Assembly (NCBI RefSeq): GCF_000148725.1
Contig: NZ_GL476311.1
Span: forward strand, 255,501 to 319,500
Reading direction: 5' to 3'
Source of the DNA: Roseibium sp. TrichSKD4
GTDB lineage: Bacteria; Pseudomonadota; Alphaproteobacteria; Rhizobiales; Stappiaceae
DNA length: 64,000 nucleotides
Part shown: piece after piece, positions 1 through 64,000 of the stretch
Numbering within the stretch: position 1 is the stretch's first letter
Layout of the letters: each line of letters begins with the position of its first letter
The notes under the pieces: generated by a model
The model's database searches: none
What the model saw: only the letters and a program-made list of their open reading frames with translations
What the model was told of the DNA's origin: nothing
Position numbers and translations under genes: made by a program

Positions 1-64
1 CAGCCTTCCTTGATGCGGAGAGGCGTGCCTCCGGCATCGCTTACCCTTCGCTGAGCGCTTCATC

Positions 65-799
65 ATGCGGTATGCCATCTATTTTGCCGGCCCGACCGGT
101 GATCCTTTGATGGACTTGGGAAACCAATGGCTTGGTCGGAATGTTTTTTCCGGTGCGCCCTTGGTACAGCCCACTGTGTCGGATGTTCTGCCCACCCGTC
201 TTGCAGAGCTGACTGCTGATCCTCGTCGCTATGGCTTCCATGGAACGTTGAAAGCGCCCTTTGCGCTCGCAAACGACAAAACCGAAGCGGATCTTGTTGC
301 TGCCTGTCAGGTCTTTGCCGGCTCGGTTGCACCCTTTGAAACTACGGGGCTTCATGTCAGCAAGCTTGGCAAGTTTTTGGCACTTACCCCAATCGGGGAA
401 GATGAGGAATTACAATCTTTTGCTGGCTTGTGCGTGCGAACATTTGAACAGTTTCGCGCGCCGCTGCCTGCCAATGATTTGGCACGTCGACGCCAATCTG
501 GCCTGAGCCATCGACAGGATCGGCATCTCGTCGCTTGGGGATATCCGTACATTTTCGACGAGTTCCGGTTTCACATGACTTTGACCGGCAAACTGCAGGA
601 CAGTGATGAAGCTGACGCATTGGAGCGGGCTGCGAAGATCCACTTCTGCGAAGTGGTCGGATTGCGCCGCACTTGCTCCACGGTTGGCCTTTATGTCGAA
701 CCAGAACGCGGTGCCCCGTTTCAGGTTCACACCATTTTCGACTTAACCGGGACAGTGCCGCCTGAGCAGTTGGCTGTCCGATCCGAGGAGGTCCAATGA
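65..799 (+). CDS. DUF1045 / phosphonate-operon 2H phosphoesterase-like protein
   Basis: Protein of 244 aa of the DUF1045 family (TIGR03223 type), which is found in C-P lyase operons. Two H-x-T motifs typical of the 2H phosphoesterase fold are visible: H59-G-T within RYGFHGTLKAPF and H170-M-T within FRFHMTLTG. The family is thought to act as a cyclic phosphodiesterase on the ribose phosphate product of C-P lyase (a PhnP-like role); this is family inference, not shown here. It overlaps phnM by 4 bp (ATGA), so the two are probably translationally coupled. The upstream phn genes would lie to the left of the window; the first 64 bases hold only a short open stretch with no recognisable product. 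Confidence 0.85.
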   Translation: MRYAIYFAGPTGDPLMDLGNQWLGRNVFSGAPLVQPTVSDVLPTRLAELTADPRRYGFHGTLKAPFALANDKTEADLVAACQVFAGSVAPFETTGLHVSKLGKFLALTPIGEDEELQSFAGLCVRTFEQFRAPLPANDLARRRQSGLSHRQDRHLVAWGYPYIFDEFRFHMTLTGKLQDSDEADALERAAKIHFCEVVGLRRTCSTVGLYVEPERGAPFQVHTIFDLTGTVPPEQLAVRSEEVQ

Positions 800-1941
800 G
801 CGTCCCAGCTGCCGTCTTTAAAAATGCCCTATTGATCCTTTCTGATGAGGTTCACGAAGGAAGCCTGAGAGCTGATGCTGAGGGCCGGATCACTGATATA
901 GACGGGCCGACAGCGACCGCCGGATATGACTGTGAAGGCGATTACTTGTTGCCTGGTTTGGTGGAGCTTCATACCGATCATTTGGAATGCCACTACGCGC
1001 CGCGCCCGAAGGTGCGATGGAATCCGGTTTCTGCGGTTCAGGCCCATGACGCTCAAATCGCCTGTTCCGGCATAACGACCGTATTCGATGCCCTTCGGGT
1101 TGGCATGGACGATGATGCTGACCTTCGAGCTCCGGATATGCGCGCCCTTGCTGATGCGATTGAAACGGGATTGGCCGAACATCGGTTGCGCGCAGACCAC
1201 TTCCTGCATCTGCGCTGCGAAGTGTCTGCCCCGGATGTGTTGGATGCTTTCACCTTTTTTGAAGGTGATGATCGCGTTCGCCTGATTTCCCTGATGGACC
1301 ATACGCCCGGTCAACGTCAGTTTGTGTCTCTGGATTCTTTCCGCGCTTATTACATGGGTAAGAAGGGCTACAATGATGCGCAAATGGATGCGTTCATTGA
1401 AGAGCGCAAAGCCCGTGCAGACAAAAACGCCCCGGAAAACCGGAAGAAAATTGCAAGGTATGCGCAGGCGCGAAATATCTCCATTGCCAGCCACGATGAT
1501 GCAACGATGGATCACGTGGATGAGGCCGTTGATCTGAAAACGGCGATTGCAGAATTTCCAACGACAGTTGAAGCTGCCAAGGCCTCCAAGGCCAACAATA
1601 TGGCGGTGTTGATGGGTGCTCCGAATGTGGTGCGTGGCGGGTCGCACTCCGGCAATGTATCTGCGAGAGAGTTGGCGGAAGAGGGGTGTCTGGACGTTCT
1701 GTCTTCTGATTATGTTCCAATTTCACTTGTGCAGGCTGCCTTCCAGTTGGCAGAGGAAGTTGACGCCATCACGCTGCCAAAGGCCATCGCAACTGTTACC
1801 TCCACCCCAGCAGAAGCCATTGGATTGACGGACCGGGGGCGTCTTGAAGTGGGCCGCCGAGCCGACCTTGTTCAGGTGCGGGTCGTTGGCAATGTGCCTA
1901 TTATTCGCGGCGTGTGGCGCGAAGGGCGGCGTGTGGCCTGA
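796..1941 (+). CDS. phnM: Alpha-D-ribose 1-methylphosphonate 5-triphosphate diphosphatase
   Basis: Protein of 381 aa matching PhnM, an amidohydrolase-superfamily enzyme that removes pyrophosphate from alpha-D-ribose-1-methylphosphonate-5-triphosphate in the C-P lyase pathway. Metal-binding residues are visible as H59-x-D61-H62 in the segment VELHTDHLECH. Further family motifs are LMDHTPGQRQ in the middle, ASHDDAT, and SSDYVP near the C-terminus. The length is normal for PhnM. It is sandwiched between the DUF1045 gene (4-bp overlap) and phnN (3-nt gap), so this is one operon. Cytoplasmic; no signal peptide. Confidence 0.95.
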   Translation: MSVPAAVFKNALLILSDEVHEGSLRADAEGRITDIDGPTATAGYDCEGDYLLPGLVELHTDHLECHYAPRPKVRWNPVSAVQAHDAQIACSGITTVFDALRVGMDDDADLRAPDMRALADAIETGLAEHRLRADHFLHLRCEVSAPDVLDAFTFFEGDDRVRLISLMDHTPGQRQFVSLDSFRAYYMGKKGYNDAQMDAFIEERKARADKNAPENRKKIARYAQARNISIASHDDATMDHVDEAVDLKTAIAEFPTTVEAAKASKANNMAVLMGAPNVVRGGSHSGNVSARELAEEGCLDVLSSDYVPISLVQAAFQLAEEVDAITLPKAIATVTSTPAEAIGLTDRGRLEVGRRADLVQVRVVGNVPIIRGVWREGRRVA

Positions 1942-1944
1942 TTG

Positions 1945-2523
1945 ATGGACAAGGGTGCAGGCACGTCCGGCAAGTTGGGACCGGGAGCTCTTGTTTTGGT
2001 GGTTGGTCCCAGTGGCGTTGGCAAGGACACGCTTCTGACCGCTTTGAAGGAGCGCCTTCAGGGCAATGACGAGGTTGTGTTCGCCCGGCGGGCCATCACG
2101 CGTGAGGCGGACGAAAACAGCGAAGATCATGCCACCTTGAGCATGGACGCGTTTTCAGACCTTGTGGCGTTGGGGGAAGTGGCCTTGTCCTGGGAAGCGC
2201 ACGGGCTTGGGTATGTACTGCCAAAAACATATGATGCTGATATTCAGGCGGGAAAGACCGTGATTGCCAACGGGTCCCGACGAGCTCTGCGAACGGCGCA
2301 AGAAAAATACGCGCATTTCAAGGTTTTGTTGATTACTGCGCCGATCCCGGTTTTGGCAGAGCGTTTGGCTGCTCGTGGCCGAGAGACCCGCTCTGAAATT
2401 GAACAGCGTCTATCTCATGCGGATATGAGTGTTGAGCCGGAATTTGATCTGGTGGAGATCGAAAACACCGGCCCGATTGAGGCCGGTGTGGATCGAATTT
2501 TATCCGCTTTGAAGATTGGCTGA
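1945..2523 (+). CDS. phnN: Ribose 1,5-bisphosphokinase
   Basis: About 192 aa, similar to PhnN, which phosphorylates ribose 1,5-bisphosphate to PRPP and so returns the ribose of C-P lyase products to metabolism. A guanylate-kinase-like P-loop GPSGVGKDT sits at about residues 21-29. The family segments ALSWEAHGLGY and VIANGSR follow, and the C-terminal ETRSEIEQRL region is typical. The ATG at 1945 is preceded by an in-frame TTG at 1942 directly after the phnM stop; ATG is preferred. It converges with the AsmA gene, whose stop codon is immediately adjacent. Confidence 0.92.
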   Translation: MDKGAGTSGKLGPGALVLVVGPSGVGKDTLLTALKERLQGNDEVVFARRAITREADENSEDHATLSMDAFSDLVALGEVALSWEAHGLGYVLPKTYDADIQAGKTVIANGSRRALRTAQEKYAHFKVLLITAPIPVLAERLAARGRETRSEIEQRLSHADMSVEPEFDLVEIENTGPIEAGVDRILSALKIG

Positions 2524-5373
2524 TCAGTTTTTCGGCTTCCTGCCAAAGCCTTGCAACAGGCCACTTGGTAGACCAAAGCCATCTTCAACGGATTTCAGGA
2601 TTTCCTGATCATTCACTTCACCATCAATGACCTTTTGAATGTCGATCTGGGCCTTGCCGCCCGTGGCGCGTTCGATCACCTTGTTTGCTTGCTCAACCAG
2701 GGCTTCTTCCGGCTTTTTGTTGAGGTCCTTGAAGAGGTCGCCACCCAGCGCCTGAAGCTGTTTGTAAGCAGCTTGTGGGTTTTCCAAGATGCCCTTAATG
2801 TCTGGATAGATCTGGGGATTGTCCCAATCACCTCTGATCATGACCGGAACACCCAATCCTGCAAGTTGCTCGTTCGACCCGCCTTCAAGGGAGGGGACGA
2901 CTTTCGGGTCAACGCGCCAATCCAGTGTCTTGTTGGGTAGGTTGGTGACACCTTGACCGGTCGCCTGCACCAGAGGGCCGATCAATGACAGATCCTGATT
3001 GGTCGCAACGCCGTTCTGAATCTGGAAACTGGCTTTCAGCGAGCTGAAATCGGTTTTGGCCTCCGGATTTTCCTGCCATCCCAGTAACGTGTCGACGGAC
3101 AGACCTCGAACCATACGCGGGATGTTCATGCCCCGGATTGCACCATCTTCAAATGTGAACCCAGCGGCTCCATTCAGCGCGCTAACCAGCTCATTCTGAC
3201 TGCGTCCGCGCGTGCTGACGTTCAAGTTGATCGCCGCTCCCCCGTCGAGCCATTCGAAGTCGGCCGAGTCCCGCAACAGCGGATAGGCGCGAACGCCATT
3301 TAACGCAAAGCGCGCAGAGGCTTCCGGAGTGGCGCTCGCTCCGTTCAAGGTGACACTGCCCGTGCCGCTGCCTTGATAAAGATTGAGCTCCTCAAGATTT
3401 GCGGTCAGCACGCCATTTTTGATGGTCGCGGCAAGTTGGCTGCGGCCTATCTTGATGTCGTTAATCTTGATCGATTGCGTGGAGATGCGGAAGTCGACAT
3501 CGGCTGCTTTCAAGCCGCCAAAGTCAATTGGTGCCGTGCTCCATTTGGCCCCTGTCCGCGGCGCAGGTGCGGCAACGGTGGTGTCGGCTGTGCCCGAGCT
3601 GCTTGAAGAAGAAGTGCTGCCTTGGGAATTGTTGCTACTAGCACCGTCGCTCAAATATGGGTCCAGGACGAGGGCATCCAGCACCATATTAGCCTGAATG
3701 TTCGGGCGTCCGCCAAGAGTCACTTTGCCGCTGGCCCGGCCTGATGAGCCATCCAGCATGAAGCTCGTTTCATCAAAGGAAACCGTGTTGCCGGTTTTGG
3801 CGAAGAGACCGGAAGCCTTGAAAGCCTGCAAACCGCTGCCTGCTTCCACGGTTTGCCCAATCCAGGCGAGCAGGCCGCGAAGATTTGGCGTGTCGACCGA
3901 GACAGCACCTTCGACGTTTCCACCAGCACTGGCTTGACCGTCAAAGCCCAAAGCCACCTTGCCGCTTTTGATCTTTGCAGATACAGGGGCCGAGAGTCCG
4001 GCCAAAATGGGAGCAACCGAGGCGCTTCCGGTCACGGTAAAGCCATCGCCTTTCCACGAAAGCCCACCGGTTAGGCGCAGGGGATCATCAAGACCGTTTA
4101 CATCCACCCGCAAGGTGACGTCCTTGATCCTGTCCGCTTCCGGGTCACCGCTAAAGGAACTGGCCAGACCGAGGCCACCGACTTCGCCGTTGTCCAGGGT
4201 GAGCGAACCGTTGGCGTTTAATGTTGCCAGGATGGTTGGCGCGCCAGTGCCTTGAAGTCCAAAGGCGAGATCTGCGCCGAGCGTGCCTTGGGCTGGGCGG
4301 TCCTGTCCTGCGAGTGCCAATAGGTCGCTGAGTGCTGCCTGTTGAATGGTAATCCGTCCAGTTGTTTGTGGCACAGCGAGTGAGAGGTCCGTGTCACTAG
4401 AACCAGAAACAGAGAGTGACCCAAGCGTGGCGGCCAAGTCTGCCACCGTGATCCGTGTCGGGTCGCCGGTGACTTTTGCTCCCAGTTCAAATGCACCAAG
4501 GTCTCGATTGGGTGTCACGTCCGCGAGCGCCAAGAGGTCGTTTGCGGACGGTGCAGAACCTTGAACCACAAGGTCAATTTGCAATGGCTTCAAGCCCGCA
4601 GAGCCTTCCAATCCGATCTTGACTTCGTTGCTTGCGATATTCAACAAAAGCGGGCGAACCTCTCCGGCGGCAAAGGCCAGTGGGTTGTCAATCTGGCCTG
4701 AGACCGACAAGGGCTTTTCTTGAAACTGGAAATCACTTTCCAGCTCGACAACACCGGTTAGGCTGGAGGCGGAAAGGGACAGATTGAGGGCTGCAACGCG
4801 GAAATCCGTACCGGAGCGATGGTCTGTATATCGCACCATTCCGTCGCTGATCGTCAGTTGGTCGATCCCGATCCGTTCCAGAAAGGCGGTGCTGCTGCTC
4901 TGATCTTGAGAAGGTGCTGGTGCTGCACTTTCGTTCGCTGTTTCAATCTCGCGAGCGGGCGCATCCGGCGTGTTCGTGCCAAAACGACGACGTGGCTCCC
5001 AGCTGGTTAGCCCGCTCGGTCCGATATCCATCAAGATACCGGGCTTTTCCAGATGAACCCCCGTGATACGGATATCTCCGCCCAGAAGCCCGCCCCAAGC
5101 CAGACCAACTTTCAGACCCTCAGCCTTTGCAAATTCGATCCCGTCTGCGCCCGCTTCACCGGATAGACCGATTTGCTCGGCATTCAGAGCAAAACCGGGA
5201 AACAGGGAGAGACTGACTGGACCATCAAGGCGTAAGCGCCAGCCGAACTGCTGGTCAACCTGAGCGATAACCTGGTTCTTGATCAGGTCTTTTGGCAGGA
5301 AAAAGGGAATGACCAGCGCTGCCGTGACGAGCAGGAACAACAGGCTTGCGAGCCCTAGCAATAAGCGCCGCAT
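2524..5373 (-). CDS. AsmA family protein (outer-membrane biogenesis/lipid-transport-like)
   Basis: A 949-aa protein when started at the ATG at 5373, which has a GGAG Shine-Dalgarno 6 nt upstream; an in-frame start 24 nt further upstream is less likely. An N-terminal membrane anchor (MRRLLLGLASLLFLLVTAALVI) is followed by a long periplasmic region with AsmA signatures, such as the N-terminal segment GWRLRLDGPVSLSLFPGF and a C-terminal region containing LNGAAGFTFEDGAIRGMN. AsmA-family proteins are large periplasmic bridge-like proteins implicated in phospholipid or outer-membrane homeostasis; the precise role here is unknown. A Ser/Asn-rich low-complexity stretch lies near residue 600. It is transcribed alone, converging with phnN. 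Confidence 0.88.
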   Translation of the reverse strand: MRRLLLGLASLLFLLVTAALVIPFFLPKDLIKNQVIAQVDQQFGWRLRLDGPVSLSLFPGFALNAEQIGLSGEAGADGIEFAKAEGLKVGLAWGGLLGGDIRITGVHLEKPGILMDIGPSGLTSWEPRRRFGTNTPDAPAREIETANESAAPAPSQDQSSSTAFLERIGIDQLTISDGMVRYTDHRSGTDFRVAALNLSLSASSLTGVVELESDFQFQEKPLSVSGQIDNPLAFAAGEVRPLLLNIASNEVKIGLEGSAGLKPLQIDLVVQGSAPSANDLLALADVTPNRDLGAFELGAKVTGDPTRITVADLAATLGSLSVSGSSDTDLSLAVPQTTGRITIQQAALSDLLALAGQDRPAQGTLGADLAFGLQGTGAPTILATLNANGSLTLDNGEVGGLGLASSFSGDPEADRIKDVTLRVDVNGLDDPLRLTGGLSWKGDGFTVTGSASVAPILAGLSAPVSAKIKSGKVALGFDGQASAGGNVEGAVSVDTPNLRGLLAWIGQTVEAGSGLQAFKASGLFAKTGNTVSFDETSFMLDGSSGRASGKVTLGGRPNIQANMVLDALVLDPYLSDGASSNNSQGSTSSSSSSGTADTTVAAPAPRTGAKWSTAPIDFGGLKAADVDFRISTQSIKINDIKIGRSQLAATIKNGVLTANLEELNLYQGSGTGSVTLNGASATPEASARFALNGVRAYPLLRDSADFEWLDGGAAINLNVSTRGRSQNELVSALNGAAGFTFEDGAIRGMNIPRMVRGLSVDTLLGWQENPEAKTDFSSLKASFQIQNGVATNQDLSLIGPLVQATGQGVTNLPNKTLDWRVDPKVVPSLEGGSNEQLAGLGVPVMIRGDWDNPQIYPDIKGILENPQAAYKQLQALGGDLFKDLNKKPEEALVEQANKVIERATGGKAQIDIQKVIDGEVNDQEILKSVEDGFGLPSGLLQGFGRKPKN

Positions 5374-5513
5374 GACAGTCTCCTTCGTCCGAATCACAAA
5401 ATGTCTTTTGGCAATGGTTCGCCGGACCCTAACGTCAAGGGAGGGCTGAAAACAACCTTCACCACAAAGAGCGGCGAAATAAGGGAAAGCTGGCGAAAAT
5501 TAAAATTAGAAGG

Positions 5514-6662
5514 TTAGATCGCCGTCATGTGATTGTCCCAGGAGGTTCCGGGTGTACGAGCCAGAACAAGGGGCGGGCCCGTTGTGTCGTCTAGGTATGA
5601 CAGGCCGCCATTTCCGTCTGAAATCAGGAAGCCTTGCTGGTCAATCGGGGCAATGCCGCATCCGTCCGGGATCGATTGGGCGCCAATGAAGTTCATTGTG
5701 TCAGCTTTCCAGAACAACACTTTACCCCCACGGGGTGCGGATGTGGCAATCACGCTGCCATCCTTGTTGGCGGTCACAGAGCCAATGTAGTTTTGCAGGC
5801 CTGAAGTGATTTTCGCTGGAATGTCGTGAAGGCGGAGAGGCGTATCCTTTCCGCAGGTTGCCACGAGCGGAGGGGTTTCGGTTTCAGGTCCCTCAAATTG
5901 ACCGCCAATCCAGACACGGCCTGTTGCATCCTGCGTCATGTGGCGAAGCGACAGTTGATGAAGGTGCAGCGCGATTTGGTGCTGCGTAATGAGGTCGCCA
6001 GTTGCTGCATCCAGAAAAACAATGGACGGGGCCATGGTCTCAAGATTGAGTTTTTCACGCGGTTTGGCTGGATGGGTGAGGATGCCGCCATTTGCGACCA
6101 TCAGGGTTTTCTGATCGGTGGAGAGTAGTATTTCGTGCGGTCCTATCCCGAAGGTTTCAAACTCCCCAATCCGTGTGGCTTGCTGTCCGCTCAGATCATA
6201 AATCCCGATAGTCCCACGGCGAGCCTCATAGTTGTTTTCAACGGCATACATCAGTCGCCCGTCGCCCGAAAAACACCCGTGGCCGTAGAAATGGCGACCT
6301 TTGATCGCCGAGATGAGCTTGGGCTCACTTCCGTCAAACGGGCGAATTATCAGCGCAAAGGTTCCCGGACGACGTGCAAATGCGACAAGTGTCTGACGAT
6401 CGGGTGAAACGGCGATCCCGTGGCCGCGACCCGGTAAGCCCACTTGCGCCAATTCCTGTCCGGCATCGTCCAAAACGGAAATCGCATAGCGGCCATCTGG
6501 CTTCTTTTGCGCACTGGCAAAGAATTGCTGAGCGAGGTCGAAAAGCGCGGACTGAACGGGCCGCGCCGCCAAATAAGGGGAGCCGACTGCTACGCCAGCC
6601 GTAGTACCAGCCAGTCCGGTCAAGAATGCGCGTCGGTCTATGGGCCTGACCCTAGTCGCCAT
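5514..6662 (-). CDS. DUF1513 family protein (Tat-exported beta-propeller, iron operon)
   Basis: About 382 aa from the ATG at 6662 (an upstream in-frame start at 6671 also exists). The N-terminus contains RRAFLTGLAG plus an Ala/Gly-rich stretch, consistent with a Tat or Sec signal. The body has repeating WD40/YVTN-like segments (for example VSPDRQTLVAFARRPG and LMVANGGI), as in DUF1513 proteins. This family is characteristically the last gene of imelysin/di-heme oxidoreductase clusters. It overlaps the upstream imelysin gene by about 11 bp. The role in iron handling is inferred from context; no biochemical function is established from sequence. Confidence 0.85.
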   Translation of the reverse strand: MATRVRPIDRRAFLTGLAGTTAGVAVGSPYLAARPVQSALFDLAQQFFASAQKKPDGRYAISVLDDAGQELAQVGLPGRGHGIAVSPDRQTLVAFARRPGTFALIIRPFDGSEPKLISAIKGRHFYGHGCFSGDGRLMYAVENNYEARRGTIGIYDLSGQQATRIGEFETFGIGPHEILLSTDQKTLMVANGGILTHPAKPREKLNLETMAPSIVFLDAATGDLITQHQIALHLHQLSLRHMTQDATGRVWIGGQFEGPETETPPLVATCGKDTPLRLHDIPAKITSGLQNYIGSVTANKDGSVIATSAPRGGKVLFWKADTMNFIGAQSIPDGCGIAPIDQQGFLISDGNGGLSYLDDTTGPPLVLARTPGTSWDNHMTAI

Positions 6663-7725
6663 CAAGTGCATTGAACCCGGCTGAAAGATTAAGGGCTGCT
6701 GCGATTTCTTCGCCGACAGTGAGGTTGATCGAGGTCAGGGTCAGGGCCAGGGTGGTGAATGACTCAAATCCATTGTTGGCTTTGAAGTGGTTTCGCATGG
6801 GTTGGCCGATTTTTCCCGCGAGATCGATGGCATTGTTGAGCTCAAAAACCGCAGTACCCGGAAGCCATTTATAATCTTCCGGAAGACTTGGTTCCAGATC
6901 CATGGCAGTCAAGGCATCGCGAATGCCAGCCATGTTTGCGGTCATGAACCGGATGCCATTGGCCGAGCGAGAAAAGGGCAACCGGCGTGGCCTGCTTTTC
7001 TCCTTCCCCTTTGCAATCACCGGCAAGACATGTTGATCTTTCAAGATCGTCAGGGCTGTTGGAAGGGCGTAGAATACGGTTTCCATCGCCTCTTGTTCTG
7101 TTCGATGGACGGGATTGTTCTGCCCAACAGCCCACAAGGTTTCTGTGTATCCGGTTGGATCAGACCAACTGGTGACCAATTCGCGGGATATGTTGGCGAT
7201 GTTGTCAGCGATGGCTTGGGCATAAGGGCAGTCTTCAGAGTGCTCTCCCTGGCCGAGGATCGGTTCGGTTGTCTTGGAAAAGGCAATCAGTTCCAGGGCC
7301 GTCAGGCCTTGCAGGGCCACGCTTTTTTCAGTGAGAGCTGCGGCGGTGATTGTCTGATAATCGGAGCTTGCTTTGAAACGGTTGATCTGGCGCTGGGCAA
7401 TCCCTCTTGGGTCGGGCAGAAAGGCGAGCCGCTTCAAGCGATCATCTTCCAGCATGGGACCGTAGGCCAAAAAGCTTACAGCGCCAAAAGCAGAGACAAC
7501 ATCGCTGAATTTGTTCGAAAACTCTGTAAGCTTTTCCGGTGTTGGGTCTGAACACACAGTTGCGACTGCTGAGGGTAGTTCTTCGGCTGTCTCATTGAAG
7601 TTTGCCATTGCCGGGCGAACATACTTCTCAACTGACTTTTGGACATGCGGCAGGAAGTTTGTTGTTTCCGCATTAGCGGGCCCAATGGCCAGAACCGCAA
7701 GAGAAACGATCAGCAATCGACGCAT
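6652..7725 (-). CDS. Imelysin family protein, second paralogue with degenerate motif
   Basis: A 357-aa secreted protein with the signal peptide MRRLLIVSLAVLAIGPANAE. It belongs to the imelysin (peptidase M75-like) family: periplasmic iron-uptake-associated proteins related to IrpA and EfeO. The family GxHxxE motif is altered: the equivalent segment reads QGLTALELIAF, with Thr in place of His, so metal binding by this motif may be lost or changed. The gene starts 1 nt after the di-heme oxidoreductase stop and overlaps DUF1513. Members of this position in the operon are commonly divergent from the first imelysin. Confidence 0.85.
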   Translation of the reverse strand: MRRLLIVSLAVLAIGPANAETTNFLPHVQKSVEKYVRPAMANFNETAEELPSAVATVCSDPTPEKLTEFSNKFSDVVSAFGAVSFLAYGPMLEDDRLKRLAFLPDPRGIAQRQINRFKASSDYQTITAAALTEKSVALQGLTALELIAFSKTTEPILGQGEHSEDCPYAQAIADNIANISRELVTSWSDPTGYTETLWAVGQNNPVHRTEQEAMETVFYALPTALTILKDQHVLPVIAKGKEKSRPRRLPFSRSANGIRFMTANMAGIRDALTAMDLEPSLPEDYKWLPGTAVFELNNAIDLAGKIGQPMRNHFKANNGFESFTTLALTLTSINLTVGEEIAAALNLSAGFNALDGD

Positions 7726-7726
7726 C

Positions 7727-9259
7727 TTATAGGGACTCCAAAAAGGCGATCAGGGCTTTTCGATCGGTTGGTTCAAGGTCAATGACAGCGTTCTTGGCTT
7801 TCTCAGCTTCTCCGCCATGCCAAAGAACGGCTTCAAGCAGGTTGCGGGCGCGGCCATCATGCAAAAAGCGAGTGTGGTTGTTGACGGTTTCCGTCAACCC
7901 GATGCCCCAGAGCGGCGGTGTGCGCCACTCGCGCCCATTCGCGTCCCCCACCGGGCGGTGATCGGCAAGGCCTTCCCCCATGTCATGCAGAAGGAGGTCG
8001 GTGTAAGGCCAAATGAGCTGGAAGCGATGCGCGGGGTTTTCGGCTTCGCGACTGGTGACAAACTTGGGTTGATGACAGCTGGCACAGCCAATGTCGTTGA
8101 AGAGCTCCTTGCCGCGCAAAACGGTCGGGTCGCTCACCTTCCGACGAAGGGGAACGGCGAGGTTTTCAGAATAAAAGGTGACCAGTTCTAGCACCGGATC
8201 GGGCGCTTCTGTCGGGCCAAGGTTTTTCTGTTCGCCATGGGGCATGTTTCGGCATTCGGGCTGTCGGTCTGTGCAGTCCCCCCAGTTTGCGGGCTTGTCG
8301 GGTGAGCTGATGCCGATGTCACCTGCGAAAGCTCCTGCAGTTTGGGCGCGGATGGTGGGATTGGAGGCTTTCCAGCCGAAACGGCCAAGGGAAAGCTCAC
8401 CGGTTTGCGGGTCCATGACGCGGCTGATTTTGCCGGAAATTCCGTCTCCATCGGCATCATCAGGATCAGTAAGCGCTTCGATATCTCCCGGGTGGATCGC
8501 CTGGAGCAGGCCGAGACCGATCATTGGCGGGGCGACACGGGGCGAAGTCAGTGTATCCGGGTGCATTTCTCCATAGCCAAGATCGCGGATTTTGTATGTC
8601 GGTTTTTGTAGGACTGCGACCTCTCCGCCGCGCAGCGGGATTTCAATTTCTTCCAGCGCGATATCAAATCGGCCTTCTGCCGCAAGGCCGGGGACGGCAA
8701 AGGATTGAAACTGCCCGCCGTAAGTTGGCTCCGGAATGCTCAGTAAAGCCTTTTTCGTCAGTGGCTCGCGCTGGGCTTCTGTTTGCGGAGGAATGGACAG
8801 GCGCAGGAACAAGGAAACGGCTTTATCGCCGGGGCGCGGCGGGCGTCCACGTCCGTCCTTCAGGTGGCATCCTTGACAGGAGCGGGCATTAAACAGCGGA
8901 CCGAGGCCATCGGAAGCGCGGGTTGAAGAGGGCGAAGACGCCCAGAGCTTCTTGAAAAGGCCGTTGCCAACCTTGAACTCCTGCTGCTCTTCAAAGGTCA
9001 GGTTGGCGTTGGAATGGGAAAAGGCATCGCGATTGATGCGCTTGCGCGATGTTCCCGCGCCGCCCTGCATGGCTTCAAACGGTTCTGCTTTTGAAAAGTC
9101 TGTTGGGGGGTGGAGAACGGCTTGTACCTTTTGCCTGTCTTCCGGGTTTAAATCTTCCCGGTGGGGCAGGAGTGTTTCGGCCAATGTGGCAGAAGCTGCA
9201 AGCAGGCTGGCAGCCATGGCAACAGAGTGAGCAATGATGCCCAGACCAGTTCTCTTCAT
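7727..9259 (-). CDS. Di-heme oxidoreductase family protein (c-type cytochrome, thiol oxidoreductase-like)
   Basis: About 510 aa from the ATG at 9259, which gives a proper signal peptide (MKRTGLGIIAHSVAMAASLL...ATLAE); the open frame continues upstream to 9313 but without a better start. Two CxxCH heme-c motifs are visible: CQGCH followed by KDGRGRPP, and CASCH followed by QPKF. A C-terminal TPPLWGIGLT...HDGRARNLLEAVLWHGGEA segment resembles MauG/cytochrome c peroxidase-like proteins. The di-heme protein is presumably periplasmic and may provide redox chemistry for iron acquisition together with the flanking imelysins. Confidence 0.9.
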   Translation of the reverse strand: MKRTGLGIIAHSVAMAASLLAASATLAETLLPHREDLNPEDRQKVQAVLHPPTDFSKAEPFEAMQGGAGTSRKRINRDAFSHSNANLTFEEQQEFKVGNGLFKKLWASSPSSTRASDGLGPLFNARSCQGCHLKDGRGRPPRPGDKAVSLFLRLSIPPQTEAQREPLTKKALLSIPEPTYGGQFQSFAVPGLAAEGRFDIALEEIEIPLRGGEVAVLQKPTYKIRDLGYGEMHPDTLTSPRVAPPMIGLGLLQAIHPGDIEALTDPDDADGDGISGKISRVMDPQTGELSLGRFGWKASNPTIRAQTAGAFAGDIGISSPDKPANWGDCTDRQPECRNMPHGEQKNLGPTEAPDPVLELVTFYSENLAVPLRRKVSDPTVLRGKELFNDIGCASCHQPKFVTSREAENPAHRFQLIWPYTDLLLHDMGEGLADHRPVGDANGREWRTPPLWGIGLTETVNNHTRFLHDGRARNLLEAVLWHGGEAEKAKNAVIDLEPTDRKALIAFLESL

Positions 9260-9365
9260 GATGGGTCGCAGGTGGTTCGCATCCAGACTATGTGCAGCGC
9301 CCCCTCCTGGCACTTCACGTTGAAAGGACCGGCGATGGTGCGCCGGTCCTGAGATTTGTCAGCGT

Positions 9366-10631
9366 TTATTGGAAAACGGCTGTCGGGTTGTCGAGGCTGT
9401 CTGACCCTTCGAAGGCAATGTCATCAAGGCCGAGAACCTTCACAACACGCTCAATGGATGTGGTTTGGTCCACAAGGGCGTCAATGGCGGCTTGAACCAA
9501 AGCGTTTCCTTCTGCGTTTCCTTCGCCAATCAGCTGATCATAGGCTTCGCCTTGGGCGACGCGGGCGTTGACGGCCTCAAAGGCTGCAAGGGTTGCATCC
9601 AGCTTGGTTTTCATTTCAGCGGCGAGCGCTGGATCTTTGTCTTCCACCATATGAGCGAGAGAAGCGCCGGAAACGTCACGACCAAAATCACTCTTGTAGG
9701 TGCCGAAATAAACGTTCCGGATGCCAACCACGTCGTTGTAGTGCGACATATGCGTGTTGTCAGAAAAGCAATCATGCTCTTCTTCCGGATCGTGGAGCAT
9801 CAGGCCGAGTTTCATGCGCTCGCCTGCCAGTTCGCCATAAGAGAGAGAGCCCATGCCGGTCAGGATCGTGGCCAGACCACCAGTATCGCCCTTGCTTCCA
9901 AGGTCTTCGCGTGCTGCTCCACCCGGCGCCCATGCTGCAACCATTTCTTCAAGATCGGAAATCAGGAGATCCGTTGCGGCTTTAAGGTACTGGGACCGGC
10001 GTTCGCAGTTTCCGCCCGTGCAGTTTGCAGTGTCAAAATCAGTTGTCGGGCGGTTCCCTGCGCCCGGCCCCGTGCCATTCAAATCCTGGCCCCAAAGCAG
10101 GAATTCAATGGCATGGTATCCAGTGGCAACGTTCGCCTCGACTTCACCGGCTTCCTGAAGTGTGTCTTGCAGCAGGCTGGCGTTGATGACGGTCGCGTCA
10201 ATTGTTTCGCCGCCAACCTTGAGGGTTGGGTTTGCAATGACGTTGGCAACGTAAAAATCGTTTTCTTCTGCTTCCGTTCCATAGGATGCATCAACATAGT
10301 CGATCAGGCCTTCATCCAGCGGCCAAGCGTTCACACGGCCTTCCCAATTATCGACGATTGCATTGCCGAAGCGGTAGACCTCGGTTTGTTGATACGGATT
10401 GCGGGCAGCAACCCAAGCAGAACGTGCTGTGGCCAGATTGGCTTCAGTTGGTTCCGCAATCAGGGTGTCGATGGCGGATTGAAGCAGTTTGGCGCTTTCA
10501 AGAGAATCGGCATAGCCGGCCTGAGCGATATCGCCGTAAGTGCCCAGCACCTCTTTCGGGCTTTCATGGGCAAGAGCAGGGGCGGCGGCAAAAGCTGTGG
10601 CAGCCAGCAAGGCAATGCGAAGGCGTTTCAT
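9366..10631 (-). CDS. Imelysin family protein (peptidase M75-like, iron-regulated)
   Basis: A 421-aa protein with a clear Sec signal peptide (MKRLRIALLAATAFAAAPALA). It carries the intact imelysin GxHxxE motif as GYHAIE at residues 171-176, followed by FLLWGQDLNG, a hallmark of the IrpA-like subgroup. Two homologous four-helix halves are expected. Known relatives are periplasmic or outer-membrane proteins induced by iron limitation. It is the second gene of the minus-strand cluster, 48 bp downstream of the 165-aa unknown gene. Confidence 0.92.
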   Translation of the reverse strand: MKRLRIALLAATAFAAAPALAHESPKEVLGTYGDIAQAGYADSLESAKLLQSAIDTLIAEPTEANLATARSAWVAARNPYQQTEVYRFGNAIVDNWEGRVNAWPLDEGLIDYVDASYGTEAEENDFYVANVIANPTLKVGGETIDATVINASLLQDTLQEAGEVEANVATGYHAIEFLLWGQDLNGTGPGAGNRPTTDFDTANCTGGNCERRSQYLKAATDLLISDLEEMVAAWAPGGAAREDLGSKGDTGGLATILTGMGSLSYGELAGERMKLGLMLHDPEEEHDCFSDNTHMSHYNDVVGIRNVYFGTYKSDFGRDVSGASLAHMVEDKDPALAAEMKTKLDATLAAFEAVNARVAQGEAYDQLIGEGNAEGNALVQAAIDALVDQTTSIERVVKVLGLDDIAFEGSDSLDNPTAVFQ

Positions 10632-10679
10632 TTCAAGTCCTCTAGGTATGGCTCGCGCGCCGATGGGATAGGCACGCGT

Positions 10680-11177
10680 TTAATGCTGCGACTCGCCTGA
10701 GCCGCGCTGAAGCGGGCATCCAACCAGTTGCAAGTTGGAAATTTCAATTTCGGATAGGTTCAGGTCGCACTCGGTGAGTGCTTGGGCAAAAGACTGTGCC
10801 GCGAAACAGGTTTCTTCTTGCCCAGCCTCTGTCACCAGTGCTGAAGCGATGCGCCCTTCGAGGTCTTCCTGACCCAGTTGGGCTGCCGCAACGAGGGCTG
10901 CAGCAAGGCATTCATCTTGGCATAGCTTTGGGCATCCATAGGGGAAAATGCAGAGCTTTCGTGTGCCGTGGGCGTTCAAGGCGCGGGCATAAAAGCTGAG
11001 GTCTGACACGGTTCTGCGAGCTTGAGCCGGACCCAACTCGGTTTCATAGAGTTTCAGAGCCATATCCCAGCACTTGTGATCGCCTGTTGCGTAAGCTGCC
11101 AGCGACCGGCGCACACCCTCCACGACAAGGCGATCGGCCTTGTTGGATATGGTCAGAGAGGATTGCGTAAATTGCAT
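10680..11177 (-). CDS. Conserved hypothetical protein, first gene of the iron operon
   Basis: A 165-aa cytoplasmic protein (no signal peptide or membrane segment) that I do not recognise. It is mostly helical, with a Cys cluster in the middle (KLCIFPYGCPKLCQDEC) and further Cys residues near the C-terminus, which could bind metal or an Fe-S cluster. Position is informative: it is promoter-proximal in the imelysin/di-heme cluster, with the IRO-type box about 50 bp upstream. A role in iron sensing or storage is only a guess from context. Confidence 0.75.
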   Translation of the reverse strand: MQFTQSSLTISNKADRLVVEGVRRSLAAYATGDHKCWDMALKLYETELGPAQARRTVSDLSFYARALNAHGTRKLCIFPYGCPKLCQDECLAAALVAAAQLGQEDLEGRIASALVTEAGQEETCFAAQSFAQALTECDLNLSEIEISNLQLVGCPLQRGSGESQH

Positions 11178-11226
11178 AGGGATTGAGCTTGTTTAAACTT
11201 GAGTGTTGGATGTAGGAATAAATTTC

Positions 11227-11241
11227 TGACTCTAATTGTCA
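11227..11241 (-). promoter_or_regulatory. Putative iron-responsive operator (IRO box, RirA-type)
   Basis: The 15-bp sequence TGACTCTAATTGTCA fits TGA-N9-TCA, the consensus of RirA/IRO boxes in Rhizobiales and Rhodobacterales. It lies in an A+T-rich stretch about 50 bp upstream of the first gene of the imelysin cluster. Repression under iron sufficiency is inferred. Confidence 0.6.
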
Positions 11242-11398
11242 AGTTTTAAAATCCAAGATCACATCTTTTTAGATGTGTTGATTGCATAGTCCGATTCATC
11301 GCACGCACTTAGGATGTGAGTTGCCTCATCAAAAGTGTGTTGCTGCAAAAGGGCTAAGCCCTTAGATTTGCTGGAAAGAGTGGTGGCGGGGATGGAAC

Positions 11399-11866
11399 AT
11401 GCTCAAGGCGTTCAAGCATTTTATTCAAGAACTAACACTCGGTGAGAGTGACAAGATCAAATTTGCCGAAGACGACAAGCGTCTGGCGGCAGCAGCTCTG
11501 TTGTTCCATCTGGTTGATATTGACGGCGTGATTGAGGAAAGCGAAAGCCGCAAGCTTCGTGAAATCCTGAAGGACCATTTCCAGCTCAGCGATGAAGAGA
11601 CGACAGAACTCATCAAGGCCGCGCGTCGTAAGGATGACGAAGCCGTTGATCTTTACGGGTTTACCTCCGTGCTCAAACGTACGGCAGATGCTGACGAACG
11701 TCTTCAGATCGTCGAGATGATGTGGGAAATTGTCTATGCCGACGGGCATGTCCACGAGTTCGAAGACAATACCATCTGGCGCGTTGCCGAACTTCTGGGG
11801 GTATCCAGCAGAGATCGAATGATCCTGCGCCGCAAAGTTGCCAGTCACGCTCCGGAGGAGAGTTGA
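11399..11866 (+). CDS. TerB family tellurite-resistance-like protein
   Basis: A 155-aa all-helical acidic protein of the TerB/TerB-like family. Recognisable segments are AAAALLFHLVDIDGVIEESE and MMWEIVYADGHVHEFEDNTIWRVAELLGVS, which form the two pseudo-symmetric helical repeats with conserved Asp/Glu residues proposed to bind divalent metal. Homologues are often single-copy housekeeping genes in alphaproteobacteria and do not by themselves imply tellurite resistance. It is followed closely by a glutamine amidotransferase, whose longest reading frame overlaps its end. Confidence 0.88.
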   Translation: MLKAFKHFIQELTLGESDKIKFAEDDKRLAAAALLFHLVDIDGVIEESESRKLREILKDHFQLSDEETTELIKAARRKDDEAVDLYGFTSVLKRTADADERLQIVEMMWEIVYADGHVHEFEDNTIWRVAELLGVSSRDRMILRRKVASHAPEES

Positions 11867-11942
11867 GGGGGGAGAGAAGAGTTTGGCGGAAAATCGCCGA
11901 ACAGGCCTCGAAATTTTAAGTGGTTTCCCTCATATTCCAAGA

Positions 11943-12701
11943 ATGATGCTTTCCAACGGCCCTGATAGTTCCAAACCGCGTATTCTGATTGTCCTGCACC
12001 AGGAACATTCCTCTCCCGGCCGAGTTGGTCAGGAACTGGTCAAACGCGGTTTTACACTGGATATTCGCAAGCCCCGGTTTGGCGATGCCCTTCCAACCAC
12101 TCTTGAAGGCCATGCAGGAGCCGTCATATTTGGCGGCCCGATGAGCGCCAACGATCCGGATGCTTTCGTCAAGAAGGAAATAGACTGGATCAAGGTACCG
12201 CTTCGCGAACAAAAACCATTTTTCGGTATCTGTCTTGGTGGCCAGATGATGGTCAAGCAGCTTGGTGGTACGGTGGAAGGCCACAAGGATGGTCTGGTTG
12301 AAATCGGATACTATCCGCTAGAGGCGACCGGGGCAGGGTCGTCTTTGATGGATTGGCCGCAAAAGGTTTATCAGTGGCACCGTGAAGGGTTCAGTCTACC
12401 AGCGGGCTGTGATCTGTTGGCACAAGGGGCACCCGCCTATCCCAATCAGGCGATCCGCTATGGACCTGCGGCGTATGGTATTCAGTTCCATCCGGAATTG
12501 ACCCATTTGATGATGGTTCGCTGGACAACCAAGGCTGTCGAACGCATGACGCTGCCGGGCGCGCAGCAACGGCGAGACCACTTCGCCGGTCGCTTCATCC
12601 ACGATGCAGCTGTGAGGTCATGGCTCGATAATTTCTTGGATTTGTGGATCAGGACGGCCAAAAACCCGGTTAAATACTGCCAGCTGAATGCAGCGGAATA
12701 A
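11943..12701 (+). CDS. Class I glutamine amidotransferase (GATase1) domain protein
   Basis: 252 aa from the first ATG of a tandem ATG pair at 11943; the open frame extends upstream to 11838 into terB but without a good ribosome site. The GATase triad is visible: nucleophile C97 in FFGICLGGQMM, and His183 with Glu185 in IQFHPEL. It resembles stand-alone GuaA-like amidotransferases that act on an unknown acceptor. No synthetase partner is adjacent. Substrate unknown. Confidence 0.88.
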   Translation: MMLSNGPDSSKPRILIVLHQEHSSPGRVGQELVKRGFTLDIRKPRFGDALPTTLEGHAGAVIFGGPMSANDPDAFVKKEIDWIKVPLREQKPFFGICLGGQMMVKQLGGTVEGHKDGLVEIGYYPLEATGAGSSLMDWPQKVYQWHREGFSLPAGCDLLAQGAPAYPNQAIRYGPAAYGIQFHPELTHLMMVRWTTKAVERMTLPGAQQRRDHFAGRFIHDAAVRSWLDNFLDLWIRTAKNPVKYCQLNAAE

Positions 12702-12703
12702 GC

Positions 12704-12741
12704 CTCTCCTGCCCGAATGCATTTGTATTCACGCAGGAGAG
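12704..12741. terminator. Bidirectional terminator-like hairpin
   Basis: The perfect 9-bp inverted repeat CTCTCCTGC / GCAGGAGAG, with a loop of about 20 nt, lies between the convergent amidotransferase and DUF1254 genes. No long T-tract is present. Confidence 0.45.
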
Positions 12742-12767
12742 ATAAGCGCTGAGGTCAGCGTGTCCCT

Positions 12768-14303
12768 TTACTGGATCAGCTCAATTTCACCCGGACGCCA
12801 AGTTTGATCGAACCAAGGCTCAAGCGGGCCGTAGAGACGCATAATTGTGTTCCATCCTTTGCCCGGCACAGTCTGCAACCAGTTTGTTTCTTTGCCTTTG
12901 GGGGCTTCGGGCCCAAAGTAGATATCCGTAGAACCGTCGTCATTTTGAACCAACCCAACGTCATTGCTGCCGAGAGCCGGGAACTGTTTGTCTGTCTGCA
13001 ACATGGAACGGGTTTGATTGTCATACAGCGTGAATGACCAAAAATCCTTGGCAGGCACGTTGGCGGGTACGTTCAATTTATAGGTTTTTGACCCGTCCAG
13101 CGGGTTGCCATTCGAATCTCGATAGGTGAAAGCGTATTGGGAACCATTCCCCGGCGATTTGAATGCCATTGCAGGTGTGATGCCGGTTGCATAGAAGTGG
13201 AACGCTGACCGAATATCATGCTTTAACGCACCATCAATGGTGAAAGTGTATGCGCCGCCGGGGAATGCGTTTTGCCAGTTGCTTTCGCCGGGATACCAGT
13301 AGGCCTCCTTGGCTCTCGGTTTGGAGATGAGCGTCTTGACGGTTACTGAACTGGCGGCCGCAGCTCGTTCCAAGATTGCACGCATGCGATCGTCGGGAGC
13401 AAACTCCTTGCCTTTAATGGTTCCTATAGTGGCCAAATACCCAAGAAGTTCAGGGCTTTCGCCTTTTAGCGGTTCGGACTGGATCACATTGTTGATCTCG
13501 TCGAACATCCGGGCATCCATCAGATGAATGGTATTAAACTCTTCACCAGAAACGTTGACGAAGGTCATCTCTGGAGGGTTATCAGCTTGAGATAATGGGT
13601 ATATCCGAAACTGTTTCTGAGTTTGCGATACTGCCGTGTTCGGTGAGCCGTCTTCGTCGAGATATCCGCGCCAGAGGACCCAATGGCCGAACGTTTCAGC
13701 TTGCACGATCTCGGTGTAGCCGTCAGTTGGAACTTTGCCTTCATATCCCGGGGGTAGGATCAGGAATTTTCCACCCCTGCCCTCATCTGGTCCGAGATTT
13801 CCGAAATCCATGACGTATTTAAACCAGGCATTGTTGATGAAACCCAGCACATTTGGTGGGGTCTCAACAACCATCGGTTCATCGCTTAGGCGCAAAACCG
13901 CAGTTTGATAAATGCTTGTTGTGTTTGGAGTCAGGAACAGCGCCTTTGAATCCATCAACTCGGCAAATTGAACGACGGTGGTGTTTGCGGGTCCCCAGTC
14001 TTCAATTCCGCGCAACATCGCGTCCATTGAAGCGATCTTGAGGCCATTCAAGTATGCCTGATATGCTTGGGAAAAGTCGTATAGATTGTAGACTTTTTCT
14101 GCAATAGCTGCGTCTGGGACGCCGTCGAAAAAGTTCAAATCCCCAAGTTGGGTCTCAATGTTGTCGGGCGTCACGATCCCATATGGGATCGGGGTAGCCA
14201 TTTTCATGGAATTCTGGTCACTCGCAGCCGCCGAATTGGTCAGCAGCCCGAAGGACGTGAGTGCCAAAATACACACACTTGGAAGATCCAGTTTTAGCGA
14301 CAT
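12768..14303 (-). CDS. DUF1254/DUF1214 family exported protein
   Basis: A 511-aa protein with a signal peptide of about 27 residues ending in AAAS. The N-terminal half (residues about 60-190) matches DUF1254 (YNLYDFSQAYQAYLNGL; LFLTPNTTSIYQTAVLRL). The C-terminal half matches DUF1214 (YTFTIDGALKHDIRSAF; FWSFTLYDNQTRSMLQT; TNWLQTVPGKGW). These two domains form a common periplasmic beta-rich protein of unknown function found widely in proteobacteria. Transcribed alone on the minus strand. Confidence 0.9.
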   Translation of the reverse strand: MSLKLDLPSVCILALTSFGLLTNSAAASDQNSMKMATPIPYGIVTPDNIETQLGDLNFFDGVPDAAIAEKVYNLYDFSQAYQAYLNGLKIASMDAMLRGIEDWGPANTTVVQFAELMDSKALFLTPNTTSIYQTAVLRLSDEPMVVETPPNVLGFINNAWFKYVMDFGNLGPDEGRGGKFLILPPGYEGKVPTDGYTEIVQAETFGHWVLWRGYLDEDGSPNTAVSQTQKQFRIYPLSQADNPPEMTFVNVSGEEFNTIHLMDARMFDEINNVIQSEPLKGESPELLGYLATIGTIKGKEFAPDDRMRAILERAAAASSVTVKTLISKPRAKEAYWYPGESNWQNAFPGGAYTFTIDGALKHDIRSAFHFYATGITPAMAFKSPGNGSQYAFTYRDSNGNPLDGSKTYKLNVPANVPAKDFWSFTLYDNQTRSMLQTDKQFPALGSNDVGLVQNDDGSTDIYFGPEAPKGKETNWLQTVPGKGWNTIMRLYGPLEPWFDQTWRPGEIELIQ

Positions 14304-14412
14304 TTAATGACTACCCTGTTGTTAAATTCTACAATCAATACGATCTATTTTCCGAATACTCTCGACATAGATGTATAGAGATGCTGCTTGAAGACGTAAA
14401 CAATCGTCGTGC

Positions 14413-14928
14413 ATGGTCCTTCGAAAACAAGGAGTATTCCGGGTGGGCACACATCAAACCTTGGGCCAACGGTTGCGGTCGCTGCCGTGGCAGTTTTTCA
14501 TCGCAATTTTGAATGCAACCTCGATTTTGGTCATTATGGCCTGCATTTTGGTGCTTTTGACCTTGAGCCGGGTTGATGGCATCGCGACAAGTCTGGCAGA
14601 AACGGTTTCCGGTACTGCAATGGAGACCTTGAATGTCACTCCGGAGGGGTTTCAGGCGCGGCTTGATCGGCTTGAAGAGAAAATGGATCGCCTATCCGGT
14701 CAGCTTCAACAGTCTGACGACATCAAGGTCGCCGGACTGAAGTCTGAACTTGAAGACCTAAATGTATCTTTGGGAAAAATATCGTCGGCAGTCGAGACCG
14801 TTATCGCGTCTGCACCGGACTTGCAGAAAACTGCTTTCCAGCAAGCTGGGCAGATGGTGACTGATGTCTTGCTGGACTTTGCCGGATGCGAACGTCCTGC
14901 CCATGAGGCAGAAGGCTCCGTGAGATAG
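14413..14928 (+). CDS. Small membrane-anchored coiled-coil protein, unknown
   Basis: A 171-aa protein I do not recognise. A basic N-terminus is followed by one transmembrane helix (about residues 27-52, AILNATSILVIMACILVLLTL). A heptad-like segment of about 60 residues (FQARLDRLEEKMDRLSGQL and onward) is predicted to be coiled coil. The C-terminus contains a single Cys. The start is uncertain because in-frame GTG/ATG alternatives exist. A bidirectional terminator overlaps its stop codon. Confidence 0.6.
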   Translation: MVLRKQGVFRVGTHQTLGQRLRSLPWQFFIAILNATSILVIMACILVLLTLSRVDGIATSLAETVSGTAMETLNVTPEGFQARLDRLEEKMDRLSGQLQQSDDIKVAGLKSELEDLNVSLGKISSAVETVIASAPDLQKTAFQQAGQMVTDVLLDFAGCERPAHEAEGSVR

Positions 14929-14952
14929 TGGGTCACGGAGCCTTATCGTTTT
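14914..14952. terminator. Bidirectional rho-independent terminator
   Basis: Perfect 10-bp stem GGCTCCGTGA / TCACGGAGCC (14914-14923 and 14933-14942) followed by TTATCGTTTTT. It serves the plus-strand small protein gene and the convergent pyruvate carboxylase gene. Confidence 0.8.
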
Positions 14953-17900
14953 TAGCTTTCGAACACTACCAGAAGGTCCTTGGCATCAATTTGGGAGCCC
15001 GGAGTGACCAGAACTTCTTTGACCTTGCCGTCCCGGTCAGCGTGAAGAGCGGTTTCCATTTTCATGGCTTCAATGGAGACCAGCACATCGCCTGATTTCA
15101 CGTCCTGCCCGGCCTGAACGGCCACGGTTGAGATAACGCCGGGCATTGGCGCACCAACATGGGCGTCGTTTCCATCTTCTGCCTTGCGCAAGGTGTTAGC
15201 GCCTGCAGCGCCGTGCGCACGGTCCGGAACCTTGATGATCCGCGGCTGGCCGTTCAATTCGAAAAAGACCTTTTTCTCGCCCTTTTCGTCGGTTTCACCC
15301 ATGGCCTGACAGCGAATGACCAGCGTCTTTCCAGCTTCCAGATCGACCATAATCTCGTCGCCTACTTCCAATCCGTAGAAATAGACCGGGGTCGGCAAGA
15401 CAGATGTTGGGCCGTAATGCTGTTGGGCCTTGTCAAAGTCGGTGAAGACCTTCGGATACATCAGATATGAGGCGAGGTCTGCATCGGCGATCTCGCGGTC
15501 GCAGAGTTTGGCCGCCTCTGCACGCTCTGCTTCCAGATCAGCATCTTCAAGCAAGGACCCAGGGCGAACGGTGATTGGTTCGGCCGTTTTCAGCACTTTG
15601 TCCTGAAGGGCTTTGGGCCAACCGCCCGGAGACTGACCAAGATCTCCATGCAGCATCTTCACAACGCTGTCCGGAAAGGCGACATCCTTGCTCGGGTCTT
15701 CCACGTCAGCAACAGTCAGCCCTTGCGAGACCATCATCAGGGCCATGTCACCAACAACCTTGGAGGATGGCGTTACCTTGACGATGTCGCCGAACATCAT
15801 GTTCGCATCGGCATAGGCTTGTGCGACTTCGTGCCACCGGGTTTCAAGCCCCAGCGACCGAGCCTGTTCTTTGAGGTTCGTGAACTGTCCGCCCGGCATC
15901 TCGTGCAGGTAAACCTCAGATGCACCAAAGCGAAGGTCGCTTTCAAAGGCACGATATTTGGTGCGGACCGCTTCCCAATAGAAGGAAATTTCCCGGATGG
16001 TTTTGCCGTCCAGTCCTGTGTCCCGCTTGCTGCCCCTCAAAGCCTCGACAATTGACCCAAGGCAGGGCTGTGATGTCAGGCCGGAAAGGGCGTCCATTGC
16101 TGCATCCACTGCATCAACACCGGTGTCTACAGCTGCCAAAATAGTGGAGGCGGCAATGCCCGACGTGTTATGGGTGTGGAAATGGATCGGCAGGTCGGTT
16201 TCCTGCTTCAAGGTGGAAATCAAAACCTTGGCTGCTTCCGGCTTCAGAAGCCCGGCCATGTCCTTGATGCCGAGGATGTGCGCGCCAGCAGCTTCCAGTT
16301 CTTTGGCTAGAGCGACATAATATTTCAGATCATATTTCGGACGGGCGCTGTCCAGCATATCGCCGGTGTAGCAGAGCACCCCTTCGCAAAGCTTGCCGGA
16401 TTCATTCACCGCATCCATGGACACGCGCATGTTTTCGACCCAGTTCAGACAGTCGAAGACCCGGAAGAGATCCACACCATTTGACGCGGCCTGTTCGACG
16501 AAGAACCTCACCACATTGTCTGGGTAGTTGGTATAGCCTACGCCGTTGGAACCTCGCAGCAGCATTTGCAGGAGGATGTTGGGTGCCCGTTCGCGTACTT
16601 GACGCAAGCGTTCCCAAGGGCACTCGGTGAGGAAGCGCATGGCCACATCAAAGGTCGCCCCGCCCCAGCATTCAAGAGAGAACAGGGTTGGCAGACCCGT
16701 GGCATAGGCATCTGCGATGCGCACGATGTCGTAGCTGCGCATGCGCGTTGCCAGCAACGATTGGTGCCCATCGCGCATGGTCGTATCTGTGACGAGGACC
16801 TGCGGCTGCTCCTTCATCCAGTTGGCAAAGCCCTTGGCGCCCAATTGGTCCAGCAACTGGCGCGTTCCCGCCGCTTTCTCGTCGCCGAAATCAGGAACCT
16901 GAGGAGATGGCGCATCTTTGGGTGGTCGTATCCGGTCGCGGGTTTCCGGGTGGCCGTTTACTGAGACGTCTGCGATGTAGGTCAGCAGTTTTGTCGCCCG
17001 GTCCTGACGGCGGGTTTGCTCAAACAGAGCCGGAGTGTCGTCGATAAAGCGTGTTGTATAGTTGTTGGCCCGGAAATCGGGGTGATCGATGATGTTTTCC
17101 AAAAATACCAGATTGGTTGCCACACCGCGAATTCGGAACTCGCGTAGCGCACGGTCCATGCGTTTGCAGGCTTCTTCTGCGCTTGGCGCCCAGGCCGTGA
17201 CTTTTTCTAGGAGTGGATCATAAAAGCGTGTGATCACCGCACCTGAATACGCCGTTCCCCCATCAAGACGGATGCCGAAACCGGTGGCTCCGCGATAGGC
17301 TGTGATGCGGCCATAGTCGGGAATGAAGTTTTGCTCTGGGTCTTCGGTCGTGATCCGGCATTGAAGGGCATGGCCGTTGAGGCGGATCTTGTCCTGAACC
17401 GGGACGCCGCTTGCTTCTGACCCAATGGTTGCGCCGCCGGAAATCTGGATTTGTGCCTTAACGATGTCGATGCCGGTGACCTCTTCGGTCACCGTGTGTT
17501 CCACCTGCACGCGCGGGTTCACTTCGATGAAATAGATCGAGCCTGTATCGGCATCCATTAGGAACTCGATGGTGCCGGCACCGCGATAATTCACCGCTTT
17601 ACCGATCTGCAGACCGTATTGGCAGAGTTCGGTTCGCTTGGCTTCACCCAGATAAGGGGCCGGAGCACGCTCTACCACTTTTTGGTGACGACGCTGAATG
17701 GAACAGTCGCGTTCAAACAGGTGAACGAGGCCGCCCTGTCCGTCGCCCAGAATTTGCACCTCAACGTGACGCGCGCGCTGAACCAGCTTTTCGAGATAAA
17801 TTTCGTCCTTGCCAAAAGCGGCCTTGGCCTCGCGTTTTGCGGCAATGACTTCCTTTTCCAAAGTGGCTTCATCGGGCAAAACGCGCATTCCGCGCCCGCC

Positions 17901-18401
17901 CCCGCCCCAGGACGCCTTGAGCATGACCGGATAACCGATCTCAAGGGCAAGACGCTTGATTTCGTCAATGTCATCCGGCAGCGGTTCGGTAGCTGGCATC
18001 ACCGGGACACCGGCTTCAATTGCCAAATTGCGTGCGGCAACCTTGTTGCCAAGGCGGCGCATGGTTTCTGATTTCGGACCAATGAAAGTGATGCCCGCAG
18101 CCTCACACGCATCCACAAATTCCGGGCTTTCGGACAATAGGCCGTAGCCAGGGTGAATGGCATCTGCACCGGAGAGTTTGGCGACCCGGATGATCTCGTC
18201 AATGGACAGGTAGGCTTCAATCGGGCCTAGCCCCTTGCCGACCTGATAAGCTTCGTCAGCCTTGAAGCGATGCAGGGCCAGTTTGTCCTGTTCTGCAAAG
18301 ATTGCGACTGTTTTCAGACCCAGTTCGTTTGCCGCGCGAAACACGCGAATTGCAATTTCCGACCGGTTTGCGACGAGAATTTTACGAATTGCCAAATGCA
18401 T
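14952..18401 (-). CDS. pyc: Pyruvate carboxylase
   Basis: 1149 aa from the ATG at 18401 (an in-frame start 9 nt upstream is possible). Single-chain pyruvate carboxylase converts pyruvate and bicarbonate to oxaloacetate with ATP and biotin. The N-terminal biotin carboxylase has the ATP-grasp Gly-rich loop KASWGGGGRGMRV. The central carboxyltransferase has the metal-site segment LVTDTTMRDGHQSLLATR. The C-terminal biotinyl domain has the biotinylated Lys in IEAMKMET, about 34 residues from the end. Length and domain order are normal. Transcribed alone. Confidence 0.97.
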   Translation of the reverse strand: MHLAIRKILVANRSEIAIRVFRAANELGLKTVAIFAEQDKLALHRFKADEAYQVGKGLGPIEAYLSIDEIIRVAKLSGADAIHPGYGLLSESPEFVDACEAAGITFIGPKSETMRRLGNKVAARNLAIEAGVPVMPATEPLPDDIDEIKRLALEIGYPVMLKASWGGGGRGMRVLPDEATLEKEVIAAKREAKAAFGKDEIYLEKLVQRARHVEVQILGDGQGGLVHLFERDCSIQRRHQKVVERAPAPYLGEAKRTELCQYGLQIGKAVNYRGAGTIEFLMDADTGSIYFIEVNPRVQVEHTVTEEVTGIDIVKAQIQISGGATIGSEASGVPVQDKIRLNGHALQCRITTEDPEQNFIPDYGRITAYRGATGFGIRLDGGTAYSGAVITRFYDPLLEKVTAWAPSAEEACKRMDRALREFRIRGVATNLVFLENIIDHPDFRANNYTTRFIDDTPALFEQTRRQDRATKLLTYIADVSVNGHPETRDRIRPPKDAPSPQVPDFGDEKAAGTRQLLDQLGAKGFANWMKEQPQVLVTDTTMRDGHQSLLATRMRSYDIVRIADAYATGLPTLFSLECWGGATFDVAMRFLTECPWERLRQVRERAPNILLQMLLRGSNGVGYTNYPDNVVRFFVEQAASNGVDLFRVFDCLNWVENMRVSMDAVNESGKLCEGVLCYTGDMLDSARPKYDLKYYVALAKELEAAGAHILGIKDMAGLLKPEAAKVLISTLKQETDLPIHFHTHNTSGIAASTILAAVDTGVDAVDAAMDALSGLTSQPCLGSIVEALRGSKRDTGLDGKTIREISFYWEAVRTKYRAFESDLRFGASEVYLHEMPGGQFTNLKEQARSLGLETRWHEVAQAYADANMMFGDIVKVTPSSKVVGDMALMMVSQGLTVADVEDPSKDVAFPDSVVKMLHGDLGQSPGGWPKALQDKVLKTAEPITVRPGSLLEDADLEAERAEAAKLCDREIADADLASYLMYPKVFTDFDKAQQHYGPTSVLPTPVYFYGLEVGDEIMVDLEAGKTLVIRCQAMGETDEKGEKKVFFELNGQPRIIKVPDRAHGAAGANTLRKAEDGNDAHVGAPMPGVISTVAVQAGQDVKSGDVLVSIEAMKMETALHADRDGKVKEVLVTPGSQIDAKDLLVVFES

Positions 18402-18531
18402 ACCCCCCAAAAGATCATGCTGAGAAATCAGGTTGTGAGGGGTGTTCTACTTGGCAATTCTGTAGAAGGAAAGAGGCAAGCCGAAGAGAGGCGAATAGTT
18501 TCACGCGCAACCATGAAGCTGTCTTGGCTTA

Positions 18532-19230
18532 TTATATGATCAAACCTTTTCGGTAAGCGATCATGACTGCATGAGTACGATTTTGAGCGCCAAGTTTTTG
18601 AGTTGCTTCTTTTAAATACCAATCGGCAGTGTGACGAGAGATACCGAGTTTTTCTGCAATTTCTGAACTGGTCAGCCCGTTTGAGCTCCATTTGAGGCAC
18701 TCAACTTCTCTTGGTGTTAAGTCGGTTGGGTTTGTGGCTTCCTCAAAGAGCAATGCCGCAAAGCGGGAGCTTGTATACAGTCCAGCGAGGTGAAGGAGAT
18801 TTATAATGACTCCGGAAAGATCCGAAGGAATGCCGATGAACGCGATCAGGCCAGACAATCCGCATCTGTCGAAGGTTGGTACAAAAACCGTGGAAGCTGA
18901 GGTCTGATCATCAGTCGGATTATTTGTCCTTCCCGCAGCGCAGTCATGTTTTGTGAACGCGGTTTTCTGGCGAGCAGCATTCTCGATCAGTTCATCACTG
19001 AATATTGGGCTACTGCGACCGACCTGAAGTTGCCAGCCTGCATCGCGGTGGGCCGAAACGAACCGGTAGGACGTTTTCGAGTTTTCTCGCCGAACATGCA
19101 AAGCCTTCAGTGCGGAAAACCCGATGGTGGCCGACAAATTGGTCAATTGCGCTTCCAGCGAGGGGACGTCCGGGCAATTTAAAACAGCTTCGCAAATCTC
19201 CAGAACAGACAGTGTGCGACTATCCATCAT
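18532..19230 (-). CDS. LuxR family transcriptional regulator
   Basis: A 232-aa regulator. The C-terminal GerE-type helix-turn-helix covers about residues 168-228 (LTPREVECLKWSSNGLTSSE, then IAEKLGISRHTADWYLKEA). The N-terminal half (about 1-160) resembles an autoinducer-binding-like alpha/beta sensor domain but is divergent, so the ligand cannot be predicted. No luxI-type synthase is present in the window, so this would be a LuxR solo. Divergent from the helicase gene across a 580-bp gap. Confidence 0.85.
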   Translation of the reverse strand: MMDSRTLSVLEICEAVLNCPDVPSLEAQLTNLSATIGFSALKALHVRRENSKTSYRFVSAHRDAGWQLQVGRSSPIFSDELIENAARQKTAFTKHDCAAGRTNNPTDDQTSASTVFVPTFDRCGLSGLIAFIGIPSDLSGVIINLLHLAGLYTSSRFAALLFEEATNPTDLTPREVECLKWSSNGLTSSEIAEKLGISRHTADWYLKEATQKLGAQNRTHAVMIAYRKGLII

Positions 19231-19812
19231 TTGTCGGATTCGCCGTTAACGTGCTTGGAGAGAGGACAACCGGGAGGCGTCATATGTTGATCCATTTTGG
19301 GTCAGTAGCTTAATTCGGGCGGTAAAGGGATATCTCTTACCCAGGTCAAGGTGCCTGCATATGGGGTCATAGGGCGGTTAAAACTCGATATCTGGCCAGA
19401 ACAGATCAACAACACTGCTGAATCAGCGATTCGTGCAGTATCTGTTCACGGTCCGTCCAGCGAGTAACTTTTATAACTTTATTGTCAACCAGAGGTTTAG
19501 TAAATGATTTGCTTGACTCGTCTTTTGTCGGATTCCGCAAGGAGAGCGGTAAACGATTCATAAGATTCAAGATTTTGAGCCCCTCAATGCATGAGTTACT
19601 ACACCTCGTAGGGAACGAAGGGTGAATCACCTAAAGTCAGCGATTCGGTCAGTGTTTGTTCCAGACTCGTTCTACTTGCAGCGAATCGGTCGCATGTCGG
19701 CAGCTGCTGTGAAAGAAATCTTCGCAGGACAGGGCGGCCTGTGTGTGCTAGACACCCGCTGTCGATAACCAGAGCGATCCGGTCGCTTCGAAATCATTCC
19801 ATTTATCTGAGC
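19231..19812. other. Intergenic region with short imperfect repeats
   Basis: No convincing gene. Two short direct repeats are visible: TTTGTCGGATTC at 19230-19241 and 19524-19535, and TCAGCGATTCG at 19423-19433 and 19637-19647 (the latter pair continuing into similar CAGTRTYTGTTC sequence). It may contain the divergent promoters of the LuxR-type gene and the helicase. A 74-codon minus-strand open frame at 19406-19630 has no protein-like features. Confidence 0.35.
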
Positions 19813-22800
19813 ATGTCCCGTCCCCATCCAATGCAACTTCCTCCCGCGGCCAGATCGCGGACAGTGACTGCCGTTCTCGGGCCGACCAACACGGGAAAAA
19901 CCCACCTCGCGATCGAGCGTATGTTGGCGCAAAAGTCTGGTCTGATTGGCCTGCCCCTGCGTTTGCTGGCCCGCGAGGTCTATGCCAAGGTGGTGGACCG
20001 AGCCGGAGTTGACGCCGTTGCGCTGATCACTGGCGAAGAGAAGGTGATCCCCAAAGCGCCGCGCTATTGGGTGTCGACGGTCGAGGCCATGCCGCTGGAC
20101 CTTCAGACCGGCTTTGTCGCGATCGATGAAGTGCAGCTGGCCGGAAATCTGGATCGTGGCCATGTTTTCACAGACCGGGTTCTGAACCTTCGGGGTCAAT
20201 CGGAAACGCTGCTGCTCGGGTCGATGACCGTGCGCCCGCTTCTTGAAAAGCTGATCCCCGGTTTGAATGTGGTGACGCGTCCGCGCATGTCTGTTTTGAC
20301 CTATGCTGGCTCAAAGAAGGTTTCCCGTCTTCCGGCGCGTTCTGCCATTGTCGCGTTCTCATCAGATGAGGTTTACGGCATCGCCGAGCTTATTCGCCGC
20401 CAACGCGGTGGGGCGGCAGTCGTTCTTGGATCGCTGAGCCCGCGTACGAGAAACGCGCAGGTCGAACTCTTCCAAAATGGCGATGTTGACCACCTTGTTG
20501 CGACGGACGCAATCGGGATGGGGTTGAACCTTGATGTCGATCACATCGCCTTTGCCGGTACACGCAAATATGACGGTTATCAGTACCGTCAGTTGACGCC
20601 TGCAGAGATGGGGCAGATTGCCGGCCGGGCTGGTCGCCATACCCGCGACGGCACTTTTGGTGTTACCGGCCGGGTGGATCCACCGGATGATGAACTGGTG
20701 GAACGGATTGAAAGTCACCAGTTTAACGGGCTTAAAGTGCTGCAATGGCGCAACAGCGCGCTGGATTTTTCATCAATTTCCGCCCTGAAACGCACATTGG
20801 ACAGTGCTCCGCGTGAAGATGGACTTGCACGGGCGCCTATAAGTGATGATGTATCTGCATTGGAACATTTGACGCGACAAGCAGATATTGTTGACATGGC
20901 GCGAGGGCGCAGGGAGGTCGAGCTTTTGTGGGACGTTTGTCAGGTCCCAGATTATCGCAAGATCGCTCCTGCCAACCATGGTGACCTGCTTTGTTCGATT
21001 TTCAGTCATCTGATTCAGGATGGAAATATTGATGAGGACTGGTTTACGCGGCAATTGGCCTTCGCAGATCGTGTAGATGGTGATATCGACACGCTTGCAA
21101 ATCGCATCGCTCATGTCCGCACATGGACGTTTGTTGCAAACCGGCAAGATTGGCTTGCCGACCCAGACCATTGGCAAGGGGTCACTCGCGGCATAGAAGA
21201 CCGGCTGTCGGACGCCTTGCATGACCGCCTGACCCAAAGGTTCGTCGACCGGCGAACCAGTGTATTGATGAGACGCTTGAGAGAGAACGCAATGCTGGAA
21301 GCGGAAATTACATCGAGCGGTGATGTGCTCGTTGAAGGACAGCACATCGGGAACCTGCTTGGCTTCCGGTTTGCCCCAGATGCAGGGGCGGATGGTCCGG
21401 ATGCAAAAACGGTGCGCGCTGCTGCCCAAATAGCTCTGGCAACTGAAATAGAAAGCCGTGCGGATAAGTTATCCCGGTCCGAGAATCCAGACTTCATTCT
21501 GACTGCAGACGGCAGCATCCGTTGGCGCGGTGAGGCTGTCGCAAAACTGGTTGCAAGCGACGATGTACTTGCCCCTTCTGCCTTGCTTCTGGCGGATGAA
21601 AACCTCTCGGGTCCGGCGCGAGAGAAGGTTCAGGAGCGGATTGACCTCTGGGTGAAAGCCCAAATTGAATTGCTGCTCAAGCCTTTGGTCGATCTGAAGG
21701 CAGGGGAAGGTCTTGATGGTTTGGCCCGCGGTGTTGCGTTTCAGATCGTTGAAGGACTTGGCATTCTTGAGCGTCAGGATGCCGCTGAAGACATTCGCCA
21801 GCTGGATCAGGACATGCGGGCGTCATTGCGGAAGTATGGTGTGCGCTTTGGGGCCTACACAATCTTTGTGCCGAGCCTCTTGAAGCCAGCGCCAAGTCAG
21901 CTTTTGGCTCAACTTTGGGCGTTGAAGAACGATTCCCTGGATATGAACGGCCTTGCCGAGCTGCCGCAGCTCAGTGCTTCGGGCCGAACATCCATTCCGG
22001 TAGACACGTCCATTTCGCCGGCCCTTTACAAGGTTGTCGGTTTCCGGGTGTGTGGTGGTCGTGCCGTTCGTGTCGATATTCTGGAGCGATTGGCTGATCT
22101 TATTCGTCCATTGATTTCCTGGAAGCCGCTGGACAAAGAGGTGGCTCCGCCGGAAGGTGCGATTGAACAAGGTGGCGGGTTCACTGTCACTGTTGCCATG
22201 ACGTCTCTGCTTGGGTGCGCGGGTGAAGACTTTGCTGAGGTTTTGACGTCTCTCGGCTATCGCTTTGAGACGAAGGAAGTTCAGCGTCCGGTTGTGAAAA
22301 AGGCGAGTGACTCTGCTGAGGCGCCTGCCACGGAGAGCGCTGCAGCGCCTGCGGATGCATCTGGCGAAAAAACTGATGCACCTGCTGAACAGGTGGCTGG
22401 CTCCGAGCCAGAGGCAAATGCAGACGGGTCAGCAGATGATGTGGCTCCGTCTGAGGCAGCAGAAGATCCGGCCCCCGAAGCAAGCGTTGCGGCTGATAAT
22501 GAGGCTCCGGCAGCAGAAGGTGGTGCCAGCGAAACTGAATCTGCTGCTGAGCTTGCTGAAGGGGAAATGGAAACCGTTGAAATCCAGATCTGGCGTCCGG
22601 GTCGTTCCGATCGCCGACCGCGTAATCGGGGTCAGGACAATCGTCGTGGCGATAACCGCAAAGGTGCTGGCCGCGGTGACAAGCGCGCCCATGGCGGCAA
22701 GGGCGGTCCCGGCGGTAAACCTCACAAGGGTAAGGGTGGCGCTGGTGGTGGACCACGGCGTGACAAGGCGCCTGCCAAAGACAAGCCGATTGATCCGGAT

Positions 22801-22860
22801 TCTCCGTTCGCGGCGCTGATGGCGCTGAAAGAAAACATGAACTCCAAGGACAAGTCCTGA
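19813..22860 (+). CDS. Suv3-like ATP-dependent RNA helicase
   Basis: 1015 aa from the ATG at 19813; the frame continues upstream to 19741 but the residues there look non-coding. The superfamily 2 helicase core has Walker A GPTNTGKT (residues 23-30), a Walker B variant AIDEVQLAG, and motif VI QIAGRAGRHTRDG, the combination typical of mitochondrial Suv3-type helicases and their alphaproteobacterial relatives. After about residue 810 comes an acidic Ala/Pro/Glu-rich low-complexity region, then a basic Arg/Gly/Lys-rich tail, probably RNA-binding. Likely role is in RNA turnover. The downstream S4 gene is about 30 bp away. Confidence 0.92.
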   Translation: MSRPHPMQLPPAARSRTVTAVLGPTNTGKTHLAIERMLAQKSGLIGLPLRLLAREVYAKVVDRAGVDAVALITGEEKVIPKAPRYWVSTVEAMPLDLQTGFVAIDEVQLAGNLDRGHVFTDRVLNLRGQSETLLLGSMTVRPLLEKLIPGLNVVTRPRMSVLTYAGSKKVSRLPARSAIVAFSSDEVYGIAELIRRQRGGAAVVLGSLSPRTRNAQVELFQNGDVDHLVATDAIGMGLNLDVDHIAFAGTRKYDGYQYRQLTPAEMGQIAGRAGRHTRDGTFGVTGRVDPPDDELVERIESHQFNGLKVLQWRNSALDFSSISALKRTLDSAPREDGLARAPISDDVSALEHLTRQADIVDMARGRREVELLWDVCQVPDYRKIAPANHGDLLCSIFSHLIQDGNIDEDWFTRQLAFADRVDGDIDTLANRIAHVRTWTFVANRQDWLADPDHWQGVTRGIEDRLSDALHDRLTQRFVDRRTSVLMRRLRENAMLEAEITSSGDVLVEGQHIGNLLGFRFAPDAGADGPDAKTVRAAAQIALATEIESRADKLSRSENPDFILTADGSIRWRGEAVAKLVASDDVLAPSALLLADENLSGPAREKVQERIDLWVKAQIELLLKPLVDLKAGEGLDGLARGVAFQIVEGLGILERQDAAEDIRQLDQDMRASLRKYGVRFGAYTIFVPSLLKPAPSQLLAQLWALKNDSLDMNGLAELPQLSASGRTSIPVDTSISPALYKVVGFRVCGGRAVRVDILERLADLIRPLISWKPLDKEVAPPEGAIEQGGGFTVTVAMTSLLGCAGEDFAEVLTSLGYRFETKEVQRPVVKKASDSAEAPATESAAAPADASGEKTDAPAEQVAGSEPEANADGSADDVAPSEAAEDPAPEASVAADNEAPAAEGGASETESAAELAEGEMETVEIQIWRPGRSDRRPRNRGQDNRRGDNRKGAGRGDKRAHGGKGGPGGKPHKGKGGAGGGPRRDKAPAKDKPIDPDSPFAALMALKENMNSKDKS

Positions 22861-22889
22861 TAGCGTCTGAAAAGGTTGAGGCCGGGCCG

Positions 22890-23267
22890 GTGTCTGCTGG
22901 CCTGCGTATCGACAAGTGGCTCTGGTACGCCAGAGTCACCAAATCCCGCTCACCTGCCCAAAAGCTGGCGACCGGCGGTCATGTCCGATTGAACAAGGAC
23001 AAGATCTCCTCTGCCAGCAAGACGGTTCGTGTCGGGGATGTGTTGACCATCGCACTGGAGCGGCGTGTTCTGGTTTTGAAGGTCAAGCAACTGGGATCGA
23101 GGCGCGGACCATTTTCAGAAGCGCAAACCCTATACGAAGATTTGTCTCCACCACCTGCTCCCAAAACAAACGAAATAAACCCCTCGGTTCCGCGCCGAGA
23201 TCAGGGGGCAGGGCGTCCGACAAAACGGGAAAGACGCCAGCTGGATGCCTTTCGGAAGGCTGATTGA
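22890..23267 (+). CDS. S4-domain RNA-binding protein (Hsp15-like)
   Basis: 125 aa from a GTG start. The N-terminal S4 RNA-binding domain is clear: LRIDKWLWYARVTKSRSPAQ, GGHVRLN and VRVGDVLTI. It belongs to the Hsp15-like group, which binds stalled 50S subunits in E. coli; the same role is plausible here. The C-terminus is basic (RRDQGAGRPTKRERRQL). Placement directly after the Suv3-like helicase suggests co-transcription. Confidence 0.88.
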   Translation: MSAGLRIDKWLWYARVTKSRSPAQKLATGGHVRLNKDKISSASKTVRVGDVLTIALERRVLVLKVKQLGSRRGPFSEAQTLYEDLSPPPAPKTNEINPSVPRRDQGAGRPTKRERRQLDAFRKAD

Positions 23268-23478
23268 AATAGCTTTTTGCAAAGTGGGCGCAATTGGGTG
23301 CGGTTTTTCGCCACCGACCGCCGGGAAGGTTTTTGCAAAGCTTGCGTGGGCTGCCCAAACACGATACCTCAATCGCCCAAATGAAAAGGTTGGCGCACAA
23401 GGGGCGTCTTCCAGGTTTCCTTATGACCATTGGTGAGCCGGTCATTCCGCGCTGCCGCTTGTAAACTTGAGGATCGCG

Positions 23479-23811
23479 ATGACATACGTCGTCACCGACA
23501 ACTGCATCAAATGCAAGTACACTGACTGTGTAGAAGTTTGCCCCGTTGATTGCTTCTACGAGGGTGAGAATATGCTCGTCATCAATCCGGATGAGTGCAT
23601 TGACTGCGGTGTGTGTGAACCGGAATGCCCCGCTGAGGCCATTTTACCAGATACTGAGCCGGGTCTGGAAAAATGGATTGAGCTCAACGCCGAATACTCG
23701 GAAAAGTGGCCGAACATCACCGAGAAAAAGGATGAGTTGCCTGAAGCCAAGGAATTTGACGGCAAAAAAGACAAGCTCGAAAAGTATTTCTCGCCGAACG
23801 GTCCGGCGTGA
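23479..23811 (+). CDS. fdxA: 7Fe ferredoxin FdxA
   Basis: 110 aa from the ATG at 23479, which has GAGG 6 nt upstream. The N-terminus [20 protein letters not shown] and the second cluster motif [12 protein letters not shown] give the Cys pattern of [3Fe-4S][4Fe-4S] ferredoxins of the FdxA/FdII type. The Lys/Glu-rich C-terminal extension ([20 protein letters not shown]) is typical. Soluble electron carrier. A weak hairpin follows the gene. Confidence 0.95.
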
Positions 23812-23832
23812 CACTGAAGTAAGTCATTGAAA

Positions 23833-23862
23833 ACGCTGCGGGATGTTTGGGTTTTGCAGCGT
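23833..23862 (+). terminator. Probable fdxA terminator
   Basis: 7-bp inverted repeat ACGCTGC / GCAGCGT with a 16-nt loop, followed by ATTTC. A weak terminator immediately downstream of fdxA. Confidence 0.4.
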
Positions 23863-23940
23863 ATTTCGTCAAATTCTGGAGGCCATTAGCATTTCGCATG
23901 GCAGCAAAGCGTGTTGCACCATAGCATCACGCTTTAATTT

Positions 23941-23970
23941 TTGACAAAGCTGTGTTATTGTCATGAGATA
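23941..23970 (+). promoter_or_regulatory. Candidate carD promoter with overlapping inverted repeat
   Basis: The perfect -35 TTGACA at 23941-23946 is followed after 17-18 nt by a weak -10 (TGAGAT/GAGATA). An inverted repeat TGACAA-N10-TTGTCA (23942-23963) overlaps the -35, suggesting an operator. It lies about 280 bp upstream of carD, in the 433-bp fdxA-carD gap, where I see no gene. Confidence 0.4.
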
Positions 23971-24122
23971 GTCGTTCACTGACGACATGTCCCCTGAATG
24001 GAGGTCATCAGCACCTATGGCTGATCCAACGGTAGAAAAATACTCCCGGCTGAATCGCCTATGTCACTTTCAGGGTTTTAGAGTGGATTTTAACGGCTGA
24101 CTACCTACACGCGCCAGATTTC

Positions 24123-24153
24123 AACAGGCGTTCCGCTTCAGGGATCGCCTGTT
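24123..24153 (+). promoter_or_regulatory. Hairpin in the carD leader
   Basis: Perfect 8-bp stem AACAGGCG / CGCCTGTT with a 15-nt loop, followed by TTGG. It lies about 90 bp before the carD start, inside the presumed 5' leader. It could be an attenuator or simply mRNA structure. Confidence 0.35.
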
Positions 24154-24244
24154 TGGTTTGCGCGTTGCAACGATAACCAGGTCCGAACACGATCGGTCCG
24201 CACCGGCCGCCCAAGCCGGTTTCTGCGCAGGAGAAGACATTAGA

Positions 24245-24829
24245 ATGGCAAGCACGACTAAAAAGACCGCGCAGCGTCAGGGTTTTAAAACAGGTGAGTA
24301 CATTGTTTATCCGGCACATGGTGTAGGTCAAATTACTGCCATTGAAGAGCAAAATGTCGCAGGTCACTCCTTGGAACTTCTGGTCATCGTCTTTGAAAAA
24401 GACAAAATGACTCTTCGCGTCCCAGTCGCAAAAATCGCTTCTGTTGGAATGCGTAAGCTCGGTGACCCGGATGCCGTGAAGAAGGCTCTGGAGACTGTGC
24501 GTGGCCGCCCGCGTGTCAAGCGCACGATGTGGAGCCGCCGTGCTCAGGAATATGAAGCAAAGATCAATTCTGGCGATCTGATCTCCATCTCCGAGGTTGT
24601 TCGTGACCTCTATCGGTCTGACAGCCAGCCTGAACAGTCCTATTCCGAGCGTCAGCTCTACGAAGCTGCGCTTGACCGGCTTGCGCGTGAAATTGCGGCC
24701 GTCAACAAGTGCTCGGAAACGGAAGCGACCAAGCAGATCGAACAAACGCTTGAAAAGTCGCCAAACCGTCCGAAGGCACCAGCAGAAGCTGATTCAACTG
24801 GTTCTGACGGTCAAGAAGAAGCTGCCTGA
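24245..24829 (+). CDS. carD: CarD family transcriptional regulator
   Basis: 194 aa from the ATG at 24245 (AGGAG 11 nt upstream); the open frame extends to 24158 but those residues do not look like CarD. The N-terminal RNA-polymerase interaction (Tudor-like) domain is clear: FKTGEYIVYPAHGVGQITAI, then LRVPVAKIASVGMRKL. The helical C-terminal domain contains the conserved MWSRRAQEYEAKINSGD segment. CarD stabilises open promoter complexes. Position just upstream of rpoH is a conserved alphaproteobacterial arrangement. Confidence 0.95.
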   Translation: MASTTKKTAQRQGFKTGEYIVYPAHGVGQITAIEEQNVAGHSLELLVIVFEKDKMTLRVPVAKIASVGMRKLGDPDAVKKALETVRGRPRVKRTMWSRRAQEYEAKINSGDLISISEVVRDLYRSDSQPEQSYSERQLYEAALDRLAREIAAVNKCSETEATKQIEQTLEKSPNRPKAPAEADSTGSDGQEEAA

Positions 24830-24852
24830 TCAGACAGGTAGATCTCAATTTG

Positions 24853-24881
24853 AAAAGGGTCCGGTTTGCCGGGCCCTTTTT
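24853..24881 (+). terminator. carD rho-independent terminator
   Basis: Stem AAGGGTCCGG / CCGGGCCCTT (one G-U pair) with a 4-nt loop, followed by TTTTT. Strong intrinsic terminator between carD and rpoH. Confidence 0.85.
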
Positions 24882-24990
24882 GCATTTGTGGCTTAAATGG
24901 AAAAACATCTTCAATTTGGAGTGGCCTACTCAAATTGATCCAGTCTTCGTGTTCCTACGTAAAGTTGTCGAATATGCAGGAGATTGGCAG

Positions 24991-25866
24991 ATGTCTGCTT
25001 CGACGACAGAGCGCCGTGAACTGGTGCGTAAGGCAATGAAAGCGCCCTACCTGACCCGCGAAGAGGAGCATGACCTCGCGGTGAGATGGCGGGACAACCG
25101 CGATGAAAAGGCGTTGGAGAAATTGTCTCTCTCCCATACACGCCTCGTCATATCCGTTGCTTCAAAATTCCGGAATTTCGGTTTGCCTCTCGGGGACCTC
25201 ATCCAAGAAGGCCATGTTGGTCTTCTTGAAGCTGCTGCCCGGTTTGAGCCGGAGCGGGAAGTACGATTTTCGACCTATGCCACCTGGTGGATCAGGGCGT
25301 CGATCCAGGACTATATTCTTCGGAACTGGTCGATTGTTCGGGGCGGCACGTCTTCTTCCCAAAAGGCCCTGTTCTTCAATCTTCGGCGCTTACGCGCAAA
25401 GCTGTCCGGAAACCAACAGAATTTGACCGACAGCGAACTGCACCAAAAAATTGCGGATGCCATTGGTGTCAAGCCAGCCGATGTTGCGACCATGAATGCA
25501 CGTCTGTCCGGGCCGGATACCTCGTTGAATGCTCCGGTAACAGATTCCGAAGGGTCAAGCTCGGATCGGCAGGACTTTCTCGTGTCTGACGCTCCGCAGC
25601 CCGATGATATTGTATCAGAAAGCATCGACACGGAGCGCCGCCGCAAATGGTTGGCCTCGGCCATGACGGTTTTAACCGACCGGGAGTTGAAAATCGTTCG
25701 GGAGAGGCGGTTGACCGAAGAAGGGGCGACACTTGAGTCCCTTGGGCAAAAGCTTGGTATTTCCAAGGAGCGCGTGCGTCAGATCGAAAGTCGCGCAATG
25801 GAGAAGCTCAAAACGGCATTGATGGATGCAAACCGATCTGGTTCGCTTGTGCCAGCAGCCGTTTGA
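24991..25866 (+). CDS. rpoH: RNA polymerase heat-shock sigma factor (sigma-32)
   Basis: 291 aa from the ATG at 24991, which has AGGAG 8 nt upstream; the frame is open further upstream but runs through the carD terminator. Region 2 (GLPLGDLIQEGHVGLLEAAA, then REVRFSTYATWWIRASIQDYIL), the RpoH box (QKALFFNLRRLR), and region 4 with its C-terminal HTH (LESLGQKLGISKERVRQIES) are all present. It directs heat-shock or related stress promoters. Divergence in region 3 suggests an RpoH2-like paralogue, but this cannot be settled here. Confidence 0.93.
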   Translation: MSASTTERRELVRKAMKAPYLTREEEHDLAVRWRDNRDEKALEKLSLSHTRLVISVASKFRNFGLPLGDLIQEGHVGLLEAAARFEPEREVRFSTYATWWIRASIQDYILRNWSIVRGGTSSSQKALFFNLRRLRAKLSGNQQNLTDSELHQKIADAIGVKPADVATMNARLSGPDTSLNAPVTDSEGSSSDRQDFLVSDAPQPDDIVSESIDTERRRKWLASAMTVLTDRELKIVRERRLTEEGATLESLGQKLGISKERVRQIESRAMEKLKTALMDANRSGSLVPAAV

Positions 25867-25910
25867 CGGATACTTCTGCAGAGCTTTGCAATCAAATGAC
25901 GCGGGTACGG

Positions 25911-25935
25911 AAAGCTGGCTATCTTGCCAGCTTTT
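25911..25935. terminator. Bidirectional terminator between rpoH and M48 protease
   Basis: 9-bp stem AAAGCTGGC / GCCAGCTTT with a 6-nt loop, T-rich on both strands. It serves the convergent rpoH and M48 genes. Confidence 0.75.
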
Positions 25936-25941
25936 CTATTT

Positions 25942-27423
25942 TTAGTCGGTTACGATTTTGAGCGCTGTTCCCGGTGGAATGGCCCTGTTCGGATCTAGTC
26001 CGTTGAGGACGGAGAAGAACTTCAAACGTCGGGAAGCTTCAACCCCTTGCATGTTCACCGCGACCTTACGCGGGGTGTCGCCGGGTTTAGATGTGACAAT
26101 CTTAATCCGGAGAGGCTGCAACCGGGCTCTGTCGGTTGGGCTTAGCTGCCTGAAGCTGCGAATGGTTTCTTGAAACTGCTGTTCAAAAGCAGCGTTTGGT
26201 GCGCGGCTGGCGAAAATGAACCGATAACCTGTTTTTCCTATCCGAAGAACCGCTATGCGAAACGACCAGCCTTGGGTCGCGGCAGACCCGACAATGCCGG
26301 GCAAACCGTTGACTGTTGTCTCCTGGATGCTTTGGGGGAGCAAACCATTGATCCAGCCGGAGGTCATGTAGTCGCGCAAACTTTTGAACTTGCTCAGGTT
26401 TGCACCGTCAAAGCGAATGGCTGTACCAGCACTGTTGCTTGCCAGAACGGCTTCTGGCGAGTTTTCAAGAATGTACCCGCTTGGGACCGTGTAGCCGATG
26501 CCGAGAGATTTGTGCAGGAACGTACGACCGCGAATAAAGCCCTCTGCTGGATCATCTCCATAGAGCATGCCGTCAAGGGACGTGAGGTACCGTTTGCGGT
26601 CCCGTTCACCCACGCCCGGTGTGCCGATCTTTCTTGCAGACTGGGTTGCAATAGCGAGGCGTTCGGGAGTCGAAGGATGCGAGGATAGAAAGTCTGGAGC
26701 ACTCGAAGAAGCATCTTGAGCACGCTGATAGGCCGCAAAGGTTGCCATGGATTTCAAAAACCGGGCAGCGGCATATGGGTCAAATCCTGCCTTTGCCAAC
26801 GTTCTGACACCAATCTCGTCAGCTTCCAGTTCCTGAACTTGCGAGAAGCGGGCAAAAGACAATTCGGATGAGGCGATCGCAGCTCTGGCCTGCTCGTCAT
26901 CTCTCACCACATTGGTCAGGATTTTGTCCGCCAGTTCCCGGGCTTCGGCCCGTTGCTGGCGTTTGATCGCGTGATTGGCTGTGACATGCGCCATTTCATG
27001 GGCAAGGACGGCGGCAAGTTCGGACGTATCATTTGCAAGGGCCAGCAGCCCTCGGGTGACATAGAGATACCCGCCGGGCAAGGCAAATGCATTGATGGCT
27101 GGCGAGTTCAGGATGGTGATCCGATAACTCTGGGACGGATCTTCAGACGCTTCGACAAGACGGCCGACGACGCTGGCTACAGCGCGTTCGGCGCCAGGGT
27201 CTTTGTAAACACCACCATAGGTGGCCACAACACGGGGATGTTCGCGCGCTCCAATGTCGGCAGCAAGGTTTGGACGCAGTGTGCCCGGCGCAACAGTTCC
27301 GACATTGGGGCCATTGCCCATTAACTGGCATGCCGTCAACGCACCACAAAGCAAGACAGCAATTCCGATTTTCAATCGGCGTCGAAGCGCGGTTTTATCT
27401 CCACTTTTGGCCAGCGCACTCAC
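25942..27423 (-). CDS. M48 family metalloprotease lipoprotein with C-terminal LysM-like domain
   Basis: A 493-aa protein. The N-terminal signal ends in a lipobox (LLCGALTAC, Cys32), so it is a probable outer-membrane lipoprotein. The zinc-protease motif HEMAH lies at residues 142-146, with the third ligand in QELEADEIGV. The C-terminal region ends in a LysM-like segment (KPGDTPRKVAVNMQG...ALKIVTD). This resembles BepA/LoiP-like quality-control proteases of the envelope. It overlaps the upstream SNase-like gene by 4 bp, indicating an operon. Confidence 0.92.
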   Translation of the reverse strand: MSALAKSGDKTALRRRLKIGIAVLLCGALTACQLMGNGPNVGTVAPGTLRPNLAADIGAREHPRVVATYGGVYKDPGAERAVASVVGRLVEASEDPSQSYRITILNSPAINAFALPGGYLYVTRGLLALANDTSELAAVLAHEMAHVTANHAIKRQQRAEARELADKILTNVVRDDEQARAAIASSELSFARFSQVQELEADEIGVRTLAKAGFDPYAAARFLKSMATFAAYQRAQDASSSAPDFLSSHPSTPERLAIATQSARKIGTPGVGERDRKRYLTSLDGMLYGDDPAEGFIRGRTFLHKSLGIGYTVPSGYILENSPEAVLASNSAGTAIRFDGANLSKFKSLRDYMTSGWINGLLPQSIQETTVNGLPGIVGSAATQGWSFRIAVLRIGKTGYRFIFASRAPNAAFEQQFQETIRSFRQLSPTDRARLQPLRIKIVTSKPGDTPRKVAVNMQGVEASRRLKFFSVLNGLDPNRAIPPGTALKIVTD

Positions 27424-28247
27424 GGTTTGGCATTCCTTTTGTCCAGCACAACCAATTGGCCCGGGTGGGTCAATTCAAAGTGTGGGCCGTCATCGTTCGA
27501 AATATAGCCGCGAACCTCAACCACCCGCCCTTCAAGGTCTGGCCAGTCCAGTCCTTGTTTTTCCAGATATTGGGAAAATATGACGTCGCGTTTGGTTGAA
27601 ATTGTGGCCGTGACGTCGTGTTTCCACGAACGCCCGAAATTGAGATAACGGGTTCGCGCTGTTTTTCCAAGTGAGAGAAGACGCCCGCGCGCAATTACAT
27701 ATTGCCCAGCCTTTCCAATGAGTACGTCTGGCTGTGCGGATGAGTATATGTGTGTTTCCTTCCAAAGGCCGCGTTTGGCTGAACGCGCGTTGGCTTCGGC
27801 CTTATAAAGCAGGTGCGCGCAGTCAGAAGTGGCATGTTTGGGAGCAAAGATTGCCCGCCCTTCTTCCAGCCGTTTTACTTGTTCCAAAACAGGAGATCGT
27901 GGGGAGGGGTCTTGCAGTGCCCAGATCGGAATTTCGCCCCAGCGATTGGCTGATGCTGCTGGAAGGGCGTGGACGTTCAAAGAGTGGTCTTCCGATGTTT
28001 GCGGATCAAAATGTAGGGCAGGTATCAATATGTCTGTGAGAATATAGGTTTGACCCAGCTGATTTTGATAGCGTTCGCAACACGGGAGGCTGGGCTTTAG
28101 CAACTCCGGCGGAGTTTCAATCTGCAAAGTCACACAAGCGCCTATTTCATCTGCCGCAACTGAATGCGTGGTGAAACCGCCCGTCAGCACCTCGCCCCAG
28201 ATGAGGACACAAGCGAGTTGCCAAATCCTTTTTTCGGGCCGGGTCAC
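27420..28247 (-). CDS. Thermonuclease (SNase)-like exported protein
   Basis: 275 aa with an N-terminal signal-like region. The middle contains an SNase-type tail segment (LYKAEANARSAKRGLWKE), followed by a C-terminal OB-like domain (GQYVIARGRLLSLGKTARTR; then LEGRVVEVRGYI). The catalytic Arg/Asp set of active thermonucleases is not obvious in the N-terminal part, so enzymatic activity is doubtful. It shares an ATGA-type overlap with the M48 protease. Role unknown; the context suggests the envelope. Confidence 0.7.
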   Translation of the reverse strand: MTRPEKRIWQLACVLIWGEVLTGGFTTHSVAADEIGACVTLQIETPPELLKPSLPCCERYQNQLGQTYILTDILIPALHFDPQTSEDHSLNVHALPAASANRWGEIPIWALQDPSPRSPVLEQVKRLEEGRAIFAPKHATSDCAHLLYKAEANARSAKRGLWKETHIYSSAQPDVLIGKAGQYVIARGRLLSLGKTARTRYLNFGRSWKHDVTATISTKRDVIFSQYLEKQGLDWPDLEGRVVEVRGYISNDDGPHFELTHPGQLVVLDKRNAKP

Positions 28248-28468
28248 ACGAAACTCCCATGGTATTCAATCGCTCAGATTACGGCCTTTCACAATACCAA
28301 TATCGAATAGGAAACAAAGTGTTGAGCTATTCGGTAATCCGTTTTTGCATAAGCACAAGTGGTGAGAGTTGTGGTTTGTGAGTGCCTGACCCGTGAGTGC
28401 TCGCGTATTTAATCAGGTGCACGCTTAGGCTCGCCCATCGTACAAAAACATGCTAATTGCACTTCTGA

Positions 28469-28507
28469 GGCCCCGTAGCTCAGCAGGATAGAGCATCAGA
28501 TTCCTAA
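28469..28507 (+). tRNA. tRNA-Arg(CCU) 5' half, interrupted in the anticodon loop
   Basis: Acceptor strand GGCCCCG, TA, D-stem GCTC/GAGC with loop AGCAGGATA, and anticodon 5' stem TCAGA with loop TTCCTAA (anticodon CCT at 28503-28505) are all canonical. The sequence then departs: no 3' anticodon stem, T-arm or acceptor 3' strand follows in the next 150 bp. It is the left junction of the integrated island. Where the 3' half lies is not visible in this window. Confidence 0.8.
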
Positions 28508-28604
28508 CTGCTGGAAGTGACTTTTCCTGAGCATGATGGCGTTTGAATGCGCTGACTAACTGTCTATTTTCATTGTATTATTTTGAGATTGCGCCGTACG
28601 TAGC

Positions 28605-28644
28605 TTCGTAGAGCTTCCAGAAAGCTGCTACGAATTTGCTACGA
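28605..28644. repeat. Inverted repeat upstream of the integrase
   Basis: Arms TTCGTAGAGCTT and AAGCTGCTACGAA (one bulged base) form a hairpin. A third GCTACGA copy lies at 28638-28644, next to the integrase ribosome site. Possible integrase or excisionase arm site, or an autoregulatory operator. Confidence 0.4.
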
Positions 28645-28650
28645 GGAACC

Positions 28651-29895
28651 ATGACTGCACCTTACGAAGCGCCACGGCGCATCAAATTCACCAATGCCAA
28701 CATCGCGAAACACCTTACTGCTCCAACGGGAAAAGTGAAACAAACGTCCTTGTACGACACCGAGATTCCGGGCTTCGGCGTCTATCGGAATGCGACTGGG
28801 CCTGCTCGCTACTTCGTGCATTTTCGTGTTGGTACTCGCCAACGCAAGAAAATGATTGGTCTCGTCACAGAGATGAGCCTATCGGATGCAAGAGCAGAGG
28901 CGGGCGCGTTGAAGGTTGCTGCTCGCCAAGGACGGGACGTCATTCAGGAGCGTAAAGAAGAGCTTCAACGAGGTATCACCCTGAGTGAGGCCTATCTAGC
29001 CTTCTTGGATGCGCTCGAACGCAAGGGTGGGTCACCTCGCACGGTGAAGGGTTACAGCCAGAACTGGAGAACGCGTCTCTCAAAACACTCAAGCACTCCT
29101 CTTGGTGACATCTCCAAAGCCGACATTCGTGCGTGGCACAAGAAATGGGGTGAGTGTGGTCCAACTGCTGCTAATCAATCATTGCGCTTGTTTCGCGCCA
29201 TCTACAATCACGCAATCCGCACATCAGACGGCCTGCCGCCAAACCCGTCAAATGCTGTCGATCAGTTTCGCGAACGTGGCGAACGCAAGTGGCTAGAATG
29301 GGAAGCGCTGCCCGCGTGGATGGCTGACGTTGAAAGGTTGGAGAACCCGATCCGTCGGGCGTTATGGCCGTTTCTGCTTTACTCAGGTTTACGCCGCAGT
29401 GATGCGGCAAGCATTCGCTGGGACGAGGTTGGCGAGACCAGCATTCATCGCCCGAGTCCCAAGGGTGGTCGCCTGAGGGCTTTCGACCTTCCTCTATCTT
29501 CGAAGTTGTCTGAAATCCTCGAAGACGCGCGCGAGGCACATACGTTGCTGTTTCCCATGTCGCCCTATGTCTTTCCTGCAAACAGTGCCTATGGCCATGT
29601 CGAGACGCTCAAAGAGAAAACGATCCCGCATGTCTCGCCTCATATGCTCAGACGGACCTTTGCCACGGCTTGTGTCGAAGCTGGTCTTGACCCATACACC
29701 ACGAAGCGTCTCCTCAATCACACTGTCGCGAGGGGCGACGTAACGGCGCTTTATGTGAGGCAGTCGGGCGACTTTCTGGCCAAAGAAATGCAGCGGGTTT
29801 CAACCTTTATATCAGACAAGGTGTTGCCCGTTTCTGGCACCCAGCCATCCGATAAACACGGTAACGTCTCGTCCAAGATAATTGTTGGATCCTAG
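28651..29895 (+). CDS. Tyrosine-type site-specific integrase
   Basis: 414 aa from the ATG at 28651 (GAGG upstream). An N-terminal arm-binding domain of the DUF4102/P4-integrase kind (TSLYDTEIPGFGVYRNATGP, then GLVTEMSLSDAR) precedes a SAM-like core-binding domain and the catalytic domain. Catalytic residues are visible: Arg in SGLRRSDAASIRW, His-x-x-Arg in HMLRRTFA, His in LLNHTVARGD, and the nucleophilic Tyr in TALYVRQ. It lies about 140 bp inside the tRNA-Arg junction and presumably catalysed that integration. Confidence 0.93.
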   Translation: MTAPYEAPRRIKFTNANIAKHLTAPTGKVKQTSLYDTEIPGFGVYRNATGPARYFVHFRVGTRQRKKMIGLVTEMSLSDARAEAGALKVAARQGRDVIQERKEELQRGITLSEAYLAFLDALERKGGSPRTVKGYSQNWRTRLSKHSSTPLGDISKADIRAWHKKWGECGPTAANQSLRLFRAIYNHAIRTSDGLPPNPSNAVDQFRERGERKWLEWEALPAWMADVERLENPIRRALWPFLLYSGLRRSDAASIRWDEVGETSIHRPSPKGGRLRAFDLPLSSKLSEILEDAREAHTLLFPMSPYVFPANSAYGHVETLKEKTIPHVSPHMLRRTFATACVEAGLDPYTTKRLLNHTVARGDVTALYVRQSGDFLAKEMQRVSTFISDKVLPVSGTQPSDKHGNVSSKIIVGS

Positions 29896-29973
29896 ATGAA
29901 TGCTGCTCGGATAGACAAAAATGAAAGGCAAAGCTTCTGCTTTGGCTGACGCAGGTCTTACGATTCTAAGCTA

Positions 29974-30031
29974 TTGAGGTGAGAACAGCCTCTTGCTATA
30001 GAATCTGCAAAAATTAACAAAAATGCAGATT
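29974..30031 (+). promoter_or_regulatory. Methyltransferase promoter with overlapping operator-like repeat
   Basis: TTGAGG (29974-29979), a 17-nt spacer and TATAGA (29997-30002) form a good promoter. The perfect inverted repeat AATCTGCA / TGCAGATT (30002-30009 and 30024-30031) covers the expected transcription start and ends 4 nt before the ATG. Suggests autoregulation of the methyltransferase; binding protein unknown. Confidence 0.5.
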
Positions 30032-30035
30032 TGTC

Positions 30036-32921
30036 ATGAAACAGCGCCTTGTGTTGGAGACTACAGAACAGCGGAAAGCGGCTCTCGCGGAACGCCTTGA
30101 TCTGCGAGGTGAAAGCTTTGCCGACTGGATTGAGGGTCAGATTGAGAATGCCGTTGCCCCTCCATTTGCAGGCGAGATTGATGAGCCGGTCACGATTGGC
30201 GAACTGCTAGAAGGCCAAGTTGTCGAGAAGCTCACCCACGCTGACTGGGCATTCACATCAGCAAACACGAGATACCTAACCCACGATCTACACCCATATC
30301 CTGCAAAATTTCCTCCGCAGATTCCCGGCCAACTCATCGCGGCGCTCTCATTCCCCGGCGATCTGGTGTTTGATCCTTTTGGCGGAAGTGGAACTACCGC
30401 TGTTGAAGCCGTCCGTCTTGGAAGACGCACTGTTTCACTGGATGCCAACCCTCTTTCGGCCCTTCTAGGCCGCGCGAAGACGGCTTATCTGGACGCAGAT
30501 ATGGCCGCACAATTGCATTCCTTAGAGGGGGTGGTCGAGAGTCATATCGCTGCGGCCTGCGGTAAAGGATCGGACTGGTCAGAGGGCCTGCTAGCGACGC
30601 ATTCTAAATACGTCCCACAGATACCGAACTTCGAAAAGTGGTTCTGCGATGCAGCTGGCGGCGAACTTGCGCTATTACGACACCTGATTTCAAAGGTAAC
30701 TGAGGGCGCAGCCAAAGATGCTGCGCTTGTGGCGCTTTCGCGCATCGTGACTCGCGTATCGAATCAGGATTCAGAGACCCGGTACGTTTCTGTTGCTAAG
30801 GAAATTCCGCCCGGCTTCACGCTGCGTGCCTATGTCGAATCACTTCGATTTGTCTCCAAGAAAATGGAATCGGCACGAAGACCGATGCTAGGTGCCTCAG
30901 CAGAATTTGTCGAAGGAGATGCTAGAACCGACATCGGTCACACGGTGGCACCTGCGTCTGTCGACTTGATAGTAACTTCGCCCCCTTACCCCAACGCGAC
31001 TGACTATCATCTTTATCATCGATTCCGGTTGTTCTGGCTCGGCTGGGATCCACGCGAATTGGGTGCGGTAGAAATTGGTTCTCATCTTAAGCACCAGCGC
31101 AACGGAACGGATTTTGCTGAATACGAAACCGAGATGGCTAAAGTGCTGACGGACTGCTTTGAAGCTCTTCAACCCGGACGTCATGCAGTCTTCATCGTCG
31201 GCGACGCCGTTTTCAAGGGCGAACAGTTTTCCACCTCCGGCGCATTAGCTGACGCGGCCGCAAAGTGCGGATTTGAAGTGCTGGGGACTGTCAACAGGCC
31301 AATCCATGCCACGAAGCGTTCGTTCTCAAAAGCTGCAAGGCGCGCACGCAGCGAAGAGCTTTTGATTCTACGCCGACCAAATGCCCCTGTTGCAGTCGCT
31401 ATCGATGCGCCAGCATACAAGATGTGGCCCTTCGAGCGCACGTTGCGAGCGAAAGAGTTGAGCGCACTTGGCGTTGCAGACCTTAAAGCCCCTAAAGCCG
31501 CCAAGACAATTGAGACCGAGTTGGCTCAGCCTGCGCTTTGGAACTTGAGGCGCTCGACTTTTTCGGCCCAGTTCTGTGCGGAGAAAGACCCTCGGCCTCA
31601 AACCGTATGGCAGAAGGTCTTGGAGAATGGCGACGCAGACGCCGCCACGCGTAAGGACCCGAAATACGCTACACATGGGCTTCATGCTTACAAAGGGAAG
31701 TTCTACCCGCAGCTCGCCAAGAGCCTGTTGAACACGTCCGGCGTCGAATGCGGCGCTAAGGTTCTCGACCCATACTGCGGTAGTGGCACAGTCCCACTCG
31801 AGTGTCTTTTGAACGGTTATCAGGCATTCGGTTTCGACATGAATCCACTTGCGGCCAAGATTGCCAAAGCCAAATCGGGCATCTTGCTGCGTGACCAAGA
31901 GTTGATCGAACTGTCGGCAGCATCAATCACCGACATGTTGAAAACCGGCGTGGGATCAGATGAGTTAGACCAGTTTCCTGAAAATGTTCACGGCGAACTG
32001 CTGAGCTGGTTTCCGAAGCCAGTGCTCAGCAAGCTCAATGCCATTCTTGCCCGGATTCGCCTGCTAGGCGATGAAACACTGGTCGACTATTTTGAAGTTG
32101 TGCTGAGCAGCATCATTCGCGAAGTCTCTCAGCAAGAACCGAGCGACCTGAGAATTCGGCGGCGGAAAGAACCGCTTACCGACGCGCCTGTTTTTGAGTT
32201 GTTTTCCGAACGCTTGGCTGCGCAGATGCTTAGACTACAGAAATATCGCTCGGTTCAAGCCCGACAGCCCGGAAGGCGCTATCTCCCAAGAATTGAAGAA
32301 GGCGACTCACGCAACAGCGAATGCTTCCTAAAGGCTTGCGTTGGGAGTGCTTCGATAGATTGCGTCGTGACTAGCCCACCCTACGCGACCGCTCTGCCTT
32401 ATATCGACACCGACCGGCTTTCTATTCTGGCGCTTATGGGAACCCCATCCAACGAGCGTGCGGTCGTCGAAGGTAGCCTAACCGGATCACGCGAAATCAA
32501 GAGGAAAGAACGCGAGGAACTTGAAGAGCAATTGAACGACGGCAGCGTGAACTTACCCCATCCAATCGTGAGAACACTAAAAGGCATTCTGGACGGCAAC
32601 CGAGGCAGCGATGCCGGCTTCCGCCGCCAAAACATGCCAGCACTATTATCGCGATACTTTACCGACATTCAGAAGACGCTCGCTCAGGTGCACCGCGTTA
32701 TGAAGCCGGGAGCCAAGGCCTTCTACGTAGTTGGCGACAGCAGAACCAAAGTTGGCGACAATTGGTTCGCAATTCCAACATGTCAGCACACCCGTGAGAT
32801 TGCAGCTGACGTTGGCTTCAAGGTCCATCCTTCTATTTCAATTGACGTGACGACCGAGAGGATGCTGCATTTGAAGAATGCTATAACCGAAAACGATATA
32901 CTGGTGTTTGAGAGAGCCTAG
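30036..32921 (+). CDS. Tandem two-domain DNA N4-cytosine/N6-adenine methyltransferase
   Basis: A 961-aa protein with two homologous amino-methyltransferase halves. Half 1 has the leader THDLHPYPAKFPPQ (about 83-96), AdoMet motif I DPFGGSGTT (113-121) and catalytic motif IV TSPPY (about 314-318). Half 2 has THGLHAYKGKFYPQ (about 546), motif I DPYCGSGT (about 578) and motif IV TSPPY (about 779-783). Both sets look intact, so both domains may be active. Paired N4-cytosine methyltransferases are known in systems with asymmetric sites (the BfiI type). It ends tail-to-tail with the PLD nuclease gene, stops overlapping. Confidence 0.9.
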   Translation: MKQRLVLETTEQRKAALAERLDLRGESFADWIEGQIENAVAPPFAGEIDEPVTIGELLEGQVVEKLTHADWAFTSANTRYLTHDLHPYPAKFPPQIPGQLIAALSFPGDLVFDPFGGSGTTAVEAVRLGRRTVSLDANPLSALLGRAKTAYLDADMAAQLHSLEGVVESHIAAACGKGSDWSEGLLATHSKYVPQIPNFEKWFCDAAGGELALLRHLISKVTEGAAKDAALVALSRIVTRVSNQDSETRYVSVAKEIPPGFTLRAYVESLRFVSKKMESARRPMLGASAEFVEGDARTDIGHTVAPASVDLIVTSPPYPNATDYHLYHRFRLFWLGWDPRELGAVEIGSHLKHQRNGTDFAEYETEMAKVLTDCFEALQPGRHAVFIVGDAVFKGEQFSTSGALADAAAKCGFEVLGTVNRPIHATKRSFSKAARRARSEELLILRRPNAPVAVAIDAPAYKMWPFERTLRAKELSALGVADLKAPKAAKTIETELAQPALWNLRRSTFSAQFCAEKDPRPQTVWQKVLENGDADAATRKDPKYATHGLHAYKGKFYPQLAKSLLNTSGVECGAKVLDPYCGSGTVPLECLLNGYQAFGFDMNPLAAKIAKAKSGILLRDQELIELSAASITDMLKTGVGSDELDQFPENVHGELLSWFPKPVLSKLNAILARIRLLGDETLVDYFEVVLSSIIREVSQQEPSDLRIRRRKEPLTDAPVFELFSERLAAQMLRLQKYRSVQARQPGRRYLPRIEEGDSRNSECFLKACVGSASIDCVVTSPPYATALPYIDTDRLSILALMGTPSNERAVVEGSLTGSREIKRKEREELEEQLNDGSVNLPHPIVRTLKGILDGNRGSDAGFRRQNMPALLSRYFTDIQKTLAQVHRVMKPGAKAFYVVGDSRTKVGDNWFAIPTCQHTREIAADVGFKVHPSISIDVTTERMLHLKNAITENDILVFERA

Positions 32922-34105
32922 AACCAGCCGAACTTGCGAGGTACTTGCCCACCACCAGGCATCTGTTGATTGCAGGCAGCGACCCAAGCTGGGTAATCAG
33001 GACTTTGTGGCGTATGGACCTCCATCTCGTAATCCACTCCCGCTATCTGACTGGGTGTAATGACCATCACTGAGTAATCCGGCACAACCCCGACAAGCGG
33101 GGATGCAGTCACTCGAATTTCCGAATTCGGTTCGTAAAAGACGGTGTTCAGGTCGTAAGCAGGCAGATTGAGAAGCAAAGCACGGCCTGTGCCGTAGACC
33201 TGAATGTTTACGACTGGATCGGGCAACCTTTGGGGATACGGTGTCCCGCCCGCAGTCTTTGGTGTGGTCATTCCGGTAAAGGGAAATCCAAAGAACGCTG
33301 GATTTTGGTTCACCGCCAACTTGCTTAGGAAGATTTCCCCGTTGTGGTGTGGCTTGATCTGGATCGCCAATCCCCCAGCTGACGCGGTCGATGGAGTATT
33401 TGCCACAGGCGCTGGCTGAGCTACGTGGGTTGGTGCTGGCGTTGTGCCCTTAGGTAGCGGAGACGGCGGCTTGAGTTTCAGACCTGCCTTTGGCTTCGAG
33501 GATTTATTGGTTTTCGTCGCCTTCTTCCGGCTATTGCGGAGAGCCGATTCATCCAGCACATCGCCTGCTGCCACGAGCTGATCGAGAAGCGCTTGATCCA
33601 AGGGGCGCGTTGCAACACATTGAGCGGGGAGCAATTGGTCCCACATATCATCCAAGTCGGTCTTCACCGCATTATCAGCTGGAAGTGCCGCATCGACGAC
33701 GACCGCAGCTTCAAAATTTGTCTCTGTGCCGCCGACCGTCATATTGTTTGAGCCGAGAAAAGCCCGGACCTTATTGGCCCCTGAAAAGATGTAGGCTTTC
33801 GGATGGAAAGTGATCCCGCGCTCTTGGGTAATGTAGACCTCGTCGCAAAGGGCGAGAGCAAGGTCTAACGCCTCTTTGCTGGTGCCTTGCTGATCAATCC
33901 CAAAAATCGCTCTGAAGGATTTCCCGTCGGCCTTCCATTTCTCAAGTTGGACCTTGAGGCGGTGCAGAGGGCCAGCCTTTGCGTATGCGACGATCAGCCG
34001 GAAATCATTGAATTCTGCAGATTCCAGATCATTCTTCAGCTCGCCGAGCAAACGGCGATTACCTACAGCGGCATCGAACGGCTTCAAAATTTCAATGGTT
34101 GGCAT
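32918..34105 (-). CDS. PLD-fold (HKD) restriction endonuclease-like protein
   Basis: 395 aa. The N-terminal PLD-like domain (about 1-165) carries one HKD-type motif: HPKAYIF, then FLGSNNMTVGGTETNFEAAV. A single HKD is typical of BfiI/NgoFVII-type nucleases that act as dimers. A basic, Pro-rich linker (about 195-235) is followed by a C-terminal domain of about 150 aa that I do not recognise but would expect to bind DNA. Convergent with the tandem methyltransferase, stop codons overlapping; together they form a plausible restriction-modification pair. The start lies about 28 bp from the apparent prophage end. Confidence 0.78.
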   Translation of the reverse strand: MPTIEILKPFDAAVGNRRLLGELKNDLESAEFNDFRLIVAYAKAGPLHRLKVQLEKWKADGKSFRAIFGIDQQGTSKEALDLALALCDEVYITQERGITFHPKAYIFSGANKVRAFLGSNNMTVGGTETNFEAAVVVDAALPADNAVKTDLDDMWDQLLPAQCVATRPLDQALLDQLVAAGDVLDESALRNSRKKATKTNKSSKPKAGLKLKPPSPLPKGTTPAPTHVAQPAPVANTPSTASAGGLAIQIKPHHNGEIFLSKLAVNQNPAFFGFPFTGMTTPKTAGGTPYPQRLPDPVVNIQVYGTGRALLLNLPAYDLNTVFYEPNSEIRVTASPLVGVVPDYSVMVITPSQIAGVDYEMEVHTPQSPDYPAWVAACNQQMPGGGQVPRKFGWF

Positions 34106-34133
34106 AGTTTAGCTTCGACGATTCCGCGCCGAG

Positions 34134-34389
34134 TGTATCTGTTTCAAGTCATAAGTGTGGGGGGACCTGTCAAAGTGCACAGACGGAATGCACGGTGAAA
34201 TGATGGTAAGGTGTTGAGAGAACGAAGAAATCGGGGGTTTTCGTGTGGTGCGCAGTTTTGCACGACTTGAAGGAAAAACCGGCCAAATATTCCCTATATT
34301 CTGCACATCTGCAGCTGAAAAGCGGTCATTGTTGCGCGGCTTTCCCGGTGGAACGGGCTATTGATGCCGAGAACTGTAGAGGAAAACGG
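34134..34389. promoter_or_regulatory. Prophage left-end region with candidate transposase-binding repeats
   Basis: About 255 bp with no gene. After the proposed TG end, GTGCAC/TGCAC motifs recur (34175-34192, near 34248, near 34302), a pattern compatible with multiple transposase-binding sites. On the minus strand TTGACA at 34173-34168 could drive the PLD nuclease from inside the phage end. An open frame at 34243-34464 is not protein-like. Confidence 0.35.
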
Positions 34390-35079
34390 TCAGCGGGCGA
34401 AGTGGTGGCCGCACCAAACAACCTTACCAATGATATTCAGGTCGTTAAGCTGTTCTTTTTGTAGGACTTCAGGCGGGTATAGTGGGTTGTCGCTCCGAAT
34501 TTCCAGATCGCCATTCGCAAGTGTTCTAAACCGTTTCACCTTTGCCAGATCATCGAAAACAAAGGCGAAAATGCCGTCTTCCAGGCGTTTTTTGGACTGA
34601 TCAACCATTACTATGTCGTCATCGTTGATAAGCGGCTCCATGCTGTCGCCATTGACCATCAGGATAACCAGATCGCGTGGTTTTGACTTGTGCAGACGTT
34701 TTGCCAGAAACTCCCGTGTAAACGGAATATGGTCCAAGGGCCGTTCCTTGTCGGCATTCCAGGTACCTCCACCTGCCGACAAATGCGCGTCATAGCGCGG
34801 TATCCCAATAAAATCAGCGGCATGTACTTCTGACGCTTGCCTCGGATGCTTTGGACCTTGGCCAGTAGCGAGCCATTCCAAGGATACATTGCAGGCTCTC
34901 GCTATCTGTGTCGCTTTGTCGAGGCTAGGGATAGACCCATCCAGATATTTTCTAACGGTACTACCGGGTAACTCACACTTTGAGGCGAAAGCCAGCACGC
35001 TAGATGTTCCTATTAGCGCTTTTAGGCGATCTGGAAACTCTTCTAGGTTCGTATTTGTTAAGTTGGAAGACGTTTCCAT
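34390..35079 (-). CDS. CI-like phage repressor (HTH + S24 peptidase domain)
   Basis: 229 aa from the ATG at 35079 (in-frame TTG/GTG alternatives lie slightly upstream). The N-terminal XRE-type HTH is visible (AFASKCELPGSTVRKYLDGS). The C-terminal LexA/CI-like S24 domain has the Ser nucleophile in MVNGDSMEPLI and the Lys in AFVFDDLAKVKRFR. It maintains lysogeny and can be cleaved on RecA activation, as in related families. Divergent from the Ner-like gene across the operator region, the standard Mu-like immunity layout. Confidence 0.92.
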   Translation of the reverse strand: METSSNLTNTNLEEFPDRLKALIGTSSVLAFASKCELPGSTVRKYLDGSIPSLDKATQIARACNVSLEWLATGQGPKHPRQASEVHAADFIGIPRYDAHLSAGGGTWNADKERPLDHIPFTREFLAKRLHKSKPRDLVILMVNGDSMEPLINDDDIVMVDQSKKRLEDGIFAFVFDDLAKVKRFRTLANGDLEIRSDNPLYPPEVLQKEQLNDLNIIGKVVWCGHHFAR

Positions 35080-35110
35080 GTTCACACCAATCAAAAAAGC
35101 CGTTTGTATT

Positions 35111-35213
35111 CAGTGTTATACACTGTGCTTGCCTAAAAAGGCGTACCTCCAAACATGGAAGCAGAGTAATTCGCGCCATAAGGCTTGACAGTAAGCCTAA
35201 TAGCGCGCATATT
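35111..35213 (+). promoter_or_regulatory. Prophage operator and early promoter region
   Basis: Between repressor and Ner-like gene are the palindrome CAGTGT-TAT-ACACTG (35111-35125), the repeats GCCTaaaaAGGC and GGCTT-GACAGT-AAGCC, and an early rightward promoter TTGACA (35185-35190) -N17- CATATT (35208-35213). The GGCTT/AAGCC repeat overlaps the -35. Probable repressor and Ner operators. Confidence 0.6.
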
Positions 35214-35313
35214 ACGCATATCAGCGACCCGCCAAAGCGGGCCACTGATCTACACAGAAGTTCAAATAAAAGCGGGCTGCGCCAACAGACCGCTTCTACC
35301 TTGAGAGGTTGAT

Positions 35314-35631
35314 ATGCCCAGACGGACTGTCCAGGAGTGGGATGTCCCCGCCATCAAAGCCGAGATATCCCGCCGTGGATTTAATCAGGCCCAACTCGCC
35401 TTGCACCTCGGGTTTACCCCAAGCCGCTTTCGGCATGTGTGGAACCGGACAGACCGGCCAGTTGAACAGAAGCTCTGTGACTGGATCAATGAAGAGATCA
35501 AGGTCTCAATCAAAGAACTCTGGCCAGATCGATATCCCATTTCAACCACTCGCGGTTACGATAGCAAAAGAAACGGGCCGCCGAGAAGTCAAAAGTGCCT
35601 TGAACGCTCTGACGCTGAACGTGCTGCCTGA
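35314..35631 (+). CDS. Ner/Nlp-like DNA-binding regulator
   Basis: 105 aa. The first 70 residues fit the Ner/Nlp family of lambda-repressor-like HTH proteins (IKAEISRRGFNQAQLALHLG, ending KELWPDRYP). In Mu, Ner represses both repressor and early promoters to set up lytic growth; the same role is inferred from identical placement. The C-terminal 30 residues are basic and unrelated. Its stop overlaps the next start (TGATG). Confidence 0.85.
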   Translation: MPRRTVQEWDVPAIKAEISRRGFNQAQLALHLGFTPSRFRHVWNRTDRPVEQKLCDWINEEIKVSIKELWPDRYPISTTRGYDSKRNGPPRSQKCLERSDAERAA

Positions 35632-35846
35632 TGGCGCGCGCGTCAGATCGCGCACATTTGCCTGATGCCGCTGCGATATGCAGTGGCAGGGGTGTGCAAA
35701 ATAAAAGCGGTGGACTTTCACCACGCCTAGCCGGTGCCTTGCGTCTGGCTGGCGAAGCTGCTGCCCTGATCCTCTTTCTCAGCGCTTTCTTTCTCTGGTC
35801 GTTTGCAGCGACCGAGACCGTTCTTTTGTGGAGATTGACCCAATGA
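35631..35846 (+). CDS. Small hypothetical membrane protein
   Basis: 71 aa, overlapping the Ner-like stop by 1 nt and the next gene by 4 nt. A single hydrophobic helix lies near the C-terminus (AAALILFLSAFFLWSFAA). No family recognised. Tight coupling with both neighbours is the main evidence that it is real. Confidence 0.45.
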   Translation: MARASDRAHLPDAAAICSGRGVQNKSGGLSPRLAGALRLAGEAAALILFLSAFFLWSFAATETVLLWRLTQ

Positions 35847-36136
35847 ATACAGCCTTGGCCTTTGAGCCTGCAGGCGGAGTGGCTGCCCCGCTGTCACAGC
35901 CGGAACAGTTCCGTCTGGTAAAGACCAGCAAGCAAGGTGTCCGTTATTACTTCATGGGCAAAAGAGACCCTGTTGAGGCTCAAAGTGGAGACTGTGTTTT
36001 GGTCGCTCAGACCAGACCGTTTGCCGGTGACGCTTGCGTATTCTTGAATGAAGCCGAAGCTCGCACTGCGATGCGGGCTTTAAATTCCAGCCGGATCAGC
36101 GATGCGTTTTGGGAGATGGAGCCGGTTCATGACTGA
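35843..36136 (+). CDS. Hypothetical early phage protein
   Basis: 97 aa from the ATG at 35843 (ATGA overlap with the upstream gene). Not recognised. It contains aromatic-rich segments (RYYFMGKRDPVE, DAFWEMEP) and overlaps the next gene by 8 bp. One copy of the phage palindrome CGGAACAGTTCCG lies inside its coding sequence at 35901-35913. Confidence 0.6.
   Translation: MNTALAFEPAGGVAAPLSQPEQFRLVKTSKQGVRYYFMGKRDPVEAQSGDCVLVAQTRPFAGDACVFLNEAEARTAMRALNSSRISDAFWEMEPVHD
35901..35913. repeat. Palindrome CGGAACAGTTCCG, copy 1
   Basis: Perfect palindrome inside an early gene. Other copies are at 36491-36505 and 40551-40563 (last base degenerate), 42066-42078 (central T), 46358-46372 and 55011-55023. 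Confidence 0.6.
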
Positions 36137-36377
36137 CATCCTTCCCAATGACATCGACATGGCCCTGTCTTTTGTCGAGAGCGAAGTCGAAGCTCTGCGG
36201 GAACTTGGCTTTGATGACTATGACGCGGCGAATGCGATCAATGAGTTTCGCCGGATTGAAGTTCTGCTGATGAAGCTTCGGCGGCTGACCGCAGATACCC
36301 CAGATTTGGCGGACCGTGCGGTCAGAGCCGGACGGCCTTACGTCGAGGCTCAACCAAGCGACCTGTCCCTACCGTAA
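36129..36377 (+). CDS. Hypothetical early phage protein
   Basis: 82 aa from the ATG at 36129, overlapping the previous gene by 8 bp. Mostly helical and acidic at the N-terminus (NDIDMALSFVESEVEALREL). Not recognised. It is followed by a 143-bp structured leader before the next gene. Confidence 0.6.
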   Translation: MTDILPNDIDMALSFVESEVEALRELGFDDYDAANAINEFRRIEVLLMKLRRLTADTPDLADRAVRAGRPYVEAQPSDLSLP

Positions 36378-36388
36378 TTTACAGAACC

Positions 36389-36505
36389 AGCCCCGCGCTT
36401 TCCTGCTGCGTGGGGTGACAGGTCGCGGGGCTGTGCGGGGGCAGCCCTGCGACCGAGCTAACCAGACCAATCCCTATTCCAGTCAACCTGCCGGAACAGT
36501 TCCGG
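36389..36505 (+). promoter_or_regulatory. Structured leader with mutually exclusive hairpins
   Basis: Segment 1 CAGCCCCGCG (36389-36398) is perfectly complementary to segment 2 CGCGGGGCTG (36424-36433). Segment 2 also pairs with segment 3 (36442-36454, CAGCCCTGCGACC) as a 13-bp stem with one G-U. The palindrome CCGGAACAGTTCCGG (36491-36505) follows, ending 6 nt before the Shine-Dalgarno sequence. An attenuator-like or antiterminator-like arrangement. Confidence 0.5.
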
Positions 36506-36520
36506 CGGAAAGGAGAACTT

Positions 36521-37012
36521 ATGTCTGAATTGAACAAGGCCTTTGCCCTTATCAGCAAACAAATCGATGCAGCCAAAACCTTTGAAGATGATGAAGCTGT
36601 CCGGGAATGGCGCGGTGTAATTGATCTGTTGGGGGAGTTGCAGCTCCACCGCGACGTTGCAGCGGGCAAGCGCCGCCCTGTCATCCCGTCAGATGATGCT
36701 TCTCCGCGCAATTGGGACATTCTGGATTTCGAGAGCGCCAGACGTTGCATCAAGGAACTGATTGAGCTGACCAGTGGTGAGGGCGCGGACTGGATCGAAA
36801 GCAAGTTGGAAGATCTGGTCAATATCGAAAACTGCCTCGCCTATCTGGAGGATCTGGCTGCCCTGATTGTTTCAATGGAAAGTCAGGCAAGCCTCACGGC
36901 CTTCGGCGTTCATGCCATGTCAAAGAGGCTTTACGAGAAGGTGGATACCAGGCTCGATCAGCTCTCAAAACAGATAGCAGACCAACGTGAACTCGGGAGA
37001 CTGGAAGCCTGA
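36521..37012 (+). CDS. Hypothetical early phage protein (helical)
   Basis: 163 aa with a good ribosome site (AAGGAG, 6 nt spacer). Predicted largely alpha-helical, acidic, with probable coiled-coil at the C-terminus (KRLYEKVDTRLDQLSKQIAD). No family recognised. It is the first gene after the structured leader, so its expression may be the target of that regulation. Confidence 0.7.
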   Translation: MSELNKAFALISKQIDAAKTFEDDEAVREWRGVIDLLGELQLHRDVAAGKRRPVIPSDDASPRNWDILDFESARRCIKELIELTSGEGADWIESKLEDLVNIENCLAYLEDLAALIVSMESQASLTAFGVHAMSKRLYEKVDTRLDQLSKQIADQRELGRLEA

Positions 37013-37013
37013 G

Positions 37014-37472
37014 ATGGCCAAGGCGCGGCGCGACACACTCACGGGCGACCTGTTGAGCTGGGAACCTCCCAAGGTGGAGGCCCGGTATGAGGAGACCCGC
37101 GTTCGCGCCGCAACCCTTCGCGGCAAGGTTTGCCGCGTTGTTACTGAGGCCATGGACAAGGACGGGCGCAGCCGGGACGAGATCGCAGGGGAACTGTCTG
37201 CCTATCTCCGCGAACCGATCAGCGCCGATACGACCTACCAGTGGACCTCGGAGGCCAATGAGAACCGCAACATACCGGGCTATGCGCTGATTGGTTTGGC
37301 CGAAATTCTGAACGCGCCGGAGATCCTGAACGAGCTTCTGGCAAATAGTGGATTTGTCGTTGTTGACCGCAAGTACATCCCCCTGATCGAGCGGGAGATT
37401 GCGATTGAGCAACGTGAGCGAATGGACCGGTTCATAGCTGCCAGCGATGCCGAATGGAAAACGCGCAAATGA
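37014..37472 (+). CDS. Hypothetical DNA-binding-like protein upstream of the transposase
   Basis: 152 aa from the ATG at 37014, just after the previous stop. The middle region (VVTEAMDKDGRSRDEIAGEL...ALIGLAEILNAPEIL) looks like a divergent HTH, and the N-terminus is basic. Such a gene is common immediately before the transposase in Rhodobacter-type Mu-like phages, by recollection. Its stop overlaps the original transposase start (ATGA). Confidence 0.65.
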   Translation: MAKARRDTLTGDLLSWEPPKVEARYEETRVRAATLRGKVCRVVTEAMDKDGRSRDEIAGELSAYLREPISADTTYQWTSEANENRNIPGYALIGLAEILNAPEILNELLANSGFVVVDRKYIPLIEREIAIEQRERMDRFIAASDAEWKTRK

Positions 37473-37669
37473 AGCCGGGACCAAAGCAGGAAGATCAAGC
37501 GATGAATGCCATGGGAACACAGCCAAAACCGGACACGAGTGTTGCCTTTGTCTCAAAGGCCAGGGCATTGCAGGAGTGGTATTCGGCAGCGGAATTGGCG
37601 GCGTTGGAACTGCCAGAGCTGCCCGGAACCACTCGCGGTGTTCATGATTATTCGCAGAGATCATTTTAG
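37469..37669 (+). pseudogene. N-terminal fragment of transposase A, ended by in-frame TAG
   Basis: Codons 1-66 of the Mu-type transposase, in the same frame as the main open frame that follows. The sequence EWYSAAELAALELPELPGTT and, beyond the stop, HARKRQGRGGGWEYHIDLLP match the Mu transposase N-terminal DNA-binding domain. Codon 67 is TAG (37667-37669) at a position where the family usually has Trp (TGG). The 117 nt between the TAG and the next TTG start (37787) stay in frame and protein-like. Confidence 0.8.
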
Positions 37670-37786
37670 CAGTCTACCCCCCACGCCCGTAAACGTCAGG
37701 GGCGCGGCGGTGGTTGGGAGTATCACATCGACCTCCTGCCGGAAGCTGCCCGCAAGGAGCTGATCAGCCGCGCGAAACTGCAGGAG

Positions 37787-39760
37787 TTGTCTGCACAATC
37801 CGCCCTTGTGCAGAAACAGGCGGAAAAACCGTTAGCAACCGATGGCGAAAAGACAACCCCTAACGCTCGTCAATCCGCCATGATGCAGGCACGGCTCGCC
37901 ATTTTGAGCGAAATCGAACGACGCGTCATCGTTCATGAGCTTTCCCGCCGTCAGGCCTGCCTTCAGCTGATCTCTGATCTGAGCCTTTACGGCAAAGGGC
38001 TTGCCACGAGCGATGCAGGGCACATGCATGAGGCGGATTACTCGGCTCTGGCCCAGATGGCCGCAACCGCCGTTGACCGGCCCAAAATGGGAATGTCGCT
38101 GCGAACCCTCTATAACTGGTTTGAGGCCCGAGAGCAGCGCGGGGCGCAGAACCTTGCCCCGAAACTGAAAAAGAAGAAAACACCGGTCAACGAACTGCCC
38201 TGGTTCGCCGGTTTTCTGAAGTTCTATGCCCGTCCTTCCAAACCAACCATTACGGATGCGCTGGAGAATTACCGGGCGAGCCTGTCCAATCCGGATGACG
38301 CGCCAAACTACAAGCAGGTTCGCACAGCAATAGCCAAGCTTGGGGCTGTCGAGCGGCACAAAGGCCGGGAGGGTGCCTTGACCCTCAAGGCCCGCCTTGC
38401 CTATGTCAGCCGTTGCACGGACGATCTTATGCCGGGATCCGTTTACACGGCGGACGGCAAGACGTTCGAGGCGGAAATCGCACATTTGTTGACCGGGCAT
38501 CCCTTCCGCCCGGAACTGACCCCGGTTCTGGATGTTGCGACCCGCAAATGTGTCGGGTTTTCAGTTTCCCTGAAGGAAAACTGCATCGCCGTTGCCGACG
38601 CTCTTCGGGTTGCTGCCTGCGAGAGCGGTATTCCGGCGATTTTCTATGTCGATAACGGGCCGGGTTACAAGAACAAGACCCATGATGCCGATGTAACTGG
38701 CATGATGGGGCGGCTTGGCATCACGAAGATGCACTCAATTGCCTATAACTCTCAGGCGCGGGGCATCATCGAACGGTTCCACCGGAGCGTCTGGACGCCA
38801 CTTGCCAAGTCGCTGCCGACCTATATCGGTGAAGACATGGATCGCGAAGCCCGCAAGCGGTCCTATCAGAAAACGCGCAAGGAAATTGCCGAGTTCGGCT
38901 CCAGTTCATCCCTGATGGAATGGGATGATTTCGTGCATCTCTGCAAAGAGGCTGTCGAGCGCTACAACAACCAGCCGCATTCCGGTTTGCCGAAGTTTCG
39001 GGATCCCGAGAGCGGGCGCAAGCGTCATATGTCGCCCAACGAATGCTGGCAAAGCCATGTTGCGCAAGGCTTTGAACCTGTCACGGTGACGCCAGATGAA
39101 GCCGATGAACTATTCCGCCCGCATGTAATCCGTACGGTCCAGCGTTGTCTGATCAACTGGAACACCAACACCTACTTCCATATGGGGCTGGAGCAATACA
39201 ACGGCATCAAGGTCGCGGTCGGTGTTGATGTCAAGGACGGCTCACGGGTCTGGGTCCGCGAGATCGACAAGTTCGACGGCAATGAACTGCCGGGCCGGTT
39301 GATCTGTGTTGCCGAATTTGCCGGTAACGAAACCCGTTATGTTCCGAAATCTTATGAAGATGCCGCCATTGAAAACCGCGCCAAGGCTCAGCTGCGCCTG
39401 ATCGGCAAGAAGGTCGAGCGGGTTGAAGACCAGCTTCGGGGCAGCCGGTTGCTGGAAGCCACCAGCGAGCCGGTCATCGATGTTCTGGCCAAGCCGGTTA
39501 TCGAGCCGGAGGTCCTTGAGCTTGAAGCCACCCCGGTCGCCGTACCGCAAAAGCCAAAACGGCGGGTGTTCGGGACAGATGTCGAGCTGGCTGCCTTTGC
39601 TCTGGAGCAGCCTGACCAACTTACCGAGAACCAGAAGAAGATCCTGCGAGGGTGTTTGGCCCGCAAGACGGATCTGGATCTCTTCCGCTTGTCAAACATC
39701 GACGTGGACGCGCTGAGAGACACTCTTCGTTCGGACATTAGCACCCACAAGAACCAGTAG
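37787..39760 (+). CDS. Mu-like transposase A (DDE integrase core), N-terminally interrupted
   Basis: 657 aa from the first possible restart (TTG at 37787); intact, the protein would be 763 aa from 37469. The DDE catalytic residues are all visible: Asp223 (VYTADGKTF), Asp289 (FYVDNGPGYKN) and Glu329 (GIIERFHRSVW). The C-terminal beta-barrel and a domain for contact with the B protein follow. The first DNA-binding domain (enhancer/operator contact in Mu) is cut off by the TAG, so replicative transposition may be impaired unless the codon is suppressed or restart works. Confidence 0.9.
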   Translation: MSAQSALVQKQAEKPLATDGEKTTPNARQSAMMQARLAILSEIERRVIVHELSRRQACLQLISDLSLYGKGLATSDAGHMHEADYSALAQMAATAVDRPKMGMSLRTLYNWFEAREQRGAQNLAPKLKKKKTPVNELPWFAGFLKFYARPSKPTITDALENYRASLSNPDDAPNYKQVRTAIAKLGAVERHKGREGALTLKARLAYVSRCTDDLMPGSVYTADGKTFEAEIAHLLTGHPFRPELTPVLDVATRKCVGFSVSLKENCIAVADALRVAACESGIPAIFYVDNGPGYKNKTHDADVTGMMGRLGITKMHSIAYNSQARGIIERFHRSVWTPLAKSLPTYIGEDMDREARKRSYQKTRKEIAEFGSSSSLMEWDDFVHLCKEAVERYNNQPHSGLPKFRDPESGRKRHMSPNECWQSHVAQGFEPVTVTPDEADELFRPHVIRTVQRCLINWNTNTYFHMGLEQYNGIKVAVGVDVKDGSRVWVREIDKFDGNELPGRLICVAEFAGNETRYVPKSYEDAAIENRAKAQLRLIGKKVERVEDQLRGSRLLEATSEPVIDVLAKPVIEPEVLELEATPVAVPQKPKRRVFGTDVELAAFALEQPDQLTENQKKILRGCLARKTDLDLFRLSNIDVDALRDTLRSDISTHKNQ

Positions 39761-39775
39761 AAGGAATTTTTGCAG

Positions 39776-40543
39776 ATGCGGAATGTTTTTGTCGAGACCA
39801 GCAACGTCACGCGGTTCTTGTCCGCACTGACGGCCTTACAACAGCGGGGAGCCGAAGAAGCCTGCCTTGTTGTTGTCGATGGTCTTCCAGGGTTGGGCAA
39901 GACCACGACCTTGAAGAACTGGGTCTCGCAGACGGGTAGCGTTTATCTGCGGGCAAAGAAGGAATGGACGCCAAGCTGGTTCATGAACGAGTTGCTTGGG
40001 GTGTTGAAGGTCCATCCCCCTCATGCGTTTCAAAAGAAATATGCCAAGGCGCTGGAGGAACTCGGTCAGCGTCAGCTTTCTGCCCAATATGACCGGCGCA
40101 CATTTGGTTTGGTTATTGATGAGGCAGACCATGTGTCATCAAAGTCGGCCATTCTTGAGACCATTCGGGACATTTCCGACATTATCGAACTGCCCACCAT
40201 TCTGGTCGGCATGGGGCGGGTGAATGATAATCTCAACCGGTTTCCGCAGGTTGCCAGCCGCGTCTCGCAAAAGGTTCGTTTTGACAAGGCGACCCTTGAT
40301 GATGTGAAGGCCCTTGTGGGGGCTCGCTGCGAGGTGCCGGTTGCCGATGATCTTCTGAACTTTGTCCTGAAGGCCTCGGACGGCTTTAACCGGGAGATCC
40401 TTGAAGCCATCGCCAATATCGAGCGCTTTGGTCTACGCAACGAACCGGAAGACGGGGGACTGACCTGCCATGACATGGCTGGGCAAGTTCTTCTTAAAAG
40501 CCGTGTCTCCGGCAATCCCATCCATGTTCCGGAGATGGTGTGA
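39776..40543 (+). CDS. Mu B-like AAA ATPase (target DNA activator)
   Basis: 255 aa from the ATG at 39776; a TTG at 39770 sits closer to AAGGA. AAA+ features are Walker A GLPGLGKTT and Walker B LVIDEAD. MuB-type proteins bind DNA with ATP, deliver target DNA to the transposase and provide target immunity. Placement directly behind the transposase supports this. The stop overlaps the next ATG (TGATG). Confidence 0.92.
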   Translation: MRNVFVETSNVTRFLSALTALQQRGAEEACLVVVDGLPGLGKTTTLKNWVSQTGSVYLRAKKEWTPSWFMNELLGVLKVHPPHAFQKKYAKALEELGQRQLSAQYDRRTFGLVIDEADHVSSKSAILETIRDISDIIELPTILVGMGRVNDNLNRFPQVASRVSQKVRFDKATLDDVKALVGARCEVPVADDLLNFVLKASDGFNREILEAIANIERFGLRNEPEDGGLTCHDMAGQVLLKSRVSGNPIHVPEMV

Positions 40544-41133
40544 TGCAGCCCGGAACAGTTCCAACCACCTTGTTGAACGCGCTTGCCGATGGCTCTTGCC
40601 GGACGATGGATGAGCTGGACGGCTGCGTTGATCTGACACGCCGCCAAATCTCCGATGGGGCCGGTAGCCTCATTATGCGCGGACTTCTGGAAAGGGTTGA
40701 AGTCGGATGTTACCGGTTGACGCCGAATGGTCAGCAAGCAGCTATGGAAGGCCGGATTATCAGTTCAGGCCCATATCGCCCGGATCGGGGCAGGTGCCGG
40801 GCTGCCCAGCCAAATACACTGCGCCAGCGCGCATGGAATGCCATGCGAATGAGCGGAGCCTTCACCATTGGTGACCTTGTGATGGCCGCAGCCTGCGGGG
40901 TGGAGAAGGATCCGGAAGGCAACCTGCGCCGATACCTGAAGGCACTCGTCAATGCAGGATACCTCGTTGAACTTCCTGTTCGTGCCGCCAGCAGCAAGCT
41001 GACATCCAACGGGTTCAAACGGTTTCGGCTGGTCCGGGACACCGGTCCTGTTGCCCCTGTGTGGAGGCACCGGAGTAAGGGCTTGTTCGACCACAATTTG
41101 GGAGATAGCGGGGAGATTGTTCTGTGTCCGTGA
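40543..41133 (+). CDS. Winged-helix DNA-binding protein, early region
   Basis: 196-aa protein with two helix-turn-helix-like segments: residues about 8-65 (MDELDGCVDLTRRQISDGAG, MRGLLERVEVGCYRLT) and about 88-150 (MSGAFTIGDLVMAA...RRYLKALVNAGYLVEL). Function unknown; it may tune early transcription or replication. A palindrome copy (CGGAACAGTTCCA) overlaps codons 3-7. Confidence 0.75.
   Translation: MQPGTVPTTLLNALADGSCRTMDELDGCVDLTRRQISDGAGSLIMRGLLERVEVGCYRLTPNGQQAAMEGRIISSGPYRPDRGRCRAAQPNTLRQRAWNAMRMSGAFTIGDLVMAAACGVEKDPEGNLRRYLKALVNAGYLVELPVRAASSKLTSNGFKRFRLVRDTGPVAPVWRHRSKGLFDHNLGDSGEIVLCP
40551..40563. repeat. Palindrome CGGAACAGTTCCA, copy 3
   Basis: Matches the phage palindrome except for the last base, and lies at the very start of the winged-helix gene. 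Confidence 0.5.
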
Positions 41134-41471
41134 ATATTCATCAGATGTTGGTCGAGCAGGTCAACGTGCTCGGTACAAAGCAGGCGGTTGCCGACAAAAT
41201 GGGCGTGAGCCGGGCTGCGGTCAGCCTCTACCTTTCCGGGCGGTACGGGACAATTGGCGGGCGAAATGATCACTTTGAAGCCAAGGCGCTGGCGGCGTTT
41301 TCTGATCGTGTGAATTGTCCCCATCTGGGCTTTGACATCGAAAAGGAAGCTTGTGCTGAACACGCAAGTGCGGCCCAGCCCATGTCGGATGCAGGAGCCT
41401 TGAGGCTCTGGATTGCCTGCCGGGCCTGCCCGTTAAACCCTCATGCAAAATCAAAGGGAGAAGCGTCATGA
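41124..41471 (+). CDS. HTH protein with Cys-rich C-terminus
   Basis: 115 aa from a GTG start overlapping the previous gene by 10 bp. An XRE-like HTH covers about residues 15-45 (GTKQAVADKMGVSRAAVSLY). The C-terminal half has Cys residues in a spaced pattern (CPHLGFD...C...CRACPLNP), which could bind zinc. Probable early phage regulator, role unknown. Confidence 0.72.
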   Translation: MSVNIHQMLVEQVNVLGTKQAVADKMGVSRAAVSLYLSGRYGTIGGRNDHFEAKALAAFSDRVNCPHLGFDIEKEACAEHASAAQPMSDAGALRLWIACRACPLNPHAKSKGEAS

Positions 41472-41782
41472 CCCGCGTTGAAATCGGGCCACGGGAAGTC
41501 AGCGGCATGGTGCAGACCCTTCATGACCGCTTTGCCGAGATGGCGGAGCAGCCCTGCACAGAGAACGATGTCGAGCTGTTCCTGAAACAGTTGCGCGGCC
41601 TGAAGTCCTTCGTGGAGACGCTGGAGGATATTTCCGAAACCCGCCGCCAGCACCTTGAGAACCTCAAACCACGTCTGGTCGATGTGCCGAAGCTGACAGT
41701 CGAGGCATTGTGCGACCCCAAGGTCTACCAGTTTCCGGTAGTCGCTGCTTCGCCACCCCTAGAGACCAAGAACAAAGAGTGA
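41468..41782 (+). CDS. Hypothetical phage protein
   Basis: 104 aa with an ATGA overlap at the start. Helical and acidic, with one long amphipathic helix (ENDVELFLKQLRGLKSFVET). Not recognised; conserved-looking member of the early operon. Confidence 0.65.
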   Translation: MTRVEIGPREVSGMVQTLHDRFAEMAEQPCTENDVELFLKQLRGLKSFVETLEDISETRRQHLENLKPRLVDVPKLTVEALCDPKVYQFPVVAASPPLETKNKE

Positions 41783-41788
41783 ATCGAG

Positions 41789-42214
41789 ATGATTTGCACA
41801 CTCACATATCAGCAGGCGGCACTTGCTATCGGCTATCGGGCACTTGGTGAAAGCCCGACCTATATTGCCGCTCAGCTTAAGAGAGACGAGGCGGAGATCC
41901 GCAAGCTGCTCAACGGTGTTGCTGCCAGCTTTGAGCCGATGCTTTTTGCCGAGGATCTTCTTTATTGCAAGGAACCACGCCTGCCGATTGCGCGGCCCCG
42001 GATATCGGCCAAGCCGAAACCGGCAGCAGCGTCTCCTCCAGCACCACAGCGCAGGCCAACCCGTGCGGAACTGTTCCGTAAGTGGAAGCCGGTGCCGGTT
42101 GTATCTTTGTCACGTCCTCAAGCCGATGTGACAGCCGAGTTGATGGGCGATCCACCGCCTGGTCGATCCGCCGCCAGCCGATCCGCCCATGACCAATCCA
42201 TCCCATACTATTGA
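41789..42214 (+). CDS. Hypothetical phage protein with Pro/Ala-rich linker
   Basis: 141 aa. The first 45 residues resemble a short HTH (AIGYRALGESPTYIAAQLKR). A basic, Pro/Ala-rich segment follows. The phage palindrome variant CGGAACTGTTCCG (42066-42078) lies in the 3' half. Function unknown. Confidence 0.6.
   Translation: MICTLTYQQAALAIGYRALGESPTYIAAQLKRDEAEIRKLLNGVAASFEPMLFAEDLLYCKEPRLPIARPRISAKPKPAAASPPAPQRRPTRAELFRKWKPVPVVSLSRPQADVTAELMGDPPPGRSAASRSAHDQSIPYY
42066..42078. repeat. Palindrome CGGAACTGTTCCG, copy 4
   Basis: Same arms as the other copies with T instead of A at the centre. It is within a coding sequence, 149 bp before the DUF3164 gene. Confidence 0.55.
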
Positions 42215-42226
42215 AGGACAATTCAG

Positions 42227-42847
42227 ATGACACAAGAATTTACAATACCGGAAGGCATGAAACTCAATGCAAGTGGCAGCTACGTGCCGATCAGCAACAT
42301 CAAGGCCAAGGATCTTCTTCAGGACGAAATGGTTCAGGAGCTGCATGATGAAATGCAGCAGGTTCTCAAGGTAATCGAGCAGTTCCATGCAAAGTGTGAG
42401 AGCAGGCTTGATGGCATGCGGGAACTTTTGGACCAGGAACATGGTGTGCGGGTCGGTGGACCGGGCGGAAACGTGTCGTTTCGGACTTTTGATGGTGAAT
42501 TATCGGTTGGCATCCGCGTCAATGAACGGCAGGAGTTCGGACCTGAACTGGAGCAGGCCAAGAAGCTGATTGATGAATGCCTGCTGAAGTGGGCAGATGG
42601 TTCCAATCCTCACCTTGTAACGGTCGTCAATCAGGTTTTTGCGGTCAACAAGGCCGGAAAGCTGGATATGGACCGGATCCGGGGTCTGAAAAACTACGAG
42701 ATCGAAGACGAAACATGGCAGCGCGCCATGGCTGCCATTGAGGATGCTGTTCGATCAGTCGGCTCCAAGCGCAACATCCGCTTTATGCGCCGGGATCCGG
42801 TTTCCAAAAAGCCGGTCGGCATCTCCCTTGATTTTTCCAGAATGTAG
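42227..42847 (+). CDS. DUF3164 family phage protein
   Basis: 206 aa matching DUF3164, a family frequent in early regions of Mu-like phages. Conserved segments are AKDLLQDEMVQELHDEMQ, TFDGELSVGIRVNE, LVTVVNQVFAVNKAGKLDM and the C-terminal RRDPVSKKPVGISLDFS. Function unknown; possibly involved in DNA transactions. Own ribosome site (AAGGA) 12 bp after the previous stop. Confidence 0.88.
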   Translation: MTQEFTIPEGMKLNASGSYVPISNIKAKDLLQDEMVQELHDEMQQVLKVIEQFHAKCESRLDGMRELLDQEHGVRVGGPGGNVSFRTFDGELSVGIRVNERQEFGPELEQAKKLIDECLLKWADGSNPHLVTVVNQVFAVNKAGKLDMDRIRGLKNYEIEDETWQRAMAAIEDAVRSVGSKRNIRFMRRDPVSKKPVGISLDFSRM

Positions 42848-42859
42848 GGAGGTTAGTCA

Positions 42860-43282
42860 ATGACCGCAAAGTCCGCTCGCCATTCCCAAATCGCCCGGAT
42901 CCACATCGCCAAGAAGGCGCTTGGGCTGGATGACGACAGCTATTCTGCCATTCTTGCTCGTGTCACGGGCAAAGCGTCATCGGGTGACATGACCGAGCGC
43001 GAGCGGCTGGCCGTCATTGAGGAGATGAAGCGTCTGGGCTGGAAGGAACCAGTCAATCAAGGCCGGTTCCGCCAGTCTTCCAACAAACCCTATGTGCGCA
43101 AGATGTTTGCCATCGCAAAGTCGCTGGAGACATCCGGCTATTGGCGGCAGCCCTACAAACAGGCGCTTCGATCCCTCGTGAAGAAATTGACGGACCGGGA
43201 CGATCCGGAGTGGCTTTCCTATCAGGAGGCCGCACCTGTAATCGAAGCCTTGAAGCAGATGGAACGGAGGGCCGCGCAATGA
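42860..43282 (+). CDS. GemA-like regulatory protein (DUF1018)
   Basis: 140 aa of the GemA/Mu gp16 family: QIARIHIAKKALGLDDDSYS, GDMTERERLAVIEEMKRLGW, and the C-terminal LVKKLTDRDDPEWL. In Mu, GemA modifies host gene expression and DNA topology; a comparable role is inferred. ATGA overlap with the next gene. Confidence 0.9.
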   Translation: MTAKSARHSQIARIHIAKKALGLDDDSYSAILARVTGKASSGDMTERERLAVIEEMKRLGWKEPVNQGRFRQSSNKPYVRKMFAIAKSLETSGYWRQPYKQALRSLVKKLTDRDDPEWLSYQEAAPVIEALKQMERRAAQ

Positions 43283-43530
43283 CCAAGGCTCCTGTTGCCG
43301 TCACCGATCATGCCGTTGTCCGGTTTCTGGAACGTGTCATGGGCATGGACCTGTCGCCGGTGCGCGAGCTGATCCGCCATGAAGCGGAAATTGGTGTGCG
43401 CTACAGCGCAAGCGGCGTTCGGCTTCAGGGGATCCGCTACATCTTGCAGGACGGGTCTGTCGTCACCGTTGTCTGCCGCAAACCCAAATCCCAGGAAGAG
43501 CTGGACAGGAGGATGGAAGATGTCCGGTAG
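43279..43530 (+). CDS. Small hypothetical phage protein
   Basis: 83 aa from the ATG at 43279, overlapping gemA by 4 bp and the Mor-like gene by 11 bp. The sequence (VTDHAVVRFLERVMGMDLSP, then LQDGSVVTVVCRK) resembles the DUF4258/RelE-like small fold, but no catalytic set is evident. Function unknown. Confidence 0.65.
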   Translation: MTKAPVAVTDHAVVRFLERVMGMDLSPVRELIRHEAEIGVRYSASGVRLQGIRYILQDGSVVTVVCRKPKSQEELDRRMEDVR

Positions 43531-43942
43531 TTCCCTGTTCCATACGGAAGACATGGCCGACATTGCCGCGATCTGCGGTGATGATGTTGCCCTTGAGCTT
43601 CTGGAAAAGCTGCCCGGTGTTGAGGTGAAGATCCCGACACAATGGACAGAAGACAACCCCTTGTCGCGCCTATCGCGCGAAACCGCTGAAACGCTGATTG
43701 CGACGTTTCCGGGCGACAAGTTCTACATCCCGACCAAGAAGGGCCGCGCCAGCATTGCCACCGCCAAGCGCATGAAGAAGGAAGGCTTCAAGAACTGCGA
43801 TATCGCCTTCGAACTCCATGTGTCGGAACGCTATGTCCGCGATCTGGTTCGTGAAGGTCGTGGTGGGCGTAGAGCGCGGGCACGTGTGGTCGATGACCGG
43901 CAGATTGATCTGGAAGATTTACTGAACAGGAGCGAAGGCTAA
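43520..43942 (+). CDS. Mor-like transcription activator
   Basis: 140 aa from the ATG at 43520 (the frame is open further upstream inside the preceding gene). It matches the Mor/C activator family: IAAICGDDVALELLEKLPGV, then FYIPTKKG, and a C-terminal HTH (KEGFKNCDIAFELHVSERYV). In Mu, Mor turns on the middle promoter and C the late promoters; here a single recognisable member may control the late operons, including those behind the two palindrome modules. Confidence 0.88.
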   Translation: MSGSSLFHTEDMADIAAICGDDVALELLEKLPGVEVKIPTQWTEDNPLSRLSRETAETLIATFPGDKFYIPTKKGRASIATAKRMKKEGFKNCDIAFELHVSERYVRDLVREGRGGRRARARVVDDRQIDLEDLLNRSEG

Positions 43943-44535
43943 TGACTGCCCAACCCCACCGAAAGCCGATCACCGGCCCGTTCATCCTGACGGTCAGTGG
44001 CAATTACTTTGACTATGACAATCCGGATCAGTCTGATTTCGGCATTCGTGATATTGCACACGCCTTGTCAAATATCTGCCGGTTCGGCGGTCACTCTCTA
44101 CGGTTTTACTCCGTTGCCGAGCATTCGGTTCATGTGTCGCGTCTGGTTCCCAAAGAGGATCAGCTTGCCGCTCTTTTGCATGATGCGCCAGAAGCCTTTA
44201 TCGGCGATATGCCCAAGCCGCTCAAGGAAACCTTGAGCGATTACCAGCGTCTGGAAGAGCGGATTGAAAAGGCCGTCATGGCGCGGTTCGGCATCCCGCT
44301 CCCCTTGCCGCAATCGGTCAAGCGGGCTGATGTTCAAATGCTGCGCACCGAGCAGCTTCACATCATGAATAACAATGACGACTGGCATTTCACCTATGGC
44401 GAGGAACCTGTCGATCTCGCTGACCTTGGTATCACCGGGCTGGGATTGTCTCCAGATGAGGCCGCGAACCTGTTCATCTGCCGTTACGCGGAGCTGCGTC
44501 TGGAGGCAAACGAATACCAGGAGCATTCTGAATGA
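43942..44535 (+). CDS. HD-domain phosphohydrolase (YfbR-like)
   Basis: 197 aa with the HD metal-binding pattern: His in YSVAEHSVHVSR and H80-D81 in ALLHDAPEAFIGD. It resembles YfbR/YfdR-type 5'-nucleotidases that cleave deoxynucleoside monophosphates; phage copies probably adjust nucleotide pools. ATGA overlaps on both sides place it firmly in the operon. Confidence 0.88.
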   Translation: MTAQPHRKPITGPFILTVSGNYFDYDNPDQSDFGIRDIAHALSNICRFGGHSLRFYSVAEHSVHVSRLVPKEDQLAALLHDAPEAFIGDMPKPLKETLSDYQRLEERIEKAVMARFGIPLPLPQSVKRADVQMLRTEQLHIMNNNDDWHFTYGEEPVDLADLGITGLGLSPDEAANLFICRYAELRLEANEYQEHSE

Positions 44536-45212
44536 ACCAGTCGATCATCAAGCGTATTCGGGCTCTTCTGGCAAAAGCCTCCAGCACGTCGAGTATTCAT
44601 GAGGCAGAGGCTTGTTCGGCCAAGGCTCATGAGCTGCTTGCCAAACACAATCTGGCGCTTGCCGATATGGCAGAGGAAGAGGCACCTGACCGGATGGTTT
44701 GGGAGACGCCGACCGGTATGCCGGATGCATGGGTTCGGTCTGTATGGTCAGCTGTAGCTGTCGCGTATTTCTGCAAACCGCTTCAGCGCACTGTTGGCAG
44801 CAAGAAGACCATCGAGCTGGTCGGCGCACCACACAATGTCGCGGTCAGCATCGAGATGAGCAAGTACCTTGTGACGACAGTCCGCAAGCTTGCGAGAAAC
44901 TTCTCCAGCAATAGTCGCAGGCAGCGTCAATTTTGCAATGGAGCTGCCGCCAAACTCAGTGTGCGTCTCCATGACATTGCACAGGCCAAGCGCGCTCCGG
45001 CAGACGGAGCCAGGACAACATTGCCAGCGGTCTATGACACCGAGAAACGGCTCAATGAAGAACATGTCGCACGGCTGTATGGTGAGCTGACGAGTTCCAG
45101 AGCATGGATACCGCGCACAACCTATGCATTCACGGCTGGCGCAATCGCTGCCGGTGAAATCGGCCTAAATGAGCAGGTTTCGAAGCCCGAAGCTGCCTTG
45201 CAGCTGACATGA
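44532..45212 (+). CDS. DUF2786 domain phage protein
   Basis: 226 aa. The N-terminal DUF2786 segment is clear (IIKRIRALLAKASSTSSIHE, AEACSAKAHELLAKHNL). The rest is basic and contains a Ser/Arg-rich stretch and a Tyr-containing helix near the C-terminus. DUF2786 occurs widely in phages; function unknown. Confidence 0.82.
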   Translation: MNQSIIKRIRALLAKASSTSSIHEAEACSAKAHELLAKHNLALADMAEEEAPDRMVWETPTGMPDAWVRSVWSAVAVAYFCKPLQRTVGSKKTIELVGAPHNVAVSIEMSKYLVTTVRKLARNFSSNSRRQRQFCNGAAAKLSVRLHDIAQAKRAPADGARTTLPAVYDTEKRLNEEHVARLYGELTSSRAWIPRTTYAFTAGAIAAGEIGLNEQVSKPEAALQLT

Positions 45213-45239
45213 ACTGATAACGGCAGAAAGGAAACCACC

Positions 45240-45506
45240 TTGACCGTACTCAAAAAAGACCCGTCTTGGGCCTGCAGTTATCTTCACAATGGCGGAAGAT
45301 ACAGCGTCACCATCTGCCACAATGATCCTGACCAGCTTTTTGCGCAAATGAGCGCCGTTCTGGACGAGTTTTCGATAGACGGCTGGGCTGCTGGATATGT
45401 CACATCCGCTGCTGACCTCGAACAGGGGGTGGAGGAAGCTCAAGCCGAACCAGTTCCTGAAGCATATCGGGAATGGGTTGAGCGCCACCGTCGGAAAGTC
45501 AATTGA
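45240..45506 (+). CDS. Small hypothetical phage protein
   Basis: 88 aa from a TTG start with AGGAAA upstream. Acidic C-terminus (SAADLEQGVEEAQAE). Not recognised. Confidence 0.5.
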   Translation: MTVLKKDPSWACSYLHNGGRYSVTICHNDPDQLFAQMSAVLDEFSIDGWAAGYVTSAADLEQGVEEAQAEPVPEAYREWVERHRRKVN

Positions 45507-45515
45507 GGCCGGGTT

Positions 45516-45695
45516 ATGACAGTCGAACCAGACTTGCCATTCATGGCATATGCCCCCGAGCCTGAGCTGATCCCTTATGACGATGATGTCAATTGGACTG
45601 GCCTGTTTGATCGGTACGGGCGCAAAATCACACGGCAGCCGGAACCGGTCGGGTTTGTCCCAGCTGGATTCAGGGCGAAAGGAACAAACGCATGA
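45516..45695 (+). CDS. Very small hypothetical phage protein
   Basis: 59 aa (starts MTVEPDLPFMAYAPEPE, ends GFRAKGTNA). Starts 10 nt after the previous stop and overlaps the next gene by 4 bp (ATGA), which supports a real gene. Not recognised. Confidence 0.55.
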   Translation: MTVEPDLPFMAYAPEPELIPYDDDVNWTGLFDRYGRKITRQPEPVGFVPAGFRAKGTNA

Positions 45696-45910
45696 CCTTG
45701 CCACCTGAACGACTTGGCGACAAAGGCCAGCGCTACGAGGTTCACTGCGTTGGATATCCAGAACGGGCTGACAACATCATCGGCTGGACCGGAACCCGCG
45801 AAGGGGCGATTGAGCTGGGTCTTTCGACCCTGAAAGCGCCAAGCGCCTCGATTGTCTACACGCTGGATAGGGAGACCGACGCGATCTTGGATAGAAACAT
45901 GCGTGGGTAG
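45692..45910 (+). CDS. Small hypothetical phage protein
   Basis: 72 aa with an ATGA overlap. The sequence GQRYEVHCVGYPERADNIIG suggests a small alpha/beta fold. Not recognised. Confidence 0.55.
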   Translation: MTLPPERLGDKGQRYEVHCVGYPERADNIIGWTGTREGAIELGLSTLKAPSASIVYTLDRETDAILDRNMRG

Positions 45911-45920
45911 AGGAACTCAA

Positions 45921-46295
45921 ATGCAAGAAACCGTTTCGATGAATGCCTATCGCTCTGTTCGGGATGAGCGTGACGAGCTTGAATGCAGGGTCCAAGAACT
46001 TGAAGCTATTCTGAAAGCCAATTTTTCATTTCCGACGGATTGGAAATTAGGTAGCCTTCAGGCTGATTTGTTGAGGCATTTGATAAGCTGCAATGTGGCC
46101 TCTTTTGATAGTATCTCCAGCATTGTTTGCTCGGCTGCAGATGACGTTCCTTGCGAGCGCGCAATCCGCAGTTTGATCGGATTGTTGCGGAAAAGACTGG
46201 CACCACTTGGAATACGCATTAAGAACAATCGTGGCGTGGGATGGTGGCTTTCTGATGCCGATAAAGCGAAAATTCGCTCGCTGTCCTCCAAATAG
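45921..46295 (+). CDS. Winged-helix protein with N-terminal coiled coil, possible late regulator
   Basis: 124 aa from the ATG at 45921. A short coiled coil (RDERDELECRVQELEAILK) precedes a domain like the OmpR/PhoB winged helix (LQADLLRHLISCN...AIRSLIGLLRKRLAPLGIRI...GVGWWLSD), without a receiver domain. It is more A+T-rich than its neighbours. It is the last gene before the late-operon module at 46354 and could regulate it; this is inference from position. Confidence 0.65.
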   Translation: MQETVSMNAYRSVRDERDELECRVQELEAILKANFSFPTDWKLGSLQADLLRHLISCNVASFDSISSIVCSAADDVPCERAIRSLIGLLRKRLAPLGIRIKNNRGVGWWLSDADKAKIRSLSSK

Positions 46296-46353
46296 CGGTC
46301 GGTACTGAAGAGAACGCAGATCCATCTGATTGGATCTACGGCCGTCAGACATC

Positions 46354-46428
46354 TGCACCGGAACAGTTCCGGCGCATTTTCCGAGTAAATTCAGCATCCT
46401 CGCCTCAACATTTTAATTTGTTGAGGCG
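46354..46428 (+). promoter_or_regulatory. Late-operon module A: palindrome terminator plus SD-sequestering hairpin
   Basis: Hairpin TGCACCGGAA-CAG-TTCCGGCGCA (one mismatch) followed by TTTT, 46354-46380. Exactly 30 nt after TTCCGG comes a second hairpin: stem CGCCTCAACA / TGTTGAGGCG (46401-46410, 46419-46428), whose 3' arm holds the GAGG Shine-Dalgarno of the endolysin gene (ATG at 46434, 7 nt away). Module B at 55006-55079 has the same layout. Confidence 0.7.
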
Positions 46429-46433
46429 TTTTC

Positions 46434-47633
46434 ATGTCGATTGTCCAAACCTTGCGCCAAGGCGGCGGTGAGACCCTTGATATCCAGCCAGCGATTGATG
46501 CAGCTGCGCTCAGGATCAGTTGTAGTGCGCTGGTTCTTGGGGCGATAATTCAGGTGGAAAGCGGCGGCAAGGCATATGACAGTCAGGGCCGCCTGATCAT
46601 CCTTCCCGAACGGCATATCTTCTATCGCAAGCTCCCGAAGGGTCTGCGCGGTCAGGCCATGCGCATGGGGCTGGCCGTCAAGCGCTGGTCTCGTGCGAAC
46701 TATCGCGGTCTCGGCAAGGCTGGCTCTGATGCCCGCTGGGAGCTGATGGAGGACTTCGCCAAGGTCAATGAGGAGGCTGCGCTGCAATCTGCCAGCTATG
46801 GCGGCCCGCAGATCATGGGGTTCAACTACAAGGTCTGCGGGTATGCCAGCGTTACGGATTTCGTGCTGGCCTTTGCTGAAAACAATCTTAACCAGATCGA
46901 CGCCTTCATCCGGTTTCTGGAACGCTCCGGCCTGTCTCAGGATTTGAGAGAGGCAGATTTCGAGGCGATTGCCCGCCGCTACAATGGTCCGGGTCAGGTC
47001 AAACACTATGCGGCATTGATGCGCCGTGCCTATGCCAAACTGGGCGGAGATCAGTCCGACACCCACAAGGATGTCAACCTGCTCAAGCTCGGTTCGGAAG
47101 GGTATCGGGTCGAAGCACTGCAAAAGCGGCTTGCCAGCCTTGGCTATACACTGCGCCCCGATGGTGACTTTGGCCCGGCGACCAAACGGGCCGTTGTCGG
47201 ATTTCAGGTGGATCACGGTTTGACGCCCGATGGTGTTGTCGGACCCAAAACCCAAGAGGCGTTGGAAGCCGCCGTGCCGGTCAACCAGCAGCCGGGATCC
47301 AGCCGCGAGGGTTTGACTGTGAAGGATCTGCGCAAGAGCGGGTCGCAGACCGTTAAAAACGCGGACCGTCTAACGCAGATTGGCGCGGCTGTTATCGGAA
47401 CCAGCGCTGCTGCAACCGGCCTTGAAGAAACCGGCAACGGGGTTTTGGGCGGGCTTGGCGAAGTGACCAACACCCTGCAGGCGATCCGTGCCCAGGTCGA
47501 ACCACTCCTTGAACTGATTTCCCAGAACCGCTGGATGGCGTTTGCCGCAATTGGTCTGGCTGTTGTGATCATCGCCAATCGGATCAAAGCGCGCCGTCTT
47601 GAAGATGCGCGGAACTGGAGGCATCTGGGATGA
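46434..47633 (+). CDS. Endolysin: N-acetylmuramidase + peptidoglycan-binding domain + C-terminal TM
   Basis: 399 aa. The N-terminal N-acetylmuramidase domain (DUF3380 type; about 25-200) has the catalytic Glu region VLGAIIQVESGGKAYDSQGR and the segment GGPQIMGFN. A PG_binding_1 domain (about 218-280; LKLGSEGYRVEALQKRLASL, DGDFGPATKRAVVGFQ) follows. A linker and a hydrophobic helix at about 367-385 (WMAFAAIGLAVVIIANRI) with a basic tail end the protein. A C-terminal membrane segment on an endolysin is unusual. It overlaps the holin gene by 4 bp. Confidence 0.88.
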   Translation: MSIVQTLRQGGGETLDIQPAIDAAALRISCSALVLGAIIQVESGGKAYDSQGRLIILPERHIFYRKLPKGLRGQAMRMGLAVKRWSRANYRGLGKAGSDARWELMEDFAKVNEEAALQSASYGGPQIMGFNYKVCGYASVTDFVLAFAENNLNQIDAFIRFLERSGLSQDLREADFEAIARRYNGPGQVKHYAALMRRAYAKLGGDQSDTHKDVNLLKLGSEGYRVEALQKRLASLGYTLRPDGDFGPATKRAVVGFQVDHGLTPDGVVGPKTQEALEAAVPVNQQPGSSREGLTVKDLRKSGSQTVKNADRLTQIGAAVIGTSAAATGLEETGNGVLGGLGEVTNTLQAIRAQVEPLLELISQNRWMAFAAIGLAVVIIANRIKARRLEDARNWRHLG

Positions 47634-48058
47634 GCATTCTGGTGAGCCTTGGTGCCCGATTGCTCGGGTTTTTGGGAGGCAGTGCAGCTGATAGGTTTCT
47701 GTCTCATCTGGAGCGGCGGGCAGAACTTCAAAATGGGCGCGAACGTCTGAAGACGGAAGTGACGCTGGAGACTATCCGCGCTGAGCTTGCTGCCCGCCAA
47801 GCTGCCCGTGACATTGTTCTTGCCGAACAGGGATGGTGGGTCACGGCTTTGATCCGTCCCGCCTTTGCATGGCCGATTGTCATTTGGTCCGGAGCTGTTG
47901 TTGCTGACAGCCTGTTTCAGTTTTCGTGGAATGTGGCAGCGCTGCCGTCTCCCTTGTCTGAATGGGCGGGATGGATTGTAGGTGCCTATTTTCTGACCCG
48001 TCCGTTTGAAAAGGCTGCGCGCGGGTTTGTAACCAAGGGACAAAAGACCAATGGATGA
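47630..48058 (+). CDS. Holin-like protein (3TM holin family)
   Basis: 142 aa with an N-terminal hydrophobic region, a charged helix (HLERRAELQNGRERLKTEVT), and two hydrophobic segments (ALIRPAFAWPIVIWSGAVVA and LSEWAGWIVGAYFLTRPF). This layout matches the 3TM phage holin family seen in GTA and Mu-like phages. Forms membrane lesions for lysis. Overlaps the next gene by 8 bp. Confidence 0.82.
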   Translation: MSILVSLGARLLGFLGGSAADRFLSHLERRAELQNGRERLKTEVTLETIRAELAARQAARDIVLAEQGWWVTALIRPAFAWPIVIWSGAVVADSLFQFSWNVAALPSPLSEWAGWIVGAYFLTRPFEKAARGFVTKGQKTNG

Positions 48059-48383
48059 GGGTCTGAGCTGGGATGCCTTGAAGGGGCTTGCTGTTGCTTT
48101 TGCGTTTTTGGTGTCTGTTGGCACCATTGCCATGGGCTACGGCAAATTGCGCTCGCGTGTCGAGGCCAATGAACGCCGGGCGGAGATTGCCGAACGACGG
48201 GCCGAGCGGGCGTGTGAGAAAGTCGATGTGGAAGCTGCCAAGCTTGCTGCCTTCCGTGAGCAGGCCGTTCGCGAATTCGTCTCCATAGAAACCCTTGGAG
48301 CATTGGAACAGCGGATCATCAGCGCCGTTGACCGCCTTGCTGACCGGCTGGATCGTCTCTTTGAGACCAAGAGTGACGGGTGA
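48051..48383 (+). CDS. Membrane-anchored coiled-coil protein, possible inner spanin
   Basis: 110 aa: an N-terminal transmembrane helix (ALKGLAVAFAFLVSVGTIAM) followed by a long, highly charged coiled coil (RRAEIAERRAERACEKVDVE and onward). This is the topology of inner-membrane spanins or lysis accessory proteins. No outer spanin was recognised nearby, so the role is inferred from position in the lysis cluster. Confidence 0.65.
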   Translation: MDEGLSWDALKGLAVAFAFLVSVGTIAMGYGKLRSRVEANERRAEIAERRAERACEKVDVEAAKLAAFREQAVREFVSIETLGALEQRIISAVDRLADRLDRLFETKSDG

Positions 48384-48390
48384 GAGCTGA

Positions 48391-48891
48391 ATGGCAAGCG
48401 GCGAAGACAAAAAGCGCGAGGCCCGCAAGCAGTTTGTGTTTGAGCGCAAATCGGTTCCGGCTGTCGCGCTCTCCCTCAAACTCTCTGAAAGCACTGTCCG
48501 CCGCTGGAAACGGGAGGCCAAGGAAAAAGGCGATGACTGGATGGTCGCCCGGTCCGTTCACACGATTGCCGGTGAAGGGCTCAACAAGATCGTTGCCATG
48601 GTGATTGAGGATTTCGTGATCCTTACGCAGGCAACGATTGAGGAGCTGAAACAGGACGGGACCATTGAACCGAAGGACAAGGCAAAGGCGCTTGTCCTTC
48701 TGTCCGACAGCATGTCCAAGGCGGTTGCGGCTGCTGGCCGTCTTGCGCCTGATCTCAGTGAACGCGGCATTGCCCTTAGGGTCATGCAGGATCTGATGAG
48801 CTTCGTGGCTTCGGAGTTTCCCGAGCATGCGCCCGCCATTCAGGATATTTTTGAACCGTTCAAGGCTTTTCTGATGGAGGCTTATGAATGA
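48391..48891 (+). CDS. DUF1804 family protein, small terminase subunit
   Basis: 166 aa. An N-terminal HTH (VPAVALSLKLSESTVRRWKR) and helical C-terminus fit DUF1804, which occupies the small terminase position in Mu-like phages. It would recognise the packaging start and hand DNA to TerL. ATGA overlap with the large terminase gene. Confidence 0.85.
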   Translation: MASGEDKKREARKQFVFERKSVPAVALSLKLSESTVRRWKREAKEKGDDWMVARSVHTIAGEGLNKIVAMVIEDFVILTQATIEELKQDGTIEPKDKAKALVLLSDSMSKAVAAAGRLAPDLSERGIALRVMQDLMSFVASEFPEHAPAIQDIFEPFKAFLMEAYE

Positions 48892-50537
48892 GCTTTTTGA
48901 AGATCCGCCCGACGCGGAAGATTTCCGACCGGGAATTCAAGGAAGAGCTGGCAAAGGTCTATGAAACCTTCAGCCAGCAGATTGCCCTACAGGTTGATGC
49001 CTTCCCGGTAGATGATCAGGCGCGGCGGGAACGCCTGAAGTGTGTTCGCGACCCTGAGACCGGCTACCGGTATTTTGCAGAAACCTACTTCCCGCATTAT
49101 CTGACTTCTGCCCCGAGCCGCCTTCACCAGACCCTATATGAGGTTCTGCCCGAGATCGTTCGAAGCAAGCAAGGCAAACGGGAGCTGGTGATTGCCCCGC
49201 GCGGATCGGCCAAGTCCACGCACTGTTCGCTGATGTTCCCGCTCTGGTGCATTGTCACCGGGCGCAAACATTACATCACGCTGTTCATGGATGCCTTTGA
49301 ACAGGCTGCTGTCATGATTGAGGCGCTGAAGGCGGAACTGACGGCCAACCCGCGTCTTCGGTATGACTTCCCGGACGTGTTTGGCGAGGGGCGCATGTGG
49401 CGCGAGGGCGTCATTGTCACCCGCAACAACGTCAAGGTGGAAGGCTTTGGCACGGGCAAGAAGGTCCGTGGCCGTCGCCACGGGGCACACCGGCCTGATC
49501 TTGCCATCTTTGATGATGTGGAGAACGACGAAAACGTCCAGAACCCCAAACAGCGCAACAAGCTGGAAAACTGGATCCTGAAGGCCGCGCTCAAGCTTGG
49601 CCCGCCGGATGGCTCCATGGATGTGTTCTTTGCCGGAACGGTTCTGCACCATGATGCGGTGATTGTCCGTTTTGCAAAACGTCCCGGCTGGAGCGTTCGC
49701 GAGTTCCGCGCCATTCTGACATGGCCAGACCGGATGGACCTTTGGGATCGCTGGGAAGAAGCCTATCTCAATGATGGCGAGGTGGAAGCGGAGGCCTTTT
49801 ATTCTGCACACCGATCAGAAATGGATGCGGGCGCAGTTCTGAACTGGCCGGAAGTGCATTCGCTTTACCGGCTGATGCTTGAAAGAGCGGCAAGCCATGC
49901 CGCCTTTGAAAGCGAATATCAGAACAACCCGATTGACGAGGATAATCCGTTCCAGGACTTGATCTGGTGGGTACAGGTCAAACGGGAGTGGTTGTTCTTC
50001 GGGGCGATTGACCCCTCGCTCGGCAAGAAGAACCGCAACCGGGACCCGTCCGCCATCCTGATCGGTGGGTATGACCGGGCGAATAATGTCCTTGACGTGG
50101 TAGAGGCGTCGATCCGCCGCCGTCTGCCTGACATGATCATAGCGGATGCAATTGCCTTCCAGCGTGATTACCGCTGCCAGCTCTGGTTTGTCGAAGCGGT
50201 CCAGTTCCAGGAGCTTTTGCGCACGGACCTCATGAAGGAAGCGGCACGGCTGGGACTGGCCATGCCCTGTATCCCGATCAGTCCGATTGCCGACAAGGAG
50301 CTGCGGATCGAGCGGCTGCAGCCTCCGGTCCATGCTGGCCTGATCCGCTTCCACCGATCCCAAAAGGTTTTGCTCGATCAGCTGCAGCAATGGCCGAACG
50401 GCGATCACGATGATGGGCCGGACTGTCTGGAAATGCTCTGGACGCACACGCTCGAAAAGGCAGGCAGTTCCTTGTTGTCATCCACGGTTTCTGCCGGGCC
50501 GCTCCGGGGCCAGTCCTTTGAAGGATACAGGTTATGA
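48888..50537 (+). CDS. Phage terminase large subunit (Mu gp28-like)
   Basis: 549 aa. N-terminal ATPase: Walker A-like LVIAPRGSAKSTHC (about 100-113) and Walker B LAIFDDVEND (about 204). C-terminal RNase H-like nuclease: GAIDPSLGKKNRNRDPSAIL with catalytic Asp, plus later acidic residues (LWFVEAVQF). Motor for headful packaging. ATGA overlap with the portal gene. Confidence 0.93.
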   Translation: MSFLKIRPTRKISDREFKEELAKVYETFSQQIALQVDAFPVDDQARRERLKCVRDPETGYRYFAETYFPHYLTSAPSRLHQTLYEVLPEIVRSKQGKRELVIAPRGSAKSTHCSLMFPLWCIVTGRKHYITLFMDAFEQAAVMIEALKAELTANPRLRYDFPDVFGEGRMWREGVIVTRNNVKVEGFGTGKKVRGRRHGAHRPDLAIFDDVENDENVQNPKQRNKLENWILKAALKLGPPDGSMDVFFAGTVLHHDAVIVRFAKRPGWSVREFRAILTWPDRMDLWDRWEEAYLNDGEVEAEAFYSAHRSEMDAGAVLNWPEVHSLYRLMLERAASHAAFESEYQNNPIDEDNPFQDLIWWVQVKREWLFFGAIDPSLGKKNRNRDPSAILIGGYDRANNVLDVVEASIRRRLPDMIIADAIAFQRDYRCQLWFVEAVQFQELLRTDLMKEAARLGLAMPCIPISPIADKELRIERLQPPVHAGLIRFHRSQKVLLDQLQQWPNGDHDDGPDCLEMLWTHTLEKAGSSLLSSTVSAGPLRGQSFEGYRL

Positions 50538-52105
50538 GTTCGAAAAAAGGAAAGAAAAAAGGTCGCACGATCAATCCGACTTCGGACAGCAAGCTGATTG
50601 CCACGGTCGAAAACGACATCACCATTCCAAAATACTCGGATGCCCTGAAGCTTGGGGATCCAACAATTACCGCCAAGGGCGAAGATAAGGGTCTGAAGCT
50701 TTATGACGAAGTATTGCGTGATGGCCGAATTCGATCTGTGTTCAACAAGCGCCTTGGAAAGGTTACACGACGGGAATGGGTGGTCCGCCCTGGTGGGGAA
50801 CGTCCCGTTGACATCAAGGCTGCGGAAGAAATCGAGCGGATCCTGAAAGGCCTGCCTTTTGACGCGATTTGCAAGTCGTTGCTCGGAGCGATCATGAAGG
50901 GGTTCGCTATCTCCGAGATCCTGTGGGATCGCACGGAGGATGGTTTGATCGCGCCGGTAGGTATCAAATCCCACAATCCCTCCCGTTTTGTCTTCGACAA
51001 GGACTGGAATCCGCGTCTTCTCACGCAAGACGACATGAAGGAAGGGGTGCAGCTCCCTGTGCGGAAGTTCATTGTTCACCGCTTTGATGCAGAAGGGAAC
51101 AATGCTTACGGGCTGGGCCTTGGCTCAACCTTGTTCTGGCACGTACTCTTCAAGCGGGAAGGTGTTGCGTTCTGGATGAAGTTCATGGACAAGTTCGCAG
51201 CTCCCATTCCCTTTGCCCGTTATCCGTCCGGCACACCAAAGCCGGAGCAGGATGCGCTTTACAATCTTCTGGTCAATATGGTGCAGCGCGGTGCGATCAT
51301 TGCGCCTCTTGGCACGGAGATTGAGTTTTTGGAGGCAACGCGCGCCGGAGACGCTGGCTTTGAGAGCTGGTGTCGGTATTGGGATGAGCAAAGCGCTGAA
51401 GTTGTTCTTGGCGGCAATCTGACAACCGGAGCGAAGGGACAGGGCTCGCGGGCAGCTTCCCAGACCCATGCCGATGAGGCGGATGCAATTGTTGATGATG
51501 ATGCAGACCAGCTGTCGGCCACATTGAATGACACGTTGATCCGTTGGATCTGCGATGCGAACTGGAGCGATGCAGTGCCGCCAACCGTTTGGCGGCCCCG
51601 CCCAAGGAATGAAGCTGAAGAAGTAGAGCTTGGGCGAAAGCGTTACTGGAAACAGCAGTCGGCAATCAGGGTGCTTGAAGCTGTTCGGCTTCAGGGATAT
51701 GAGCCGGAAAATCTGGAAGAATGGCTTGGAGAGGCGCTGGAAACCCCTGTTGTGCAGGCCAAGCTTCCGTTGCCAGCGGCAACACCTGCCAAATCCGGTG
51801 CGGAAGATGCAAGTTTTGCAGAAAGCTCGGGCCCGGTAGATTTTCTAACGGACCAACTGGCCGAGCTTGCCAGTGATCCAACTGAAGACTGGCTTGAGCA
51901 AATCCGTCAAAAGCTGTCGGGTGCATCCAGTTTTGCAGAAGCCTCCAAGGGGCTGCTGGAGCTTTATCCGGATCTTGATATCGACCCGATGGGCAATGTG
52001 CTTGGCGATGCCTTTGCGCTTTCGGAGCTGATCGGCAGGTCCGATGTTTTTGACGAGACAGGCATCTATCCCGCACAGCCAAAAGGCTCAAAAAAAAAGA
52101 CCTGA
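50534..52105 (+). CDS. DUF935 portal protein (Mu gp29-like)
   Basis: 523 aa matching DUF935 portal proteins: KLYDEVLRDGRIRSVFNKR, KGFAISEILWDR, YGLGLGSTLFWHVLFKREGV, SWCRYWDEQSAEVVLGGNLT. Forms the dodecameric head portal. It ends in a Lys-rich tail encoded by an A9 run, where the last in-frame codons are AAA AAA AAG ACC TGA. See the slip-site entry. Confidence 0.93.
   Translation: MSSKKGKKKGRTINPTSDSKLIATVENDITIPKYSDALKLGDPTITAKGEDKGLKLYDEVLRDGRIRSVFNKRLGKVTRREWVVRPGGERPVDIKAAEEIERILKGLPFDAICKSLLGAIMKGFAISEILWDRTEDGLIAPVGIKSHNPSRFVFDKDWNPRLLTQDDMKEGVQLPVRKFIVHRFDAEGNNAYGLGLGSTLFWHVLFKREGVAFWMKFMDKFAAPIPFARYPSGTPKPEQDALYNLLVNMVQRGAIIAPLGTEIEFLEATRAGDAGFESWCRYWDEQSAEVVLGGNLTTGAKGQGSRAASQTHADEADAIVDDDADQLSATLNDTLIRWICDANWSDAVPPTVWRPRPRNEAEEVELGRKRYWKQQSAIRVLEAVRLQGYEPENLEEWLGEALETPVVQAKLPLPAATPAKSGAEDASFAESSGPVDFLTDQLAELASDPTEDWLEQIRQKLSGASSFAEASKGLLELYPDLDIDPMGNVLGDAFALSELIGRSDVFDETGIYPAQPKGSKKKT
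52093..52099 (+). other. Candidate -1 frameshift site A AAA AAG
   Basis: The heptamer A AAA AAG lies in the correct phase in the portal frame (codons 52094-52096, 52097-52099), 3 nt before the stop. A -1 shift leads straight into the MuF-like frame, which has no ATG, GTG or TTG before 52237. A GGCA/AGCG - CGCT/TGCC stem-loop (with bulge) can form just downstream. Confidence 0.5.
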
Positions 52106-53454
52106 AGCGGGCAGCTAGCGATTTTGCAGACGATAGCGGTTCGCTTGCCGATGCCATTTCTTTCCATCGCCAGAAAATCCGCCTGCCGACCGAGACCTGG
52201 GCGGACCTTCTTCATCATGCCCATGATCGCGGATTTGTGGTTGCGGGGGCAAAGAAAGACGCTCTACTGGAAGATTTCCAGAAGGCGATAGATGATGCGA
52301 TTGCCAAAGGCATGCCGTTTAAAGGCTGGCTGGACAAGAACGATGTCTATCATCCGGGATTTCTGGATCGCTTTGACGAGATCGTCAAACGCCATGGCTG
52401 GTCCTACAAGGGAGGCCGCGAATGGCGGGCACGGGTCATCTACGAGACCAACCTGAAATCAGCCTATGCCGCTGGCCGTTACAAGCAGATGACGGACCCG
52501 GATGTCCTGAAGGTCTATCCCTATTGGCAGTATGTCCACGGGCTTCGACGTGTTCCTGATAGCCCCCGCGAAGAACATGAAGCATGGGACGGCTTGATCC
52601 TTCGGGCCGATGATCCGTGGTGGGAGACCTATTATCCTCCCAATGGCTGGAAGTGTGGCTGTGGTGTCAGGCCGATCTCAAAACGCAAACTTAAAAAACT
52701 CGGCAAATCGGAACCTGATCCGTCTCCTGTGATCGAGACTGAAGAGCGCCGGGATCCGGGCACGGATGAATGGATCCGCTATCCCAAGGGTGTCGATATG
52801 GGCTGGGCCTATGCGCCGGGCCGCACATGGGCTGACGGGCTTGTGCCACGGGAGCTACAAAAGCCGCTGGGTCAGCAGATGGAGTTGCCGGGATTGGAGC
52901 GGCTGCCAGCCTTGCGAAACTTTGCCAAGCCGGTCACGGCTCCTCTTCTCGACAAGGGGTTGCCGGAAGAGGGCTATGTCCGGGCGTTCCTGACCAGGTT
53001 CGATGCCGACATTGACGACCCGGCCCTGTTCCGCGACAAGGCGGGTCATGTGATCGTGGTGTCGGATGATCTCTTCAAGACACCGGCAGGCAAGTCCAAG
53101 CTTCTGGTTGATGATCCACGTGGAGAGCGTGTCAACACAAGCCGGGCAGCTGCACTGGCGCAGTTGGCAGAGGCGTTAAAGGATCCCGACGAGATCTGGA
53201 TTGACTGGGAATGGCATAAGGACCGGAAAAGATGGTTCCTGAAACGTCGCTACCTACGGGCCTCTCCTGACCTTGCCGGTTTGGTTGTCTTTGAATGGTC
53301 ACAGGCCGGATGGCGCGGCACAACGGCCTATAACGCCGAGACAGGCAAAAAGGCCAAACGCAAACCGAACTTCAATCAGCTGGAAACGTGGCGACATGGA
53401 GCGTTGCTTTATCGTCGCCGAGTAGAGGAACCTGAAAATGAAAAAGGCAGCTGA
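52102..53454 (+). CDS. Phage head morphogenesis protein (Mu gp30 / SPP1 gp7-like MuF)
   Basis: About 450 aa. The conserved N-terminal segment (FHRQKIRLPTETWADLLHHA, then HDRGFVVAGAKKDALLEDF) begins well before the first standard start at GTG 52237, so the true N-terminus must be upstream. Options are a non-standard CTG at 52102 overlapping the portal stop or entry by -1 frameshift from the portal. The middle contains the MuF signature (RARVIYETNLKSAYAAGRYKQ, then WKCGCGVRPIS). A minor head protein involved in capsid assembly. Confidence 0.85.
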   Translation: MKRAASDFADDSGSLADAISFHRQKIRLPTETWADLLHHAHDRGFVVAGAKKDALLEDFQKAIDDAIAKGMPFKGWLDKNDVYHPGFLDRFDEIVKRHGWSYKGGREWRARVIYETNLKSAYAAGRYKQMTDPDVLKVYPYWQYVHGLRRVPDSPREEHEAWDGLILRADDPWWETYYPPNGWKCGCGVRPISKRKLKKLGKSEPDPSPVIETEERRDPGTDEWIRYPKGVDMGWAYAPGRTWADGLVPRELQKPLGQQMELPGLERLPALRNFAKPVTAPLLDKGLPEEGYVRAFLTRFDADIDDPALFRDKAGHVIVVSDDLFKTPAGKSKLLVDDPRGERVNTSRAAALAQLAEALKDPDEIWIDWEWHKDRKRWFLKRRYLRASPDLAGLVVFEWSQAGWRGTTAYNAETGKKAKRKPNFNQLETWRHGALLYRRRVEEPENEKGS

Positions 53455-53468
53455 TGCGACGCTGCCTT
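53444..53468. terminator. Hairpin at the end of the MuF-like gene
   Basis: 8-bp stem AAGGCAGC / GCTGCCTT with a 9-nt loop overlapping the stop codon. An A-run lies on the 5' side, so it would act as an intrinsic terminator for minus-strand transcripts; for the plus strand it lacks a T-tract. Confidence 0.4.
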
Positions 53469-53547
53469 GTTGGGCACCAAGTGGAGGCCTCGCACCGGCC
53501 CGGCAACCCAACGTCATTAATATAGGCCCTGTGAGAGGAAAATTCAA

Positions 53548-54042
53548 ATGCTGAGCTTCCGCTTTGATGGCAGTCATATGGACAAGGAGCTGCGGGCGCT
53601 GATCGACAAGTTCGAAGATACGGCGACTGCCCACAAGATCATTGGCCTGACGCTCTATGACCAGACGGTGGACCGGTTTGAGAACGAGACGGCTCCAGAT
53701 GGGTCAAAATGGGAGCCGCTCAGCGCGCTCACCTTGTCGCTTCGCCGCAACGCACAAGGTATCTTGCGGGACAAGGGAGATCTCTTTGCCAGCATCCACC
53801 ACACCCATAATGCGTCCCGTGCCGAAGTCGGTACCAATCTCAATCACCCGAAGGTCTGGGTCATGCAGAACGGGGCAACCATCCGGCCAAGGCGGGCAAA
53901 GGCGCTTCGGGTTCCAAATCCGGGTGGGCCGGTCTTCCTTCAAGTCGCGGTTATACCGGCGCGGCCCTATATCGGGATTGGCATCGGAGATGAAGAGGCT
54001 GTTCGCGATGCGTTGATCGAATGGCTTTCGCATGAAAATTAA
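53548..54042 (+). CDS. Phage virion morphogenesis protein (Mu gpG-like)
   Basis: 164 aa matching the virion morphogenesis/tail completion family: LTLYDQTVDRFENETAPDGS, KWEPLSALTLSLRR, ILRDKGDLFASIHH and a C-terminal ARPYIGIG. Probably needed for head-tail joining. It is followed directly by an A+T-rich insertion carrying the presumed moron. Confidence 0.88.
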   Translation: MLSFRFDGSHMDKELRALIDKFEDTATAHKIIGLTLYDQTVDRFENETAPDGSKWEPLSALTLSLRRNAQGILRDKGDLFASIHHTHNASRAEVGTNLNHPKVWVMQNGATIRPRRAKALRVPNPGGPVFLQVAVIPARPYIGIGIGDEEAVRDALIEWLSHEN

Positions 54043-54047
54043 TTAAT

Positions 54048-54076
54048 TTGCACGATATTTCTATTTTATGCATATT
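54048..54076 (+). promoter_or_regulatory. Candidate moron promoter
   Basis: TTGCAC (54048-54053), a 17-nt spacer and CATATT (54071-54076) lie in an A+T-rich stretch 33 bp before the 221-aa gene. The early phage promoter has the same -10 (CATATT). Confidence 0.45.
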
Positions 54077-54108
54077 ATGAACATAACGTGTTTTGAAGGG
54101 GGTTCGAT

Positions 54109-54774
54109 ATGGCTTTCCGAGCTGATGAAGCTGCAAATCATGGATTTGAGCGCGTAAAAAAATATTTGATACCGAGGTCGCTTACTGCTTCGGAGCGTTC
54201 TGAGCTTGAGATTGCGCTATTGGATATAGTCGATAAGGTCGGGCCAGTTGTTGACGGCTACCCGACATGGCATCCGCTGGTTTCAAATCATAATGATCGG
54301 CAGCCAGAAACATGGCCCAATGAGAGGTGTGGCTACCGCGGACTCGACCACACCGTTTGCTTTATGAACGGATTTCTCACTTGTCCCTATGGCAACGGTC
54401 AGCAAGTGCTCGATAGCGTTTTAAGTTTACCTGCTCATCCGCGTGCTGAAATTACAGCCGAGCGATTGGAAGTTCCATTCTACAACGAAGGAGTGACGCC
54501 GATATTGGTTCGATGTGAATGGCTATCCCCCCTCACGAGAGACAACATGATACCGAAGCCACTGGCAGTACCATTGATGCTTGAAAAAGAGTTGCCAGTT
54601 TGGAGGTGGGCAGATCGAGCGGAGCGGTGGGAGGTTATGCGCCCTTATTTACTTGGGTCGCCCCATGGTGCGAGGTCTTCTCTTTTTGTGGATCAGGAAA
54701 CGGCGCTGGCAATAAAAAAATGTTATCTCAGCATGGTTGAAAGCGGGATGTTCGGCCCGCTGAAAATGAGTTAA
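54109..54774 (+). CDS. Hypothetical protein, probable moron gene
   Basis: 221 aa, not assigned to a named family by me. Distinct features are GYRGLDHTVCFMNGFLTCPY, ERLEVPFYNEGVTPILVRCE and a C-terminal LLGSPHGARSSLFV. No signal peptide or TM segment. It is more A+T-rich than its neighbours, has its own promoter-like sequence and is followed by structured DNA, all typical of a moron inserted between morphogenesis genes. A role in host fitness, superinfection exclusion or defence is possible but unproven. Confidence 0.7.
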   Translation: MAFRADEAANHGFERVKKYLIPRSLTASERSELEIALLDIVDKVGPVVDGYPTWHPLVSNHNDRQPETWPNERCGYRGLDHTVCFMNGFLTCPYGNGQQVLDSVLSLPAHPRAEITAERLEVPFYNEGVTPILVRCEWLSPLTRDNMIPKPLAVPLMLEKELPVWRWADRAERWEVMRPYLLGSPHGARSSLFVDQETALAIKKCYLSMVESGMFGPLKMS

Positions 54775-55005
54775 AATCGCATCTTCCAAAAAACGCCCAC
54801 AGGCGTGATTTACCCCTTGTCTGGTATGTTGCCCCTGAAATTTCCGGCACGGGGCGTTAAGGGCGCGTTAGAAACCGTTTGCGCGCCGGTTTGATCCCGT
54901 GCTTGATATGTCCTGCTCGCTCTGGCAGTGATTCCACCGTGGTTGATGCAATACCAACCATCTTGCAGTCAGGTGTGAGCTGGACATATCGATCATCGCC
55001 TTGAC
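54775..55005. other. Structured intergenic region after the moron
   Basis: No gene seen. Nested inverted repeats: GCACGGG / CCCGTGC (54847-54853, 54896-54902) enclosing GGCGCG / CGCGCC (54862-54867, 54882-54887). A smaller ACGCC/GGCGT hairpin lies near 54795. It could be a terminator of the moron transcript or a small structured RNA. Confidence 0.4.
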
Positions 55006-55079
55006 CGCGTCGGAACAGTTCCGGCGCGTTTTTTTGTTTGCCGCGCCATGGTGGCTTCAACATTGATCTTGTTGGAGCG
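55006..55079 (+). promoter_or_regulatory. Late-operon module B: palindrome terminator plus SD-sequestering hairpin
   Basis: Stem CGCGTCGGAA-CAG-TTCCGGCGCG (10 bp, one G-U) followed by seven T: a strong intrinsic terminator (55006-55035). Exactly 30 nt after TTCCGG comes a hairpin with arms GCTTCAACA / TGTTGGAGC (55054-55062, 55070-55078), the 3' arm holding GGAG, the Shine-Dalgarno sequence of the GTG at 55085 (7 nt away). Same geometry as module A. Confidence 0.72.
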
Positions 55080-55084
55080 CCAGC

Positions 55085-56308
55085 GTGCCGAAACCAGCTG
55101 CCCAAAAACCGAAGAAAAGCGAGAGCGAACCGACCACGCGCCGGATCGAGGTGTTCCGTCCAGGAACATTCACAGCAATGAATGGTGTGTCATTTACGGC
55201 AACGGATGAGGATCTGGCCGGGCTGGCTGCGCGCTATGATGCAACGTCCAGCCCGGCTCCGGTTGTCATTGGTCACCCCAAAACGGACACGCCTGCCTAT
55301 GGCTGGGTGGAGTCCTTTTCATGGGACGAGGATAGTGAGCGCCTGATTGCCGAGATTGGTGAGCTGGAACCGCAGTTTGCCGAAGCGGTGTCTGAAGGGC
55401 GCTACAAGAAGATTTCCATGTCCTTCCATATGCCGGGGTCAACGTCAAACCCGGCAGGCGATGCGCTTTACCCAAAGCATGTCGGTTTTCTGGGAGGGGC
55501 GGCTCCTGCGGTTCCCGGTTTGCAGCCGGTCTCCTTTGAGGGTTCGGACGATGACACTGTCACGGTGGAGCTGTCGGAATTTGCCGAACCGGCCTTGAAA
55601 GATGTTGCAACGCTGTTTCGCAAGTTCCGCGAATGGCTGATTGACGAGCGCGGTGTTGAGACCGCCGACCAGGTCGTTCCCGATTTTTACATCCGCTGGA
55701 TCGATGACGCGGGCGATGAGCCTGCTGCCCTGGACCCATCATCCAGTTTTTCTGATCCAATTTCTTCAAACGAGGACCCAATCATGCCCCGTTCCCTTCT
55801 GCGCGGCAAACGTTCCAAACCGCAGCCTGCCCAGTCTCCATCTGAACTCCCGGAAGATGATGCCGCCTTTGCCGACCGGGAAGCGCAGCTGTCTGCCCGC
55901 GAACAGGAGCTGGCGGATCGCGAGGCGGCCCTTGCCCATGCCGACCATGTGGCCTTCGCTGAAACTCTGGTGAGTGATGCGAAAATGCCAAGTGGCAATG
56001 TCCCGCGTGTTGTGGCGCTTCTCGACTGTCTGTCGGCCATGGAACCAGAAGAGGTCTCTTTTGCCGATGGCGATAAGAAGATCGTCACCGAGCCGCTGCA
56101 GCTGATGAAGGATCTGCTCAAGTCCCAGCCCAAGCTGGTTGAGTTTGGCGAGACGGAACTGGGCGAGGAACCGGCTGGCGAGGCCGATCCATCAACCCTT
56201 GCCGCTGAAGCGCTCGCCTTCCAGGCATCGCAGAAGGAGGCGGGGGTTGAGATCTCCATTTCCGATGCGGTCACGCATGTCGAACAAAAGCGCGGGATCG
56301 GCAAGTAG
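55085..56308 (+). CDS. Phage prohead protease with fused scaffold (Mu I/Z-like)
   Basis: 407 aa from a GTG start with GGAG 7 nt upstream. The N-terminal protease domain (about 1-170) has GHPKTDTPAYGWV and YKKISMSFHM, as in Mu gpI-type proteases. The C-terminal half is a coiled-coil scaffold (ADREAQLSAREQELADREAA). As in Mu, an in-frame internal start can make the scaffold alone. First gene of the head operon behind module B. Confidence 0.9.
   Translation: MPKPAAQKPKKSESEPTTRRIEVFRPGTFTAMNGVSFTATDEDLAGLAARYDATSSPAPVVIGHPKTDTPAYGWVESFSWDEDSERLIAEIGELEPQFAEAVSEGRYKKISMSFHMPGSTSNPAGDALYPKHVGFLGGAAPAVPGLQPVSFEGSDDDTVTVELSEFAEPALKDVATLFRKFREWLIDERGVETADQVVPDFYIRWIDDAGDEPAALDPSSSFSDPISSNEDPIMPRSLLRGKRSKPQPAQSPSELPEDDAAFADREAQLSAREQELADREAALAHADHVAFAETLVSDAKMPSGNVPRVVALLDCLSAMEPEEVSFADGDKKIVTEPLQLMKDLLKSQPKLVEFGETELGEEPAGEADPSTLAAEALAFQASQKEAGVEISISDAVTHVEQKRGIGK
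55784..56308 (+). CDS. Nested scaffold protein (Mu gpZ-like), internal in-frame start
   Basis: 174 aa from the internal ATG at 55784 (MPRSLLRGKRSKPQ), which has GAGG 8 nt upstream. It shares frame and stop with the protease gene and covers only the coiled-coil scaffold part. Nested I/Z-type coding is established for Mu; here it is inferred from the ribosome site. Confidence 0.6.
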   Translation: MPRSLLRGKRSKPQPAQSPSELPEDDAAFADREAQLSAREQELADREAALAHADHVAFAETLVSDAKMPSGNVPRVVALLDCLSAMEPEEVSFADGDKKIVTEPLQLMKDLLKSQPKLVEFGETELGEEPAGEADPSTLAAEALAFQASQKEAGVEISISDAVTHVEQKRGIGK

Positions 56309-56403
56309 CCCTCCATCTGGGTCAAGGCGCGCGGGTTTGAGGTTCTGCGTACCGCGCTTCCCTTGATCCTTGGTACCGCAGTTATTCACGAGGAAGATTT
56401 GCC

Positions 56404-56778
56404 ATGCAGCATGTTGGCCTGATCAAGAACTTCACCGCCGAAGGGCTGATTGAAAAACGCCGCCTTGTCACTTTTGGCGTCAAGGAAGGCCATGTGGCCC
56501 GTGCGGGCGCTGGAGCCAAGCTCCTTGGCACCACGGCCATTCGCGGTGCCTCCGGCGCGGATGTTCGTGTTGATGTCTGTCTCGATGGCATCCGGGAGAT
56601 CGAATTCGGCGGGGTGGTTGCCTATGGCGATCCGCTGACCAGCGATGCTGAAGGGCGCGCCATCAAGGCGGAACCTGCGGGCGGCGTCACCGTTCCTGTC
56701 ATCGGTACGGCGCTGGATGCGGGCGGTGTCGGTGTCATTGGCCATGTGCTGATCCGGCCCGGTCACATCACCGGCTAA
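56404..56778 (+). CDS. Capsid decoration/cement protein (DUF2190-like)
   Basis: 124 aa, glycine-rich all-beta sequence (EGLIEKRRLVTFGVKEGHVA, then EAEG-like SDAEGRAIKA). It resembles DUF2190 small capsid proteins that lie between scaffold and major capsid genes. Assignment by position and composition. Confidence 0.78.
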   Translation: MQHVGLIKNFTAEGLIEKRRLVTFGVKEGHVARAGAGAKLLGTTAIRGASGADVRVDVCLDGIREIEFGGVVAYGDPLTSDAEGRAIKAEPAGGVTVPVIGTALDAGGVGVIGHVLIRPGHITG

Positions 56779-56824
56779 CGGCTAAACCGGTTCCATTTCC
56801 CTTTTCTTCAAGGACACGTTTTCC

Positions 56825-57766
56825 ATGTCTACTGCAACTGACCAGTTTACCGAGAGTGCCAGCCTGAGTGCGGTGGCGATTGCCTATCGCAATCCGGATT
56901 ACAGCCTGATTGCCGATGAGGTTCTGCCACGTGTTCCGGTTCCAGGCGAAGCCTTCAAGTACAATGTGTATGACGAGGCCGAAGCCTTCACCTTGCCCGA
57001 TACACGGGTTGGCCGTCGCTCTGCTCCCAACCAGGTCGAACTGGAAGGAACCCAGAAGGACGGTTCTACGGAAGAGTTCGGGATTGATATCCCGCTCGAC
57101 AACAAGACGATCTCGGAAGCCAAGCGCAACAAGTATGACCCGGAAAAGCGGGCAACGGAGCGGGCGACCGACATTGTTCTTCTCGACCGGGAGAAGCGTA
57201 CCGCCGATCTCGTTAAGAACCCGGCCAACTATCATCCGGATCATGTGGAGACACTTTCGGGAACGGATTTGTTCGATGATCCCGATAGCGACCCGATCAC
57301 GATCATTGAAGACCTGATGGCGACCTGCTGGCAGCGTCCGAACCAGATCACGTTTGGATTTGCGGCTTGGCGCAGCCTTCGCAAACACCCGAAAGTAATG
57401 AAGGCCATTCACGCCAATTCCGGCGATCAGGGCCGGGCGACCCGTGATCAGATTGCCGAGCTTCTGGAGGTCAAACGGGTTCTTGTCGGGGAGAGCCGGG
57501 TCAACATCAAGCGACCGGGCGAGAATGCGGTTCTGGCACGGGTCTGGGACAACATTGTTGCAGGCCAGTTCATCAACCGCTCTGCAGACACCAATGGCGG
57601 CATCACGTTCGGCTTTACGGCCCAAAACGGCACCAAGGTGGCCGGAACACTTCCCGCCAATATGGGCCTTCGCGGCGGCAAGCTGGTGCGCTCTGGCGAA
57701 GAGGTGAAGGAGTTCATCGTTGCCCGCCGGGCCGGGTTCCTGATCCAGAACGCCACGAGCGGCTAA
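56825..57766 (+). CDS. Major capsid protein
   Basis: 313 aa, placed directly after scaffold and decoration genes as in Mu-like phages. The sequence shows an N-terminal arm (RNPDYSLIADEVLPRVPVPG), a middle with many charged residues, and a C-terminal beta-rich region (GITFGFTAQNGTKVAGTLPA, EFIVARRAGFLI), consistent with an HK97-fold capsid. It is not an obvious Mu gpT sequence match; the assignment rests on order and size. Confidence 0.85.
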   Translation: MSTATDQFTESASLSAVAIAYRNPDYSLIADEVLPRVPVPGEAFKYNVYDEAEAFTLPDTRVGRRSAPNQVELEGTQKDGSTEEFGIDIPLDNKTISEAKRNKYDPEKRATERATDIVLLDREKRTADLVKNPANYHPDHVETLSGTDLFDDPDSDPITIIEDLMATCWQRPNQITFGFAAWRSLRKHPKVMKAIHANSGDQGRATRDQIAELLEVKRVLVGESRVNIKRPGENAVLARVWDNIVAGQFINRSADTNGGITFGFTAQNGTKVAGTLPANMGLRGGKLVRSGEEVKEFIVARRAGFLIQNATSG

Positions 57767-57791
57767 CACCCGCCCGATTGATCACTTCTAA

Positions 57792-57814
57792 CGGGCAGTG
57801 ATGCTTGCTGCCCG
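57792..57814 (+). terminator. Hairpin after the major capsid gene
   Basis: Perfect 7-bp stem CGGGCAG / CTGCCCG with a 9-nt loop. No T-tract, so it may act as an mRNA stabiliser or partial terminator between capsid and head-tail genes. Confidence 0.4.
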
Positions 57815-57844
57815 GTCACCCTAAATCCTTGGTGGAGTTCAACA

Positions 57845-58270
57845 ATGCCAGAGAATGTCCCTGAGAAAAAGACTTACCCGGTCATCGCCGCTGTTCGCCA
57901 TGACGGTGTTCGCTATGCGCCGGATGATCCTGATCGCAACACGATCTCGCTGAGTGCAAAGGAAGCCGAGGTGCTTTTGAAGCTGAAGGCGATTGGTCCG
58001 GAAAAGGCTGATGAGGCTAAAGACGCCAGTACAGCTGATCCGGATGCTGATGATGACAACGGCAACGACACGAACCCGCCTGCGCCGGAAGGCGACGAGC
58101 GGAAAGCCACCATCAAGGCCGCATTCGAGAAGCTCGATCCGGATCGCGACTTTACCCAAGCGGGCAAACCGAAGGTGAAGGCCATTGAGAGCGCGGTCGG
58201 CTTTGACGTGAACGGCGATGAGGTTGCGGCTCTCTGGGAAGAGGCACGGCCAACCCCAACGGACGCCTGA
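57845..58270 (+). CDS. FluMu N-terminal / HI1506-like head protein
   Basis: 141 aa. The N-terminus (YPVIAAVRHDGVRYAPDDPD, then LSAKEAEVLLKLKAI) matches the Mu-like FluMu N-terminal domain. A flexible acidic middle (DPDADDDNGNDT) is followed by a C-terminal helical domain. Found after the capsid gene in Mu-like phages; exact role unknown. Confidence 0.82.
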   Translation: MPENVPEKKTYPVIAAVRHDGVRYAPDDPDRNTISLSAKEAEVLLKLKAIGPEKADEAKDASTADPDADDDNGNDTNPPAPEGDERKATIKAAFEKLDPDRDFTQAGKPKVKAIESAVGFDVNGDEVAALWEEARPTPTDA

Positions 58271-58343
58271 TCTGACTTGATCCGTCATCCGACCTGAGTA
58301 CGTCGCAAAAAGGCTTTTCTCGAACTGGAGTTTGAAGGTTTTC

Positions 58344-58847
58344 ATGACTGACCCTGCCATCCTTCCTGCCAGCAGCATCCTTGGCCGCTATCTGACGATT
58401 GCAGGTCTTGTTGCGCTCTTTGGCGAAGAGAACCTTCTCAAGCTGGCTGGCATTGGCGGGTTCAACAGCGCGTCCGGCCGGGTTCTGGATGAGACCAAGC
58501 TGCAGGCGCAGATTGACCGGGCACAAAGCCTGATTGATGGCTATGTGCTGGGCCGTTTTCCGGGGCTTAGATCCCTGACCTGTGAGACCATGCCTGCAAG
58601 CCTGAAAGGCGCTGCCGGAGATCTGGTCATCTATTGGCTTCGCGACCGGGTGGGCGACAAGGGCAATGTCGATGACGTTGTGCAGACCCGCTACCGGGAG
58701 GCCATCCGCTGGCTGGAAGGCATTCGTGACGGCAAGACGGATTTTGGGGCATCGGTTCCGGCCCTGACGCCAGAAACAGGTGTGGCCAACAGCATTCAGG
58801 GTTCTTTCCCGGAAAGCCGTGCCGAGACCATTTTGGAGGGGTACTGA
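58344..58847 (+). CDS. DUF1320 family head-tail protein (Mu gp36-like)
   Basis: 167 aa from the ATG at 58344 (an in-frame start 12 nt upstream is possible). Matches DUF1320: LVALFGEENLLKLAG, DRAQSLIDGYVLGRFPGL, ASLKGAAGDLVIYWLRDR. Head completion or connector protein. Abuts the next gene (shared A at 58847). Confidence 0.88.
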   Translation: MTDPAILPASSILGRYLTIAGLVALFGEENLLKLAGIGGFNSASGRVLDETKLQAQIDRAQSLIDGYVLGRFPGLRSLTCETMPASLKGAAGDLVIYWLRDRVGDKGNVDDVVQTRYREAIRWLEGIRDGKTDFGASVPALTPETGVANSIQGSFPESRAETILEGY

Positions 58848-59374
58848 TGCCAAATTCTTCCAGTACATCTGGTCCCTCAAACCTTCCAGATACCAATATC
58901 ATCCGGGCCATTGAGGATGGGCTTGTCGAGCAGCTGAAGCGGTATCTTCCGTCCGAGTTCTACATCAGTCCGTTTCCAGCCGAGATCAAAAACTTTGATC
59001 AGGCTCAGATGAACGCGGCAGCGCTCGTTCATTTTGCCGGATCGCGATATGCGGCAACCTCGGAGATGAACCATGCGCGCCAGACGCGGGAGCTGCGCTA
59101 TGCGGTGATCCTTTATCTCTCCGGGGAGTTTGGCGGCACGCAAGGCTACCGGATTTTGGAGAAGGTTCGCCTTGCCCTTCAAAACTACATGGTTGCCGGG
59201 GCAACGCCCATTCGCCTGATCAGCGATCAGCTGGCAGAGCAGCAGGCAGGCCAATGGGTCTGGCAGGTGGATATTGCCTGTTCGGTTCCATCTGTTGCCG
59301 GGCATCAATCGCCGCCGCGCCCGATGATTGGTCAAAACCATCCCTTTAACCGGTTCAAACAGGAAGAGGCTTGA
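58847..59374 (+). CDS. DUF1834 family tail-terminator-like protein (Mu gp37-like)
   Basis: 175 aa. Family segments: IRAIEDGLVEQLKRYLPSEF, TRELRYAVILYLSGEFGGTQ, ILEKVRLALQNYMV. DUF1834 proteins occupy the tail terminator/neck slot. One-base overlap with the previous gene. Confidence 0.86.
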   Translation: MPNSSSTSGPSNLPDTNIIRAIEDGLVEQLKRYLPSEFYISPFPAEIKNFDQAQMNAAALVHFAGSRYAATSEMNHARQTRELRYAVILYLSGEFGGTQGYRILEKVRLALQNYMVAGATPIRLISDQLAEQQAGQWVWQVDIACSVPSVAGHQSPPRPMIGQNHPFNRFKQEEA

Positions 59375-59378
59375 TCTG

Positions 59379-59594
59379 ATGCCAGAGTCTGCACCAGCGC
59401 CAGAGCTGCATATTCGCACCTTCAAATACACAGGCCCTGTCCAGTCCATTGCCCTTCAGGCAAAGGGTGCGGATGGCGAGTTGGTCGTGTTTTTTGAAGA
59501 AACGCTCCATCCGGGGAAGTCCTATCCACTTGCCTGCGGACACCCGATTGTCGAGGGCCTCAAAGCCCTCAAGCTCCTGACTGTGGAGGATTGA
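59379..59594 (+). CDS. DUF2635 family small phage protein (Mu gp38-like)
   Basis: 71 aa from the ATG at 59379 (frame open into the upstream gene). Short all-beta sequence (PGKSYPLACGHPIVEG), as in DUF2635 proteins encoded just before the tail sheath. Function unknown. Confidence 0.75.
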   Translation: MPESAPAPELHIRTFKYTGPVQSIALQAKGADGELVVFFEETLHPGKSYPLACGHPIVEGLKALKLLTVED

Positions 59595-59598
59595 GCCA

Positions 59599-60921
59599 AT
59601 GACAAGTTCAGAGCGCTATTTTGGGCCAGAGGTCGTTGATGTCGATGAGGGCGGCGCGTTTGTCCGTGAGCTGAAGGCGGCAACAGCCTTCATCATCGGT
59701 ACGGCTCCCATTCATGAAATTCATGAGGGGGCGGATGCGCAGGCTCCTTACATCAACACCAGGGTGCTGATCCGTCGCCGGTCGGACATCACAAAATTCT
59801 TCGGCCCTCACCGGGACGGCTATACGTTGCCGCAGAAACTGGACGCCATGTTCAAGAAGGCCAAGACAAAGGGCATCGGCACGGTCTGCGTTGTGAATGT
59901 GTTCAATCCGCAGGTTCACAAGGATGGCGACGGCAATCCCGATCCGTCACAGGTGACGGCCCTTGATATCATCGGGGTCTTTGATGCTGCCGGTCGCCCG
60001 TCCGGCCTCAAACATGCCTATGCCTGTTATCAGTCCTTTGGCTGGTTCCCGAAGATCATGCTGGCACCGGGCTTTGATGCCATGACGGGCGTTCGCGCGG
60101 AAATGGAAGTCATCGCCAATCGGATCCGCGCCCGTTATCTTCTGGATGCCCCGTTTGGCGTCACGCCGCAGCAGGTGGTCGAGGCACGTGGCCCGAATGG
60201 CAGCTTCAACTTCCAGACCAATCACACGCGGGCGGTTGGATGCTGGCCGCATATGGAAATGGTCAATCTGGATGAGACATCCGACAATGCGGGCAAAGCG
60301 GTTCCCGATCAATATTCGGCGCATTTAGCCGGGATTTGGCTGATGACGGTGATGGAGTATGGCTATCACCATTCTCCGTCCAACCGCCCGATTACCGGTA
60401 TCGAAGATGCCGCGCAGGATGTTCTCTATATTCCCGGCGATGCAACATCCGATGTTCAGCAGCTGCGCAGTGTCGGTGTGGTGACGTGCGAAGAGCGGTT
60501 TGGCAAGGGGCCTCATACGTCTGGCAACCGCGCGCTTGCCTATCCGACTGTCACCGACATGCGCAACTTCCTGCATGTGCAGTTCATTGAGGACGTGATG
60601 GATGAAGCCATCCTTCATTATCTCGATGAATGGAAGGACCGCAACGCCAATCCAGCTTCGCTGGAGAAGGTTGAGGATGGCATTAATGCTTGGGGTCTGG
60701 GCAAGACAACAGGCCGCGACCCTGTGCTTTATGACTTCCGCTTCAAGTTCAATCGCAAAAAGACCACCAGCCAGAGCGTTGCCGATGGCTGGCTCTACTG
60801 GACGCTGGATTATGCGCCGGTTGGCCTCATGGAGCGGCTGACGGTTGAGCGGTCGATCAACATCAACATGATCGGCAATGCCCTTGGTCTGGCAACATTA
60901 GAAGACCCGAACGCCGGTTGA
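59599..60921 (+). CDS. Contractile tail sheath protein (Mu gpL-like)
   Basis: 440 aa. Tail sheath signatures: TAFIIGTAPIH near the N-terminus, PDPSQVTALDIIGVF, then FGWFPKIMLAPGF, PSNRPITGIEDAAQDV and the C-terminal GLMERLTVERSININ. It shows the phage is a myovirus. Directly followed by the tail tube gene. Confidence 0.94.
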   Translation: MTSSERYFGPEVVDVDEGGAFVRELKAATAFIIGTAPIHEIHEGADAQAPYINTRVLIRRRSDITKFFGPHRDGYTLPQKLDAMFKKAKTKGIGTVCVVNVFNPQVHKDGDGNPDPSQVTALDIIGVFDAAGRPSGLKHAYACYQSFGWFPKIMLAPGFDAMTGVRAEMEVIANRIRARYLLDAPFGVTPQQVVEARGPNGSFNFQTNHTRAVGCWPHMEMVNLDETSDNAGKAVPDQYSAHLAGIWLMTVMEYGYHHSPSNRPITGIEDAAQDVLYIPGDATSDVQQLRSVGVVTCEERFGKGPHTSGNRALAYPTVTDMRNFLHVQFIEDVMDEAILHYLDEWKDRNANPASLEKVEDGINAWGLGKTTGRDPVLYDFRFKFNRKKTTSQSVADGWLYWTLDYAPVGLMERLTVERSININMIGNALGLATLEDPNAG

Positions 60922-60977
60922 TTTTTCTAACGCACTGGCCGGGCCTGATGGTCCGGCATCTAACGGAGTGACCCCAA

Positions 60978-61496
60978 ATGGCTGACTACAAGCGCTACGG
61001 TCAGATCGTGAATGCCGAATGTTACCTTGAGGACAACAGCCTTGTGGGTATCGTGAAGGAGTTCAAGATCCCGAAGATCGAATGGAAGACGGTCGATATC
61101 GAAACCCTTGGTCAGGTTGCTGTCTACAAGGCACCGACACGGGTGATGGAAGCCTTGACCGGGTCCATGACGTTCCAGTTTATCGAGCCGGAGATCGCCG
61201 CGCAGGTTTATAACCCGGCCAAGGCGCTTCGCTTCCAGCTCCATCAGTATGTGGATGTAAACGGGCCGGACGGTTTTGATCTGGAAAATTCCTACACGTT
61301 GATCACTCTTGTGTCGCTTAGGTTCTTCGGAGCCGAGTTTGGCGGAACGAAGCTTGGTGATCTGGAAGAGCAGGAAACCGAGTTCACCTGCCACCGGCTG
61401 CTTCAGCGTGTTCATGATAGTGACAAGACGCTTTTGGAAGTTGATGTGTTTGCCAACACGGTTCGGAACTCTTCCGGCGAGTTCTGGCGTCGGTAA
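60978..61496 (+). CDS. Major tail tube protein
   Basis: 172 aa. Matches the FII-type tail tube family: FKIPKIEWKTVDIETLGQVA, VMEALTGSMTFQFIEPEI. Forms the inner tube within the sheath. A strong terminator follows, setting high expression of sheath and tube apart from later tail genes. Confidence 0.92.
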   Translation: MADYKRYGQIVNAECYLEDNSLVGIVKEFKIPKIEWKTVDIETLGQVAVYKAPTRVMEALTGSMTFQFIEPEIAAQVYNPAKALRFQLHQYVDVNGPDGFDLENSYTLITLVSLRFFGAEFGGTKLGDLEEQETEFTCHRLLQRVHDSDKTLLEVDVFANTVRNSSGEFWRR

Positions 61497-61524
61497 GGCA
61501 ATACTTCAGACCAGCGATGAATGG

Positions 61525-61559
61525 CCCTGTGAGCTGAAACTCGCAGGGTTTTCTTTTTT
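61525..61559 (+). terminator. Strong rho-independent terminator after tail tube
   Basis: 9-bp stem CCCTGTGAG / CTCGCAGGG (one G-U) with a 6-nt loop, then TTTTCTTTTTT. Likely reduces transcription into the tail chaperone and tape measure genes. Confidence 0.85.
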
Positions 61560-61578
61560 GGTTTGATGGAGCCTCGAC

Positions 61579-62097
61579 ATGCCGAATGAATTTCCGACTT
61601 CTGCCCCCGTTCAACCTGCCAATCCGGTCCCGGCGGATCCGGGTTCTGCCCCGCAGCCCGCTATCGGACACTCTGCCGATATCAGTCAGCCAGCCCGATC
61701 CGTTCCGTCTGTCGCAGCTGCTCAGGAACCGTCTGAACCGCCTGCACAAGCGGGTGTGGTCAATCGGCTTAAAGCCTATCGCGATCAGCATTCCGGCTCT
61801 GACACTTTCCCGCTTCCTGAAACCGGTGTTGTCGTTTCCCTGCCAAAGTTCCGCAGTCATGGTGCGTGGTCGTCCTGTTTGCGGATGGCGAAAAACAACA
61901 TCCAGAAGGCGCAGGTCCTTTATATCTGCAAGGTGGTCACCTTCGACGGCGAAAAGCTGACCGCCGCCGATTATGACAAATACATTCCGCTTGAAGACAG
62001 CATGGAGCTGCTATCGCGCATGTTCGGCGGGACTGGCGATGAAGAAGATCATATCGAGGGAGATCAGCTTGAGGGGGAGCTTCAGGAGACGGCGTAA
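61579..62097 (+). CDS. Tail assembly chaperone, upstream part (Mu gp41-like)
   Basis: 172 aa. A Pro/Ala-rich N-terminus is followed by the conserved region TFPLPETGVVVSLPKFRSHG and YICKVVTFDGEKLTAADYDK, ending acidic. It occupies the gpG-like tail chaperone slot between tube and tape measure. The downstream frame overlaps its 3' end and has no own start, as expected for a programmed frameshift. Confidence 0.88.
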   Translation: MPNEFPTSAPVQPANPVPADPGSAPQPAIGHSADISQPARSVPSVAAAQEPSEPPAQAGVVNRLKAYRDQHSGSDTFPLPETGVVVSLPKFRSHGAWSSCLRMAKNNIQKAQVLYICKVVTFDGEKLTAADYDKYIPLEDSMELLSRMFGGTGDEEDHIEGDQLEGELQETA

Positions 62098-62267
62098 CCG
62101 TCTCCACCCTTGAATGCCACACCTACCTCGTGAACCGGGGCTGGTCGTCTGACTGGCTCGACCAGCTCCCGGAAGTCGAATTCCTCGTCATTTATGAGCA
62201 GCAGATCGCCTTTGACGAGGCGCGGGCTGAAGCCAAGCGCAAGGCGTATGAAAAGGCGGGTCGATGA
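62073..62267 (+). CDS. Tail assembly chaperone frameshift extension (gpGT-like)
   Basis: Open frame -1 relative to the chaperone gene, open from 62073 to the stop at 62265-62267, with no ATG/GTG/TTG near its beginning. Encodes about 62 residues after the overlap, including HTYLVNRGWSSDWLDQLPEV. A G-run slip region (G GGG GAG at 62073-62079) lies in the overlap. Expressed probably only as a fusion with the upstream frame. Confidence 0.7.
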   Translation, partial: GGASGDGVTVSTLECHTYLVNRGWSSDWLDQLPEVEFLVIYEQQIAFDEARAEAKRKAYEKAGR

Positions 62268-62506
62268 GCGATTTTACTGTTTCCGGCGATGTGACCGTTA
62301 CGCATGTTAGACCCAAGTCGAAACCGGCTCCATTCTGGTTCGGAGTATTTGTCGGCCTGACCGTCAGCGCAGTTGCCGATTTGACCGATCTTCACATCTG
62401 CTTTGGTCAGTGCGACGGCAAGGACTGGTCGCTCCTTGGTCTCTATGAGACGCCACTTCCCAAAAAGACCGACCGTCTGCCCCTTCAAAAAGTCCCAGAA
62501 AAATGA
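62264..62506 (+). CDS. Small hypothetical tail-region protein
   Basis: 80 aa with ATGA overlaps on both sides. A moderately hydrophobic segment (FWFGVFVGLTVSAVADL) lies in the middle. Not recognised. Confidence 0.55.
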   Translation: MSDFTVSGDVTVTHVRPKSKPAPFWFGVFVGLTVSAVADLTDLHICFGQCDGKDWSLLGLYETPLPKKTDRLPLQKVPEK

Positions 62507-64000
62507 CCATGCGCCTTGGTGTTGTTGCGGAGTTTACCGACCGTGCGTCAAAGCGCATGGCGAAGATGCTGCGCTTCAACAAGAAAATGGAGAAGATCCA
62601 GAAAGGTCAGGAACGCCTTGTCAAAACCCAAGTCAAGGATTGGGACAAGGTAACGCGGGCAACCGGGCGAAGCTCCCGATCCATGGGCAGCCTTCAGCGA
62701 ATGATGCAAGGCGTTGCAAATGCCGGTCAAAGCATGTCTCGCGGTGTTGTGACCTTCATCGGTCACATTGGCCGGGCCATAGCCCGCGTTAATTCCTTGC
62801 GAAAGTCTCTCGATCTTGCAGGCCGTTCACGGGCGCTCGTCAATCGCGGTGCCGGGCTGGCTGCAGGCGGTGCTGGCAAGATTGCACGCGGCGCTGTTGT
62901 TACAGGCGGAATTGCTGCCGGGGTGACGGCGACAGCTGGGGCGGCGGCCAGTACCGTGATTGGTCCCGCAGCCCAAGTCGAAAACTACATGGTTCAGCTG
63001 GAAAGTCTGGAAGGATCTTCGGCCAAGGCTGAAAAGGCCATGGCGTGGATTACGGATTTTGCCACCCGCACCCCTTTGGAATTGCCGGATGTCATTGAGA
63101 GTTACCGCCAACTCAAGACATTTGGCATTGATCCGACCAATGGCTCCATGCAGGCCCTTGTTGATACCATGGCCATGTCAGGTGGCGGGGCAGAACAGCT
63201 AAGCGGCATTGTTCTGGCTGTCGGACAGGCATGGACCAAGGGCAAGCTTCAGGGCGAAGAGGCTTTGCAGCTTCTGGAACGCGGCGTTCCGGTTTGGGAT
63301 TTGCTTACAAAAGCCACCGGGAAATCAGCGGCCCAGCTTCAGGAACTTGGGTCCAAGGGCAAGCTTGGCCGGGACGTGATTGCCAAGCTCGTGGAGCTGA
63401 TGGGCGAGCGGGCTGTCGGGGCTTCGGAGAAGATGTCCCAAACATGGGGCGGCATGATGTCGAACCTGTCGGATCACTGGTTCCAGTTCCGATTGATGAT
63501 TGCAGATGCTGGCGTTTTTGACTGGGCAAAGGACAAGCTTCAGGGGTTTTTGGAGACAATCAACCAGATGAAGGCTGATGGCAGCCTTTTGAAACTGGCT
63601 GAAGAAATCTCCCAAAATATCATCACCACCTTGTCGGCCATGTGGGAATTCGGTAAGGGGCTCTGGGGTGTCCTTCAGGAACTTGGCGGCTGGCTCAAGT
63701 TTGCGGCAGATGCTCTTGGTGGCTGGAATAATCTGGCCATGGTGTTCGTGGCTCTTCCCTTTATCTCGACTTTGGCCGGTATTGTGACCGGGATCGCCCA
63801 GCTGGGGGCAGGTCTTGCGATGATTGCGACCGGGCTGGCGGGATTGTCCTTACCCGTTCTTGCCGTGATTGCTGTGGTGATGGCGCTTGGGGCAGCAGCA
63901 TGGTGGATTTACAACAATTGGGATCAGGTTGTCAGCTGGCTGGCAAGCGCTTGGGACTGGATTGTGCAAAAGGCACAAGCTGCCTGGGAGACGCTCAAAA
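62503..64000 (+). CDS. Tail tape measure protein (incomplete at window end)
   Basis: At least 499 aa from the ATG at 62503 (ATGA overlap), no stop before the window ends. An N-terminal basic helical region is followed by tape-measure segments (MVQLESLEGSSAKAEKAMAW, ELPDVIESYRQLKTFGID, QAWTKGKLQGEEALQLLERG) and long hydrophobic helices near 63730-63900. Sets tail length and is ejected with DNA in contractile-tailed phages. Confidence 0.9.
   Translation, partial: MTMRLGVVAEFTDRASKRMAKMLRFNKKMEKIQKGQERLVKTQVKDWDKVTRATGRSSRSMGSLQRMMQGVANAGQSMSRGVVTFIGHIGRAIARVNSLRKSLDLAGRSRALVNRGAGLAAGGAGKIARGAVVTGGIAAGVTATAGAAASTVIGPAAQVENYMVQLESLEGSSAKAEKAMAWITDFATRTPLELPDVIESYRQLKTFGIDPTNGSMQALVDTMAMSGGGAEQLSGIVLAVGQAWTKGKLQGEEALQLLERGVPVWDLLTKATGKSAAQLQELGSKGKLGRDVIAKLVELMGERAVGASEKMSQTWGGMMSNLSDHWFQFRLMIADAGVFDWAKDKLQGFLETINQMKADGSLLKLAEEISQNIITTLSAMWEFGKGLWGVLQELGGWLKFAADALGGWNNLAMVFVALPFISTLAGIVTGIAQLGAGLAMIATGLAGLSLPVLAVIAVVMALGAAAWWIYNNWDQVVSWLASAWDWIVQKAQAAWETLK

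Follow-up and report, generated by a model that had tools for sequence, protein, structure and literature searches.

The window analysed here, a stretch of 64,000 nt from Roseibium sp. TrichSKD4, carries a Mu-like prophage in its right part. The endolysin, the protease and the terminase of this prophage are 100% identical to those of the IMG/VR record G001, and matching of the palindrome places described below relates both coordinate systems as window = G001 + 28650. The features under study are listed in Table 1. Within the same prophage region, positions 52237-53454 encode a fusion of a Mu F-like head protein with a PBECR2 nuclease domain (Pfam, E=2.1e-29).

Table 1. Features of the two modules and of the C gene in window coordinates.
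Feature	Position	Strand	Basis
Late activator C, Mor/C family, about 140 aa, with recognition helix SERYVRD	43520..43942	+	phrog_836 'late transcriptional activator' E=9.9e-15
Putative C operator of Plys, half-sites GGAAC/GTTCC (hairpin 1 of the earlier note)	46359..46371	+	
T tract 3' of the Plys operator	46377..46380	+	
Predicted -10 element of Plys, CATCCT, with A(-11) and T(-7)	46395..46400	+	family alignment
Predicted transcription start (+1) of Plys	46407	+	family alignment
lys hairpin 2, CGCCTCAACA/TGTTGAGGCG	46401..46428	+	folding
SD GAGG of the endolysin gene	46423..46426	+	
Endolysin (N-acetylmuramidase + peptidoglycan-binding domain)	46434..47633	+	Pfam PF11860 E=1.7e-42
Putative C operator of PI	55011..55023	+	
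Predicted -10 element CATGGT of PI	55047..55052	+	family alignment
Predicted transcription start (+1) of PI	55059	+	family alignment
I hairpin 2, CTTCAACA/TGTTGGAG	55055..55077	+	folding
SD GGAG of the protease/scaffold gene	55074..55077	+	
Head maturation protease/scaffold (Mu I/Z homologue)	55085..56308	+	phrog_976 E=2e-97

An earlier note on this DNA had described a module of common layout in front of two different genes, one for the endolysin (lys) and one for the protease/scaffold (I), and both copies were found as described, with the palindrome CGGAACAGTTCCG followed by GCGC[A/G]TTTT at each place. The spacing to the second hairpin is indeed equal in both copies, but it is not the exact 30 nt of that description, as 33 nt separate the palindrome from TCAACA and 24 nt lie between the first TTTT and the same motif. 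The TCAACA/TGTTG ends of the second hairpin, the Shine-Dalgarno (SD) sequence within its 3' arm and the gap of 7 nt between the SD and the start codon are likewise present in both copies, in agreement with the same source. At up to two mismatches, the window contains 17 copies of the palindrome compared to 3.4 expected, a count that none of 100 shuffles reached, and none of 200 dinucleotide shuffles folded as well as either of the first hairpins (z -3.35 and -3.39).

Loci of related phages were collected through a terminase alignment, from which the best 80 of 122 (genome contigs) and the best 80 of 529 (viral contigs) were taken; the 70 de-duplicated loci, the 61 modules and the 37 C loci reported below were all drawn from these best-80 sets. 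The module proved to be conserved in these relatives, where the earlier note had proposed to look for it. The arms of the I-leader palindrome recurred near the lys position, in the 2.9-kb stretch upstream of the terminase gene, in 45 of the 70 de-duplicated loci, a few of which (e.g. L081, L113 and L179) seem spurious, judged by their place or sequence. The control was counted differently, with 27 of 168 tested palindromes matched in 5.8 kb control stretches per locus, and the related list of matches downstream of I held further real copies together with GCGGC-type matches. A module pair with the same layout is also present in the relative G002, and in RcapMu, RcWaterboi and RR1-B, this layout is built around other palindromes, which are near-identical inside one phage and differ among these phages. 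After three distant loci were dropped, the rest were anchored on the right half-site TCC, yielding 74 modules, 61 of them non-redundant.

Beyond this first set, 124 of 169 candidate loci had a C-type match; 36 were removed as duplicates or as too similar to that set, and the 88 tested are relatives of the first set and partly dependent on it. A GGAx...xTCC palindrome was found near the C stop in 33 of these 88 loci, and the other 55, also with a C-type match, had no such palindrome within 60 nt of the C stop. An exact-pattern scan of the viral contigs with CGGAACAGTTCCGGCG gave 36 stretches, three of them in the window phage and three in G002, and the other 30 had no visible module in their flanks. 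In host genomes, matches of CGGACNNNNGTCCG were fewer than those of the reversed control in 6 of 6 cases; thus, it is not an enriched host motif.

From sequence comparison, the first palindrome is best read as a DNA operator, probably bound by a late activator of the Mor/C type. Within single phages, the lys and I palindromes could be compared in 40 pairs (loops of 1-7 nt allowed, near relatives included): the loops were identical in 8 pairs, of different sequence and equal length in 31 and of different length in one. Hence, the spacing of the half-sites is common to both palindromes in 39 of the 40 pairs, though the loop sequence differs in 32.

A gene of the Mor/C type was detected upstream of the lys operator in all 37 loci with modules by our own profile, which was seeded with RcapMu27, RR1-B19, the G002 C and Mu C and then iterated. 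Its stop codon lies 2-17 nt 5' of the operator in 30 of these loci and elsewhere in the remaining ones, the distance in the window being 2416 nt. The window C ORF, which starts with the ATG at 43520 behind AGGAGG, was matched by the iterated profile with E=3e-34 and by Pfam Mor with E=0.0025, the latter under the cut-off. Among the PDB chains, 9l0x and 9vw8 ('Late transcription activator C') matched the C profile with E about 2e-4, and the Mor chain 1rr7 with 0.065. A small ORF directly 5' of lys (45921-46295) has the look of an OmpR/PhoB-type winged helix. It was considered as the activator and rejected, as its sole match was Trans_reg_C under the cut-off (E=0.044) and a C-type gene is present at the position given in Table 1.

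The operator bases follow the recognition helix of C. In 70 C/operator pairs (37 used for finding the rule and 33 others), the residue after VR was R in 51 of 51 GGAC operators, in 1 of 16 GGAA and in 0 of 3 GGAG; within the 33 pairs outside rule-finding, the corresponding counts were 24/24, 1/7 and 0/2. The residue directly before VR was H in 49 of 51 GGAC pairs and Y or W in 14 of 16 GGAA pairs. The operator class changed 6 times on the C tree compared to a shuffled mean of 17.5, and among relatives, a switch of operator goes with a switch of helix (L093 versus RR1-B/L146; L251 versus L074). Controlled for terminase, a partial Mantel test between operator and C was non-discriminating, and operator distance correlates about equally with terminase distance and with C distance (partial r 0.26 and 0.25).

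At a fixed distance from the palindrome, the module alignment revealed a second signal. An A occupies position -11 in 51 of the 61 non-redundant modules (background A 0.21), namely +26 after TCC in 27/31 modules of width 12 and 10/11 of width 13, and +25 in 14/19 of width 11, for which the offset of 25 in place of 26 was chosen after data inspection. The other columns that stood out beyond the palindrome and the T tract were T at +30, C at +36 and A at +37 after TCC, so that on promoter numbering the family signature reads A(-11), T(-7), C(-1), A(+1), corresponding to a -10 element plus a start. Relative to the predicted start, the dyad centre lies at -43.5 (width 12) and at about -42 in the window; in the accessible part of PMC4287176, Mor at Mu Pm is drawn with its dyad at -43.5. 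The further loci agreed less strongly, 20 of 33 having the A where -11 was predicted (p 2e-6). On sequence grounds, the module is best read as a late promoter, the putative counterpart of Mu Plys and PI.

Additional operators were found outside the lys and I leaders. RR1-B has two more, before its tape-measure and baseplate genes, and an Agrobacterium vitis prophage has two at places like those in RR1-B, with one gene behind an operator sharing its first codons with the RR1-B baseplate gene. A third operator of the window phage (G001:40524) also fits the promoter signature, and A was present at -11 in all five of these extra operators. The two tape-measure-like copies are without CA at -1/+1. 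In the baseplate-like copies, one each in RR1-B and the A. vitis prophage, an ATG stands exactly at the predicted +1, so that a leaderless mRNA would result. These likely leaderless late mRNAs map to L050 31112-31163 and L258 107-160, in two Mu-like phages with different operators.

Exact copies of the palindrome also exist at 35901, 36492 and 42066 of the window (with a centre T at 42066), where no late-promoter geometry was seen. The copy at 36492 lies directly 5' of the SD of an ORF starting at 36521. Palindrome-like sites, apparently near the end of a coding sequence, were noticed at window position 61464, at 25603 of reversed G002 and, in L061, 5993 nt after the I start. The three early-region copies are perhaps feedback sites of C. 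These same copies, and those elsewhere in G002, could also speak for the palindromes being stoperator-like sites of a repressor or another phage DNA-binding protein, with C not involved. The fixed distance to the -10/+1 signature and the correlation with the C recognition helix both speak against such sites, and we consider this explanation very improbable.

The earlier note had proposed another role, with hairpin 1 as an intrinsic terminator of the upstream operon and with hairpin 2 hiding the SD until a phage protein opens it. The folds of both window copies are terminator-like: the 55-kb copy has a 10-bp stem (55006-55028) followed by seven T and fits the rule of a GC-rich stem plus a T-run, and the 46-kb copy has nine pairs with one mismatch directly before TTTT, so that the hairpin extends to the T-run, its place outside the terminator list being due to the five T that the rule needs. 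The lys hairpin 2 with its own TTTT fits a terminator-like pattern as well. In the family, an unbroken stem of at least 7 bp with at least five T in the next 9 nt was found in 20 of the 61 modules, a lower bound as stems with a mismatch were uncounted; the other 41 are without this combination, which weighs against a terminator, as does the position of the T residues. Where TTT is present (36 modules), it sits at a more constant distance from the operator than from the stem end (sd 2.8 versus 4.2), with exactly 5 nt to the operator in 16. The SD is hidden in long RNAs, as that model says, but a protein to open it is unneeded if the RNA starts at the predicted +1. Termination as the main role of hairpin 1 was rejected because loop length is kept within phages (31 of 32 differing loops being equal in length), the half-site bases track the C recognition helix and the distance to -10/+1 is fixed; as a side role, the hairpin may still terminate too. 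Taken as a whole, the model of the earlier note is unlikely, if less so than the repressor sites. A dual use of the palindrome, as C operator in the DNA and as terminator of read-through RNA before C acts, is rated slightly below even odds for part of the phages, including that of the window. It would join the operator evidence to the terminator-like folds of both window copies and of the 20 modules, and with the C gene ending 2-17 nt before the operator in 30 of the 37 loci, this would be a useful place for a terminator; symmetric outer bases are, however, expected of a dimer site anyway.

The reading that we prefer, with a probability of roughly 0.76, is that every module joins a Mu-like phage's late promoter to a translation lock. 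It draws on the computed correlation between operator and recognition helix, the promoter geometry, the SD pairing in long compared to short RNAs and covariation, from which we infer the binding of C, the start sites and the effect on translation.

The pairing of the SD was predicted for RNAs with different 5' ends in the 59 non-redundant modules to which a start codon could be assigned (three others were dropped for lack of one). The median unpaired fraction of the SD was 0.02 in RNA from the operator, 0.04 from -14 and 0.37 from +1, compared to 0.36 (from -14) and 0.38 (from +1) in shuffled leaders and to 0.42 (from -40) in 307 control genes of the same loci; start codons were assigned by SD score, and SD motifs of 3 nt were allowed in the modules and of at least 4 nt in the control genes. 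The long RNA hid the SD more than the short one in 47 of the 59 modules (p 1e-6) and no more in the other 12. When the 5' end was slid along the leader, the opening of the SD rose between -8 and 0 relative to +1 and then reached a plateau. The lys leaders were less clear than the I leaders (median 0.18 versus 0.01 from -14). Matched arm/SD duplexes had -8.3 kcal/mol compared to -5.2 ± 0.28 for permuted ones, with 0 of 2000 permutations as good, and among the further loci, the effect was weaker, the SD being more hidden in the long RNA in 22 of 30 (p 0.005) and less than 0.1 unpaired in 12 of 30.

Covariation in relatives, another check proposed in the earlier note, supported the pairing. In 14 I leaders picked for similar length, the score was 0.370 versus 0.234 in shuffled alignments (0/500), and the hairpin 2 helix had 85.7% standard pairs with two-sided changes in 11 cells versus 4.9 in the shuffled ones (0/500); two of the five measures were unexceptional (44/500 and 114/500). 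At the level of the aligned leaders, hairpin 2 is kept by its pairing, and its sequence is not kept. The predictions thus agree with the earlier suggestion that hairpin 2 occludes translation, the SD being hidden in the long RNA and open from +1; the phage protein suggested to open it is not called for, since an RNA starting at the signature +1 would avoid the hairpin.

In the window, the arm at 46401-46406 pairs with the lys SD region and is missing from an RNA starting at 46407. With this arm, the lys hairpin 2 has -18.9 kcal/mol (z -5.6), and without it -3.8 kcal/mol (z +0.8), the predicted unpaired fraction of the SD being 0.00 from -14 and 0.37 from +1. The corresponding I arm (55055-55058) is missing from an RNA starting at 55059; the fold has -19.6 kcal/mol in the long RNA and -8.1 from +1, the SD goes from 0.01 (-14) to 0.34 (+1) unpaired, and this leader is unexceptional for its composition (z -0.93, 33/200 shuffles as good). 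At the RR1-B tape-measure operator, the SD changed from 0.00 to 0.53 unpaired, and at the third operator of the window phage, no SD change was found (0.21/0.21).

In the mechanism that we propose, a dimer of C would occupy the palindrome, about 42-44 bp 5' of the start as Mor does at Mu Pm, and would recruit RNA polymerase to a poor -10 element with A at -11 and T at -7. The polymerase would start inside hairpin 2, at the predicted late starts 26-27 nt 5' of the start codon in the window. As the stretch directly 5' of +1 is complementary to the SD, read-through RNA carrying it would fold and hide the SD, whereas RNA begun at the late promoter would be without the anti-SD arm and could be translated. 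With read-through RNA silent and promoter RNA open, the endolysin and the head protease would be produced mostly from their own activated promoter. Such a lock would explain how the lysis enzyme is held back until late, even though the operon may be entered by polymerase coming from upstream. If correct, this reading also gives a large group of transposable phages exact positions for late promoters and for the operators of the activator, and Mor/C proteins a simple recognition-helix rule.

Translation locks are known in phage T4 for gene e (lysozyme), soc, 49 and I-TevI, as given in the part of PMC3014915 available to us. As described there for gene e, and as predicted for the modules, the SD is hidden in a long read-through RNA, the 5' strand of the hairpin coincides with a late promoter and is missing from the late RNA (here by the predicted start), and a cell-wall lysin is guarded. 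Unlike in T4, an unrelated phage in which the late sigma activates the promoter, activation here would depend on a Mor/C protein, the lock would also serve the head protease, and its sequence is rewritten among phages with the pairing kept. The likeness appears to be one of mechanism, and no descent is claimed. The translation inhibition structure of Mu com/mom, according to the accessible text of PMC6483171, also holds the start signals of a late gene in an RNA stem, but there the Com protein opens the stem in trans, whereas here the hairpin would be avoided by the place of the RNA start.

In Mu itself, the late promoters Plys, PI, PP and Pmom and the middle promoter Pm are activated by C and Mor, as far as described in the consulted parts of PMC4461284 and PMC4287176. 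The window-type phages resemble Mu in the C-type activator gene upstream of lys, in the order lys - terminase - portal - I with promoters, here predicted ones, before lys and I (accessible part of PMC4461284), in the dyad at about -43.5 from the predicted start with a non-consensus -10, and in the T tract, since the available descriptions show six T in the spacer of Mu Plys and Pmom. They differ from Mu in the operator GGAx...xTCC and in the modules before the tape-measure and baseplate genes of RR1-B, with like places in the A. vitis prophage. They also differ in the SD-pairing arm directly 5' of +1, for which no description was found for Mu; likewise, in the mostly open-access literature, within the parts available of PMC4461284, PMC4287176, PMC3014915, PMC9936078, PMC4378225, PMC5488378, PMC9239132 and PMC6483171, neither these modules nor a lock in the leaders of Mu lys or I was found to be described.

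The Mu leaders were folded with starts deduced from the oligonucleotides of PMC4461284, which by design extend 20 nt past the start; these starts are thus exact to plus or minus 1. With these published starts, the late RNAs of PI and Plys would be without the 5' strand of the hairpin. The PI leader had -14.7 kcal/mol from -14 (z -4.2) compared to -1.5 from the start, and the Plys leader -13.9 (z -1.9) compared to -2.8 kcal/mol. The Mu SD is only half hidden in the long RNA, the unpaired fraction rising from 0.49 to 0.78 (PI) and from 0.49 to 0.84 (Plys) when RNA begins at +1. In these folds, PI, and less clearly Plys, would behave like the modules, and since PP starts about 350 nt before gene P, there is no lock at PP. 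Mu, the classic model phage, may then carry a T4-type lock before its head operon and perhaps before its lysis operon. More broadly, we see even chances that Mu-like phages, Mu included, make the translation of their late operons depend on an RNA start at the right promoter, each phage having its own version of a segment directly before +1 that pairs with the SD or start region, or else having the start codon at +1, and read-through RNA being silent. In the read-through RNA predicted for Mu Plys (L215 10444-10490), the lys start codon is covered by pairing with the stretch directly 5' of the published start.
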